In this document: positions 1 through 38,145 of the stretch, piece after piece | Numbering within the stretch: position 1 is the first letter of the stretch | How the letters are laid out: every line of letters starts with the position of its first letter | Virus record (IMG/VR): IMGVR_UViG_3300047496_000317 | Location: 1-38,145 of that record | Strand: one strand, 5' to 3' | Length of the DNA stretch: 38,145 nt | From: a virus | The notes under the pieces: model-generated | Database searches by the model: none | What the model was told of the DNA's origin: nothing | What the model saw: the letters and a program-made list of their open reading frames with translations, nothing else | Made by a program: the position numbers and the translations under genes

Positions 1-127
1 CGCGAGGCCTATGAAGAGCTAGCGCGCATTCATGAGAGCGAGCAACAGATGCACGTCGAATCGCGCGAAAACGCCAAGGCGCTGCTCGAGTGGATGCAAT
101 CAGTGGATGTCCGAATTATGGCCGTAG
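1..127. repeat. Terminal direct repeat, left copy
   Basis: These 127 bases recur without a difference at 38019-38145. An exact overlap of 127 is the usual signature of a circular contig from a de Bruijn assembler using k=127, so it is probably one genomic copy printed twice and not a biological terminal repeat. A reading frame passes through it unbroken when the ends are joined. Confidence 0.93.
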
Positions 128-222
128 CCGTGGACGTGGGTATGATTAAGGGTAATATTTCTAAGGCGCTGAAAGATGCGCATATTATAAATAAAAAACA
201 TATGTTTCAGCAAGGGGGTTAG
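1..222 (+). CDS. Small membrane-anchored protein, C-terminal part (continues from 37926)
   Basis: Codon 1 begins at base 1 and the frame stops with TAG at 220-222. It is the downstream part of the gene that starts with ATG at 37926. When the ends are joined at 38018/1, the product has 104 residues. This part is charged and probably helical (many Glu, Arg and Lys in the first half), followed by a short hydrophobic patch and a basic tail. The N-terminal segment coded at 37926-38018 is hydrophobic and could be a membrane anchor. No family is recognised. An N-terminal anchor with a helical soluble part would suit an inner-membrane spanin or another lysis accessory protein, but this is inference only. 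Confidence 0.75.
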   Translation, partial: REAYEELARIHESEQQMHVESRENAKALLEWMQSVDVRIMAVAVDVGMIKGNISKALKDAHIINKKHMFQQGG

Positions 223-225
223 AAA

Positions 226-432
226 ATGAATGAGATATTAGCGTTATTGAAGTCTTTAATGCCTGTAATGTTACCTGAAGTTGAAAAGGAATTAGATTCT
301 GTTGCTATGCCAGCATTACAGAACCTAATTGCCAATTCTGCAGCCAGCTCTGATGTGAAGGTAATTGAGAATGAATTAGCAATTGCTTTGCAGGCCATCG
401 CGGATAAATTACTTCCTACTCTAGTAAAATAG
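226..432 (+). CDS. Small hypothetical protein, helical
   Basis: A 68-residue product starting three bases after the preceding stop. A purine-rich AAGGGGG stretch lies about eight bases upstream of the ATG and makes a good ribosome binding site. The sequence is amphipathic and rich in Leu, Ala and Glu, with no Cys and no clear membrane span. The stop shares one base with the GTG of the next gene (TAGTG), so the two are probably co-translated. No family is recognised. Its place among tail genes suggests a virion or lysis accessory role. Confidence 0.65.
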   Translation: MNEILALLKSLMPVMLPEVEKELDSVAMPALQNLIANSAASSDVKVIENELAIALQAIADKLLPTLVK

Positions 433-821
433 TGGGAACTGAGCCGGTTATTACAAATCCCGTCGCGACATTTTTAAATACTGTCGTTGGCGGGCTTTTG
501 ACTGGCATAACGGCTCCGGCGATCGACTTGGCGGCGGAAGCGGCTTTTCCTTTACTCGGATTTCCTATTATAAAAGAAATATTTGAGTACGCCATTAAAG
601 AGCTAGCCGGTCAAATATCAATAAATATCCAGGACGGAATTGTCTCGATTGTGATTAATATTGAGACCAATAGTGAGCTCCACAATTTACTATCTGTATT
701 GGCGGCCGTGAACGCGGCACACAAATCGGGGAACGCGAATGATATTGCTAAGGCCATTGATGATGCAGGAACGGCTTGGGACAATCTTGGTCACTTTGAT
801 GGCATTGCTGTTCCTAAGTAA
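432..821 (+). CDS. Hydrophobic hypothetical protein, possible holin or membrane-associated
   Basis: A 129-residue product with a GTG start that overlaps the previous stop by one base. Residues 10-65 are strongly hydrophobic with two or three candidate membrane-active helices. The second half has a valine/isoleucine-rich beta-like stretch and then a polar helix. The length, the hydrophobic front half and the lipoprotein gene that overlaps its 3' end fit a lysis cassette (holin followed by an outer-membrane component). No family motif is visible, so the holin reading is a hypothesis. A structural tail protein is the alternative. Confidence 0.6.
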   Translation: MGTEPVITNPVATFLNTVVGGLLTGITAPAIDLAAEAAFPLLGFPIIKEIFEYAIKELAGQISINIQDGIVSIVINIETNSELHNLLSVLAAVNAAHKSGNANDIAKAIDDAGTAWDNLGHFDGIAVPK

Positions 822-1107
822 TTGCGCGACGGCGCCTATAACTGACAGCTCTTGGTGGGGCAGTGAGGCTACTGATGGTGCTGAGGAATTTCACGTCTTG
901 ACTGCTGAGCATCGGCATCTATCCATGGAAGAAGTCATGATGCTCTGGAATGATTTATCTAGACCCGTAGTATGCACTTATGCCGATACTTTCGCTGATT
1001 GGAAGGCCACGATAGAAAAACTATGCTCATATTCGGGTGACTGTACTTTTGAGGGGCAACAAAAGGCTGCTATTTTTTTTCACAAGATAATGAATCGCGG
1101 TAAATAA
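739..1107 (+). CDS. Lipoprotein, candidate outer-membrane spanin subunit
   Basis: The first 83 bases overlap the preceding gene in another frame. Translation from 739 gives 122 residues. A GGGGAA ribosome binding site lies just upstream, but an ATG at 763 would give a more classical signal peptide (MQER, then a hydrophobic core). The lipobox is LSNC followed by ATA, so the Cys near residue 29 should be lipidated after signal peptidase II cleavage. The mature part is short and polar, and has two further Cys that could pair. A lipoprotein nested in the end of a hydrophobic gene is the typical arrangement of Rz1-like o-spanins. The mature part lacks the proline richness common in that family, so the role is not certain. 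Confidence 0.75.
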   Translation: MILLRPLMMQERLGTILVTLMALLFLSNCATAPITDSSWWGSEATDGAEEFHVLTAEHRHLSMEEVMMLWNDLSRPVVCTYADTFADWKATIEKLCSYSGDCTFEGQQKAAIFFHKIMNRGK

Positions 1108-3722
1108 TGGCAAACGCTCAAGTATATCCTGCTCAGTTTCTAGCTTATAATAAACAGTTAAACAAAAACGTTATACTTGTATTGAAACTCGATGGTTATT
1201 CGACGCTTCTTACGAGTGGGCCAATAAGCGGTTTATCGGCTCATTTTTATGGCGACGCTGGTCTCGTATACGGAGCGACAGGAGTCACCTATGGTGATGG
1301 ATCTAGTGTAAATGCTCTTCAGGTTTTCGATCTAGAGAATTCATCGGTAACGATTTCACAGACGGTCGAGCCGGAGCAGGGCCGGGGTAGCGTCTCCACA
1401 ATATCATTGGGATTCGTCGATCTGACGGTAAATGGTCAGCCAACGATGAGTAATCTTATCGCGCCAGGAATTGTGCTGACTGAAATCCTGGGAACGAAGT
1501 GTAATTTATATTTAGGTTTTTCCGAGAGTAGTTATCCTGATGATTATCTACTTCTATTTCGTGGATTTATTAGCGGTGTCGATTCAGTGGCTGGAAAGAT
1601 TACGTTTCAACTGTCGGACATTAATATGTTCCGCCGCCAAGATATTTTCTCTGATATCGGAAATGTTTATCTCACGCAAGGCCTTCCTTCTGTCTCGACG
1701 CTACCAATATTTATGCAGATATCCGCCGATCCCTTTGCGGCAGGATTCTATGAGCAAATAAAGGGCCCCGATGGGACGTATGACTCGACCGTCACTTGTT
1801 ATATAATCGTCGACAGCGAGGTTATTTCCTATAATCCGGGAAGCTTCATAACGCTGAATAACTTTACGTCTCCAATAAACAACGGTAATCAGGCTGGAGG
1901 CGCAATTACTATCGTTCAGGCGAATCGTGGCCAGCGAGGGACATCGGCCGATAGCCATGCCGTTGGCGCTACCGTGACGGCCGGGATTCAATTCGGTCCA
2001 GATCATTTTATTAATATTGCTCTAAAACTTATGCTCTCTGGTTGGAACGGCCCCTGGGTGACGGGGATTCCGCTTCTTAGTCTCGGGGTGAGTATAGATT
2101 CCAACGTCTCGCCGTTTGATTTGATCGTCTTTCCTTCTGGAGTGGATGTAATTCGTGATTTTGGGGTTTCGATTGGTGACTGGGTCACTATCTCTGGAGC
2201 TACGAATCCGACTAATGATGCGACGGAAGCGATAGCTTTTATCACTGACTATAATGGTGAGGTAAACAACGCGATCATTATTAGTCAGGGCAATAGCGGT
2301 TTTATCTTCACGCCTGAAAGCACGACTCTGGCCACAATCGCATTTAGATCACAGTTCGATACTTACCCTATATACGCTGGCAATCTCTTGTCTCCAAACG
2401 ATGTGGACGTTCAGGGCCATATATCATTGCGCGATAATTTCTTTGGTTCTCAATTGAATGAGATGCAATTCTATATAACTGCGTCAGAGAGTTGTAAGGA
2501 CTTTATTGAGTCGGAGCTATATCTCCCCGCTGGCTGTTATACAGTGACTCGATTTGGTCGACTTTCTGTAAATGCCACGCACGCGCCCTTGAATGCTGCC
2601 GATGCTACGACGTTGACTGCAGATAACGTGATCTATCCGGAAAGAATCAAAACATCGCGCGCCATTAATAATCGAAAACTCTGGAATGAGATCGATTGGT
2701 CCTATGATTATGATGATCAAGGAAACTTCGATAGTCTCTATTTTGCTCTCGATTCGGTCTCGATTAATAATATTGGTCTGGTTCAAATCCTTCCAATTAC
2801 TTCTAGAGGAATCAAATCTGCTCTGGGTGCTGCCCAGATCGTCCCCCAACGCTCAAGCTATTTATTGGGTCGTTATTCTATAGGTGCCACACAAGTCGAG
2901 TTAATGACGAATATGCAGGTTGGCGCAGAGATTGAAACTGGCGACGTGATTTTGTTGATAGACAATGGAACGCTTCAGATTTCAAATTTCGTGACCGGTC
3001 AAAGAAATCTGGGAAGCCAATATTGGGAAGTGATCAATCGTAGGCTGGATATTAAATCTGGCACGACGTCTCTTACGCTAATTAATGGCGTAGCTCCGCA
3101 GGGCGCGCGCTTTGGGCTTATTACCCCTAGCTCTGTTGTCGCTCCTTCAGGCTCAACCATATTGAGGCTTGGTTCTGGAGGAAGTTTCGGCTGGCAACCC
3201 CTTGAATATGAATATTTAAAATGGCAGCCTTTTATCGGGCAAAATCTTATACTGCATGATCCTAATTATATTGCGGTAAGTGCGTGCAACCTCACGGCAG
3301 TATCGGTGACAGGTAATTATTTAACCGTCTCTGGGTTTGGCGGAACACCATCATCGGCGATGACTACTCTTGATTTGGCAAATTATCAGTCCGGTGCATC
3401 CGCTGTTTTCATTCAAGATACATATGGGTTTATCGATAATACGGCCGCTGTTACTGGTTCAATAAATAGCACTTCGTTTGGGATCGCCGCTTCGGCATTG
3501 CCATATATTAAGATTGGATTACCGATCTATGTGCATTCGAGTGATTATTCGGTGCTTTCGAATGAAAGTCTCGTGACCAATATATCTGGCTCGACCATAA
3601 CGGTCGCTCCTCAATTTACATCGAATTATGCATCGTCTGCTACGCCATTAACCCCTGCCGCAGGATATCTTGTAGAACTGGGCGCGATGCCAGATGGCAG
3701 CCAACCATTTAGAATCCTCTAG
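1107..3722 (+). CDS. Large tail protein, tail-hub or tip-like
   Basis: An 871-residue product whose ATG overlaps the stop of the lipoprotein gene by one base (TAATG). Residues of roughly 80-190 resemble the N-terminal domain of tail hub proteins: a stretch with SQTVEPEQGRGS, followed by beta strands and the FRGFISGVD and SDINMFRRQDIF segments. The rest is beta-rich, with many Ser, Thr, Gly and Asn, as in tail-tip and receptor-binding proteins. It is the largest protein in the genome and comes last but one in the late operon, where siphophages place the tip complex. Hub is the best guess; host-binding tip protein is the alternative. Confidence 0.7.
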   Translation: MANAQVYPAQFLAYNKQLNKNVILVLKLDGYSTLLTSGPISGLSAHFYGDAGLVYGATGVTYGDGSSVNALQVFDLENSSVTISQTVEPEQGRGSVSTISLGFVDLTVNGQPTMSNLIAPGIVLTEILGTKCNLYLGFSESSYPDDYLLLFRGFISGVDSVAGKITFQLSDINMFRRQDIFSDIGNVYLTQGLPSVSTLPIFMQISADPFAAGFYEQIKGPDGTYDSTVTCYIIVDSEVISYNPGSFITLNNFTSPINNGNQAGGAITIVQANRGQRGTSADSHAVGATVTAGIQFGPDHFINIALKLMLSGWNGPWVTGIPLLSLGVSIDSNVSPFDLIVFPSGVDVIRDFGVSIGDWVTISGATNPTNDATEAIAFITDYNGEVNNAIIISQGNSGFIFTPESTTLATIAFRSQFDTYPIYAGNLLSPNDVDVQGHISLRDNFFGSQLNEMQFYITASESCKDFIESELYLPAGCYTVTRFGRLSVNATHAPLNAADATTLTADNVIYPERIKTSRAINNRKLWNEIDWSYDYDDQGNFDSLYFALDSVSINNIGLVQILPITSRGIKSALGAAQIVPQRSSYLLGRYSIGATQVELMTNMQVGAEIETGDVILLIDNGTLQISNFVTGQRNLGSQYWEVINRRLDIKSGTTSLTLINGVAPQGARFGLITPSSVVAPSGSTILRLGSGGSFGWQPLEYEYLKWQPFIGQNLILHDPNYIAVSACNLTAVSVTGNYLTVSGFGGTPSSAMTTLDLANYQSGASAVFIQDTYGFIDNTAAVTGSINSTSFGIAASALPYIKIGLPIYVHSSDYSVLSNESLVTNISGSTITVAPQFTSNYASSATPLTPAAGYLVELGAMPDGSQPFRIL

Positions 3723-3730
3723 GAGATAAT

Positions 3731-4372
3731 ATGACAGCAGTAACCCCATTTAAGGCAGACCTTCAAACAGAAGAACTTCGCACGTTCGCCGCGATTAGCG
3801 AGAGCACGATGCAGAAGCTGGGCGCAGATATAAATTTTATAAATAATAGATATTATGGTCGCGCTAATTTTGATTATTTAAATTATGGAAACCAAGAAGT
3901 TTTTGGTACAGGGATTAATAATGGGAATGGCGCTCTATGTGTATTCGATTTCAACGCCATTATATTCAATGCCTGGGCATATGCTGTATATGCGAATGGT
4001 CAATCGGCGGTTATTTCTTACGATATAAAATATGTTTCTAATTCATTTACAGCTGCTAGTGGGGCTTCGATCTTCTATCAAAAACCATCTTTAAATTTGG
4101 CAGCAGCAACGGGATCTTCGCCAGTATATTTTGGCGTCAATAGTGCGACGAATTCGGGATTATATACTTTGCCGATTTTTGCTAAGACGTTCAATACGGG
4201 TGCTTCTGCCGCTACTTTTTCGGCAAGCGCCGGTGGTGCTTTGATTGCTAATGTAAATATTTTTGGTGGTGGCGGTGGTGCTGGAGCCAGTGGCACTAGT
4301 ATTTTTAGTGGGTTCGCTGCATCCGGAATATCAGCGCTTGGAATCGCTTGTCATTATTTAATTGCTAATTAA
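3731..4372 (+). CDS. Glycine-rich putative tail fibre or adhesin protein
   Basis: A 213-residue product with an excellent AGGAG ribosome binding site five bases before the ATG. The N-terminal 45 residues are helical and polar. The middle is beta-rich, and residues of about 165-200 are Ala/Gly/Ser-rich with a run of five glycines, as seen in phage fibre tips and adhesion tips. It is the last gene of the plus-strand late operon and converges on a minus-strand gene with a 15-base overlap. Assignment to the fibre rests on position and composition, because no motif is recognised. Confidence 0.6.
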   Translation: MTAVTPFKADLQTEELRTFAAISESTMQKLGADINFINNRYYGRANFDYLNYGNQEVFGTGINNGNGALCVFDFNAIIFNAWAYAVYANGQSAVISYDIKYVSNSFTAASGASIFYQKPSLNLAAATGSSPVYFGVNSATNSGLYTLPIFAKTFNTGASAATFSASAGGALIANVNIFGGGGGAGASGTSIFSGFAASGISALGIACHYLIAN

Positions 4373-4591
4373 TTTAAGTTTTGATTTGAATGGGATCACT
4401 TTCGCTTTTTTACACCTGCCGACGACAGAGACGGTGTCAGTAGGAATATCGAAGGCGTGACCGTTTTCGTCGACGCATGAGTACCAGGTGTTTCCCATTT
4501 CGCGAAAGCTATCTATGATTTTACATTTAATGAAATCATCGTCAGTGACTTGTTTTATATAAATAAACTCACCGAGCCATCTAGATTTCAT
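4358..4591 (-). CDS. Small hypothetical protein
   Basis: A 77-residue basic product on the minus strand. An AGGAG sits only one base before the ATG, an unusually short spacing. The central part (residues 25-60) alternates beta-strand-like segments and contains two Cys, suggesting a small beta-barrel such as an SH3-like fold, but no family is recognised. It overlaps the 3' end of the plus-strand glycine-rich protein gene by 15 bases and is the last gene of the minus-strand cluster, separated from the endolysin by a large inverted repeat. Confidence 0.6.
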   Translation of the reverse strand: MKSRWLGEFIYIKQVTDDDFIKCKIIDSFREMGNTWYSCVDENGHAFDIPTDTVSVVGRCKKAKVIPFKSKLKLISN

Positions 4592-4647
4592 GCTCCTATT
4601 TTACCATTGTGATGGGATAGGAATTTAGAAAATTATCGCGTGTAAGA

Positions 4648-4689
4648 GTGAGGCTCCGCTATTCCTTGAGTTATTTCGCGGAGCCTCAC
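4648..4689. repeat. Perfect 12-bp GC-rich inverted repeat
   Basis: GTGAGGCTCCGC at 4648-4659 is the exact reverse complement of 4678-4689, with an 18-base loop. It lies between the end of the endolysin gene and the start of the next minus-strand gene. Neither side has the T-run of a classical intrinsic terminator. It could be a terminator without a U-tract, an RNA-processing hairpin or a protein-binding site. Confidence 0.8.
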
Positions 4690-4701
4690 CGAACGAGATT
4701 G

Positions 4702-5256
4702 CTAGAAATTAATAAAATTTAATGCAGATAATAACGGTGCGGTTCCACAATTCTCATCTATGTAAGCATCGCTATAGCTGCCATCGCTATTATAACCACC
4801 TGAAATATAATGATCAGTATAGTTCCACAAATAAGCATCGTTCTGTTTTCTTTCAACGACTCCGAAGCCGTGCCAACACTGAATAAAATATAAAGCACCA
4901 CCAATGTCCCAATTAAAGCTGTTTGCATCTATATTCCATCCAGAGAATTGGTTTTGCATCGCTGCCGCCGCCGCACTCTCCCAGGTATAAGGAGGCGGAA
5001 TACTCATTAGATTCTTGGGAACATGAATTGTATTAGCGCTAAGAGGGTCCCCGTTTGCAAGGTGGCAAGTGAAGTCACAACCACTTTCTCGATAATGAAT
5101 TGCTCCCACCACTTGCCAGGGCATGCGATATCTCTTCGCCACGATCTGATATCGATCCATATTTTGACGCACAAGAGAAGCTGCGCTATCAACACCAGGC
5201 TGATTAGTAATTTGCATGCTGAGATATAAGTCATGGAATGTGTCTCTATAATTCAT
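4702..5256 (-). CDS. Endolysin, lysozyme-like
   Basis: A 184-residue product. The segment around residues 44-75 contains MPWQVVGAIHYRESG, then CHLANGDPL, then IHVP, and further on PPPYTWESAA. This order is typical of a lysozyme-like phage and bacterial family in which the Glu of the RESG-type motif (residue 57 here) is the expected catalytic acid that cuts peptidoglycan glycan strands. Later residues (GALYFIQCWHGFG, then LWNYTDHYISGGY) match the same family's C-terminal half. There is no signal peptide, so release should need a holin. The start overlaps the XRE gene by 11 bases and has no clear ribosome binding site, suggesting coupled translation. Confidence 0.82.
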   Translation of the reverse strand: MNYRDTFHDLYLSMQITNQPGVDSAASLVRQNMDRYQIVAKRYRMPWQVVGAIHYRESGCDFTCHLANGDPLSANTIHVPKNLMSIPPPYTWESAAAAAMQNQFSGWNIDANSFNWDIGGALYFIQCWHGFGVVERKQNDAYLWNYTDHYISGGYNSDGSYSDAYIDENCGTAPLLSALNFINF

Positions 5257-5545
5257 TGCGCGTACCGATAGTTTTAACCTTAATTCGAGTTATGCGCGCG
5301 TGTAATAGGCCAATCTCGCTCATTAGCTGATTGTTTTTTTCGGTGAAGTAAATTCCGAGCACTTTATTTTCATCGAGATCGTACAAGTTAATCAGACATC
5401 GCAATAAAGGCAGTGGCGGAACGATTCTATCACTCTCGATATTATATATTTGTTGACCGGTTTGAAGGCCAATTTTCCGACCGACCTCATTCTGAGTCAG
5501 TCCAATTTCTATTCGTTTTTTCTTTAAAAGCTCAAAAAGCCTCAT
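5246..5545 (-). CDS. XRE-family helix-turn-helix regulator
   Basis: A 99-residue DNA-binding protein. An N-terminal five-helix HTH domain covers residues of about 4-60: LLKKKRIEIGLTQNEVGRKI, then the recognition-helix segment, then PPLPLLRCLINLY. The C-terminal 35 residues are a basic, probably helical tail. An upstream GTG at 5551 is in frame, but the ATG at 5545 is chosen because it overlaps the stop of the 57-residue gene by one base (TAATG) and has GGGGA about eight bases upstream. It lies just before the endolysin, so it could time lysis or repress the early promoters. No repressor-cleavage domain is seen. Confidence 0.82.
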   Translation of the reverse strand: MRLFELLKKKRIEIGLTQNEVGRKIGLQTGQQIYNIESDRIVPPLPLLRCLINLYDLDENKVLGIYFTEKNNQLMSEIGLLHARITRIKVKTIGTRNEL

Positions 5546-5718
5546 TAACACAATCCCCTATGTTCAGCCTCAAGTTGTTCAACCAAACAATCTGCATCTG
5601 CATCTGCATGATCATTATTATTCTGTAGAAAAAAACGATCCCAGTCGGCATCAGTAATTAAGCTCCATGCCATCATTGCTTCACCCAATAGTTTCATGTC
5701 TTCAATTGATAAGCTCAT
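5545..5718 (-). CDS. Short acidic hypothetical protein (57 residues)
   Basis: This gene is just below a 60-residue cut-off but is well supported. Its ATG overlaps the stop of the ERF gene by one base (TAATG), its stop overlaps the XRE gene start in the same way, and AGGAGAAG precedes the start. The product begins MSLSIEDMKLLGEAMMAWSL, has a Trp-rich helical first half and an acidic stretch coded by three tandem copies of a 6-base unit (ATGCAG on the minus strand) giving HADADAD. No family is recognised. The coupling suggests it works with the ERF protein or the regulator. Confidence 0.72.
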   Translation of the reverse strand: MSLSIEDMKLLGEAMMAWSLITDADWDRFFLQNNNDHADADADCLVEQLEAEHRGLC

Positions 5719-6365
5719 TATTCTTCTCCTGTCATAGGGTTTTGTTCAATATACTTACAAATTTCTTCATATTTTTGCCAGGGAATGTCCTTTGACGAAG
5801 TCACTTTGGCGACATTGAGAATGAGTCCCGCGACTTCCTCTTTCGTCCAATTATTGTGAGTCGCTATAGTAAATAGCCTCCGCTGCTGAGCCTCGCTAAT
5901 ACAACCATTCGCCGGAGTCGTCGCCTTTGCCGGAGGGGAAATGGAAACTGCTGTTGATTTTTTTTGCGCCGGAGGTTTGGAGCTCATATTCCCGTCATCA
6001 TCTTCCGTGGGAACGCACAGGATCGCCTCGAGAGTCATTCTCCGGCAATAGGTTAACGCGCTTTTATATCCCTGAGGAGTCTGTCTCTCACATGGTACTG
6101 AGAACTCGGTGCTCATCCATTCACCGTGGCCAGCGATACGCGTAAGGATGCGCAGACGGTTGTCGGGGGCATCTAATGGCCATTGAGTGATATTAAGTCC
6201 ATGCTTTGGTAGTGTTCTTTGAACTGCAGCCCATACGTCGGCGAAATTAGCATATGGGCTACCAAAATGATCATTAATACTACTTTGCTTCGCCGGCTCT
6301 AATTCGCTCTGAACCTTTGCTATGGCTTCGTCTATTTTTACGGTCGATTCACTGGTTTTGAACAT
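5718..6365 (-). CDS. erf: ERF-family single-strand annealing protein
   Basis: A 215-residue recombinase of the ERF family, which anneals complementary single strands during phage recombination and genome circularisation. Family features in order: the conserved SPYANFADVW segment (residues 36-45), TLPKHGLNITQWP (51-63), the PQGYKSALTYCRRM segment (97-110, matching the usual G-SALTYARRY signature) and EDDDGN (121-126). A Pro/Lys/Ser-rich linker of about 30 residues leads to a small helical C-terminal domain (from about 155). AAGGAT precedes the ATG. It probably takes part in replication and end processing with the VRR-NUC nuclease and RNase H. Confidence 0.88.
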   Translation of the reverse strand: MFKTSESTVKIDEAIAKVQSELEPAKQSSINDHFGSPYANFADVWAAVQRTLPKHGLNITQWPLDAPDNRLRILTRIAGHGEWMSTEFSVPCERQTPQGYKSALTYCRRMTLEAILCVPTEDDDGNMSSKPPAQKKSTAVSISPPAKATTPANGCISEAQQRRLFTIATHNNWTKEEVAGLILNVAKVTSSKDIPWQKYEEICKYIEQNPMTGEE

Positions 6366-6520
6366 TCGGCTATCCTTTTATTAGTTGAGTCTATTCGACG
6401 ATCGACGCGCCTGGCTTCAAGCCAGGACCATAGCCAAAGAATGGTGACGGTCCAAGAGAGTATGGCGAGGATTCCCATGATAATCAGAGACCATAGAATA
6501 ATTATATTGTGTATACCCAT
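6338..6520 (-). CDS. Small single-pass membrane protein
   Basis: A 60-residue product with one long hydrophobic segment (residues 5-34, rich in Ile, Leu and Trp), followed by a basic region (EARRVDRRIDSTNKR) that should stay in the cytoplasm. Its 3' end overlaps the ERF gene by 28 bases. It is the first gene of the leftward operon that carries the endolysin, so a holin or antiholin role is possible. No good ribosome binding site is visible, and the ATG at residue 15 is an alternative start. A minor membrane protein of unknown role is equally likely. Confidence 0.5.
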   Translation of the reverse strand: MGIHNIIILWSLIIMGILAILSWTVTILWLWSWLEARRVDRRIDSTNKRIAECSKPVNRP

Positions 6521-6598
6521 GGCGCATCTATATATTTAATGGTTAATAAAGTAAAACAAATAATTCAATATTTTCTCTTCCCTGAGCGGAGCGTTAAA

Positions 6599-6628
6599 CC
6601 ATAGAGTTTTTTCATTATAAATCTATGG
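6599..6628. promoter_or_regulatory. Inverted repeat just before the glycosyltransferase start
   Basis: CCATAGA at 6599-6605 and TCTATGG at 6622-6628 form a 7-bp inverted repeat with a 16-base spacer. Its right arm touches the GGAGAG ribosome binding site of the gene starting at 6638. It lies in the divergent region between the leftward and rightward clusters. It could be an operator or a hairpin that limits translation; chance in AT-rich DNA is not excluded. Confidence 0.4.
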
Positions 6629-6637
6629 AGAGATTCA

Positions 6638-7648
6638 ATGATTAACCTGCTTTTGATTGTGCCCGAAATTTCTGACGGCACTAGTTTCTATCGCGCTGCT
6701 GGCCCCTTGGCCGATATCAGAAAGAAATTTGTAGATATAAATATAATGAGCGTCGGTCAATATACCGAGGCTACGATGAGTTTCGCCGATATCGTTTTCA
6801 TGCAACGGCCCTTTATTGATCAGCATGTTCAGCAAGCCGCCATGGCTAAGGCTAGAAAAATTCCATTACTGATCGATTATGACGATGATTTGTTTTCGGT
6901 AGGGCAAGATAATTTTACAGCAGATATATATAATCAGCCTGGCCTGCAAGAGAATATTAAAAAGTTATGTACAATGGCCGATTGTATTTCTGTCTCGACG
7001 GAAGCCCTTGGTAAAAAGATCGCCAAGATAAACCCAAACGTTATTCTAGTTCCCAACGCTGTGGATACGACTCTATTTAAACCAATGGCTCCCGAGATCG
7101 GCAGGAATAAAACGATTCTATGGCGCGGAAGCCACACGCACTTTAAAGATTTGATAGTTCACAAGGAAGCTATCCTAGATATCTATAAAAAATATCCGGA
7201 ATGGAAATGGTTTTTTGCTGGCTATAATGCGTGGTTCATTACTGAACATATGCACCAGGATCGATGCTTCTATGCTCCCTTTATAAATAATGCGCGACAG
7301 TTTATTGAGCTCCTGCAGGCTCAGAGGGCGGCTATTCATCTCGTTCCGCTATTCGATAGTGAGTTTAATCGTTCGAAATCCAATGTCTCTAAACTAGAGG
7401 CTAGTATTGCCGGATCTGCTACGCTAGTCCCGGATTGGGAAGAGTTCCGTGGCGGAGAAGCGTTTCGATATAAAGATCCTGCTGATTTCCACGCCAAATT
7501 AGAAGAGATGATCAATACTCCGCTCGAGACGCTCGGCGAGATGGCCAACAAGGATTGGGAATGGGTAGAAAAAGAACGATCCCTTGATGTCATAAATAAG
7601 ACTCGCATAGGAATCTTAATGTCAATGCTTGGACTATTAAAGAAATGA
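6638..7648 (+). CDS. GT-B fold glycosyltransferase, GT4-like
   Basis: A 336-residue product with a strong GGAGAG ribosome binding site. Both halves of the GT-B fold show family landmarks: an N-terminal domain with LIDYDDDLF (residues 78-86), the VPNAVDTTLF segment (138-147) that matches the PNGVD..F hinge motif of GT4 enzymes, and a C-terminal donor-binding stretch with SKLEASIAG (251-259) in place of the usual Glu-containing EALA-type motif. The enzyme should transfer a sugar from a nucleotide sugar. The acceptor is unknown. It heads a cassette with an acyltransferase, a hydrolase and a second glycosyltransferase, coupled to the next gene by an ATGA overlap. Confidence 0.82.
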   Translation: MINLLLIVPEISDGTSFYRAAGPLADIRKKFVDINIMSVGQYTEATMSFADIVFMQRPFIDQHVQQAAMAKARKIPLLIDYDDDLFSVGQDNFTADIYNQPGLQENIKKLCTMADCISVSTEALGKKIAKINPNVILVPNAVDTTLFKPMAPEIGRNKTILWRGSHTHFKDLIVHKEAILDIYKKYPEWKWFFAGYNAWFITEHMHQDRCFYAPFINNARQFIELLQAQRAAIHLVPLFDSEFNRSKSNVSKLEASIAGSATLVPDWEEFRGGEAFRYKDPADFHAKLEEMINTPLETLGEMANKDWEWVEKERSLDVINKTRIGILMSMLGLLKK

Positions 7649-8295
7649 AGAACGTTGATAAAAGATATAAAGAGAATTTTATTCACGAAACGGCATTACT
7701 TGGCGAAGGCGTAAAGCTAGGCAAGGGCAACCATATTGGCCCGTACTGCATCATTCAAGGCGAAACAACTATCGGTGACAATAATCGACTCGAAGCTTTC
7801 GTTTCGATAGGGACGCCGGCAGAGCATCGAGATTATTTTAAGCAAGAATTTAATAAAGTCATAATAGGTAATAATAATATTTTTCGTGAATGGCATACGA
7901 CGAATTCCGGGACGACGAGAACGACTACGATTGGAAATAATTGTATCTTCCTTCGTGGTTCTCACGTCGGTCATGACTCGATCGTCGAGGATAAGGTGAC
8001 GCTTTCCTGTAATGTCCTCGTGGGCGGGGAGAGCTATATTATGACGGGTGCTAATATGGGACTTGGTTCTGTTTGCCATCAAAGATCGGTGATCGGCGCT
8101 CAAAGCATGCTCGGCATGAATGCAGTAGTAACGAGAACCTCTAGGATAGCACCGGGGCATATTTATGCCGGTTCACCGGCTCGTATTTTGAGAAAGAATC
8201 AGGTCGGGCTAAACCGTCACGGCATTACCGATGAAATGCTTAAGGTCTGGAATGATCAATTCTTTTCACTACTCTTATCGATAAGGAAGCAATGA
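7645..8295 (+). CDS. LpxA-like left-handed beta-helix acyltransferase
   Basis: A 216-residue hexapeptide-repeat protein. Residues 17-56 and 93-165 consist of short repeats with I/V-G every six residues (LGEGVKLGKGNHIGPYC, TTIGDNN, TTTIGNN). SHVGHD at 106-111 aligns with the catalytic HIAHD region of LpxA, with both His kept (107 and 110). The end (AGSPAR, then VGLNRHGI) matches the LpxA sequence N-A/P-GLKRRGF. LpxA adds a hydroxyacyl chain to UDP-GlcNAc in lipid A synthesis. This copy is shorter than the usual 260 residues because most of the C-terminal helical domain is missing. It could acylate a nucleotide sugar made for the neighbouring glycosyltransferases, or be an acetyltransferase. 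Confidence 0.83.
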   Translation: MKNVDKRYKENFIHETALLGEGVKLGKGNHIGPYCIIQGETTIGDNNRLEAFVSIGTPAEHRDYFKQEFNKVIIGNNNIFREWHTTNSGTTRTTTIGNNCIFLRGSHVGHDSIVEDKVTLSCNVLVGGESYIMTGANMGLGSVCHQRSVIGAQSMLGMNAVVTRTSRIAPGHIYAGSPARILRKNQVGLNRHGITDEMLKVWNDQFFSLLLSIRKQ

Positions 8296-9503
8296 CGAAA
8301 GAACTGGAAACATTTCTTGCTAGCGTTGAGGATGGCGTATTTTATATCGGGCACGCTTCGGCTTTAGTTCGTGTCGCCAATCAGTTAATCCTCTGTGATC
8401 CGGTATGGGATTACAGGCCATACGGCGAGTATTGGAGATTTTTTCCCGAACAAGAGAACTGTAATGAAATATTAGATAGAATTGATTTCTGTGTCATTAG
8501 CCACAAACATGCGGATCACTATCGACCAGAAATTCTAAAAAAATTAGATTGTCCTATAGCAATCATGGGTGGTCGTGATTGGAAGCCTGATGTTAATAAA
8601 TTCTTTGAATTTGCGCCTCTTAAATGGCATCAAGAAGATCTTTGCGAAGTCTATTTCGTTCCTCATGCGTTTAATACGATTGATAGTTCCGTGTTCTTTA
8701 GAAATAAAGAGACGGGATATACGATTTATATCGGGTCAGATAATTTCCTATCTGTAGAATTATTATATGCAATTCGAGAAGATATAGACCGTGTTGATAT
8801 CGCTATGGTTCCCTATTCTTTTGTTCATTGGTGGCCATTTCTTCAAAAAAATATCAGCGATGATTTTAAATATGCAGAAATATGTCGGATGAATAAACAA
8901 TCGATCGATCAGGCGTACGATTTTATCAAGATGATGAGACCAAAAATTATTGTGCCATTTGGAAATAGTTTATTCTATGAAGCCGGCGCGAGTCATATAT
9001 TAAACCGAAGTCTAGCAAATCCGTGGAATCTCCGAGGAGCTTCCCCCATGCTTGCCGGTGATTTTATACTGGATAATCATGTCCATCATGCGCTTGAGAG
9101 TAGCGAACCGCGCTATTATCTCGATATGCTTTATAGCTCATTAGGAGAAGTAGAACTCCCCGAGCTTAATCTCGAATTCGCTGCCCATGAGATGCTTTTT
9201 AATTATCCAAAAAGAATCATGCTATTCGCCAAGAAAATAAATTCAATCGAGATAGACGTGGAAGAGCATTATCTTATTGTGAACGGATTGTGTATCGATC
9301 TAGGGACAAAATCGATAATCATGAGCGGTGAATCATCGACGACACCTAGACATATATTTAATTTCGATCGATCTATTTTTGAAAAATGGATTTGTGGCGA
9401 AATAACGTTTGAGGAAGCAATCGGTACTAGACGGTTCGAGTTTATTCGAGAACCGGATAAATATGATGTGCGAATCTTTGAAATAATGAATCGATGGCTC
9501 TGA
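8292..9503 (+). CDS. Metallo-beta-lactamase-fold hydrolase with extra C-terminal domain
   Basis: A 403-residue product coupled by ATGA to the LpxA-like gene. The zinc signature HKHADH is at residues 71-76, with His123 (FVPHAFN) and Asp148 (YIGSDN) as further metal ligands. FYIGHASALVRV at the front is the usual first strands of the fold. The overall layout is nearest to the UlaG/NAPE-PLD-like branch of hydrolases that act on sugar phosphates or phospholipid-like esters. The last 100 residues form a separate small domain ending RRFEFIREPDKYD. The substrate is unknown; the neighbours suggest a sugar, an acyl-sugar or an activated precursor. Confidence 0.83.
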   Translation: MTKELETFLASVEDGVFYIGHASALVRVANQLILCDPVWDYRPYGEYWRFFPEQENCNEILDRIDFCVISHKHADHYRPEILKKLDCPIAIMGGRDWKPDVNKFFEFAPLKWHQEDLCEVYFVPHAFNTIDSSVFFRNKETGYTIYIGSDNFLSVELLYAIREDIDRVDIAMVPYSFVHWWPFLQKNISDDFKYAEICRMNKQSIDQAYDFIKMMRPKIIVPFGNSLFYEAGASHILNRSLANPWNLRGASPMLAGDFILDNHVHHALESSEPRYYLDMLYSSLGEVELPELNLEFAAHEMLFNYPKRIMLFAKKINSIEIDVEEHYLIVNGLCIDLGTKSIIMSGESSTTPRHIFNFDRSIFEKWICGEITFEEAIGTRRFEFIREPDKYDVRIFEIMNRWL

Positions 9504-9513
9504 GGATAGACTT

Positions 9514-10263
9514 ATGATTTTGGCAGCAACTATTGCTTATAGTGATCATGCTTTTGTACGTCAAGGGGTAGAAAACTTCTATAGATCGGCCTCACGAAGT
9601 GAATTCGATAAACATGCTTTATTCGATCCTGGTTTTCCATATCCCAATAAAGCTGAGAATAAAGAGAGACTCTGGGAGCTCTGCAAAGACTATAGCCTGG
9701 AATACATTTCGATCGAGAATAAGGGGTGCCATCAGAACTTCCAACAAGCTGCCAATGCGTTTGGCCTCGATGAAGGGGATATATTCATCACGGCTTGCCC
9801 GGATATAAAAGTAACGAAGGGTTGGATCACGGCCGGTTGCGATGTCCTCAAAGCGGATCCAGGCTGTTTTACAGTTCAAATGAATCACTTCCTTCTCGTA
9901 GCGCCGCCGGTGCATCGAAAGATGGTCCTGGGAGGCCAGAACATAATGCAGTTCCCTCAGCTATGTGGCTGGTCGACGGGGATGTTCAATATGGGTCTCG
10001 TAAATCTAATTGGAGGCTTTCAGGCCGACTCGGCCCAATATGGTTTTATAGAGCACGCCATGAGTCGTAAACTGGGAGAATTAGGAAAACGCTGGTACCT
10101 GCTCCAGGATTATTATGATGAGGTTCAGAGGAATCCCTGTGAAGTCTATGTCGAGTGGAAACTCCGAAGCGCCCAGAAGGTGACGTGCGACTCCTTCGAA
10201 GTGTGGCTGGAAAAGCGTATAGCACTGGCAGATCACACGTCAGGATTCCATGGTGGTAGATAA
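9514..10263 (+). CDS. GT-A-like glycosyltransferase
   Basis: A 249-residue product with GAGGATA upstream of its ATG. The layout fits a GT-A (GT2-like) nucleotide-sugar transferase: an N-terminal beta strand (ILAATIAYSDH), the NFQQAANAFGLDEGDIF segment (75-91) that matches the stretch before the metal site, and ITACPDIKV (92-100) with Asp97 where the DXD motif is expected. Later residues (GWSTGMFNMG) resemble the acceptor loop of the family. The DXD motif is reduced to one Asp, so metal use is uncertain. It overlaps the nuclease gene that follows by 14 bases. Confidence 0.72.
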   Translation: MILAATIAYSDHAFVRQGVENFYRSASRSEFDKHALFDPGFPYPNKAENKERLWELCKDYSLEYISIENKGCHQNFQQAANAFGLDEGDIFITACPDIKVTKGWITAGCDVLKADPGCFTVQMNHFLLVAPPVHRKMVLGGQNIMQFPQLCGWSTGMFNMGLVNLIGGFQADSAQYGFIEHAMSRKLGELGKRWYLLQDYYDEVQRNPCEVYVEWKLRSAQKVTCDSFEVWLEKRIALADHTSGFHGGR

Positions 10264-10639
10264 TAGAAATCCTGAATCTATAATAAAACGAAAGATTTGT
10301 GACTATCTCGCGATACAACCTCATCTAGTCTACTGGATGAACGAAACAATAGCCGTCAAGGGTAGATCCCGACATAGTAAATATCAGCGCAACGGCGTTA
10401 GCGATATTCTTGGTCACTGGTATGGGAAGTTTTTCGCTATCGAAGTAAAGGCTCCTGGATACAGTAAAACGAGTGAGACTTATCTGCGCCAGCTTGAGTT
10501 CGTACGAGAGATAAATATTTCCGGTGGATTCGCGATGATAACCGATAGTCTAGATAAATTAGATGAAGCCATGTGGGATTATGCCGAGGAAAACAGGTTA
10601 AATTTAAATCGATTAAAGTTTTTTACAACCACGATATAA
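10250..10639 (+). CDS. VRR-NUC domain nuclease
   Basis: A 129-residue protein of the PD-(D/E)XK superfamily, VRR-NUC type, whose members cut branched or flap DNA. The active-site line is GVSDIL (residues 49-54, Asp52), FFAIEVKAPG (61-70, Glu65 and Lys67) and a Gln in LRQLEFV (81). GGFAMITDSLDKL (91-103) is the usual final strand and helix. The stand-alone short form is common in phages, where it may act as a Holliday-junction or recombination nuclease. Here it would complement the ERF annealing protein. Confidence 0.87.
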   Translation: MVVDNRNPESIIKRKICDYLAIQPHLVYWMNETIAVKGRSRHSKYQRNGVSDILGHWYGKFFAIEVKAPGYSKTSETYLRQLEFVREINISGGFAMITDSLDKLDEAMWDYAEENRLNLNRLKFFTTTI

Positions 10640-10884
10640 TGTTGCGCATGGTACAGAGAGAGAAGATTCTCAAAGTAAACCAAGATTATTGTCTCCGCCT
10701 AGAATGTGGAAATCACTCAGATCATAAATCAGGATTCTGTAAAGCTTGCAGAAGTTTCTCGTGCCCCAAGTGCGGGAAAAAACACACGATCGTCGAGAGG
10801 CCCTATGCTAGAGAGCTTCGTCTATGTCTACCTTGTCGGAAGATTGCTCAGAATCGAGAGGACGTAAGGAAGGGTCTTCTTTAA
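10639..10884 (+). CDS. Small zinc-ribbon protein
   Basis: The start at 10639 overlaps the nuclease stop (TAATG); the same frame is open from 10573, but the overlap argues for 10639. The 81-residue product has eight Cys (residues 18, 23, 34, 37, 42, 45, 63, 66), six of them in three CXXC pairs: CKAC, CPKC, CLPC. Together with basic residues throughout, this predicts two zinc sites in a nucleic-acid-binding protein. It may be a partner of VRR-NUC or a transcription factor. Its 3' end overlaps a convergent gene by 77 bases. Confidence 0.75.
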   Translation: MLRMVQREKILKVNQDYCLRLECGNHSDHKSGFCKACRSFSCPKCGKKHTIVERPYARELRLCLPCRKIAQNREDVRKGLL

Positions 10885-11098
10885 TCACGTCGTGAATCGA
10901 GTCTCGAATATTTCGCCCACAAGTTGTACAGAAATTACCAGAAATCGTTGTGAACATATACTCTACTTTCATCGTCGGTAAATGCTTCCTTTCCTTTGCT
11001 TCTAGATCATCTATGGCTTTTGAAAGTGCCTTGCTCATAACACCAGGCGTGGGAGGAAGGAAGATATTATTTCTTTTTAGTGGTAGTTTCCTAGACAT
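10808..11098 (-). CDS. Small hypothetical protein with a CXXC pair
   Basis: A 96-residue product at the 3' end of the RNase H operon. Residues 20-45 are a charged helix. FCTTCGRNIRDSIHD (57-71) holds one CXXC pair and could bind a metal in a dimer. The C-terminus is acidic. The 77-base convergent overlap with the zinc-ribbon gene is large, but the protein-like composition and strand context favour a real gene. No ribosome binding site is clear, and an ATG at residue 21 is possible. Confidence 0.55.
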   Translation of the reverse strand: MSRKLPLKRNNIFLPPTPGVMSKALSKAIDDLEAKERKHLPTMKVEYMFTTISGNFCTTCGRNIRDSIHDVIKEDPSLRPLDSEQSSDKVDIDEAL

Positions 11099-11216
11099 TG
11101 GTTTTACAGCTTTTCATTGCTTCGATAATTCATATAGCCTCTTCATTAATTAAATCTTGTAGATTCGCGACTCGTCTGTTTTTCGTATAGATTCGATTCT
11201 AGTATTTAGCTCATAA

Positions 11217-11525
11217 TTATTGAGCTCCTTTATTCTTCAACATTGAACGAATAGTTTCTGAATAAACCTTCGCGAGTTCCTTTCTTTCTAAGGGCATTTT
11301 TTTATCATAGCCAATCTCTTCATGTGGTTTAGATATCGATTCTACCGTAGCTCCAATAATTAATTTCTTATCGAAAATAGAGTCTAGTTCACTGATAGAC
11401 AACACTACGCCACGCATCTCATTAACTTCCTTTAAAGAAAAACAGGGAAGACCATCAATCTGATTCGGAAGATTATCTCCGATATAGAACTCTCGGCCAT
11501 TAATTTTGGAAGTATATTTTTTCAT
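11217..11525 (-). CDS. Hypothetical protein coupled to RNase H
   Basis: A 102-residue product whose ATG overlaps the RNase H stop by four bases (ATGA). The first 30 residues include two short beta-like segments (FYIGDNLP, LPCFSLKEVNEM). The end is a basic helix (LERKELAKVYSETIRSML). No family is recognised. Coupling to RNase H suggests a role in replication or RNA metabolism. Confidence 0.65.
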   Translation of the reverse strand: MKKYTSKINGREFYIGDNLPNQIDGLPCFSLKEVNEMRGVVLSISELDSIFDKKLIIGATVESISKPHEEIGYDKKMPLERKELAKVYSETIRSMLKNKGAQ

Positions 11526-11983
11526 GTATAAATAAATTTAAACTGATCAGATGATCGTTTTAAAAAATTTGTTTCCTCGGCAGAAATATATCCATATTCT
11601 TTATGGGCTCGAACTACCTCATCGCCGGCTAGATAATCAGCCAAATCATTCCATTTATGTCCGCTATGGCCCTTGATCCATTTCAACTCGATTATTTTAT
11701 TTTTAATTAGTTCTTTACCAGGAACGATTAAATCCAAATTCATCTTAGATTTCCATAGACCACTAAGAACATTGATCGAGTATTGAGAATCAGAGTATAT
11801 TAATTTAACCGATTCTACCTTTGCTGCTTCGATGATTCCCATTAACTCTACTCGGTTGTTAGTTGAGTTTTTTTCGATACCAACGTTACTCTGTATGAAC
11901 TTATCGCCTTGAATTAGAACATAGGACCAAGCACCGATACCGCCAGAATTTATCTCTATGCTTCCATCTGTATATGCAATCAT
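11522..11983 (-). CDS. rnhA: Ribonuclease HI
   Basis: A 153-residue type 1 RNase H that degrades the RNA of RNA-DNA hybrids. All four catalytic acids can be placed: Asp6 in YTDGS, Glu46 in NNRVELMGI, Asp65 in IYSDSQYSIN and Asp113 in WNDLADYLA. The conserved WIKGHSGH loop is at 102-109. The first 120 residues match the normal 150-residue enzyme, and the last 30 are a basic tail. AGAAGG precedes the ATG. It could remove primers or R-loops at an origin; the large non-coding region directly upstream fits this. Confidence 0.9.
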   Translation of the reverse strand: MIAYTDGSIEINSGGIGAWSYVLIQGDKFIQSNVGIEKNSTNNRVELMGIIEAAKVESVKLIYSDSQYSINVLSGLWKSKMNLDLIVPGKELIKNKIIELKWIKGHSGHKWNDLADYLAGDEVVRAHKEYGYISAEETNFLKRSSDQFKFIYT

Positions 11984-12047
11984 GGAAAGCCTTCTAATAT
12001 AGATTGAATTAAATGTAAAATCTCTGAACTGAGGTTAAGAGGAGTGC

Positions 12048-12080
12048 GCAAGAGTGCCAGGGATGAGCTGATACTCTTGC
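12048..12080. repeat. 8-bp inverted repeat
   Basis: GCAAGAGT at 12048-12055 pairs with ACTCTTGC at 12073-12080 across a 17-base loop. No T-run follows in either direction. It lies in what should be the leader of the RNase H operon. Confidence 0.5.
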
Positions 12081-12330
12081 TTTAAGCGCAAAATCCCGTC
12101 ACGTCGGCCGGTCGTCATGCGTCTGTGACTTGATTATAATCCACAGCAATCCGAATATCTCACGGCTTATAATGCCGATAGTCTGATGAATTCGGAACAG
12201 ATCAGAGACAGAAGCGATTCTTTATTTTCTCGCTTTATTAAACCTCACCCATCCATTGTTAATGTCTAGGTTATTTTAAATTCTCTAAGTACTGCGTTCC
12301 CCATCTGGCCTTTAGACTACTGGTAGGCCG

Positions 12331-12380
12331 TATAAAAAATCTATCGCCATTGTAGTTTCCCCTCCCAATAGATTTTTATA
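12331..12380. repeat. AT-rich inverted repeat
   Basis: TATAAAAAATCTAT (12331-12344) pairs with ATAGATTTTTATA (12368-12380) with one bulged base and a 23-base loop. ATTGTA inside the loop is complementary to TACAAT just downstream (from about 12384), so a pseudoknot is possible in RNA. The AT-rich arms would also melt easily as DNA. Confidence 0.5.
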
Positions 12381-12451
12381 ATTTACAATTTATGGGGAGT
12401 ATGTGAGATACTGAATCCATAATTTGTTTACTTATACTTTCAAATTATACC

Positions 12452-12484
12452 AATCCCCTTACCAAGTAAATTGGCAAGGGGATT
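12452..12484. promoter_or_regulatory. Long hairpin upstream of the fibre cluster
   Basis: AATCCCCTT, one mismatch, CCAA, a 5-base loop, then TTGG, the mismatch and AAGGGGATT: 13 paired bases. Eight T follow, but 13 bases beyond the stem, so it is not a textbook terminator. A possible promoter (TTGTTT at 12424, TATACC at 12446) would place the hairpin at the very 5' end of the transcript, where it could stabilise RNA or act as an operator. Confidence 0.55.
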
Positions 12485-12632
12485 CGGCCTTAACTTTTTT
12501 TTACATTAAAATCTTTAATCTCAGTTCATATATAAAATTTATACGAAAAGCGGCCATGAAATATTGTTTGATGGCGAGGGCGGTCATAGGTTTTAATCTA
12601 GGAGAATCAATAAAATCTTAAGGAGAATCTAT

Positions 12633-12845
12633 ATGGCTACGCTACCGCTTGAAGTTATTAATATTCCAGTCCTGTCCGGTATTGATGAGCTCACGCCCTT
12701 TACGCTGTCGCTAGCAAAGCGGGCGGATGGTAATTTCGCTGCCACACTGCTCGACAATAACAATATCGCAGTTCCTAATGCGGTCTTTTTTTTCAAGGCT
12801 AATCAAGTCGCGATCACCGGCATGATCACCTCCTCCACAATGTAG
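12633..12845 (+). CDS. Small hypothetical virion-like protein
   Basis: A 70-residue product with a strong AAGGAG ribosome binding site. It is beta-rich (FTLSLAKRADGNF, then VAITGMITSSTM) with no Cys, and resembles small fibre-associated or chaperone domains in composition only. It heads the rightward cluster containing the large fibre gene. No family is recognised. Confidence 0.6.
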   Translation: MATLPLEVINIPVLSGIDELTPFTLSLAKRADGNFAATLLDNNNIAVPNAVFFFKANQVAITGMITSSTM

Positions 12846-12907
12846 AACCGAAATTTATTTGAACGCACGGATACTTTCGCGTTTAATCGATAAATGAGGA
12901 AGTGTCC

Positions 12908-13351
12908 GTGTCAATAAATCCGCTGTATCTCGACCGGGGCCTCCCATTAAAAACCCTTGATAATGGAGACGGCACTGAAACGCTGTATATAGCAATTATG
13001 GCTCAAAGCACAAATCTTACGTTGACAGGCCGGGGCGTACTTCAGGACAATTCAGTGAATACGATATTTCCTAGCCCGACATTCACGCAGTTCGGTGGCA
13101 ATGGCATGGGCTATATCCCTACCAATACCAAGGCTATCCTTGTCAGCTCCACGATTGGCGATCCCGTAGTGCTTTCGATCGCCTCGGCGCTCGCTAGTGC
13201 CTCCGGTAGTGCTCTCCAGGTAATGCTCGTGCCTGGCGCCGGTCCCATAACGCTCAGCTATATCTCAAACCCCGGTGATATTGTTTTTCTTGCAACGCTC
13301 GATGGAGCTACCGGTTCCGTCGGTTATATGACTTTGAATTTCCAAGGATAG
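12908..13351 (+). CDS. Hypothetical virion-associated protein
   Basis: A 147-residue product. Two GTG codons (12902 and 12908) could start it; the second has GAGGAA at the right spacing. The chain is beta-rich with many Ser, Thr and Gly, and contains SIASALASASGSALQVML in the middle. It lies between a small protein and the fibre gene, so a fibre-base or capsid-surface protein is plausible. No family is recognised. Confidence 0.6.
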   Translation: MSINPLYLDRGLPLKTLDNGDGTETLYIAIMAQSTNLTLTGRGVLQDNSVNTIFPSPTFTQFGGNGMGYIPTNTKAILVSSTIGDPVVLSIASALASASGSALQVMLVPGAGPITLSYISNPGDIVFLATLDGATGSVGYMTLNFQG

Positions 13352-13355
13352 AAAA

Positions 13356-15257
13356 ATGATAAAATTAATGATCGCGTTATTTCTTATGTTCTCGCACGCG
13401 GCTTTCGCTGAAAGCCCTATCGTCTGGTCGAGCGCAAACGGCGTAACATTAGCTCAGATTCTAAATCCCGCTCAAGGCATCGTTCAATACGACGGTAAAC
13501 AGATTCGCGCCCTCAGTGTTAATCCCTCGAGCGGCGGCGGAGTAGCAGCTCCCATAGGATCTCTTGGCCAGTATAATGCTTCCGGTACCGGACAACTTTG
13601 GTTGAAAACAGGATCCGGAAACACTTCCTGGACACAAGTCGCAGCCGGCGGCTCGGGTATTACTTCAATCAATGGTGATACAACGGCGGCACAGCTGATC
13701 ACGGCCGCCTCGACGGGTACTGACTTCACGATCTCAACTGCGGGCGGGACCACTACGGTAGCCATCCCCAGCGCGTCGGCAACGGCCCGTGGGCTCGTTA
13801 CGACTGGTAGTCAGACTATAGCGGGCAATAAAACATTTTCGGGCTCTATAAGCGCTTCCAACCTCACTGGAACGAATACAGGAGATCAGACGATCACTCT
13901 CACGGGAGACGTGACCGGATCAGGTACTGGATCTTTCGCCTCAACGCTCGCCACGGTGAATACCAATATCGGAACCTTTGCGTCTAGTACTGTGAATGGG
14001 AAAGGTCTGATAACCGCTGCCGCCAACTTGACGGGCGACGCAACTACGAGTGGGTCCGCCCTCACGCTCGCTACCGTGAATTCAAACGTCGGAAGCTTCA
14101 CGAATGCCTCGATCACCGTTAATGGCAAAGGGCTGATCACGGCCGCCTCGAGTGGATCCGCCACCACACCCGGTGGATCCAATACTCAAATTCAATATAA
14201 TGATTCAAGCGCTTTCAACGGTGATGCCGCTCTCACATTCACCAAGGCTACGGGCGTTACTTATCTCAAACACGCAACCTCCGATGGCGGCGGCAGCGGC
14301 GCAAACTCAGAGCGTTTCGGCGTGGGAGCGAACGGCACGGGCGCCTCTCAAACCTTACTGGGAGACAATGCCTTCGGCTCTAGTGGCGCATCGAACGTCT
14401 GTATCGGTCACAACTCTTCGTGTAGCAACAGTACGGGCGGCCAAGACACCATCATCGGCACGGCTGCCGTATCTAGTCTCACGGCGAATGGTGCCAATGC
14501 TGGCATAGGGTATAGTCTCTCAATGGGATTCGCTTCGGCAGCAGTAGGCTGGAGCGTTACCTGCGGGAAAGCCGGCGTATGTCTAGGCGCAGGAGCGGCC
14601 GCCACCGACAACGTTACAGGATTGGATATTGTAATTGGTCGATCCAGTACTGATACGCAAAATTCAAACCTTTTAATAGGCACCAACATTGCCAACACGA
14701 CGGGCACCAATCAAGCAATCTTTGGTTCCGCTACCACTCCCTATACGCAATGGTATCTGGGTAGCGGAAAATCCGCCGCGGCACCAAGTGCGATCACTGT
14801 TCAGGCTACTCCCGTGGTTACTGGAACAAGTAATACCGCTGGCGTGAACTTCACCCTAGCAGCTGGTAATGGGACAGGCACTGGTGGATCCGGCGCAATT
14901 AATTTTCAAACGGCTCCCGTCGGATCTACTGGATCCACGCCGAATACGCTAGCAACCGTCGTGTCGATTTCAAATAAGGGAGCGATCAATTCTTCCGCGC
15001 CACAGACGGTATTAACGGCCACAGGTACTGCGACGTTCTCCGAACCCTTCCAGGGTGCTAGCTATAAGAAGGTAATTATTTTTCTAAATGCATTTACCGA
15101 CACAGGCACGCAGACATATACCTATCCAACCGCATTCACGAATACGCCATATGTTTATGGGCTCAGCGCCGGTGTTGCCGGTGCTACAGCATCGACATCT
15201 TCGGTTTCATTCACTGTAACGGGCGCAACAGGCCTTGTATTTTTGGAAGGCTATTAA
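13356..15257 (+). CDS. Tail-fibre-like repeat protein with Sec signal peptide
   Basis: A 633-residue product. AAGGA precedes the ATG. Residues 1-18 are a textbook signal peptide (basic start, hydrophobic core, AFA before the cut). The mature part has fibre-type repeats: TVNTNIGTFASS then VNGKGLITAA at about 200-225, and the related TVNSNVGSF then VNGKGLITAA at about 240-265. A stretch GGSNTQIQYND (273-283) is common to phage and bacterial fibre proteins. The C-terminal 80 residues look like a trimeric tip. Phage fibres normally assemble in the cytoplasm, so a signal peptide is unexpected. It may be a displayed or secreted adhesin. Confidence 0.78.
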   Translation: MIKLMIALFLMFSHAAFAESPIVWSSANGVTLAQILNPAQGIVQYDGKQIRALSVNPSSGGGVAAPIGSLGQYNASGTGQLWLKTGSGNTSWTQVAAGGSGITSINGDTTAAQLITAASTGTDFTISTAGGTTTVAIPSASATARGLVTTGSQTIAGNKTFSGSISASNLTGTNTGDQTITLTGDVTGSGTGSFASTLATVNTNIGTFASSTVNGKGLITAAANLTGDATTSGSALTLATVNSNVGSFTNASITVNGKGLITAASSGSATTPGGSNTQIQYNDSSAFNGDAALTFTKATGVTYLKHATSDGGGSGANSERFGVGANGTGASQTLLGDNAFGSSGASNVCIGHNSSCSNSTGGQDTIIGTAAVSSLTANGANAGIGYSLSMGFASAAVGWSVTCGKAGVCLGAGAAATDNVTGLDIVIGRSSTDTQNSNLLIGTNIANTTGTNQAIFGSATTPYTQWYLGSGKSAAAPSAITVQATPVVTGTSNTAGVNFTLAAGNGTGTGGSGAINFQTAPVGSTGSTPNTLATVVSISNKGAINSSAPQTVLTATGTATFSEPFQGASYKKVIIFLNAFTDTGTQTYTYPTAFTNTPYVYGLSAGVAGATASTSSVSFTVTGATGLVFLEGY

Positions 15258-16034
15258 ATGAAAATACTTTGTAAATACGATGAACTGTTGCCACTTGATA
15301 AATTTATCGAACATCCAAAGAATCCGAATAAACACGATGAACCACAGATTAAGCGATTAGCCGAGCTTTATAAATATCACGGGATTCGTCATCCTATTAT
15401 CGTTTCGAAATTATCAGGATTCATTGTGGCTGGTCACGGACGACTTAGTTCCGCACGACTAGCCGGATTAAAAGAATTTCCGGTAGAATATCAGGACTTC
15501 GATAGTGATGAAGCCGAATACGCTTTCCTTGTGGCAGATAATGCTATCTCCTCGTGGTCGGAACTCGATCTAGCTTCGATTAATTTAGAGATTCCAGCCT
15601 TGGGACCAGATTTTGATATCGATTACTTAGGGCTTAAAGATTTCACTATCGATATTTCCGAAAAACAAGACGGCTTAGGCGATGAAGATCTATATACGAA
15701 AAAAATTTTAGCGCCGATATACGAGCCGAAGGGCGAAAGGCCGCCTATTCACGAGCTTTACGATCGCGCAAAAACCGATGAGCTTATCGCGGAGTTAAAG
15801 GCAATGGAAATCCCGGAAGATATAAAAAATTTCCTGTCCCTAGCGGCACAACGCCATATAATTTTTAACTACGAAAAAATCGCGGAATACTATTCGCATG
15901 CTCCCATCGAGATTAAAACCGAGATGGAAAAATCCGCACTAGTAATTATTGATTTTAATAAAGCGATCGAATATGGGTTCATCACGATGACTAAAGAGAT
16001 AGCAGAGGCATATCCGAGTGCCGATTATGAATGA
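15258..16034 (+). CDS. ParB/sulfiredoxin-fold protein, DNA-modification associated
   Basis: A 258-residue product beginning directly after the fibre stop, with GGAAGG upstream. The N-terminal 100 residues are a ParB-like domain: HPKNPNKHDEPQIKRLAE, HGIRHPIIVS, then VAGHGRLSSARLAGL with the family GHGR box (59-62) and VADNAISSW. In phages such domains often accompany DNA methylases and base-modification enzymes. The C-terminal 150 residues are a helical domain that I do not recognise. It overlaps the glycosyltransferase gene by 17 bases (8 if that gene starts at 16027), so the two products probably act together. Confidence 0.8.
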   Translation: MKILCKYDELLPLDKFIEHPKNPNKHDEPQIKRLAELYKYHGIRHPIIVSKLSGFIVAGHGRLSSARLAGLKEFPVEYQDFDSDEAEYAFLVADNAISSWSELDLASINLEIPALGPDFDIDYLGLKDFTIDISEKQDGLGDEDLYTKKILAPIYEPKGERPPIHELYDRAKTDELIAELKAMEIPEDIKNFLSLAAQRHIIFNYEKIAEYYSHAPIEIKTEMEKSALVIIDFNKAIEYGFITMTKEIAEAYPSADYE

Positions 16035-16881
16035 TTTCGCGGCATTTATCCTTACAAACGGCCGACCGGATAACGTTAAAACCTATAACTCGCTCCGAAA
16101 GCGAGGATATTCCGGGAGGATCGTTATCGTTGTCGATGATCTCGATAAGACGCGAGAACAATACGTAGCCAAATATGGAAATGAAGTCGAGATATTCGAT
16201 AAAAAAGCAATAGCAAAGACTTTCGACTCGGGCGACAATTTCCAGGATATGCGTGCGATTATCTATGCTCGTAACGCTAGTTTCGAGATTGCGAAAAAAC
16301 TTAAAATTAAATATTTTATTCAACTCGATGACGATTATACAGCATTTAAGTTTAGGTTTAACAAAGAGCTAGAATATTGGCCGCGATCAATGAGGAATCT
16401 CGATCGCGTCTTTAGTTCTATGGTGAAGTTTTTCGAGGCTTCCGGCGTCGACTCGATCGCAATGAGTCAGGGCGGCGACTTTATTGGTGGCGAGGAGAAT
16501 CAAAACGCTAAAATAATAACCCTTAAAAGAAAATGCATGAACTCTTTCCTTTGTTCGACGAATCGCCCGTTTAAGTTTATTGGCCGCATTAATGAGGATG
16601 TAAATGCCTATACTCGCCTAGCTAGCACCGGCCTCTTGGTTTTTACAACGAATCAGATATCATTAGAACAAACTCAAACGCAGACGAGCGCCGGCGGTAT
16701 GACAGAACTATATCTCGACTCCGGAACGTATGTGAAATCATTCTATTCGGTAATGTATCAGCCATCTTCTGTAAAGATAAAAATCATACGGGACCGTAAA
16801 GATGCGCGTCTACACCATAGCGTAGCTTGGAATAAAACCGTTCCGAAGATCCTTCGCGAGCCGCTTATAAAGCAGAAATAG
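16018..16881 (+). CDS. Glycosyltransferase resembling the TET/JBP-associated (TAGT) family
   Basis: A 287-residue product starting at GTG 16018 (GAGG about ten bases upstream) or ATG 16027. Landmarks: FILTNGRPDN (10-19), IVIVVDDLD (35-43), DSGDNFQ (70-76), YARN (83-86) and the acidic FIQLDDDYTAF (100-110), which should bind the metal and nucleotide sugar. This order matches what I know of TAGT enzymes, which glycosylate oxidised bases in DNA and in phages are often found with ParB-like proteins. No TET/JBP dioxygenase, hydroxymethylase or pyrimidine-nucleotide enzyme is present in this genome, so the acceptor is open. It could use bases made by the host or a different acceptor. Confidence 0.68.
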   Translation: MPIMNDFAAFILTNGRPDNVKTYNSLRKRGYSGRIVIVVDDLDKTREQYVAKYGNEVEIFDKKAIAKTFDSGDNFQDMRAIIYARNASFEIAKKLKIKYFIQLDDDYTAFKFRFNKELEYWPRSMRNLDRVFSSMVKFFEASGVDSIAMSQGGDFIGGEENQNAKIITLKRKCMNSFLCSTNRPFKFIGRINEDVNAYTRLASTGLLVFTTNQISLEQTQTQTSAGGMTELYLDSGTYVKSFYSVMYQPSSVKIKIIRDRKDARLHHSVAWNKTVPKILREPLIKQK

Positions 16882-17101
16882 CGATTAGAAGTTCGTTTAT
16901 TTCAACCCAGTGTTTCGGTTTATTTGGTTTATCTAGATACATGCGCTGTACAGCCATCTCGAAAGGACCGGTCTCTAGGTGATCATGAGCCTTCAGGAAC
17001 GCGATCATTGCCTTAACCTCATCGGGTTTTAATTTCTTATAAATACGCGAGTACCATGCGTGGGTTTCATAGGATAAAAGCTTTTGCATGCGAGGGCTCA
17101 T
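16865..17101 (-). CDS. Small hypothetical protein
   Basis: A 78-residue basic, helical product (KLKPDEVKAMIAFLKAHDHL in the middle). It overlaps the plus-strand glycosyltransferase by 17 bases at their 3' ends and is coupled by a four-base overlap with the gene upstream at 17098. No family is recognised. Confidence 0.65.
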   Translation of the reverse strand: MSPRMQKLLSYETHAWYSRIYKKLKPDEVKAMIAFLKAHDHLETGPFEMAVQRMYLDKPNKPKHWVEINELLIAISAL

Positions 17102-17376
17102 AATGACTCATTTCCTTCGACCTTCATTACTGCTTTTTTGACGATAGATAACAGCGTGTGGACGAAGACCTTGTCGAAAGTACTACTATCGACGATAGCC
17201 TTACAGATTATATAAAGCTCGGGCGCCGCCGCTATCAGCCTCGCGTTGGCTTGTATTTCACTTTCGTCTGCACCAGAAACATAGGCAGATGTAAAAAAAT
17301 CATTTGGCCCTACCGGCTGCCGCCATCCGTTTCTAAAACTTTGAATCTTCCAGGGGCCTGGTGTAAATTTACTCAT
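17098..17376 (-). CDS. Conserved phage protein of the FTPGPW type
   Basis: A 92-residue product beginning MSKFTPGPWKI and containing NARLIAAAPELY (44-55). These two motifs mark a very common family of small phage and prophage proteins of unknown function. AAAGGA precedes the ATG. The gene is first in a two-gene minus-strand operon that diverges from the terminase genes. Confidence 0.78.
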   Translation of the reverse strand: MSKFTPGPWKIQSFRNGWRQPVGPNDFFTSAYVSGADESEIQANARLIAAAPELYIICKAIVDSSTFDKVFVHTLLSIVKKAVMKVEGNESL

Positions 17377-17468
17377 AGAATCCTTTCAGTCGTTCACCCC
17401 CAGCTCTATATAGATATATATTATTATACTATATAAGTCTACTATTATATTAACTAAATTCTGTATAT

Positions 17469-17498
17469 TTGACCTCTAATCGTTTTTACGGCTATCCT
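17469..17498 (+). promoter_or_regulatory. Promoter giving a leaderless terminase transcript
   Basis: TTGACC at 17469-17474, an 18-base spacer and TATCCT at 17493-17498 form a sigma70-type promoter. With normal geometry, transcription begins at 17505, the A of the ATG of the small terminase gene. No Shine-Dalgarno sequence is present there, which fits a leaderless mRNA. Confidence 0.5.
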
Positions 17499-17504
17499 AG
17501 CTAT

Positions 17505-17894
17505 ATGGCTCGGCCAAAGGGCTCAACCAAATACAAATTCAATCAAGATCAAGCCGATAGGATTGAGAAACTCGCGGCTATCGGTTTAAACAAAGAACAT
17601 ATCATGGCCGTCGAACAGATGGGCGAATCCGTCATGTATAAGCTTTACGGGGACTACATCAAGCGAGGCAAGGCGCGCGGTATCGCTGCCGTCGCAACGA
17701 CACTCTATAATAAGGCCGTCAAGGGTGATTGCCCTGCTATGACTATCTTCTTTTTAAAGGTACGCGGCGGCTGGAAAGACGTGCAAGCTATAGAGCACTC
17801 GGGACCTGGCGGTAAGCCTATCGAAACAACTTCGGATAATACGATCTATGAAACCACTTGGCGTGAACTCCCGAAGCCTAAAGAAGAATCCTAA
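17505..17894 (+). CDS. terS: Terminase small subunit
   Basis: A 129-residue product from ATG 17505; the frame is open from a TTG at 17469, but that codon is the promoter's -35 element. The N-terminus (MARPKGSTKYKF) and a helix-turn-helix-like segment (residues 12-55) should bind the packaging site. NKAVKGDCPAMTIFFLKVRGGWKD (64-87) is the typical oligomerisation region of small terminases. It lies directly before the large subunit and overlaps it by 47 bases. Confidence 0.8.
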   Translation: MARPKGSTKYKFNQDQADRIEKLAAIGLNKEHIMAVEQMGESVMYKLYGDYIKRGKARGIAAVATTLYNKAVKGDCPAMTIFFLKVRGGWKDVQAIEHSGPGGKPIETTSDNTIYETTWRELPKPKEES

Positions 17895-19203
17895 AGAAAC
17901 GCTCCAGCTCTATACTCCTACAAGCGCTCAGCTTCGTGCCCACATATCACAACATCAGTTCAATGTTATCCGTTGGGGAAGGCAAGCCGGCAAAGGCACC
18001 TATGCTACCAATAAATTATTTCAGAGAGCGTGGACAAAGCCAATCGATCGCTATCGCTTCTATTGGTACGTGGGTCCCACTTATCGTCTAGCAACACAGA
18101 TGTATGAGCGCGCCCTTTGGGCACTACCGCGCGAGGCTTATACATATAAATCCGATTCAGATTTAATTATCGAGCTGAAAACGAAAGCACTTCTTTATTA
18201 TAAATCTAGTGATAATCCCGGAGGATTATTAGGCGAAACTCTCGATGGTTTAGTAATGGATGAGTGTCGTGAACAGGAAAAGAAAACATGGGAGCACTAT
18301 CTCATGCCCATGCTTGGAACAACCGACGGATGGGCTGACTTCTTAAGTACTCCAAATGGTTTCGATTGGTTCCATGATTTAGACCAAAATTCTTTGACTG
18401 ATCCTGCATGGGGATCTTATCATGCGCCCTCTCAATCGAATCCTCTCTGGACTCCAAAGATGCTCGATAGTGCAAAAAAAAGTATGACCGCGGATTTATA
18501 TGCGCAAGAAATATTAGCCGAATATAGAGAATTAGGAATCGGTAGTGTCTATTCTAGTTTCAGCTCTGATCGAAATATTTCTGATAAAAATCCATTCGCT
18601 ATCTCGGGCGAACCAATAAGTAAATATTTACCTATATTAATAGCTGCCGATTTTAATTTAAATCCAGGCAGCTGGGTTCTCGGCCAAAACCGTGGACGTA
18701 GTTTTTATTGGTTCGATGAAATCGTAATGCCACACTCTCACACACAAATGATGAGTCAAGAACTGGTCGATCGACTAGTATTATTGGAATGTAATAATGT
18801 CATTATTATCGGCGATGCCTCTGGAAAGTCTAGCCAGCGCGCCGCTTCCGGACAGTCCGACTATGACATAATGAAGAACGCATTAAAACTAGCCGGTATA
18901 AAATTCTCAGATAAAACACCGGACGCTAATCCAGCGGTAAAAGATCGCGTTAATGCTCTCAATTGCTCACTATTAGGCGCTGATGGTTCTGTAAATACAA
19001 CAATTCATCCGTCATGCAAAAAATTAATTACAGATCTTAGGCGAGTTATTTGGAAAGAAGGTTCAGCTAGCTTGGCTATTGATAAATCTAATCATGAGCT
19101 GACACATACCTCCGACGCCATAGGCTATCCCACCAACGTATTGGCTCCAATAAAACAGATCGGTCAGGTAGGAAAGATGCGCATCATCTCCAGGTCTTTT
19201 TAA
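17848..19203 (+). CDS. terL: Terminase large subunit
   Basis: A 451-residue packaging motor. ATPase: Walker A GRQAGKGT (44-51), Walker B LDGLVMDE (132-139, Glu139 catalytic) and the coupling motif STPNG (167-171). Nuclease: Asp268 in IAADFN, Asp323 in IIGDASG and Asp423 in HTSDAIGY, the three acids of an RNase H-like fold that cuts the concatemer. Domain order and length are normal. The first 25 residues are basic and unstructured. It starts inside the small-subunit gene, in another frame. Confidence 0.93.
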   Translation: MKPLGVNSRSLKKNPKETLQLYTPTSAQLRAHISQHQFNVIRWGRQAGKGTYATNKLFQRAWTKPIDRYRFYWYVGPTYRLATQMYERALWALPREAYTYKSDSDLIIELKTKALLYYKSSDNPGGLLGETLDGLVMDECREQEKKTWEHYLMPMLGTTDGWADFLSTPNGFDWFHDLDQNSLTDPAWGSYHAPSQSNPLWTPKMLDSAKKSMTADLYAQEILAEYRELGIGSVYSSFSSDRNISDKNPFAISGEPISKYLPILIAADFNLNPGSWVLGQNRGRSFYWFDEIVMPHSHTQMMSQELVDRLVLLECNNVIIIGDASGKSSQRAASGQSDYDIMKNALKLAGIKFSDKTPDANPAVKDRVNALNCSLLGADGSVNTTIHPSCKKLITDLRRVIWKEGSASLAIDKSNHELTHTSDAIGYPTNVLAPIKQIGQVGKMRIISRSF

Positions 19204-19230
19204 TTTACAAGACGGTATTTACACTATAAT
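19204..19230 (+). promoter_or_regulatory. Promoter of the small regulator, near-leaderless
   Basis: A consensus -10 TATAAT at 19225-19230 with TTTACA at 19204-19209 (15-base spacing, short). The predicted start is 19237, only two bases before the ATG at 19239, and there is no Shine-Dalgarno sequence. Confidence 0.45.
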
Positions 19231-19238
19231 AACGAAGT

Positions 19239-19466
19239 ATGAAATCAAAAAAACGTATTGTTATGCTTAATGTAAAAAACGTGAAACGCAATATAACCAA
19301 ATGGATGAAAGAAAATGACATATCTAAGGTATCATTCGCGAGAGCAATAGGAATGACTCCTGCCTCGATAACACTAATTACTAATGGTAGCCGATCTCCC
19401 TCTATCGAGACCGCATGTCGAATTATCGCCGCGACAGGCTTGACCTTTGAGGAGCTTTGTAAATGA
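19239..19466 (+). CDS. Small XRE-family helix-turn-helix protein
   Basis: A 75-residue DNA-binding protein with the XRE layout: NITKWMKENDISKVSFARAI (helices 1-2), GMTPASITLITNGSRSPS (turn and recognition helix), IETACRIIAATGLTFEEL (helices 4-5). There is no other domain. It lies between the terminase and a group of small early-type genes and probably regulates these or itself. An ATG at 19263 is an alternative start, but the TATAAT box favours 19239. Confidence 0.82.
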   Translation: MKSKKRIVMLNVKNVKRNITKWMKENDISKVSFARAIGMTPASITLITNGSRSPSIETACRIIAATGLTFEELCK

Positions 19467-19654
19467 AAATCGTATATAAATATGGAACTGGTCAGCAAAT
19501 TCCAGACAACGCCAAATATCTATGTACCAGAACGGAAACAGTCAAAACAGTAGACTGCACGAGCGTGGGACAGAACTATCCCATTAAAAAAGAAATCGTG
19601 AAACGCAATGCCTTCGTCTGGCATTATTATGAAGTCGAGATGATGGAGAAATGA
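19463..19654 (+). CDS. Small hypothetical protein
   Basis: A 63-residue product linked to both neighbours by ATGA overlaps. It is basic and beta-rich, with two Cys (residues 21 and 32) and the aromatic segment AFVWHYYEVE. No family is recognised. Confidence 0.65.
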   Translation: MKIVYKYGTGQQIPDNAKYLCTRTETVKTVDCTSVGQNYPIKKEIVKRNAFVWHYYEVEMMEK

Positions 19655-20067
19655 TCTCCTACGAAAAAGCGCGCGATGAGGCGGCGGACATAACTGCGAA
19701 CTGCAGATATGGGAAACAAGTCTGGGCAAATATGACTGAATGGAGACTATTTCATGAAGGTTATATACACGGCGCTGACTGGGAACATGCGCGCGCTGTA
19801 GAATATATAAAAGCCCTCGATATCGTAATAGAATCGGATGAAAAAGAAATCACCGAGCTAAAGCGCAAACTCGATATCGCAGTGGAAACTCTAAAGTTCT
19901 ATGCAGAGCCAATGAATTACTCTGTCGACTACGACACTTCGATGATGGGCGTCTCAAGAAGAGTAATATTATATTCCGATCAAGAAGAACGAAATGAGGC
20001 TACAAGCATTGCGGGAAGAAGAGCGCGTGAAACATTAGCTAAAATATCGTCGGAGGAGAAATTATAA
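19651..20067 (+). CDS. Hypothetical phage protein with coiled coil
   Basis: A 138-residue product. Residues 48-85 form a charged heptad-like helix (VEYIKALDIVIESDEKEITE and so on), followed by KFYAEPMNY and a helical end with GRRARETLAKI. This is the build of many small early phage proteins of unknown role. The start is fixed by the ATGA overlap with the preceding gene, and the stop is directly followed by the next ATG. Confidence 0.68.
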   Translation: MISYEKARDEAADITANCRYGKQVWANMTEWRLFHEGYIHGADWEHARAVEYIKALDIVIESDEKEITELKRKLDIAVETLKFYAEPMNYSVDYDTSMMGVSRRVILYSDQEERNEATSIAGRRARETLAKISSEEKL

Positions 20068-20895
20068 ATGAATAGCCAATTACGTGCTTATAAAAATGGG
20101 GTTTCCAAACTAGATTTTGTCAGAGAACTAAAAATACACCAAGCGAGTGATAACTTTATCCGCGGGTCATATGAAAAGAAAATAGATGGCAAATTCAAGG
20201 GATGTGGGGTCGGGTGTTCTCTCGAAAGTATTTCTCGTATTAAAGGACTTAAGTTTAATTTTAATGATCATATACTTTATGAAACGCATCTCGGTATTCC
20301 AGAGTGGTTAGCGCGCCTCGAGGACACCATTTTTGAAGGCATGAGCGAAGAAAAAGCAAAATCCTGGCCAGTCGATTTTGCTGACGCGATCAGCGAAGGG
20401 CAAAACTTAGAAAACATCAAAACACCGTTTTTAATCATGATTTTAGAACACACGCTCGTTTCGATGGAAAATGTAAAATTTGATCATGAAGCATACCCGC
20501 AAGTCGCTAAATGTTTAGTAGATAGCAAAAGTGCGGCGAGGCAAATGATCGCTGCACAAAAATCTGGTGATAAAGACGCGATTACGGCGGCGCGCTTGGC
20601 GGCGTACTCGGCGCGCTCGGCGGCGGATTCGGCGGCGTACGCGGCGGCGTACTCGGCGACGTACTCGGCGGCGGATTCGGCGCGCTTGGCGGCGCACTCG
20701 GCGTACTCGGCGGCGGATTCGGCGCGCTTGGCGGCGCACTCGGCGTACTCGGCGGCGGATTCGGCGGCGTACTCGGCGGCGGATTCGGCGGCGTACTCGG
20801 CGGCGTACTCGGCGGCGTACTCGGCGCACTCGGCGGACTCGACGTTCGATTATTATAGTGAGCGTCTGCTTGAGATTATTCGGGAGAACAAATGA
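20068..20895 (+). CDS. Protein with alanine-rich tandem-repeat domain
   Basis: A 275-residue product. Residues 1-170 are ordinary: a globular, mixed alpha/beta sequence with three Cys. Residues of about 173-258 are a repeat of mainly AAYS, AADS, ARLA and AAHS tetrads, coded by 9- and 12-base units. The C-terminal 17 residues (STFDYYSERLLEIIREN) are again normal. The repeat should form long helices or a helical bundle with small side chains on one face. I know similar Ala/Ser repeat proteins from other phages but no function. The repeat suggests length variation by slippage. Confidence 0.75.
   Translation: MNSQLRAYKNGVSKLDFVRELKIHQASDNFIRGSYEKKIDGKFKGCGVGCSLESISRIKGLKFNFNDHILYETHLGIPEWLARLEDTIFEGMSEEKAKSWPVDFADAISEGQNLENIKTPFLIMILEHTLVSMENVKFDHEAYPQVAKCLVDSKSAARQMIAAQKSGDKDAITAARLAAYSARSAADSAAYAAAYSATYSAADSARLAAHSAYSAADSARLAAHSAYSAADSAAYSAADSAAYSAAYSAAYSAHSADSTFDYYSERLLEIIRENK
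20584..20843. repeat. Tandem 9/12-base repeat array within the alanine-rich gene
   Basis: About 260 bases built from units such as GCGGCGTACTCG, GCGGCGGATTCG and GCGCGCTTGGCG. A 45-base higher-order unit (Ala-rich AYSAADSARLAAHS pattern) occurs in close tandem near 20700-20760. Because every unit is a multiple of three, gain or loss keeps the frame. Confidence 0.85.
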
Positions 20896-20914
20896 AGTTT
20901 AACAAGGATAAAAT

Positions 20915-21256
20915 ATGAATATCGACATCGAGAGCTTAACAGTAAAACAAATAAAAGAGATATCGCAAATGTGCGGAGGAATGAAATCAGATTATGAGCC
21001 CTTAGCCAAGGTGGGTCAGAAAGTTTTCATTCGAACGGTTACGCATCACTATACTGGCTTGGTTATAAAATGTAATCGTGATTGGCTAGAGTTGAGCGAT
21101 GCCGCTTGGATTGCCGACGACGGTCGATTTAATAATTTCCTTAAGACAGGAGAGGCAAACGAAATCGAGCCATTCGTTAACTCCGTGCGCATCCCCACGG
21201 GCGGTATCCTTGACATCACCGAATGGAAGTTTGCACTCCCTCGAGAAGTAAAATGA
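20915..21256 (+). CDS. Conserved phage protein of the FIRTVTHHYTG type
   Basis: A 113-residue product. KVFIRTVTHHYTGLV (37-51), ELSDAAWIADDGRF (59-72) and the end WKFALPREVK match a recurrent family of phage proteins whose members I recall next to Gly/Ser-rich repeat genes. The core looks like a small SM-like beta-barrel. No function is known to me. Its stop overlaps the repeat-protein start by four bases (ATGA), so the two are made together. Confidence 0.72.
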   Translation: MNIDIESLTVKQIKEISQMCGGMKSDYEPLAKVGQKVFIRTVTHHYTGLVIKCNRDWLELSDAAWIADDGRFNNFLKTGEANEIEPFVNSVRIPTGGILDITEWKFALPREVK

Positions 21257-21534
21257 ATGCGGCTCTAATTCGGGAAGGATACGACCGGTCGCGGGCGGGG
21301 TCGTGGTCGTGGTCGCGGTCGGGGTCGTGGTCGGGGTCGTGGTCGCGGGCGGGGTCGCAGTCGTGGTCGTGGTCGCGGTCGGGGTCGCGGTCGTGGTCGG
21401 GGTCGTGGTCGCGGGCGGGGTCGCAGTCGTGGTCGTGGTCGCGGTCGGGGTCGCGGTCGTGGTCGGGGTCGTGGTCGCGGTCGCGGTCGCGGTCGCGGTC
21501 GTGGTCGGGGTCGCGGTCGCGGTCGTGGTTATAA
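21253..21534 (+). CDS. Alternating-serine low-complexity protein
   Basis: A 93-residue product starting in an ATGA overlap with the preceding gene, which fixes frame and start. After MNAALIREGYDRSRAG almost every second residue is Ser (always TCG), alternating with Trp, Arg or Gly and rarely Ala or Gln. The region 21349-21480 is an exact 66-base unit printed twice (22 residues starting AGSQSWSWSRSG). There are about 16 Trp and many Arg, so the chain may bind nucleic acid or phase-separate. Function unknown; Ser at every second position would make a strand with a uniform small-residue face. Confidence 0.68.
   Translation: MNAALIREGYDRSRAGSWSWSRSGSWSGSWSRAGSQSWSWSRSGSRSWSGSWSRAGSQSWSWSRSGSRSWSGSWSRSRSRSRSWSGSRSRSWL
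21349..21480. repeat. Exact 66-base tandem duplication in a six-base periodic array
   Basis: 21349-21414 equals 21415-21480 base for base. The wider array (about 21288-21530) has a six-base period, TCGNGG. Several GGG or GGGG runs lie within about 40 bases of each other on the plus strand, enough for a possible G-quadruplex. Confidence 0.85.
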
Positions 21535-21584
21535 ATATTTTTTATGATTTTGGCGCGCGTGCGGCGTGGAAAGCTTTGCAATAG

Positions 21585-21686
21585 ATGAGTGGGGGTATAT
21601 GGATAAATGATTATGAAAACTTGTTTAATTTGCAAAAATCAATATACTGGCTCATATTGCTAATCTTAGTAGGGCTAACAACCTAA
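21585..21686 (+). CDS. Possible 33-residue membrane peptide
   Basis: A short frame with ATG at 21585, in the 285-base gap between the repeat protein and the MuF gene. It codes MSGGIWINDYENLFNLQKS, then a hydrophobic segment (IYWLILLILVGLTT) to the stop. GGAAAG lies 11 bases upstream. The size fits small phage membrane peptides. The frame is short enough to be chance, and nothing else in the gap supports a gene. Confidence 0.3.
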   Translation: MSGGIWINDYENLFNLQKSIYWLILLILVGLTT

Positions 21687-21819
21687 AGCCGAGTTGATAA
21701 TGGAGTCGCGGCAAATATAACCGAAATGATGTTGGTGATGGCCGCGGCCTTGGCAAAGAAGCACTCGCGAAATATCCTCAAAACTAGACATTTCATAAAA
21801 GCTCAGCCACGATTCTGGT

Positions 21820-22905
21820 ATGGCGAAGCATAAGTTGCTCACGAATCATTCGGCATATAATTCATTTGTAAATAAACGTGATCAGGTTCTAGAGACAATG
21901 CTTTTGCACACCCAGGCAGAGGTATCAGACGCATTTCGCCAAATGATGCAAGCTACTCAACAAATCGTAATGCAGTCTTATCATTACCTCTCGGCCGAAG
22001 TGACTCATCTATCTCCAAGGCAATGGCGCAACTTCGATCACGCCTTGCAGGTTCACATGGGCATCGGTGCCAATAATATCGAGTCTGCGTGGCTCAGGCT
22101 CCGCAAAGACGCATACATTTTCGCGAATGCAGGTGAGCAGCGGGCTATAGCAAACTGCGGCCTTGGTAACGGCAATAAGCGTATCCCATACGATAAGATC
22201 AAGGCTCTAGCAGCCGGTGAGACTTCACTAGGCCATTTGAGGCTCAGAATAAATCACGCATTATTAAAGTTACGGCAGAAGGTAATCGCCGCAACGCATC
22301 TATCGAAGTTATTAAATGCTGATTCCGAGCAGGCAATTAAGCGAATACTTAATGTATTCCCTCAAGGTGAGAAGCGCGTCAAATTAAAAGCCCTTCCTCG
22401 GATAGGGAGATATACCGAATCCGCGAGTAACGAGACACCTCTCGGCTTCCAGTATGTTAGCGATGAGGATTGGGAAGATATCCTTGATCTGTATAAGACC
22501 GAATATATTCCTAAATGGCGAGATCCACGGACTGAAGCCGGTGAGGCTCTCACGGTTCCCGAAGCTGAGGGTGAAGGCGGTTATTTAATTTATCCGTGGG
22601 ACGTTGAGCGCGAGATTACCGAGGATTTTGTTTCCAAAGTGCGCAGCGGTGAGAATGAGGGAGCGGTGAGCAATGGCGTTACCGATTTCCAATGGCTGGC
22701 AATAATAGACGACAGAACTGATCAAGATTGTGAAATAAGAGACGGGTTATCGACTCAAGAGATTGAAGACACTATAGACGATGGGCTTGGAAGCACCCCG
22801 CCTATACATTTTTCGTGTAGATGTCGCACCGTTCCAATAGCCGACGGGCTAGATGAAATTGCAGACTACGATATCGAAGATTTTGATGCTTGGTTGAATT
22901 CATAA
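21820..22905 (+). CDS. MuF-like head morphogenesis protein
   Basis: A 361-residue product. The C-terminal 80 residues carry the MuF/SPP1 gp7 signature: AIIDDRTDQDCEIRDG, then PPIHFSCRCRTVP. The Cys/His/Arg pattern (CEIRDG ... H ... CRCR) is diagnostic. The first 200 residues are helical. These minor head proteins are injected or bind DNA near the portal. The gene usually follows the portal; here it precedes it, with 261 bases between. Confidence 0.85.
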   Translation: MAKHKLLTNHSAYNSFVNKRDQVLETMLLHTQAEVSDAFRQMMQATQQIVMQSYHYLSAEVTHLSPRQWRNFDHALQVHMGIGANNIESAWLRLRKDAYIFANAGEQRAIANCGLGNGNKRIPYDKIKALAAGETSLGHLRLRINHALLKLRQKVIAATHLSKLLNADSEQAIKRILNVFPQGEKRVKLKALPRIGRYTESASNETPLGFQYVSDEDWEDILDLYKTEYIPKWRDPRTEAGEALTVPEAEGEGGYLIYPWDVEREITEDFVSKVRSGENEGAVSNGVTDFQWLAIIDDRTDQDCEIRDGLSTQEIEDTIDDGLGSTPPIHFSCRCRTVPIADGLDEIADYDIEDFDAWLNS

Positions 22906-23045
22906 TTATCGTTGAAGCGGATGTTTTGAATAGTGGCATTGCAGTTGAGTTGCTTCATTATCCATCGATATGATCGTTTTTCCTCGATATACCATTGGTA
23001 TAAGTTGTCTTTAGAGCACTGAATTTTATTAGGTGGATTTGGCAT
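22866..23045 (-). CDS. Possible short helix-turn-helix protein (59 residues)
   Basis: A minus-strand frame from ATG 23045 to TAG 22866, in the gap between the MuF and portal genes and overlapping the MuF 3' end by 40 bases. Residues 11-45 (SKDNLYQWYIEEKRSYRWIM, then KQLNCNATIQNIRF) closely follow the pattern SKEELYQLYIEE..S...IAK.LNCS..T(I/V) of HTH domains in phage regulators and homing nucleases. There is no ribosome binding site. It may be a decayed remnant of a mobile gene. Confidence 0.4.
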   Translation of the reverse strand: MPNPPNKIQCSKDNLYQWYIEEKRSYRWIMKQLNCNATIQNIRFNDNYEFNQASKSSIS

Positions 23046-23086
23046 ATAGTTTATGTATTGCAGGTGTCATATCAAAACAACTAATA

Positions 23087-23115
23087 TTGACCGCGCCAGA
23101 TATAGTATCTACCAT
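23087..23115 (+). promoter_or_regulatory. Possible promoter of the head operon
   Basis: TTGACC at 23087-23092, a 17-base spacer and TACCAT at 23110-23115, with a predicted start near 23122, 45 bases before the portal start. The -35 matches that of the terminase promoter. The -10 is weak. Confidence 0.35.
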
Positions 23116-23166
23116 AAGAGCAGTATGGCATTGGACGCTATGCATAAATTACATGGATGATAATGC

Positions 23167-24969
23167 GTGGCTGAACAGCTAAAGAAAAAAAGCAGAACCA
23201 TTCCAAATGAAATTCTGGATCGTCTCGAATCATATGATCAAGAATTTCTAGTCAATAATAGTGGAACACCATCAGATATCCGCAAGGTTCGCACTACCGC
23301 CGAAATGGTTGCCTACTTAGAATCAAATCCAGGTACAGAACTAGAAGCCAGAGTTTTAGGCTATAATACAAAAAAGAAACGAATAGAAAAACGATCACTA
23401 GATCAACCGCAATTCGTTGAATCATTTATTAAGAATAAAGACCTAAATTCTTCTAGTAGAAAGTTTCGTGAAGCCTATAAAATAATGCGCGAGGATTCTT
23501 TCGCTGGCGGCGGAACTCAGACGGTGAATCAATATGGTTATTCGGCGGCCAACTCAGGACTTATTGGTGACGATTTTGTTCCTTTGCTGGGTGGGCCTTT
23601 CTATAAGCAGCTTTATTATTACAATGATTACCTCGCAGCAAACTCGGCAGCGTTTTTCGCTTATCACCACGATCCGATCGCCCGTGCGATTCTAGATATT
23701 CAAACTAATTTTGTTGTTGGACGAGGCTTCCGTGTTGATTGCGACAATCCTATCGCTATGGCTTATTGGCGAGCCTTTGAAGATGCGAACGATCTTCAAT
23801 TAAAGGTTCGCAATATCTGCACCGAGATCGGTCTCTATGGAGAGACCATGATTTGGTGGCTCCCAAATAACATGAAGTATTTCGCTTATAAGCCAGGTCC
23901 GAACGAGATTGTACAAAAGGCGATCATTCCGCGCATTCGCGTACTCGATCCGACCAATATTAATGAAATTGTTACGGCACCGGAAGATATCGAGAATAAA
24001 CTTTTTTACGTATGGATTAATCCGACACAATATCAAATTTTCACGGGTATGAATAATGGCGGAGTCGCGCCGGTAGCAAAATTTATTTACCAACAGGTAC
24101 CAGCTACCGAAATAGATCACTATAAAATTAATTGTGTATCCAATGAGAAACGAGGGCGAAGTGACCTCTATCCAATCCTTGGTTATCTTAAGCGGTTACG
24201 AGATTCTGTTAATTATTCTATTGTGGCGCAACAAAAAGCCTCCGCCTGGTCGATCGATACCACCATTGAAGGGGACGACACCGACTTGCAAGCCTACGTT
24301 CAGGATCAACTGGCCTTAGGTACCCTACCTCCCGCAGGTAGTGAGCATGTTCACACGGCGGCGATTAAGCGCGAATATCTTGGTAATCAAAAAGCCGGCG
24401 GCAAAGATAATATGTCCTTTAATTGGTGCCTTAATATGGTGGCGGCCGGCTCAGGAATACCAATCAGCTACCTCGGCATGCAATTAGGTGGTGGATCCAC
24501 TCGCGCCGGTGCTCTAGTAGCAACCGAGCCCGTAGCCAAGAAATTTGAAATGAGACAATTAATTATAGAGCGTATCATTAAGGATATGGCCAAACGCCTT
24601 TTCGCCAATATCGGCATCCAGAAAGAGATTGAAGTCACATTCCCCGAAATTATCGTTCAAGATCGTACCGCGAAACTTAAAGACCTCTATCTCGCCGAAG
24701 AAGCTCATTGGTTATCACCAGAGCGTTGCGGAAACATTGCCGCCAAAGAATTTAATATTACCGAGTATGATTATAAGAAGGAAAAAGCCAGTATCGAAAA
24801 AAGCATGGCGGATATTCCTGGGATCATTAAGGGTGATCTTCCTCCTCCCATCATGGCAGCCTCCAATCCCTTGACCGCTCCTGCGGCTCAACCAACGCCA
24901 AATCAAATTTCACCCAGTGCCGTGACCGGCAATGAGAAGAAAAGGATTGGAGATAATCGCGGTGCTTAA
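23167..24969 (+). CDS. Portal protein
   Basis: A 600-residue product with a GTG start. It forms the dodecameric ring through which DNA enters the head. Family features: a long N-terminal basic arm (1-100), the AAFFAYHHDPIARAILDIQ segment, NEKRGRSDLYPILGYLKRL (a typical portal motif) and the ASAWSIDTTIEG stretch. C-terminal residues (SADIPG-like, Pro/Ala-rich) form a flexible tail. It is longer than the common 450 to 500 residues because of its ends. It is followed by overlapping genes for a connector-like protein and the protease. Confidence 0.87.
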   Translation: MAEQLKKKSRTIPNEILDRLESYDQEFLVNNSGTPSDIRKVRTTAEMVAYLESNPGTELEARVLGYNTKKKRIEKRSLDQPQFVESFIKNKDLNSSSRKFREAYKIMREDSFAGGGTQTVNQYGYSAANSGLIGDDFVPLLGGPFYKQLYYYNDYLAANSAAFFAYHHDPIARAILDIQTNFVVGRGFRVDCDNPIAMAYWRAFEDANDLQLKVRNICTEIGLYGETMIWWLPNNMKYFAYKPGPNEIVQKAIIPRIRVLDPTNINEIVTAPEDIENKLFYVWINPTQYQIFTGMNNGGVAPVAKFIYQQVPATEIDHYKINCVSNEKRGRSDLYPILGYLKRLRDSVNYSIVAQQKASAWSIDTTIEGDDTDLQAYVQDQLALGTLPPAGSEHVHTAAIKREYLGNQKAGGKDNMSFNWCLNMVAAGSGIPISYLGMQLGGGSTRAGALVATEPVAKKFEMRQLIIERIIKDMAKRLFANIGIQKEIEVTFPEIIVQDRTAKLKDLYLAEEAHWLSPERCGNIAAKEFNITEYDYKKEKASIEKSMADIPGIIKGDLPPPIMAASNPLTAPAAQPTPNQISPSAVTGNEKKRIGDNRGA

Positions 24970-25354
24970 CTTCGTGAAAAACCCCAGTATGGCTGTGCTA
25001 GATAAGATGGCCGACGATCTTGGGATGTATCGTTTCAGCGAATTCGTCAAAGATCCGGATAAGTACCGCACAAGAATGGACAACATTCTAGAATTAGCTT
25101 CTCACGGCTCTGACACTCTTCGAAACTCTATCGATCAATATGAGTTTCAATTTGATATATGGAAAACTGACAAATTAGAACGACTTGAAGATATTGTTCT
25201 AGGACAGGGATATCAACTCAATGAGGTCGAATTTAAACCCAGAGTTGAACAAAGCGATCGAGGGAATGGTCGCTATAAGATCGTAGTTGAATTTGTAATT
25301 AAAAAGGGCAAGGACGCCAATGATAAAAAACTCCTCCGGGGCGTTAACTTCTAA
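24962..25354 (+). CDS. Hypothetical head protein
   Basis: A 130-residue product from GTG 24962, which has GGAGA at a suitable distance and overlaps the portal stop by eight bases. An ATG at 24932 is also in frame but has no ribosome binding site. The sequence is helical and charged (DKYRTRMDNILELASH, then KLERLEDIVLGQG) with a beta-like end (RYKIVVEFVIKKGK). It lies between portal and protease, so a head-assembly role is likely. No family is recognised. Confidence 0.65.
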   Translation: MLNFVKNPSMAVLDKMADDLGMYRFSEFVKDPDKYRTRMDNILELASHGSDTLRNSIDQYEFQFDIWKTDKLERLEDIVLGQGYQLNEVEFKPRVEQSDRGNGRYKIVVEFVIKKGKDANDKKLLRGVNF

Positions 25355-27227
25355 TTTCGAGGCTATCAACGATTGCGTTGCTAATACTTTCGGAAGCAAG
25401 GCCGCGCCTAAATGCGAAACCCACGTCACGGCTCCCGGTAAACAATTTAACCAATGGTTTTATGCATCTAACTTCGTGAATGGTACGCTTGATCCCATCA
25501 CGGATGACGATATGAGTTCCACGGATGGAACGACTCAAGACGCCAACGGCGAATTACTACAGATGATTATTGATCATCCCGAGATGAACGCCGCCACGCT
25601 GCTTAATTTAATCAAAAGCAAAGGCATGAAAGTCACCATGGATGCGCCGATGGAGGCCGAACAATCAAGCGGCTATTCGGAGCTCACGCGCGAGTCGACA
25701 GGACCAAAGAGCCTGGGTAACATCACCCTCAATTGCCGTTTTCGCGAAATGGATAACAGCGCGATCCTAGATCCGAGCGCCGCTACAAAATTTCGTGCCG
25801 TGCTTATTCAAGAAGGCTTAGGAAATACTCGCGACGGTTATTATTATACGCGTCAAGCACTAGAATCAGCCCTTCCTGTTTTCGAAGGCAAGAAGATGTA
25901 CGCCGATCATCCGGATCGTATATCCGAAGAGACTAGACCAGAGCGTAGTGTACGCGATATCATCGGGCACTTCGAAAACGTAGCCGTAGTAACGGGCAAA
26001 GATGGTCGAGCTATTCTTGAAGCCGACGCGATTATGATGCCGGATACGCCATTTCAATGGGCACGTGCCCTGATGCGTCAGGCCGTAATGTATTCCAAGA
26101 AATATCCTGATAAAGATTTTGTTGGTCTCTCGATTAACGCCTCGGGCGATGCCAATCCGCTTCCGAGCGATACTTTCCTTTCACAAATACAGGTTCCCGA
26201 TTCCGCACGTCCTAAGATTCAAGATGCGATCGACAGTGGTTTAACCGAGATTAAAGTTGTTTCAAACATCTCGGACGCCGTCAGCTGCGACTTGGTCACA
26301 GAGGCTGGTGCTAAGGGACGATTATTAAAAATGCTGGAGGCAGAAATGGGTAAAAAGAAAGAAGATAAGGCTACAAAAGAATCCGAAATGAAACATTCTG
26401 AATACGAGGCGAAAAAAGAAGACGCCGGTCCTCCTTCTGATTCTGCTGGCAAAAGCGGCCCAATAGAGGGTGAAGGAATGGGCGATGATGCTGAACCAGC
26501 TCATGCGGATGAAGACCAAGATATTGCTCTCATTAAACAGATGCTAGCTAAGTATCTCGGTGCTGATTCGGATATGGACGAAAGCGCAATGAAGTGCGCG
26601 AAACATTATATGCAACATTATGAATCCGCTGGCTATGAGCCTCAGGAGGCTATGCAACGCGCGTGCGAGGCAATGGCCGCAGCGAAACATGCTCACAGCG
26701 CGATGGAAGGTTCTACTCCACCAGTAACGGCGGCGGCTCCTGCAGCAGCTCCTGCGGCTGATGGTGCTCCATCTGCCAAACCAATGGCTCCTCAAGCGAA
26801 AAAAGAAGGCGATGAAATGGAAAATCATGCAAATCCAAAGGACACGACTTTTGGCGCTCCTGGCGAAGTTCATATTCACATGGGAAAGCAAGAGTCAGCG
26901 GCTCAGCAAGTGCTGCGTCTTCAGGGCGAGAATGCGAAGCTTAAAGAGGCTTTTGCAAAAATGCAGTTGGTCGAGACTCTCGATAAATTGCTAGAGAAGT
27001 CTGGCCATCCAATGTCCATGACAAAACGATTTAGGGAAACCGACGCTTGCAAAGAAGCGCGAACGTCGAAAGAACTAGAAAAAGCATTCGCTATTTTCGA
27101 GGCTGGCTACAAATTGAACGAGTCTGCGTTTGATATGGGCTTTGCCGATACACTAGCGGGTGTCGAGAAAGAATATGCTCCTTCCAAGGATGCGAATGTA
27201 GATTTCTCGGATTGCACTGAAAATTAA
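25320..27227 (+). CDS. Prohead protease fused to scaffold
   Basis: A 635-residue product with AAGGA six bases before the ATG. Residues of about 155-335 are a prohead protease domain: GYYYTRQALESALPVFEGK, YADHPD (His197), IIGHFENV (His217) and FVGLSINASG (Ser271) are candidates for the His/Ser active site. Residues 343-635 are charged, Ala/Glu/Lys-rich and largely coiled, as expected for a scaffold removed after assembly. A good internal start sits at codon 343. EAEQSSG at 112-118 also occurs in the capsid protein and may be a cleavage site. Confidence 0.83.
   Translation: MIKNSSGALTSNFEAINDCVANTFGSKAAPKCETHVTAPGKQFNQWFYASNFVNGTLDPITDDDMSSTDGTTQDANGELLQMIIDHPEMNAATLLNLIKSKGMKVTMDAPMEAEQSSGYSELTRESTGPKSLGNITLNCRFREMDNSAILDPSAATKFRAVLIQEGLGNTRDGYYYTRQALESALPVFEGKKMYADHPDRISEETRPERSVRDIIGHFENVAVVTGKDGRAILEADAIMMPDTPFQWARALMRQAVMYSKKYPDKDFVGLSINASGDANPLPSDTFLSQIQVPDSARPKIQDAIDSGLTEIKVVSNISDAVSCDLVTEAGAKGRLLKMLEAEMGKKKEDKATKESEMKHSEYEAKKEDAGPPSDSAGKSGPIEGEGMGDDAEPAHADEDQDIALIKQMLAKYLGADSDMDESAMKCAKHYMQHYESAGYEPQEAMQRACEAMAAAKHAHSAMEGSTPPVTAAAPAAAPAADGAPSAKPMAPQAKKEGDEMENHANPKDTTFGAPGEVHIHMGKQESAAQQVLRLQGENAKLKEAFAKMQLVETLDKLLEKSGHPMSMTKRFRETDACKEARTSKELEKAFAIFEAGYKLNESAFDMGFADTLAGVEKEYAPSKDANVDFSDCTEN
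26336..26348 (+). promoter_or_regulatory. Internal ribosome binding site and start for a separate scaffold
   Basis: GGAGG at 26336-26340, five bases, then ATG at 26346, in frame with the protease gene (codon 343, Met-Gly-Lys-Lys-Lys). Translation from here would give a 293-residue scaffold alone, as in lambda C/Nu3. Confidence 0.55.
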
Positions 27228-27244
27228 AATACGGAGGTTTTTAA

Positions 27245-27733
27245 ATGGCTAATACAATCGTTAGAACGATAAGCCTGAATCAGATTTTTCCTGATATTCG
27301 AACTCTTGTACCAGCGACAGCGACGTGGGCACAAGGTGATTTACTTATGTTCGATCCGGTTAACTATGTAGTTAATCGTCTACCGTCTGAAGCATCTGCT
27401 ACGACGTTTCTTGGAATCGCCGATCAAGATATGTCTGCCGGAAACGTGGTCAGTCCATACAGCACATCAAATAATGCCGCGATTGCAGTACCTGCACTCA
27501 ATGGTCCATTGTTCGGTGTTGTTGCCCAACTAATTCTTCAAACCGGTACAACACTTCATGGTGGTGATCCCATCTATGCAAGTCCAACAACAAACGCAGG
27601 ACAAGGTTGTGCTGCAACAGGAACGAAAATCATTGGCGTATACCAAGGTCCCGCAGTTACCACGTCCACCGCTGGTCAGGTAATTGAAGTGTCCATCATG
27701 GCCCGATATCCCGGCGATACACTGAAAGCCTAA
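27245..27733 (+). CDS. Putative capsid decoration protein
   Basis: A 162-residue product with ACGGAGG upstream. It is beta-rich with many Gly, Thr and Ala, and contains repeated TTFLGIADQDMSAG-like strands that resemble small head-stabilising proteins located between protease and capsid genes. Position and size are those of gpD-type decoration proteins. The function is inferred from gene order; no motif is diagnostic. Confidence 0.68.
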   Translation: MANTIVRTISLNQIFPDIRTLVPATATWAQGDLLMFDPVNYVVNRLPSEASATTFLGIADQDMSAGNVVSPYSTSNNAAIAVPALNGPLFGVVAQLILQTGTTLHGGDPIYASPTTNAGQGCAATGTKIIGVYQGPAVTTSTAGQVIEVSIMARYPGDTLKA

Positions 27734-27757
27734 TTAGCCAATCAAGGAGGATTTAAT

Positions 27758-28948
27758 ATGAGTAATAAATTAAGAGAAAATAACAAAAAAGTTATTAAAA
27801 AGGTTCTTGAGGGCAATGATGAAATCAAAGCTTTCCGGGATACATTTAAACACGCGCGTGGCTGGGATCCACTCGACGGCGAAAAACTTCCTGTATTGAA
27901 AGAAGGCTTCTCTCTCGCGAAATGCGCGAAGAAAATGGGCTTTTTCTCACTACGCGAAGCTGAGCAATCGAGCGGCTGGACACAGTTGTTGCGCGCGGGC
28001 GTTCAACAACTAGTAAATAATTCTTATCAGTTGGTCGAGACCACCTATGAGGATTGGGTCACTGTTGTTCCAAGCACGAAGGATACTGAACTATATGCAC
28101 CAATCCAGGGCATCAATTTTCCTCGCGAAGTACCGCAAGGAGGCTTGTTCCCTGAAGTGAATATGGCTGGACTAAACTTGAAACTCGAAAATAAAAAATT
28201 CGGTGCAAGTTTTTCCGTAACCCAAGAGTTGACCGATGATGATCAAACGGGTCAAGTAACGAAGCAGTCCAATCTACTCGGCGAATACCTAAAAATCCTC
28301 ACGGAAGTTTATGTATATGCAAAATTGCTTAGCCCAACTGGCGGCGTGACGTATTCGAATCTGGTAGTACCAGTGTCGGAAACGAAGCCCTCCACGGAAG
28401 CTAATTATCCTTGGACTAATTCTAGTGCCCCTTTTGTTGGTGGTGGTTTCAATACCTTTACTGCAGCTAGTGCGTTCAGCCAAACGGCGATTGTGGCAGC
28501 ATATCAATCCCTCATGCAACAAAAGAACTTACTTGGTCTAATCATGGCGGTTAATCCTAATCGCATCTTGATTTCGCCTAAGTATTATTTTGATGCAGCG
28601 ACATTGTTACACTCCACATATTATCCGTCCGGAGCAGCAGCAGCAGGCAACACTGGTGGTGCGTTTGCGATCAATCCGATCCATAACGTGGCCGATCTAT
28701 CTGTTACTCGCTATATGCCAGATAATACCGGTGTGGTTTCGAACCAATCGAAAGCTTGGTTCCTAATTGATGACTCGAAGCCTTGGTTCGTTCATCAATT
28801 GCGCACAGGTCCTTCGATTATCAACGAGGCTCCAAATAGCGGTCAATCTTTTGATCGTCAATTGGTTCGCTTCCGCGGTGATATGCGGATGAACTGCGAT
28901 TTCATTGATCCACGGTTCGGCTTCCGTGGTTCGGATGGTTCCGCCTGA
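27758..28948 (+). CDS. Major capsid protein
   Basis: A 396-residue product with an ideal AAGGAGG ribosome binding site. The first 66 residues are Lys-rich and helical like a delta domain, then EAEQSSGWTQLLRAGVQ (67-83), then HK97-fold segments: an N-arm, a long helix, a beta-rich P-domain and an A-domain with MAVNPNRILISPKYYFDAAT. The final residues (FRGDMRMNCDFIDPRFGF) are typical of this capsid type. It lies directly before a strong terminator. Confidence 0.87.
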   Translation: MSNKLRENNKKVIKKVLEGNDEIKAFRDTFKHARGWDPLDGEKLPVLKEGFSLAKCAKKMGFFSLREAEQSSGWTQLLRAGVQQLVNNSYQLVETTYEDWVTVVPSTKDTELYAPIQGINFPREVPQGGLFPEVNMAGLNLKLENKKFGASFSVTQELTDDDQTGQVTKQSNLLGEYLKILTEVYVYAKLLSPTGGVTYSNLVVPVSETKPSTEANYPWTNSSAPFVGGGFNTFTAASAFSQTAIVAAYQSLMQQKNLLGLIMAVNPNRILISPKYYFDAATLLHSTYYPSGAAAAGNTGGAFAINPIHNVADLSVTRYMPDNTGVVSNQSKAWFLIDDSKPWFVHQLRTGPSIINEAPNSGQSFDRQLVRFRGDMRMNCDFIDPRFGFRGSDGSA

Positions 28949-28975
28949 TCTCCTAGTGAACGTGATATGATCTAT

Positions 28976-29008
28976 GGCTCCCCGGGCTAGCACGCCCGGG
29001 AGCCTTTT
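28976..29008 (+). terminator. Rho-independent terminator after the capsid gene
   Basis: GGCTCCCCGGGC (28976-28987) pairs with GCCCGGGAGCC (28994-29004) with one bulged C and a six-base loop, followed by TTTT. It would separate the very abundant capsid transcript from the connector and tail genes. Confidence 0.85.
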
Positions 29009-29021
29009 AAATTGAAAGGAA

Positions 29022-29468
29022 ATGAAATTGGAAGATAGTTCGAAAGTGAAAACGAGAGTAATTCGTCGCGGAGTGACGACGGATGATAATATTGACGCCA
29101 TTGTTTCTGGTACAGATAAAGTGCGCGCCGATCGCGCAGTATTGGCTAAATTCGAGAGCGATAAAACATTACGCAGCCCTATTGAGCGCGTTGTCGGAAG
29201 CACGATTTGCCATTTAAATTTTTTAGTCAAAGAATTGATGGAACCTTTTAAATCCTATCCACAGCATTGGACGGTCGGAATGTTTTATCCTTACGCAAAA
29301 GGCGGTCCGGTTTATATCGATTCGCCTAATAGCAATTCAATGGATATGAAGATTTGTGAACAGAAACGCGAGATTCTCAAAACTGCAGGAAAACGATATG
29401 CGATCGTTTCGCAGAATAAAGAAGGCCTCGATATGGATATGCAAGGCATTGCCGAGCAGTTGGGATAG
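29022..29468 (+). CDS. Hypothetical head-tail joining protein
   Basis: A 148-residue product starting 14 bases after the terminator, with AAAGGA close to the ATG. The first 60 residues are basic and polar. The middle is mixed (HWTVGMFYPYAKGGPVYID). The end is helical. No family is recognised. Position suggests a connector component or a head-assembly protein. Confidence 0.6.
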   Translation: MKLEDSSKVKTRVIRRGVTTDDNIDAIVSGTDKVRADRAVLAKFESDKTLRSPIERVVGSTICHLNFLVKELMEPFKSYPQHWTVGMFYPYAKGGPVYIDSPNSNSMDMKICEQKREILKTAGKRYAIVSQNKEGLDMDMQGIAEQLG

Positions 29469-29470
29469 AG

Positions 29471-30139
29471 ATGGCTTGGTTGACGTCAAATGCAGACCTT
29501 CGAATAGCTCTATCGGATGGTCCTGCCGATAAATTGATGTTCAATAAGCAGGTGTTTGGAACTCAAAACGGCGTGAACACGATGTTCAAGACGTTTGAAT
29601 TCCGTCGCGTAACAGACTTCTCAGCGAGCGGCAATGATGCAACTCTAGGTATGTATATCAACTCAATATTGGTGGCGGCTTCGGGAATAGTTGCCGATGA
29701 TCCAACGGTTGGCGTGGTGAAGCTTTTGACTCCTCCCGCGAATACGGATCAAGTCACGGCCGCTTATTATATTCAATGGTTCACCGACGCGGAGCTTTCC
29801 GAGTTTCTAATTCAATCATGCAATTGGATCGGCGTATCTCAAGATCCCTCGCTGATGGATCCAGGGTTGATTCCTTCGGCGCTTCAGTATTCCTGTTATC
29901 AGGCATATAAAAAACTATCGCTTCGATATGCAATGAATGCTGGAGAGACATTTCGCCTTGAGGATTCGGCAGATCCTAAAAAGATGTCCGTCGTGGCCGC
30001 TTATCAAGCTGCTGCATCTGCGGCATTAAAAGACGCCACCACACTCAGAAATGATTTCTATACTCGAAAAGGCATGGCTAAGGCTCCCAATTTCATCAGC
30101 ATCGCTGGTAGCGTAACCGACGTAACACCGAGGAGATAA
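29471..30139 (+). CDS. Putative head-tail connector (adaptor) protein
   Basis: A 222-residue product. Position after the capsid gene and the helical C-terminal half (SALQYSCYQAYKKLSLRYAM, then MSVVAAYQAAASAALKDATT) resemble gp6-like connectors that bind the portal. The N-terminal half is beta-rich. The assignment is by gene order and general build. Confidence 0.6.
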   Translation: MAWLTSNADLRIALSDGPADKLMFNKQVFGTQNGVNTMFKTFEFRRVTDFSASGNDATLGMYINSILVAASGIVADDPTVGVVKLLTPPANTDQVTAAYYIQWFTDAELSEFLIQSCNWIGVSQDPSLMDPGLIPSALQYSCYQAYKKLSLRYAMNAGETFRLEDSADPKKMSVVAAYQAAASAALKDATTLRNDFYTRKGMAKAPNFISIAGSVTDVTPRR

Positions 30140-30607
30140 ATGGCCACGGGTATTTCGACGATAAAGAATTCGGTGACCAAGCGATTAGACGCGATGGTTA
30201 ATGCGCCGAATCTGGTCGAGGGCTATTTAAATCGCGTTGTTTTGAGGCAATATCTGACTGCGCAACAGAAGCGTTGGGACACTCATAACGTCGGAGATGA
30301 GTTTCAGGGCGGCGAATGGGCTGAACTCGATCCCAAATACAAAGCGTGGAAGCTTAAAAAATACGGTACCGATGAGATACTCATTCGCACGCGTGATTTA
30401 ATTAATAGTTCGCTACTCAAGAACAGCATGGGAATGAAGACCGTCGATACTCGAGGGATTCATATTTACACGAAAGTACCCTATGCGCCTTATATGATGG
30501 ACGGAACGACGACAACGAAAAAACGATATATCGATTTGTGGTCTGACTCCTTCATGGCTCGTATAAAGCAAGGCATTGGCAAATATGTGTCCGGAGCAAA
30601 AAAATGA
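30140..30607 (+). CDS. Tail completion / virion morphogenesis protein
   Basis: A 155-residue basic product with GAGGAG upstream. WAELDPKYKAWKLKKYG (64-80), then EILIRTRDLINSSL, matches the F-P-x-Y-W-K ... G ... IL-x-(T/R)-x-x-L-x-x-S pattern of gpG-like and HK97 gp10-like tail completion proteins, which close the tail tube or join it to the head. Coupled to the next gene by ATGA. Confidence 0.73.
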   Translation: MATGISTIKNSVTKRLDAMVNAPNLVEGYLNRVVLRQYLTAQQKRWDTHNVGDEFQGGEWAELDPKYKAWKLKKYGTDEILIRTRDLINSSLLKNSMGMKTVDTRGIHIYTKVPYAPYMMDGTTTTKKRYIDLWSDSFMARIKQGIGKYVSGAKK

Positions 30608-31137
30608 GTGTCAGGCAAGATATCGAGATCGCCGTAAAGCTGATCACTCAGCAGATTCAAAATAACATAGGTACTGCTTTGTTGGCGGTATCAGTAGATA
30701 GAAATGATGGTTACGTTCCGCTACCTATCCCGAAACAGTATTTTAATTATAAGGGCGCGCGCTGTGATCAGCCACCGTCTGTCTTCGTAGTTCCGGGCGG
30801 CGATGATGTTGACTATAAAAAAGACCGTGGCGCTAATTTTATTTTCGCAACGGCGAGTATTAATACGGCAATTATTGTTGAGAATCAACGCAAGGATCAG
30901 CTTCAAACTCAATCCTATCGCTACCTGGCAGCATTATTGCAGATCCTGGATCAGGTTGGATTGACCGCGCCGAACAACGCCTTTAGACTAAAGGTGATTG
31001 TTCAAAAATCCCGGTTTCTGGAAGATTACACGGAAAGTACAAAACCAGATCACCCGGCATCTATGTGGCGCAAGGGCGTTGAATTAGAACTAGATGTCGA
31101 ATTTTATGAACAACTACAGATCAATGGAGGATCTTAA
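30604..31137 (+). CDS. Putative tail terminator protein
   Basis: A 177-residue product starting in the ATGA overlap. Composition (alternating beta strands ALLAVSVDR, SVFVVPGGDDV, FATASINTAIIVENQ, then a helix RYLAALLQILDQVG) resembles gpU-like terminators that stop tail-tube growth. The place between tail completion and tail tube genes is as expected. No diagnostic motif. Confidence 0.62.
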   Translation: MSVRQDIEIAVKLITQQIQNNIGTALLAVSVDRNDGYVPLPIPKQYFNYKGARCDQPPSVFVVPGGDDVDYKKDRGANFIFATASINTAIIVENQRKDQLQTQSYRYLAALLQILDQVGLTAPNNAFRLKVIVQKSRFLEDYTESTKPDHPASMWRKGVELELDVEFYEQLQINGGS

Positions 31138-31139
31138 AA

Positions 31140-31691
31140 ATGGCAGCCTTTACAATTTCAGATATGGACCTTGGCCCGGCCCAATTATATTTTACGCCCG
31201 CAGGATCTACAGCAGAATCTTATTTAGGAGCGACGCTTAAGAATATCAAAGTCGCATTTTCTTTTGATAAAGCTTTTATTAAAGCAGATCAAACAGGAAC
31301 GAGCGACATCGATGGTCGTGTTTGCGGCGTCAAGTGCATGGTCTCTACTGAGATTGCACAGGTTAAGGATTTTCAATTATTTAATCTCATTTTTCCGAAT
31401 TCGCAATTGATTGGAAACGCTCCTTTCGATGGGACATCTTCGACAGCGGCTGTTCAATGGAACAATACGGTTGGAAATAGTGATCTAGCCCTTGCTGGTA
31501 AACTTCGCCTACATCCTCAGAATTTGGCGGCTACTGCCGTAAATTATGATTGGACGTTTTATAAAGCGACCTCCACCGAGAACAGCGAACCGGTTTGGGG
31601 TCCGACCGAGCAGGAAGCATTTAAGATTGAATGGCGGATTTATCCTGATACCACGCAGACACCGTTTCGTTGGTTCCGTTTCGGAACATAA
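31140..31691 (+). CDS. Major tail tube protein
   Basis: A 183-residue product with GGAGG upstream. The layout (beta-rich start PAQLYFTPAG, then strands NIKVAFSFDKAFIKADQTG, and an end with EEQEAFKIEW-like strand) fits tail tube subunits, and it is the last gene before the frameshifted chaperones, where the tube gene always lies. No sheath gene is found, so the tail is non-contractile. Confidence 0.75.
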   Translation: MAAFTISDMDLGPAQLYFTPAGSTAESYLGATLKNIKVAFSFDKAFIKADQTGTSDIDGRVCGVKCMVSTEIAQVKDFQLFNLIFPNSQLIGNAPFDGTSSTAAVQWNNTVGNSDLALAGKLRLHPQNLAATAVNYDWTFYKATSTENSEPVWGPTEQEAFKIEWRIYPDTTQTPFRWFRFGT

Positions 31692-31699
31692 GAGGTTCG

Positions 31700-32128
31700 A
31701 TGCTAGGAAAGCTGAAGCAGAAATTACAACCCGCTCGCTCTCATATTGAAGTTGAGGGCGGCGGATTAGTAGCAGATATCGATGCGCTCATCGAAAAACC
31801 TGCTTATGTAAAGCTTCACGGTAATATCCATATGATTCGCCCGATGCTCGTTCAAGAATTTTGGGCAGTAGCCAATGCGCTTGCTGAGATTCAAAAACTT
31901 CCCTCGAGAGAGAAGATAGCGCTCGATGAGATGATCGATAAATATTATGCCGTAATTAAGGCGGTCTGCCATACGATCACGCGCGAGGATATTGTCAAAT
32001 GCACTCAGGCTCAAATCGGAGCGCTTCTTCAGCGAGTATATGATCACGTAAACGGCGTGGTTTACGACGAAGAAAAAAAAAAGACATTAATGAAGATGAC
32101 TCCGCTCCATCCGACGTTGAGCCAGTAA
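31700..32128 (+). CDS. Tail assembly chaperone, short form (gpG-like)
   Basis: A 142-residue product from ATG 31700, with GAGG just before it. The frame extends upstream to 31670 but lacks a better start. The region KPAYVKLHGNIHMIRPML is followed by a helical body. The A-run at 32073-32082 near its 3' end allows a -1 shift to a longer product. The short form should wrap the tape measure protein during tube assembly. Confidence 0.78.
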   Translation: MLGKLKQKLQPARSHIEVEGGGLVADIDALIEKPAYVKLHGNIHMIRPMLVQEFWAVANALAEIQKLPSREKIALDEMIDKYYAVIKAVCHTITREDIVKCTQAQIGALLQRVYDHVNGVVYDEEKKKTLMKMTPLHPTLSQ

Positions 32129-32448
32129 ATGTTTGCGCACTTATAGCTGAAGCGATCCCTTTACTTCTCTGTGATCCAGAGAAAATACTATTAATGCGCG
32201 CGCGATTATTCCTTCGAGTCTTAAAGCATGCTCGTGAACATAAACGCAGAGAAGATAATCTCTATATGGCCAGACTTTGCGACGTCATGGTCATCGCCGT
32301 TAATCTCGATAATCATAAGCCTATAAAAGAACAGTTTCTAAATAGTGCTTTCCCGAGACCTAAGAAGGTTATGGCCTTGGATGATCCTAATTCGGCAAAA
32401 ATTCTCCAGGCGGCGTTTGATTCGATAAATCATCTGGTGGTGCAATAA
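31700..32448 (+). CDS. Tail assembly chaperone, -1 frameshift product (gpGT-like)
   Basis: At 32077-32083 the heptamer A AAA AAG lies in the reading phase needed for tandem slippage. After a -1 shift the frame reads from 32083 (GAC) without interruption to the stop at 32446-32448, adding 121 residues to 128 for a total of 249. The added part begins DINEDDSAPSDVEP and is helical. It has no ribosome binding site of its own. This is the arrangement of lambda G/GT and most siphophages. The tape measure starts in the stop (TAATG). Confidence 0.83.
32073..32083 (+). promoter_or_regulatory. Slippery site for programmed -1 frameshifting
   Basis: A run of ten A followed by G. It contains A AAA AAG (32077-32083) in phase with the chaperone frame, the same heptamer as in bacterial dnaX. 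Confidence 0.82.
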
Positions 32449-34469
32449 TGCCCGATAGTACCGAAATATTTGGGTTAGATCTCGACGTCGATAAATTTGT
32501 TGATGGTGCAAAAACGGCCAAAGATGCTCTCCTTGAAGTGACGGACGCCGATAATTTTTCTGAAATGCTCGGCGCTATGGGAGAGGCGGCGATTGCCCTC
32601 GGAGTTATTACCGTGGCGGCGACGGCTCTCAAGGTTGCCTTCGATGCTACGCTAGATACAGAGCGTATCGAAAAGATTAATACTCTGTTTGAGACACTAG
32701 CAAAGAACGTTGGCTTGTCTGCCACGGCTTTGCGCGAGGACCTGACTAAGGCCGCCGGAGGATTCGCCACCGAGGTCGAAGTACTCAATGCTGCCAATCA
32801 GGCAATGATTAATATGAATGGGAATACGGCGCGTATTCCAGAGCTGATGAGCCTTGCCCAGAAGATGGCGATTCAGTTCGGCGGCGACATGATCGAGAAG
32901 TTTAATGGTCTCGCTTTCGCCGTCGAAACGGGCAACCTTCGTATGCTCAAGCATAATGGCATTATTATTGACGCCAATAAGGTGTTGAAGGAGTTCGCGG
33001 CTGAGCATGGTGCCGTCGCAAGTGAGCTGACAGTTGAGGGCCGCCAAGCCGCAATTCTCGATGCTGTTCTCGAGCAAGGAAATCAAAAGTATAAAGATGG
33101 CGCGGTTAATACAGATACGCTCACGGCGGCGTGGAAACGATTCAAAGTAGAAATATCTGAAATAGGCGAGCTATTCGAACGAGCAGTATCTAAAATTGTC
33201 GGCCCTACGCTCAAGAATTTCATGCAAGATCTCGCGGCGGCAGCTCACAACGTCAAGCTGGCATTAGTTTCGTCGCTCGGTGATGGTGCGGCTCAGGCTT
33301 CGGCGAAACTAGAGATACTCAAGCGTGAGTTAAAAGAAAATCAAGCCGCGATGGATGATCTATCGGCTAGAAAAAAATCTGGTTTTACTGGCTTCGCCTC
33401 TCCCGCTGAAGTTGATAAGGATCTGGCTTATCTGAAGACGAAGCAGACTCAGTTGCTCGCCGAATCAGAAGCGATGAAAAAGAAACTAGCCGAGGCGAGT
33501 AATACCGAGGGTGGCTCATCTAAATCGGATGATGAAAAGGAACTTATTAACGAGGAGGCTAAGGCCGCTCGGATTGAAAAGATTAACGAAGGACTTCGTG
33601 ACGACATCATCAAGACGAAAGAGGATATAAATAAAGAAGATATTAAGCTCGCCGATAATCAAAGAGATCTAGAACAGGCCCAATATGATCGTCGTGTTCT
33701 AGAGGAAGCCAAGATTAATAAGGATATTCAGAAAGCGAAGTCAGACGCTGCGTCGGGCGATGTTCGCGCTCAAGAGATTGCCAATAACGAGATATTGTTA
33801 CTTGAGGCGCAAAAATCTCAAAAAATTATATCATTGGCTCAACAAGAGGCCAAAGAGCGCCAGGATTTGGCTGATCGCAGCAAGAAGGACGCTGACACAT
33901 TTGCCGAGGGATGGAAGCAGGCGGCTCAGAAAGCAGAAAAAGCATCAAAAGATTTTGCTACGGTTGGCACTACGACCTTCAATGCTGTTACGAGTAATGC
34001 ATCGAAAGCATTTCAGATGTTGGGCCAAGGCATAGCGGATGGTTCGGCAAGCGCTTCCGATATCATGAAGATGTTCTTTATCGGTGCGATTGCCGATATT
34101 GCTCAAGCATATGGGCAAACACTTCTTGCTGCCGGCATTGGTAGTGGGAATCCGGTTGCTATTGCCGAAGGTGGCGCGCTCATTTCCTTATCAGCAATAT
34201 TGCGCGCAGTAGCCGGAGGCGCAGGATCTAGTCTAGGTGGATCCGGTGGTGGTGGTGGCGGTGCTGGAGCTCCAGATTCGGGATACGGAGCAGCAGGATA
34301 TCTTGCCAATAATAATTCTGCCCCAGTGGCAAATGCCCAGAAGAGTGTGACAATTCAGATACAGGGTAATTATTTTGATACAGCAGAATCTGCACAGCGA
34401 TTGATGCAGATCGTTCGCCAATCTGCCGATGCTACCGATTTCAAATATCTGTTGATCGGGGGGCAATAA
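32448..34469 (+). CDS. Tape measure protein
   Basis: A 673-residue product whose length sets tail length. Hydrophobic helices lie near residues 42-68 and 530-600. A long coiled-coil region runs from about 280 to 500 (many Glu, Lys, Ala and Gln, such as LKRELKENQAAMDDLSARK). The C-terminus has a glycine run and then polar residues. It follows the chaperone pair. At the usual 1.5 angstrom per residue the tail would be about 100 nm. Confidence 0.87.
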   Translation: MPDSTEIFGLDLDVDKFVDGAKTAKDALLEVTDADNFSEMLGAMGEAAIALGVITVAATALKVAFDATLDTERIEKINTLFETLAKNVGLSATALREDLTKAAGGFATEVEVLNAANQAMINMNGNTARIPELMSLAQKMAIQFGGDMIEKFNGLAFAVETGNLRMLKHNGIIIDANKVLKEFAAEHGAVASELTVEGRQAAILDAVLEQGNQKYKDGAVNTDTLTAAWKRFKVEISEIGELFERAVSKIVGPTLKNFMQDLAAAAHNVKLALVSSLGDGAAQASAKLEILKRELKENQAAMDDLSARKKSGFTGFASPAEVDKDLAYLKTKQTQLLAESEAMKKKLAEASNTEGGSSKSDDEKELINEEAKAARIEKINEGLRDDIIKTKEDINKEDIKLADNQRDLEQAQYDRRVLEEAKINKDIQKAKSDAASGDVRAQEIANNEILLLEAQKSQKIISLAQQEAKERQDLADRSKKDADTFAEGWKQAAQKAEKASKDFATVGTTTFNAVTSNASKAFQMLGQGIADGSASASDIMKMFFIGAIADIAQAYGQTLLAAGIGSGNPVAIAEGGALISLSAILRAVAGGAGSSLGGSGGGGGGAGAPDSGYGAAGYLANNNSAPVANAQKSVTIQIQGNYFDTAESAQRLMQIVRQSADATDFKYLLIGGQ

Positions 34470-35251
34470 TGGCACTCACTTATGGAACATCGTCGCTTTT
34501 CCTTTATGGCTATACGATTGGCTCATCGAATAATGCCATAGACTTTCAGAAGGTTATTTCGGGGACCATCCTCACGGCAATTGTTCCACCCGGAACATAT
34601 TCTTTGACTGATCTTTTGACGGCCATCGCGACGGCGCTCAATACGACAGACGGCGTAAATACGTATACTGTTACTGCCACCAGGACTCAATCTAGCGGAA
34701 CTCAAAATCGGGTAACGATAGCTACCTCTGGATCATTTTTATCTATTTTATTTGGTAGTGGTCCGAATATCGCGACATCTGTTGCCGGTACTATAGGATT
34801 CATTGCGTCGAACCAGACTGGAGCTCTCACCTATACTGGAACGAATACGACGGGCACGGCATTGATTCCCACTTTCACGGGCTATAATTATCTATCCCCA
34901 ACTTTCAAACAGAAATTATTTGGTACTGAAAATATATCTTCATCGGGCAAGAAAGAATCCATATCATTTCCTGCTGCTAATAATGCGGCCATGCAATTCT
35001 TTCAAGTGCAGTTTAAATATGAGCCTGGAGCAAAAATTATAGCATCATGGCAGCCGCTTTTGCTTTGGATGATTCAACAGAGATCATTTGATTTCACTCC
35101 AGACACAACTTCACCGTCGACCTTTTATAATTGTTCATTGGAAACTTCGTCGAAGGACCCAAAGGGTATGGAATATGAAGTGAAGGAAATGCTTCCGGAC
35201 TTTCCAGGGTTATATGACATTGGTTTACTAGTGATGAGGGTAAATATTTAA
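34469..35251 (+). CDS. Putative distal tail protein
   Basis: A 260-residue product. GGGGGG lies before the ATG, which overlaps the tape measure stop. Beta-rich N-terminal half (YSLTDLLTAIATALNTT, then VTATRTQSSG) and a C-terminal half with FFQVQFKYEPGAK and SFDFTPDTTS. The gene directly after the tape measure normally encodes the distal tail protein; no motif confirms this. Confidence 0.62.
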   Translation: MALTYGTSSLFLYGYTIGSSNNAIDFQKVISGTILTAIVPPGTYSLTDLLTAIATALNTTDGVNTYTVTATRTQSSGTQNRVTIATSGSFLSILFGSGPNIATSVAGTIGFIASNQTGALTYTGTNTTGTALIPTFTGYNYLSPTFKQKLFGTENISSSGKKESISFPAANNAAMQFFQVQFKYEPGAKIIASWQPLLLWMIQQRSFDFTPDTTSPSTFYNCSLETSSKDPKGMEYEVKEMLPDFPGLYDIGLLVMRVNI

Positions 35252-35252
35252 T

Positions 35253-36347
35253 ATGGGTGTATTGAACGGGCAACCAGTAGATCAGACTTATACAAATCAG
35301 GCGTTCATGGATAAGAATGCCGACACCTTCACGATCGGTAAGGTAAGCCTTCAGGCGCCAACGGCGATATCGGGCCCAACTATTCTAGATGTGCAGGCGA
35401 CGATAAACTCATTTGTAAGCGGCGCGAGTGGAGTTTTCACGCTGCAAGTATCGGGTCATCCTGTTCTCACGGGCGGCGTGACTCTTGCTCCGAGCGGTGC
35501 AGCTGTTCTGGGTCAAGTCGGAAGCACGATTCTAATATATGCTCCTCCCAGTGGAGCGGCTGTTAATTCTATTTCGGCATCTGGCTCGACTGCATTAACG
35601 GGAGTAACAACACTGTCTCCTTCCGGGATTATTCAAATGATTCAGACGGGGCAGAATATTCAGGTTTATGCGCCTGCGCCGACAGCAACTGTTACGAGCG
35701 TTGGGTTCACTGGACCTGGAGGAATCTTTTCGGTATCTGGGCAACCAGTCGTCGGAGCAGGGACTATTGTCCAGTCGGCCAGCGGAACTAGTGGAGGGAT
35801 TCCGTATTTCAGTTCCTCAACGATATTATCGAGTAGTACTGCTTTAGCCGCTAATCAATTAATTCTTGGTGGTGGTGTCGGTGTTTCTCCGGCGACACTT
35901 CCAGCCGGATCTCAATATCAAGTTCTGGCGATGGGCGCCTCGATTCCTGCTTATGGCGCAGTTCATCTTGATCAGACGGCGGCGGTTACGGGAGTATTAC
36001 CAACGGGCAATGTGAGCACTGGTCGAACAATCAATGCTCAAACTGGTACGACTTATACTTTCGTTTTGGCCGATGGTAGTGCTGCTGGTGGAAATCCACT
36101 GGTAACGGCTAGTAATGCCAGTGCTCAAACCTATACCGTGCCTACCAATGCCTCGGTAGCTTTTCCAGTGGGAACACAGATTGATTTACTGCAATTAGGT
36201 GCCGGAAAGGTGACCTTAGCCGCAGCTGGCGGCGTGACAATTACCTCGCAAAGTTCAAACCTCTCCATTGCCGCGCAATACGTTGCCGTGAGTCTTATCA
36301 AAACCGCTACTAATACGTGGACACTTATAGGAAATCTAATTGCATAA
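35253..36347 (+). CDS. Tail fibre or tip protein with beta repeats
   Basis: A 364-residue product of low-complexity beta type: Gly, Ser, Thr, Ala and Val make up most of it. Related segments ALTGVTTLSPSGIIQ and LTGGVTLAPSGAAVL repeat. The C-terminal 90 residues (TYTFVLADGSAAGGNPLVTA to WTLIGNLIA) resemble a domain common to fibre tips. Its stop overlaps the next ATG. It is probably host-binding. Confidence 0.68.
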   Translation: MGVLNGQPVDQTYTNQAFMDKNADTFTIGKVSLQAPTAISGPTILDVQATINSFVSGASGVFTLQVSGHPVLTGGVTLAPSGAAVLGQVGSTILIYAPPSGAAVNSISASGSTALTGVTTLSPSGIIQMIQTGQNIQVYAPAPTATVTSVGFTGPGGIFSVSGQPVVGAGTIVQSASGTSGGIPYFSSSTILSSSTALAANQLILGGGVGVSPATLPAGSQYQVLAMGASIPAYGAVHLDQTAAVTGVLPTGNVSTGRTINAQTGTTYTFVLADGSAAGGNPLVTASNASAQTYTVPTNASVAFPVGTQIDLLQLGAGKVTLAAAGGVTITSQSSNLSIAAQYVAVSLIKTATNTWTLIGNLIA

Positions 36348-37306
36348 TGTTTACACCAGGAATCATATGTTATTCAACGGCCGCTGCGGTCTGGGTATTC
36401 CAGGGTAGTACTTATGGTTATTACATGGGCAGCACTGGCACGCTTGCTGCTGGCGGTATAATAGACCGTCTGCAATTCTCTGGTCCTACTAGGACTACGA
36501 TTAGCGCCACACTCCCAACGTCGATTAAATATTCCGTGGCGGGTAAATCTAATATCAGAGGCTATTGCATGGGCGGAGCGATTCAGCCCAATGCTGCGCA
36601 AAATATTCTACAATATTTAATATTCTCGGGTGAGACCACTGGAACTGTTTCGGCTACTCTAGGCACAACTAATTTTGCTGCTCCCGGTGTTTCTCAATCC
36701 ACGGCGGCATATAGTATGGGAGGAGTCCAGAATCTCACTGGCAGTGGTAATGCTCAAATCCAAAAGTTAACATTTTCTGGCGAAGGCGTTTCTACTATCG
36801 GCGCCGTCATATCTATTGGGCGCGGGAATATTGATAATGGCGTGAGTGCACCGCTTAAGGGCTATGAAATGGGTGGCATTGTTTACGGCGGGACCGACAC
36901 CCTATATTCAACGATAGATGCTCTGGTTTTTTCCAGTGAAATGTGCGGTTCTATTAGTGCCACGATCACTACCTCTAGTGGTGCGGGATCATGCAGCGCT
37001 AGTTTGACTAAAGGTTATATGTTTGGCGGTGAGACGAATGGTACTACCGGCAACGGTTCTACTATTATTAATGCTTTAACTATTTCCGGAGAGATGACGG
37101 CCGTTCTGGCGGCAGTAATTACAAATGCGGTTAACAGGAACGCATGTACGGTATCGACGACAAACGTATGGGTAGCGGGTGGGGTGAATGTATCTGGGAC
37201 TTTTTTTTCTACTATTGATAGTTTTGTGTTTTCTGGAGAGACGATATCGAGTGGAGCATCGTCTCTCTCGGGAATTAGAGCGGGAATGACGGGCACGCAA
37301 ATATGA
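36347..37306 (+). CDS. Six-bladed Kelch-like repeat protein, tail-associated
   Basis: A 319-residue product from ATG 36347 (TAATG overlap). Six repeats of about 50 residues carry GY(Y/C/S/E/M/V)MGG-type glycine pairs followed by (I/L)xxLxFSGE: GYYMGS, GYCMGG, AYSMGG, GYEMGG, GYMFGG and VWVAGG. This predicts a six-bladed beta-propeller, a common carbohydrate- or protein-binding fold. In a tail operon it is probably the receptor-binding protein. Confidence 0.7.
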   Translation: MFTPGIICYSTAAAVWVFQGSTYGYYMGSTGTLAAGGIIDRLQFSGPTRTTISATLPTSIKYSVAGKSNIRGYCMGGAIQPNAAQNILQYLIFSGETTGTVSATLGTTNFAAPGVSQSTAAYSMGGVQNLTGSGNAQIQKLTFSGEGVSTIGAVISIGRGNIDNGVSAPLKGYEMGGIVYGGTDTLYSTIDALVFSSEMCGSISATITTSSGAGSCSASLTKGYMFGGETNGTTGNGSTIINALTISGEMTAVLAAVITNAVNRNACTVSTTNVWVAGGVNVSGTFFSTIDSFVFSGETISSGASSLSGIRAGMTGTQI

Positions 37307-37929
37307 ATAAATTAATTATAGGTAAAGATGCGCTAGCCGAAATAGAACAGGCGATGTTTAATGTGCCGTTCGGCAATTCGTCTTTTCAAAATAATTATTT
37401 AATAAATAGCTTTGAAACCGGTTCGCGGAAATACCGTCATATATTATTGCAGATGCAGCAGAAATTGAAAGCATTAAAAGACGCTGAGTTTTCCCATAAA
37501 CGAAATCAGGTTAAGATTCTAGAATTAGAATTCAAAATCGCTAAAGCCAAGGGGTTTACAAAGACGCTACTCGAGATAGACTTAGAGGAGAAAAAGTGGG
37601 GCATCGATTTCTCTAAAAAGCTTATTGAGGATGCGATTATTGAACTCAATGATTTCTATAAAGCCTTCTCACAGCTTCACAAATATACCCGAGAGGAATT
37701 TGAGGCTGAAGAAAAGGAATACTGGTCTAAGCGCCTGACCAAGGAAGCGCAGTTGTCGATTTCCGCCACAGGCAGGATAGATGTGGGAACGCAATCGACT
37801 CTCTTGCAAATTGGAATAGATCCCATATCAGCACAACAAGAATTATCTGTGGTAAACATCGATGCTATCAACAAGATTAAAGAAGAAATGTTAAGATTGT
37901 CGAAACTTAACGAGGTTAATAAATTATGA
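37303..37929 (+). CDS. Hypothetical coiled-coil protein
   Basis: A 208-residue product, with ATGA overlaps at both ends. Residues 40-145 are nearly all helix with heptad-like spacing (RKYRHILLQMQQKLKALKDA and following). No family is recognised. The position suggests a tail accessory or assembly chaperone. Confidence 0.65.
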   Translation: MNKLIIGKDALAEIEQAMFNVPFGNSSFQNNYLINSFETGSRKYRHILLQMQQKLKALKDAEFSHKRNQVKILELEFKIAKAKGFTKTLLEIDLEEKKWGIDFSKKLIEDAIIELNDFYKAFSQLHKYTREEFEAEEKEYWSKRLTKEAQLSISATGRIDVGTQSTLLQIGIDPISAQQELSVVNIDAINKIKEEMLRLSKLNEVNKL

Positions 37930-38145
37930 AGGCTCATCACATAGGATTAATCGGAATGCTTACTCTGGCGCCCGGCTACTATGCTACGAAGCAGGCAATA
38001 GATTTTTTTTATACTCGACGCGAGGCCTATGAAGAGCTAGCGCGCATTCATGAGAGCGAGCAACAGATGCACGTCGAATCGCGCGAAAACGCCAAGGCGC
38101 TGCTCGAGTGGATGCAATCAGTGGATGTCCGAATTATGGCCGTAG
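37926..38145 (+). CDS. Small membrane-anchored protein, N-terminal part (continues at 1)
   Basis: Starts with an ATGA overlap at 37926 and stays open to the end of the window. Across the join at 38018/1 it continues to the stop at 222, for 104 residues. The first 30 residues (MKAHHIGLIGMLTLAPGYYA and following) contain a short hydrophobic span. See the part listed at 1-222 for the C-terminal half and possible role. Confidence 0.75.
   Translation, partial: MKAHHIGLIGMLTLAPGYYATKQAIDFFYTRREAYEELARIHESEQQMHVESRENAKALLEWMQSVDVRIMAV
38019..38145. repeat. Terminal direct repeat, right copy
   Basis: Identical to 1-127. The unique genome is 38,018 bp if this copy is removed. Confidence 0.93.

Follow-up and report, generated by a model that had tools for sequence, protein, structure and literature searches.

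The Gene Run and Its Genome

The stretch of DNA analyzed here (referred to as the window) comprises 38,145 nucleotides and is the entire IMG/VR record IMGVR_UViG_3300047496_000317; since it is the whole record and has direct terminal repeats of 127 bp, it probably represents a complete tailed-phage genome of 38 kb, the early region of which probably holds the genes described here as an operon. Four genes lie on the plus strand: gene 1 (positions 6638 to 7648; product P0001, 336 amino acids), gene 2 (7645 to 8295; P0002, 216 amino acids), gene 3 (8292 to 9503; P0003, 403 amino acids), and gene 4 (9514 to 10263; P0004, 249 amino acids). These open reading frames are not chance occurrences, because the window contains 19 frames of at least 216 amino acids, whereas 60 Markov-1 random sequences of equal length averaged 0.017 such frames and never held more than 1. 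ATGA overlaps join genes 1 and 2 (7645 to 7648) and genes 2 and 3 (8292 to 8295), and a TGAGGATAG stretch precedes the ATG of gene 4, in agreement with a preliminary description of this DNA that had proposed three overlapping genes and a fourth with its own ribosome binding site. An endonuclease-like gene (10250 to 10639, plus strand; phrog_93, 1.1e-11) shares its first 14 nucleotides with gene 4, so that the operon probably runs on past gene 4; this gene would then share the transcript of genes 1 to 4 and stand outside any sugar pathway. The neighbors of the cassette are Erf and nuclease genes rather than structural genes. No 19-residue stretch of P0001 to P0004 has a Kyte-Doolittle mean above 1.26, and the four products therefore fit cytoplasmic enzymes.

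Predicted Glycosyltransferases and Acyltransferase

The GT-B label initially given to gene 1 was borne out by a PHROG profile search, in which P0001 matched phrog_7162 at 1.6e-30 over residues 15 to 326; Pfam Glyco_trans_1_2 reached only 0.0076, under the cutoff. Matches to P0001 at an E value of ≤0.01 were found by tblastn in 143 phage records, with identities of 23 to 27% among the 20 matches listed, and the FNRSKSN..LE region is common to three phage homologues. Relatives in phages phi92, Zuko, and Atuin lie in multi-glycosyltransferase groups or beside terminase or portal genes. The phi92 gp163-166 and Zuko gp4-5 groups resemble the cassette in setting a phrog_7162-like GT-B enzyme beside other sugar genes but differ from it in carrying no LpxA-like or MBL-like annotation in the stretches seen.

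P0004 is very divergent and is probably a GT-A (GT2-like) glycosyltransferase. It had no family match in Pfam, PHROG, or NCBIfam; the earlier GT-A label is weakly backed, by local similarity to a GT2 protein of viral contig L082 (35.7% over 55 amino acids; 6e-6) and by an HMM score of 11.9 bits versus at most 5.1 bits for 200 shuffled sequences. L082, the one viral contig brought up by a scan with P0004, was considered as a cassette relative and set aside, as it carries ordinary GT2-type and other sugar genes and has no match to P0001, P0002, or P0003.

The hexapeptide, LpxA-like character of gene 2 was supported by Pfam, by NCBIfam lipid_A_lpxA (7e-38, below the equivalog cutoff at 130.3 of 231.05 bits), and by a sequence search of the PDB (8e62, 1.6e-29). 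P0002 shares the left-handed beta-helix of LpxA, the UDP-GlcNAc O-acyltransferase, with its H..HD and HQ motifs: SHVGHD aligns with AHIGHD or CHVAHD of cellular LpxA, in which the histidine of the H..HD motif is catalytic, and the HQ histidine is aligned too. P0002 is, however, a short form (216 amino acids compared with about 260 to 280 in LpxA) that ends after the first part, so that the C-terminal helical domain is missing, and the conserved histidine of the LAGHV motif is replaced. Seven records of the phage collection matched P0002; two of these (MT835680 and OQ572403) proved to be cellular lpxA operons and were discarded as phage homologues.

Gene 3 and the NamH-Like Family

P0003 had originally been called an MBL-fold hydrolase. 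The MBL fold is supported by Pfam, and an HxHxDH motif lies at residues 71 to 76, with H71, H73, D75, and H76 invariant in a 22-row alignment of relatives. Those relatives were chosen with patterns taken partly from the same region, which biases the family comparison, the second NamH-like stretch and the tail motif described next included. A NamH-like HMM scored 78.9 bits on P0003 over two collinear stretches (residues 16 to 88 and 153 to 247, the second with an i-E of 3.7e-7 at Z=100000), and a RomA-like HMM scored 53.1 bits over the N-terminal 75 residues only. The tail of P0003, FxREPxxY, lines up with that of the NamH-like family (shared motif, FxRxPxxY); PFGN in P0003 takes the place of the PFAG or PSAG found in most relatives. 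In the tree, the RomA-like outgroup was split from P0003 and the NamH-like family with support of 100/99, and P0003, with a branch 2.8 changes per site long, fell outside the 23 others of the family (94/82) and not inside the Rieske-bearing NamH clade. Judged by these sequence comparisons, P0003 is at the outer rim of the MBL-fold family that contains NamH, an N-acetyl-sugar hydroxylase, and CMAH.

NamH is described as a muramic acid hydroxylase with UlaG and Rieske domains and an Mtb orthologue, Rv3818 (PMC10050696), and CMAH is described as an MBL-fold hydroxylase acting on CMP-Neu5Ac (PMC4819959). P0003 has in common with NamH the MBL fold, the HxHxDH motif, the DP.W/W/LN positions, and collinear homology over much of its length, but identity is about 20 to 24% and the Rieske domain is absent; a motif search of P0003 and of all six frames of the window found no Rieske motif. 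Pfam SCP2_Rv3818 and Rieske domains occur in 14 of the 22 alignment rows, and SCP2_Rv3818 was listed neither for P0003 (E values of ≤0.1 and ≤0.01) nor for a Rieske-less relative from viral contig L223.

Whether queried with P0003 alone or with the 22-row alignment, the PDB sequence search placed the diiron monooxygenases FrsH and CmlA first, making them the nearest solved relatives by sequence; their chains are 530 residues long with the MBL part starting at about residue 250, and P0003 has no counterpart of the N-terminal part. A single-sequence AlphaFold prediction was unusable (pLDDT, 36), and the 22-row model is usable for the core only (pLDDT, 60.6; pTM, 0.61). Foldseek listed CmlA and FrsH among the top matches of that model, the CmlA matches not being independent because the underlying alignment contains NamH-like rows. 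VIA-align ranked UlaG-type and UPF0173 hydrolases at the top, with UlaG-type, UPF0173, NAPE-PLD, and CmlA folds all within about 2 Z, and the fold thus leaves hydrolase and oxygenase undivided. In BFVD there was no close viral fold relative, the four entries with E values of ≤0.001 having identities of at most 14%.

Relatives of Gene 3 and Their Neighbors

The P0003 family was found in six viral contigs, five of them distinct, the best match being that in L223 (25.5%, 4.6e-15). A NeuB-like (sialic-acid-type) synthase was detected by HMM in four of these six records, with a NeuB edge fragment in L224, compared with none of 37 control records, among them the present window, which had no match to TIGR03569 (NeuB-type synthase). 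The family members of L223, L225, and L228 lie in nonulosonate clusters, those of L223 and L228 forming NeuB-MBL pairs directly upstream of terminase, and in a Pelagibacteraceae record (L113) the gene adjoins PseI in such a cluster. These Rieske-less NamH-like proteins (L113, L223, L225, L227, and L228) have the architecture of P0003 and similar lengths where complete (407 to 444 amino acids versus 403), but their records carry NeuB-type synthase genes, unlike the window. A second scan of viral contigs for the family added no contig.

Plasmid matches to P0003 numbered 32 records, and no glycan cluster was annotated around the match in the nine examined, one of which was unannotated; one plasmid match sits in a RiPP-type cluster. 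Among 398 Pseudomonadota genomes, 14 had matches at an E value of ≤1e-5, all listed matches falling within residues 7 to 151, and the three loci examined were dismissed as encoding RomA-like MBL proteins. Pattern scans of species genomes with P0003 alone, which detect close relatives only, confirmed nothing. In the literature searched, a phage-encoded relative of NamH or CMAH was not reported, which does not prove its absence. Given that P0003 sides with NamH-like rather than RomA-like proteins and that its viral relatives adjoin nonulosonate genes, the word hydrolase probably places the emphasis wrongly.

Linkage and the ParB/TAGT Pair

Neither the four-gene order nor any two of the four genes together was found in another genome searched, and no close relative of the window phage was recovered. 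Pattern scans of viral contigs with P0001, P0002, P0003, and terminase singly, which likewise detect close relatives only, confirmed nothing. The preliminary description had named unlinked, singly carried genes in related phages as its refutation; at a distance this pattern is seen, with homologs of gene 1 and of gene 3 turning up apart from the rest of the cassette, a result that rests on distant relatives and not on the window phage's own lineage. The same description had suggested a test for co-occurrence with the ParB/TAGT pair, which the window carries at 15258 to 16881. Co-occurrence was not seen: none of 80 TAGT loci held relatives of P0001 to P0004 at an E value of ≤0.001, and none of 36 whole TAGT records held P0001, P0002, or P0003, an empty result that shows little as it had no positive control. 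In 12 TAGT-record stretches compared with the window, only ParB and TAGT were common; some of the TAGT loci do match terminase and Erf. The examined parts of the viral P0003-family loci contained no TAGT.

Proposed Pathway and Alternatives

An LpxA-type acyltransferase accompanied by two glycosyltransferases, the second weakly backed, makes an acylated-sugar cassette a reasonable reading of these genes, and to this extent the original proposal stands; of the targets that it named, a DNA-linked glycan is the least supported. The genes, how they are linked, the families they belong to, and the nonulosonate genes around the viral relatives of P0003 are shown by the data; we infer the order of steps, the substrate, oxidation over hydrolysis, the target, and the phenotype as follows. 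P0002 would acylate a nucleotide sugar at an amino or hydroxyl group, and P0003 would then oxidize, most simply hydroxylate, that N-acyl group or a different carbon of the sugar nucleotide with the help of a redox partner from the host, which is proposed because the protein has no Rieske domain. That absence, with the branching of P0003 outside the NamH clade, is also why hydroxylation is offered as conjecture. P0001, and probably P0004, would build the product onto an acceptor at the cytoplasmic side, in all likelihood a glycan of the host surface (LPS, capsule, or a glycan bearing nonulosonates), and the altered glycan would change receptor availability after infection. Tentatively, we prefer this sequence of acylation, oxidation, and transfer to the host surface. 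Prophage-borne O-acetyltransferases linked to host-capsule nonulosonates provide a precedent in the relevant part of PMC6586298; like the cassette, the Acinetobacter atr29 and atr30 genes are phage genes proposed to alter the acylation of host surface sugars, but they are single acetyltransferase genes, and that part of the report describes no oxidation or transfer genes with them (PMC6586298).

Glycosylation of the phage's own virion proteins instead of the host surface, with P0003 still acting on a sugar, is possible but doubtful: the glycosyltransferase groups and terminase or portal neighbors of P0001 relatives in phi92, Zuko, and Atuin and the placement of NeuB-MBL pairs just upstream of terminase in L223 and L228 point that way, as does the capsid glycosylation suggested for a phage with two glycosyltransferases (PMC11256854), whereas the operon described here adjoins Erf and nuclease genes and no acceptor protein was identified. 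We are similarly skeptical that the host surface is changed with P0003 serving as an ordinary MBL hydrolase, such as a deacylase or esterase trimming the acyl group of the sugar. The intact HxHxDH motif, the top VIA-align rows, the 53-bit RomA-like score on the N-terminal 75 residues, and the differences from NamH-like proteins around the active site suit such an enzyme; the second collinear NamH-like stretch, the common tail motif, the separation of the RomA-like outgroup, and the first rank of diiron oxygenases by sequence speak against it.

That the four genes are unrelated morons sharing a transcript and no pathway appears very unlikely, since 4-nucleotide overlaps tie three of them and all four fit sugar chemistry, even though no two were found linked elsewhere, homologs of gene 1 and of gene 3 are found separately, and the run also takes in an endonuclease-like gene. 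Extension of a DNA-linked glycan begun by the phage's own TAGT enzyme is highly improbable; the presence of the ParB/TAGT pair in the window recommends it, but the TAGT loci and whole TAGT records yielded no cassette relatives, and the viral P0003-family loci yielded no TAGT.

Phage glycan-modification modules are of a kind already known, and through the preferred pathway of acylation, oxidation, and transfer the virus may change the sugar decoration of its host, or else its own. An unlikely extension is that LpxA-type acylation of a nucleotide sugar and its hydroxylation by a Rieske-independent MBL-fold diiron enzyme yield an N-glycolyl-like sugar, which the two phage glycosyltransferases set on the host surface or virion, and that phages have repeatedly recruited NamH/CMAH-type enzymes with nonulosonate synthesis. 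If true, bacterial viruses would carry the type of enzyme that makes N-glycolyl sugars (Neu5Gc and N-glycolyl-muramate), giving them a new means of receptor alteration or virion masking and providing small Rieske-free enzymes with which to probe a poorly understood family of MBL-fold oxygenases. Whatever P0003 does, the phage nonulosonate operons of L223 and L228 make the idea directly testable.

Organization of the cassette

We read the genes at positions 6638 to 10263 on the plus strand as a module with which the phage would modify glycans, one component of which is, unexpectedly, NamH/CMAH-like; their four-gene order is known only in this phage. The four open reading frames and the two ATGA overlaps joining the first three genes are present as the preliminary description had them, as is a ribosome-binding-like site that the fourth gene has to itself, and chance does not account for open reading frames of this size. 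A phrog_93 nuclease-like gene, overlapping gene 4 by 14 nucleotides, extends the run, from which an Erf-like gene on the minus strand (5718 to 6365) diverges. The window is probably a complete tailed-phage genome, because it contains terminase, portal, and major head genes and a 127-bp direct terminal repeat (1 to 127 and 38019 to 38145), which probably arose as an overlap when a complete genome was assembled.

Relationship of P0003 to NamH-like proteins

The product of gene 3 (P0003; 8292 to 9503) is the informative part of the cassette. Searched alone, it matched only general metallo-beta-lactamase (MBL) models, and its top PDB sequence matches, both weak, were the diiron monooxygenases FrsH and CmlA. 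An alignment built via plasmid-borne relatives found by tblastn (A3) was used in a species-genome scan that recovered 80 loci, mostly actinobacterial; in a second alignment of 22 rows (A4), the Pfam domain SCP2_Rv3818 was found in 14 rows and a Rieske domain was likewise found in 14. According to PMC10050696, NamH hydroxylates muramic acid, consists of a UlaG-like domain with a C-terminal Rieske domain, and has Rv3818 as its orthologue in Mtb. P0003 scored 78.9 bits over two collinear stretches against a NamH-like HMM versus 53.1 bits over an N-terminal stretch only against an HMM of RomA-like MBL proteins; similarity to P0003 had guided the choice of both sets, and patterns from the region under test had helped to pick the NamH-like one. 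A 100/99 split in the tree placed P0003 with the NamH-like proteins, where a long branch set it outside all 23 remaining close members (94/82). P0003 lacks a Rieske domain, and no Rieske motif occurs anywhere in the window; given this and its placement outside the close members, P0003 would at best work like a member of the NamH/CMAH-like family, and it is not classed as NamH or CMAH proper.

An AF2 model of P0003 from the 22-row alignment (pLDDT, 60.6; pTM, 0.61) contains the MBL core. Foldseek placed CmlA at the top, with UPF0173-type and cAMP-binding MBL proteins close behind, and VIA-align ranked the 2wyl type, the UPF0173 type, FrsH, NAPE-PLD, and CmlA within about 2 Z units. With ranks so nearly tied, the modeled fold is compatible with both an oxygenase and a hydrolase and settles on neither.

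Genomic context of P0003 relatives

A Pelagibacteraceae relative adjoins a PseI-type synthase exceeding the NCBIfam cut-off and a PseH-like acetyltransferase. Scanning viral contigs with A3 gave 81 pattern matches, of which six were confirmed. Two loci, L223 and L224, encode an identical protein of the family; a NeuB-like gene lies just upstream of the MBL gene in L223 and as an edge fragment in L224, and L223 continues downstream with an open reading frame that by eye looks like a terminase and with a P22-type portal gene. In the putative viral contig L225, PseB-, PseC-, NeuB-, PseH-, and PseF-like genes surround the MBL gene. The short phage contig L228 (18 to 6539) carries a compact phage nonulosonate operon of GNAT, PseC-like aminotransferase, PseF-like cytidylyltransferase, NeuB, and NamH-like MBL genes, the last following NeuB directly upstream of the large terminase gene. 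The record of locus L227 has a weak NeuB-like match; away from the MBL gene, at 4224 to 9576, it holds integrase-like, NeuB-like, and GNAT-like open reading frames (the first and last by eye) and one of 596 amino acids that, by eye, may resemble Maf-type flagellin glycosyltransferases. The 74-kb viral contig L226 encodes, at 9986 to 11482 and among glycosyltransferase and WecB-like genes, a Rieske-bearing MBL protein that also has the SCP2_Rv3818 domain and is sister to the NamH clade. NeuB HMM matches occurred in 4 of the 6 viral records with the family versus 0 of 37 control records, a small set that includes the window and differs in kind from the six.

The remaining cassette products

P0001 (6638 to 7648) matched the glycosyltransferase profile phrog_7162 (1.6e-30) and, by tblastn at an E value of ≤0.01, 143 phage records, with at most 27% identity among the 20 matches listed. 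Its FNRSKSN...LE region recurs in the Atuin, Zuko, and phi92 homologues, which lie in other glycan contexts, with no LpxA-like or MBL-like annotation nearby in the stretches examined.

P0002 (7645 to 8295) has 8e62 as its top PDB sequence match (189 amino acids; 1.6e-29) and matched NCBIfam lpxA at 7e-38, yet far under the cut-off; cellular matches in a 299-genome sample (103 genomes at an E value of ≤1e-20) showed 28 to 38% identity. Aligned with two cellular LpxA proteins, it retains H..HD and HQ but lacks the LAGHV-motif histidine and the C-terminal domain. From these matches and the retained motifs, P0002 is a predicted acyltransferase of the LpxA type. Two phage-collection records, L086 (MT835680) and L087 (OQ572403), contained cellular lpxA-type operons in the stretches examined and may be bacterial contamination of that collection.

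P0004 (9514 to 10263) had no family match in the libraries searched. A GT-A assignment is plausible: P0004 resembles a GT2 over 55 residues, and its HMM score, though low, was higher than those of shuffles.

Possible targets

We hypothesize that the cassette could encode an ordered sugar pathway with an oxidation step and a surface target; the main alternative is that the glycan would be placed on the virion. A link to DNA-borne glycan through the ParB/TAGT pair had also been proposed. That pair is real (15258 to 16881, overlapping by 17 nucleotides) and common: among 92 fetched stretches, with some records counted twice, ParB was matched in 80 and TAGT in 83, and the two genes adjoin in most TAGT loci fetched. 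Co-occurrence with the cassette was not seen: none of 80 TAGT loci, many of them short, had relatives of cassette genes, and relatives of genes 1, 2, and 3 were absent from the 36 whole records among them. Immediately before the pair, a 633-amino-acid open reading frame (13356 to 15257), whose only match is a weak one to BppL_N, lies within a stretch of 53 to 55% G+C in a genome that is mostly 40 to 48%.

Follow-up and report, generated by a model that had tools for sequence, protein, structure and literature searches.

The TAGT family of glycosyltransferases (Pfam PF20691) includes the beta-glucosyl-HMC-alpha-glucosyltransferase (Ggt) of the T-even phages T6 and T2. For the T6 enzyme, one study reports a GT-A fold, action on phage DNA and the addition of a second glucose onto a sugar (PMC13216743). 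The T6 gene adjoins that of a dCMP hydroxymethylase, with the alpha-glucosyltransferase located elsewhere, and no gene for a ParB-like protein or its C-terminal domain (CTD) stands beside it. Further phage TAGT systems are those associated with TET/JBP, the name-giving feature of the family (Iyer/Aravind prediction, as summarized in PMC4111573). In addition, solitary TAGTs are already known, since 288 of 753 phage genomes feature a TAGT but no alpha- or beta-glucosyltransferase, and the proposal there is that these may be novel transferases (PMC13216743). The name "TET-associated" leaves the acceptor unsettled, as the T6 member acts on a sugar and GREB1, a mammalian TAGT relative (PMC4111573), was reported to O-GlcNAcylate protein (PMC12645433).

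The ParB_N domain is likewise found beside DNA-modifying enzymes. Phage ParB_N-DNA methyltransferase fusions (PHROG 498) are exemplified by Psychrobacter phage pOW20-A, in which a ParB_N-N6/N4-methyltransferase (Pfam: ParB_N + N6_N4_Mtase) is encoded directly before terminase. In Mycobacterium phage Nigel, the ParB_N protein gp1 (profile E 2.4e-18) has no CTD, and its gene overlaps that of the TET/JBP homologue gp2 (Pfam 4.3e-6) directly before terminase. Moreover, many contigs encoding CmoX, a DNA cytosine carboxymethyltransferase, contain ParB-domain proteins, whose role there was stated to be unknown (PMC12783734). The methyltransferase fusions, the Nigel pair and the CmoX neighbors suggest that ParB_N repeatedly accompanies chemically different base modifiers. 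As a side observation, gp2 of Nigel (L276:776-1744) carries the RefSeq name "queuine tRNA-ribosyltransferase" despite its Tet_JBP match.

The locus described here belongs to a phage sequence of 38,145 nucleotides (IMG/VR record IMGVR_UViG_3300047496_000317), which was analyzed at its full length and is referred to as the window. It encodes a ParB-like protein and an overlapping TAGT. The latter shares PF20691 with the T-even Ggt, but BLASTP gave no significant alignment between the window and T6 enzymes. As the T6 enzyme reaches only 35.8 bits to PF20691, the two are kin merely at the level of the family profile, which is too distant for a transfer of function. The missing BLAST similarity and the missing hydroxymethylase place the window TAGT, as far as can be judged from sequence, outside the T-even Ggt type. 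With the TET/JBP-associated systems, the pair has the TAGT family and the DNA modification context in common, whereas the window and 46 relatives lack TET/JBP and feature the CTD as partner instead. The methyltransferase fusions share the ParB_N type and the slot before terminase; their enzyme, however, is a SAM methyltransferase within the same polypeptide, unlike the separate TAGT gene of the window. Nigel gp1-gp2 resembles the pair as a ParB_N protein gene overlapping the gene of a base-modifying enzyme directly before terminase, but with an oxygenase in place of the glycosyltransferase, no CTD and no PF20691 match in the Nigel genome. The solitary TAGTs very likely include the clade studied here, and the accessible part of that report mentions neither the CTD partner nor ParB_N nor inserted genes (PMC13216743).

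Genome and Locus

The first 127 bases of the window recur exactly at its end as a direct terminal repeat; the window is thus a complete phage genome, which rules out an acceptor-making enzyme in a lost genome part. The ParB-TAGT pair is located on the plus strand, a short distance upstream of the genes for the small (17469..17894, plus strand; PHROG 309, 4.1e-14) and large terminase subunits (17848..19203, plus strand; PHROG 2, 1.1e-27), with two short minus-strand ORFs between TAGT and the former. The ParB gene (15258..16034, plus strand) encodes 258 residues. It starts where the gene of a 633-residue protein ends (13356-15257), which has a signal-peptide-like start and a fiber-like repetitive sequence and remained without match in the PHROG scan. 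Farther upstream, three overlapping genes (6638-9503) resemble a cluster for the modification of surfaces or sugars; they encode a GT-B-like glycosyltransferase (PHROG 7162, 1.6e-30), a protein with beta-lactamase fold and a hexapeptide acyltransferase (1e-16).

Residues 1-125 of the ParB-like protein (15258..15632, plus strand) form a ParB_N domain of the ParB/Srx superfamily with CTP-binding fold and a GHGR motif; of the nucleotide motif, the alignment reveals only the GHxR..A portion. The ORF scored 24.7 bits against Pfam ParB_N (PF02195; E 2.5e-5), just below the cut-off of 26.3, while the relative in phage c5 reached 31.7 bits. Matches were further obtained to PHROG 620 "ParB-like" (2.5e-31) and, for the ParB_N region, to the DNA methyltransferase family with the same N-domain (PHROG 498, 3e-25). 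In the AF2 model, a confident N-domain is connected by a disordered linker to a helical C-terminal part, ~90 residues in length. The N-domain is matched by structures of ParB, Noc and KorB with bound CTP or CDP (7ng0, Z 13.7, 3.0 Å over 129 residues; 7bnr, Z 13.4; 6sdk, Z 13.1; also 8qa8). This fold search tested mainly the N-domain and barely covered the CTD, so that it carries no claim on the novelty of the CTD fold. The helical CTD comprises residues ~144-251 (15687..16010, plus strand) and was delimited by alignment, conserved residues and its occurrence with TAGT. It makes up the C-terminal half of the protein, while the ParB of chromosome and plasmid partition is characterized by a partner ParA and a parS-binding HTH domain. 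The idea that it is a known domain was dropped, as it matched no Pfam model and a PDB sequence search gave no significant match.

The TAGT gene (16018..16881, plus strand) overlaps the ParB stop. Translation from the GTG at 16018 yields 287 residues, and an alternative ATG at 16027 (284 residues) is also consistent with the homologue starts. The product belongs to PF20691 (117.8 bits at a cut-off of 27.5, E 7.7e-34, residues 9-227 on profile positions 3-205) and matched PHROG 842 at 4.5e-73. Its AF2 model (27 sequences; pLDDT 81.6, pTM 0.83) exhibits a GT-A fold, with N-acetylglucosaminyltransferase I as the nearest solved structure (1foa, Z 12.7, 3.7 Å over 198 residues). GalNAc-T2, BcsA and WrtF follow closely in score, and an O-mannose GlcNAc transferase is also among the neighbors. 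In an alignment of 35 homologues, the DDD motif D104-D106 (16327..16335, plus strand), i.e., the nucleotide-sugar/metal site of GT-A enzymes, and D194 of the ED motif are invariant, and E193 is nearly so. This conservation makes the TAGT look active, with the ED motif (16594..16599, plus strand) as candidate catalytic base region. The TAGT had no match among the defense systems of PADLOC, and the module was accordingly dropped as a known defense system.

The initial annotation had described a complete genome in which a ParB-domain gene overlaps a TAGT gene (15258-16881), and had proposed a profile search and a structural comparison of the DDD site. The terminal repeat, both ORFs, the ParB_N matches, the PF20691 score and the invariant acidic donor-site motif within a GT-A fold bear out this description.

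The CTD as Constant Partner of TAGT

In many relatives, the gene before TAGT encodes only ~135-155 residues, which correspond to the CTD without ParB_N. When viral contigs were scanned with the CTD alone, each of the best 80 loci featured a TAGT, directly downstream in 77 cases and separated by one gene in three. Likewise, all 15 CTD loci in reference genomes were accompanied by TAGT. Within the phage collection, tblastn detected the CTD in 28 of 34 TAGT records, and a profile recovered it for the Porphyromonas TAGT, which had no tblastn match. The last four CTD-less records belong to the Lactobacillus delbrueckii phages LL-Ku and Ld17 (two each), in which TAGT is visibly truncated or rearranged. 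Among 263 collected TAGT copies, 187 were preceded by ParB_N-CTD and 57 by the CTD alone; the CTD was cut by the contig end in nine, and none was detected in ten, mostly at contig ends. One contig (L052:7012-9522) carries the whole module duplicated in tandem (CTD-TAGT-CTD-TAGT) with diverged copies.

R199, Y212 and D232 are invariant in 140 non-redundant CTDs, H200 is present in 139, and E224, Y146 and Y155 are nearly invariant. In 108 full modules, mean pairwise identity amounts to 50% for the CTD and 48% for TAGT, compared to 34% for ParB_N. The distance matrices of CTD and TAGT correlate with r 0.60 (partial correlation 0.55 given ParB_N), whereas a partial correlation of 0.16 is left for ParB_N and TAGT after removing the CTD. 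A quickly built tree of 145 TAGTs, many branches of which are weak, shows seven changes between presence and absence of ParB_N. CTD and TAGT thus form a near-obligate, cognate pair, and ParB_N is exchangeable or absent. The linkage of the ParB-like protein to TAGT, as initially annotated, therefore holds, but the constant partner is, going by these comparisons, the CTD of ~110 residues, which often stands alone, rather than ParB_N.

This result also bears on the assumption that TAGT is an unrelated neighbor kept by chance and that the ParB-like protein serves in partition or replication. Many records are annotated as ParB and the ParB_N fold is CTP-binding and ParB-like, but the coupling and co-variation of CTD and TAGT, and their persistence where ParB_N is often missing, render this explanation, already disfavored, very improbable.

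Fifteen mutually unrelated module-bearing genomes, namely those with Escherichia, Lactobacillus, Nocardia, Porphyromonas and Haloarcula hosts, one human-gut record, eight IMG/VR contigs and the window, have exactly two protein families in common, the CTD-bearing protein and TAGT. Two further clusters, in ten and seven genomes, apparently represent ORFs running antisense to the module locus; behind them, no family occurs in more than six. This suggests that the pair needs only itself and universal factors, or else a different partner in each genome.

Enzymes Preparing an Acceptor

No Tet_JBP match was present in the window at E<=10 or in 46 other module-bearing genomes and contigs at E<=0.1, while the same search picked up Nigel's divergent TET at 4.2e-8. 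A TET too divergent for detection is unlikely, as the Nigel enzyme was found although it is itself below the Pfam cut-off. The Thymidylat_synt family and C5 methyltransferases are likewise absent from the window. Among all 47 records, some of which are fragments where a missing gene is no proof of absence, TET/JBP was found in none, the thymidylate synthase family in one and C5 methyltransferases in two. The single thymidylate synthase homologue, in the T4-like Vibrio phage pv27, was rejected as a hydroxymethylase, because its annotation is that of an ordinary thymidylate synthase next to DHFR, and would be no general solution either.

The known acceptor-making enzymes are thus absent, and this absence, together with the coupling, is solid. 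The initial annotation had noted the lack of TET/JBP, hydroxymethylase, thymidylate synthase-like and DNA polymerase genes. The first three observations were reproduced; a polymerase did not appear in PHROG scans of the larger ORFs either, a result only as good as PHROGs, since several ORFs had no match at all. What did not hold is the missing oxidizing partner as a peculiarity of this genome, for the orphan state is the rule in this TAGT clade. Overall, TAGT, the ParB domain, their coupling and the absent TET/JBP and thymidylate synthase-like genes stand, whereas the genome-specific nature of this absence had to be given up and the obligate partner is the CTD.

A classical TAGT could still act if its acceptor base were modified beforehand, either by the host or by an unrecognized phage enzyme that differs from genome to genome. 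The use of host pathways by phages has precedent, since those with DpdA alone draw on the preQ0 of their host (PMC8651126). Each genome contains some ORFs without known family, and the two genomes with C5 methyltransferases would fit as well. Nevertheless, the hosts span Escherichia, Lactobacillus, Nocardia, Porphyromonas, Vibrio and the archaeon Haloarcula, for which no universal oxidized DNA base is known. Considering also that a third common family is missing and that TET/JBP was not found at sensitive thresholds with a positive Nigel control, this explanation is decidedly unlikely.

Some modules contain added enzymes. A Methyltransf_23-like protein is encoded between CTD and TAGT, or beside them, in 12 loci; as SAM methyltransferase, it lies between the two in L008, L011, L013, L017, L029, L031, L042 and L096. 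Other operons encode a protein in which a cytidylyltransferase domain is in most cases joined to a histidine-phosphatase domain; the former resembles TagD by a reading of the sequence, Pfam giving CTP_transf_like only. The presence of this protein coincides with EDD in place of DDD in the TAGTs of a clade of 34, which is well supported; the protein is located between CTD and EDD-TAGT in L127, L160 and L186-L257. In L257, ParB, CTD, phosphatase and cytidylyltransferase are joined in one ORF, and L079 features a second, different cytidylyltransferase after TAGT. Nearly all these cases stem from one clade recruited with one query, and EDD plus cytidylyltransferase was therefore not accepted as independent evidence but counted as one or two evolutionary events. 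These events suggest that TAGTs differ in the group they transfer and that CDP activation of this group is possible.

Distribution and Maintenance

The same gene pair occurs in phages of Escherichia, Salmonella, Lactobacillus, Nocardia, Porphyromonas, Vibrio and the archaeon Haloarcula, a recurrence far above chance. The module is widespread in unrelated viruses of bacteria and archaea rather than confined to this genome. With at least 80% of the query covered, it was detected in 885 of 5426 complete E. coli genomes (~1 in 6), where the RefSeq names for TAGT are "hypothetical" or "GREB1-related". In diverged E. coli strains, dN/dS amounts to about 0.11 for ParB and ranges from 0.11 to 0.27 for TAGT, with about 0.11 in most comparisons; hence both genes are under purifying selection and maintained. 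K-12-type laboratory strains retain only the first ~88 codons of ParB, as ynaK. RefSeq lists the ParB gene (ynaK) of some other strains as a pseudogene, yet the ORF is intact with ~263 residues (L266:3959-4747, L270:2094-2882), and the call seems to use the truncated K-12 ynaK as reference.

In the L. delbrueckii phages LL-Ku, Ld17 and phiLdb, a decay series of the module (L313:87-935, L274:72-830, L314:848-1713) contrasts with the intact pair of c5. The decay in these dairy phages indicates that the module is dispensable in some settings.

Possible Function

The context of the pair points to DNA. The window's ParB_N matches 159 phage records, many of them annotated as adenine-specific or other DNA methyltransferases, and its PADLOC match is MTase_II (8e-13). 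In E. coli prophages, the gene order of holin, endolysin, Rz, the pair and terminase suggests late expression, at the time of progeny DNA packaging. In CTD-only freshwater phages, however, the commonest neighbors are NinB-like and HNH genes and not terminase, which counts against the explanation favored below. The literature search yielded no chemistry for any phage with the module, and, as to DNA modification in HHTV-2, an archaeal Caudoviricetes paper mentions neither glycosyltransferase nor ParB.

With a probability of about 0.52, the pair is a phage-encoded, late-acting module that glycosylates DNA, either at a canonical base or at a handle of the pair's own making. TAGT would be active only in complex with the CTD, and ParB_N, where present, would recruit or clamp this complex on DNA. 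Presumably expressed late and encoded near terminase, the module may decorate the progeny phage DNA shortly before packaging, most plausibly as an escape from host nucleases. The acceptor would not be hydroxymethyl-C or -U supplied by TET/JBP or a hydroxymethylase. An objection to this DNA-glycosylating module is that a sugar on an unmodified base would be chemically unusual.

A more specific proposal is that CTD and TAGT suffice on their own for the glycosylation of DNA. The CTD, through its invariant residues (Arg-His, Tyr and Asp; H200 in 139 of 140), would prepare or hold the acceptor, and TAGT would link a sugar to the otherwise unmodified base; in one clade, the group linked would be a CDP-activated one. 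This proposal is tentative and more doubtful than probable, and a catalytic role of the CTD is guesswork, because the domain has no recognized fold match.

The main rival is that CTD-TAGT glycosylates a protein, be it a virion, DNA-bound phage or host protein or ParB-CTD itself, with ParB_N only placing the enzyme. A protein acceptor would explain the absent base-preparing enzyme and is in line with the activity reported for GREB1, whose kinship to the window TAGT is derived from PMC4111573 and the "GREB1-related" name of the E. coli member only. The protein glycosyltransferases GalNAc-T2 and O-mannose GlcNAc transferase among the fold neighbors fit as well, yet this likeness is at the level of a common fold. 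Besides, the CTD, always present, offers conserved tyrosines (Y212 invariant; Y146 and Y155 nearly so). In turn, ParB_N is common to DNA methyltransferases and the pair takes the same slot as the TET/JBP and methyltransferase pairs, both of which point to DNA. As the 15 genomes share no other protein family, no common phage acceptor is seen besides the pair. A protein target is hence rather unlikely, albeit less so than a classical TAGT on a foreign-made base.

Conclusion

If the pair modifies DNA, a widespread hypermodification system with a new acceptor would be hidden under the names "ParB", "TET-associated" and "beta-glucosyl-HMC". If the CTD-TAGT machine were self-sufficient, hypermodified DNA would arise without oxidation, hydroxymethylation or pre-modified nucleotides. 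Due to the occurrence of the module in about one sixth of the complete E. coli genomes, ordinary strains suffice to settle the question. Furthermore, the ParB_N domains of phages would gain a common theme as companions of chemically very different DNA-modifying enzymes.
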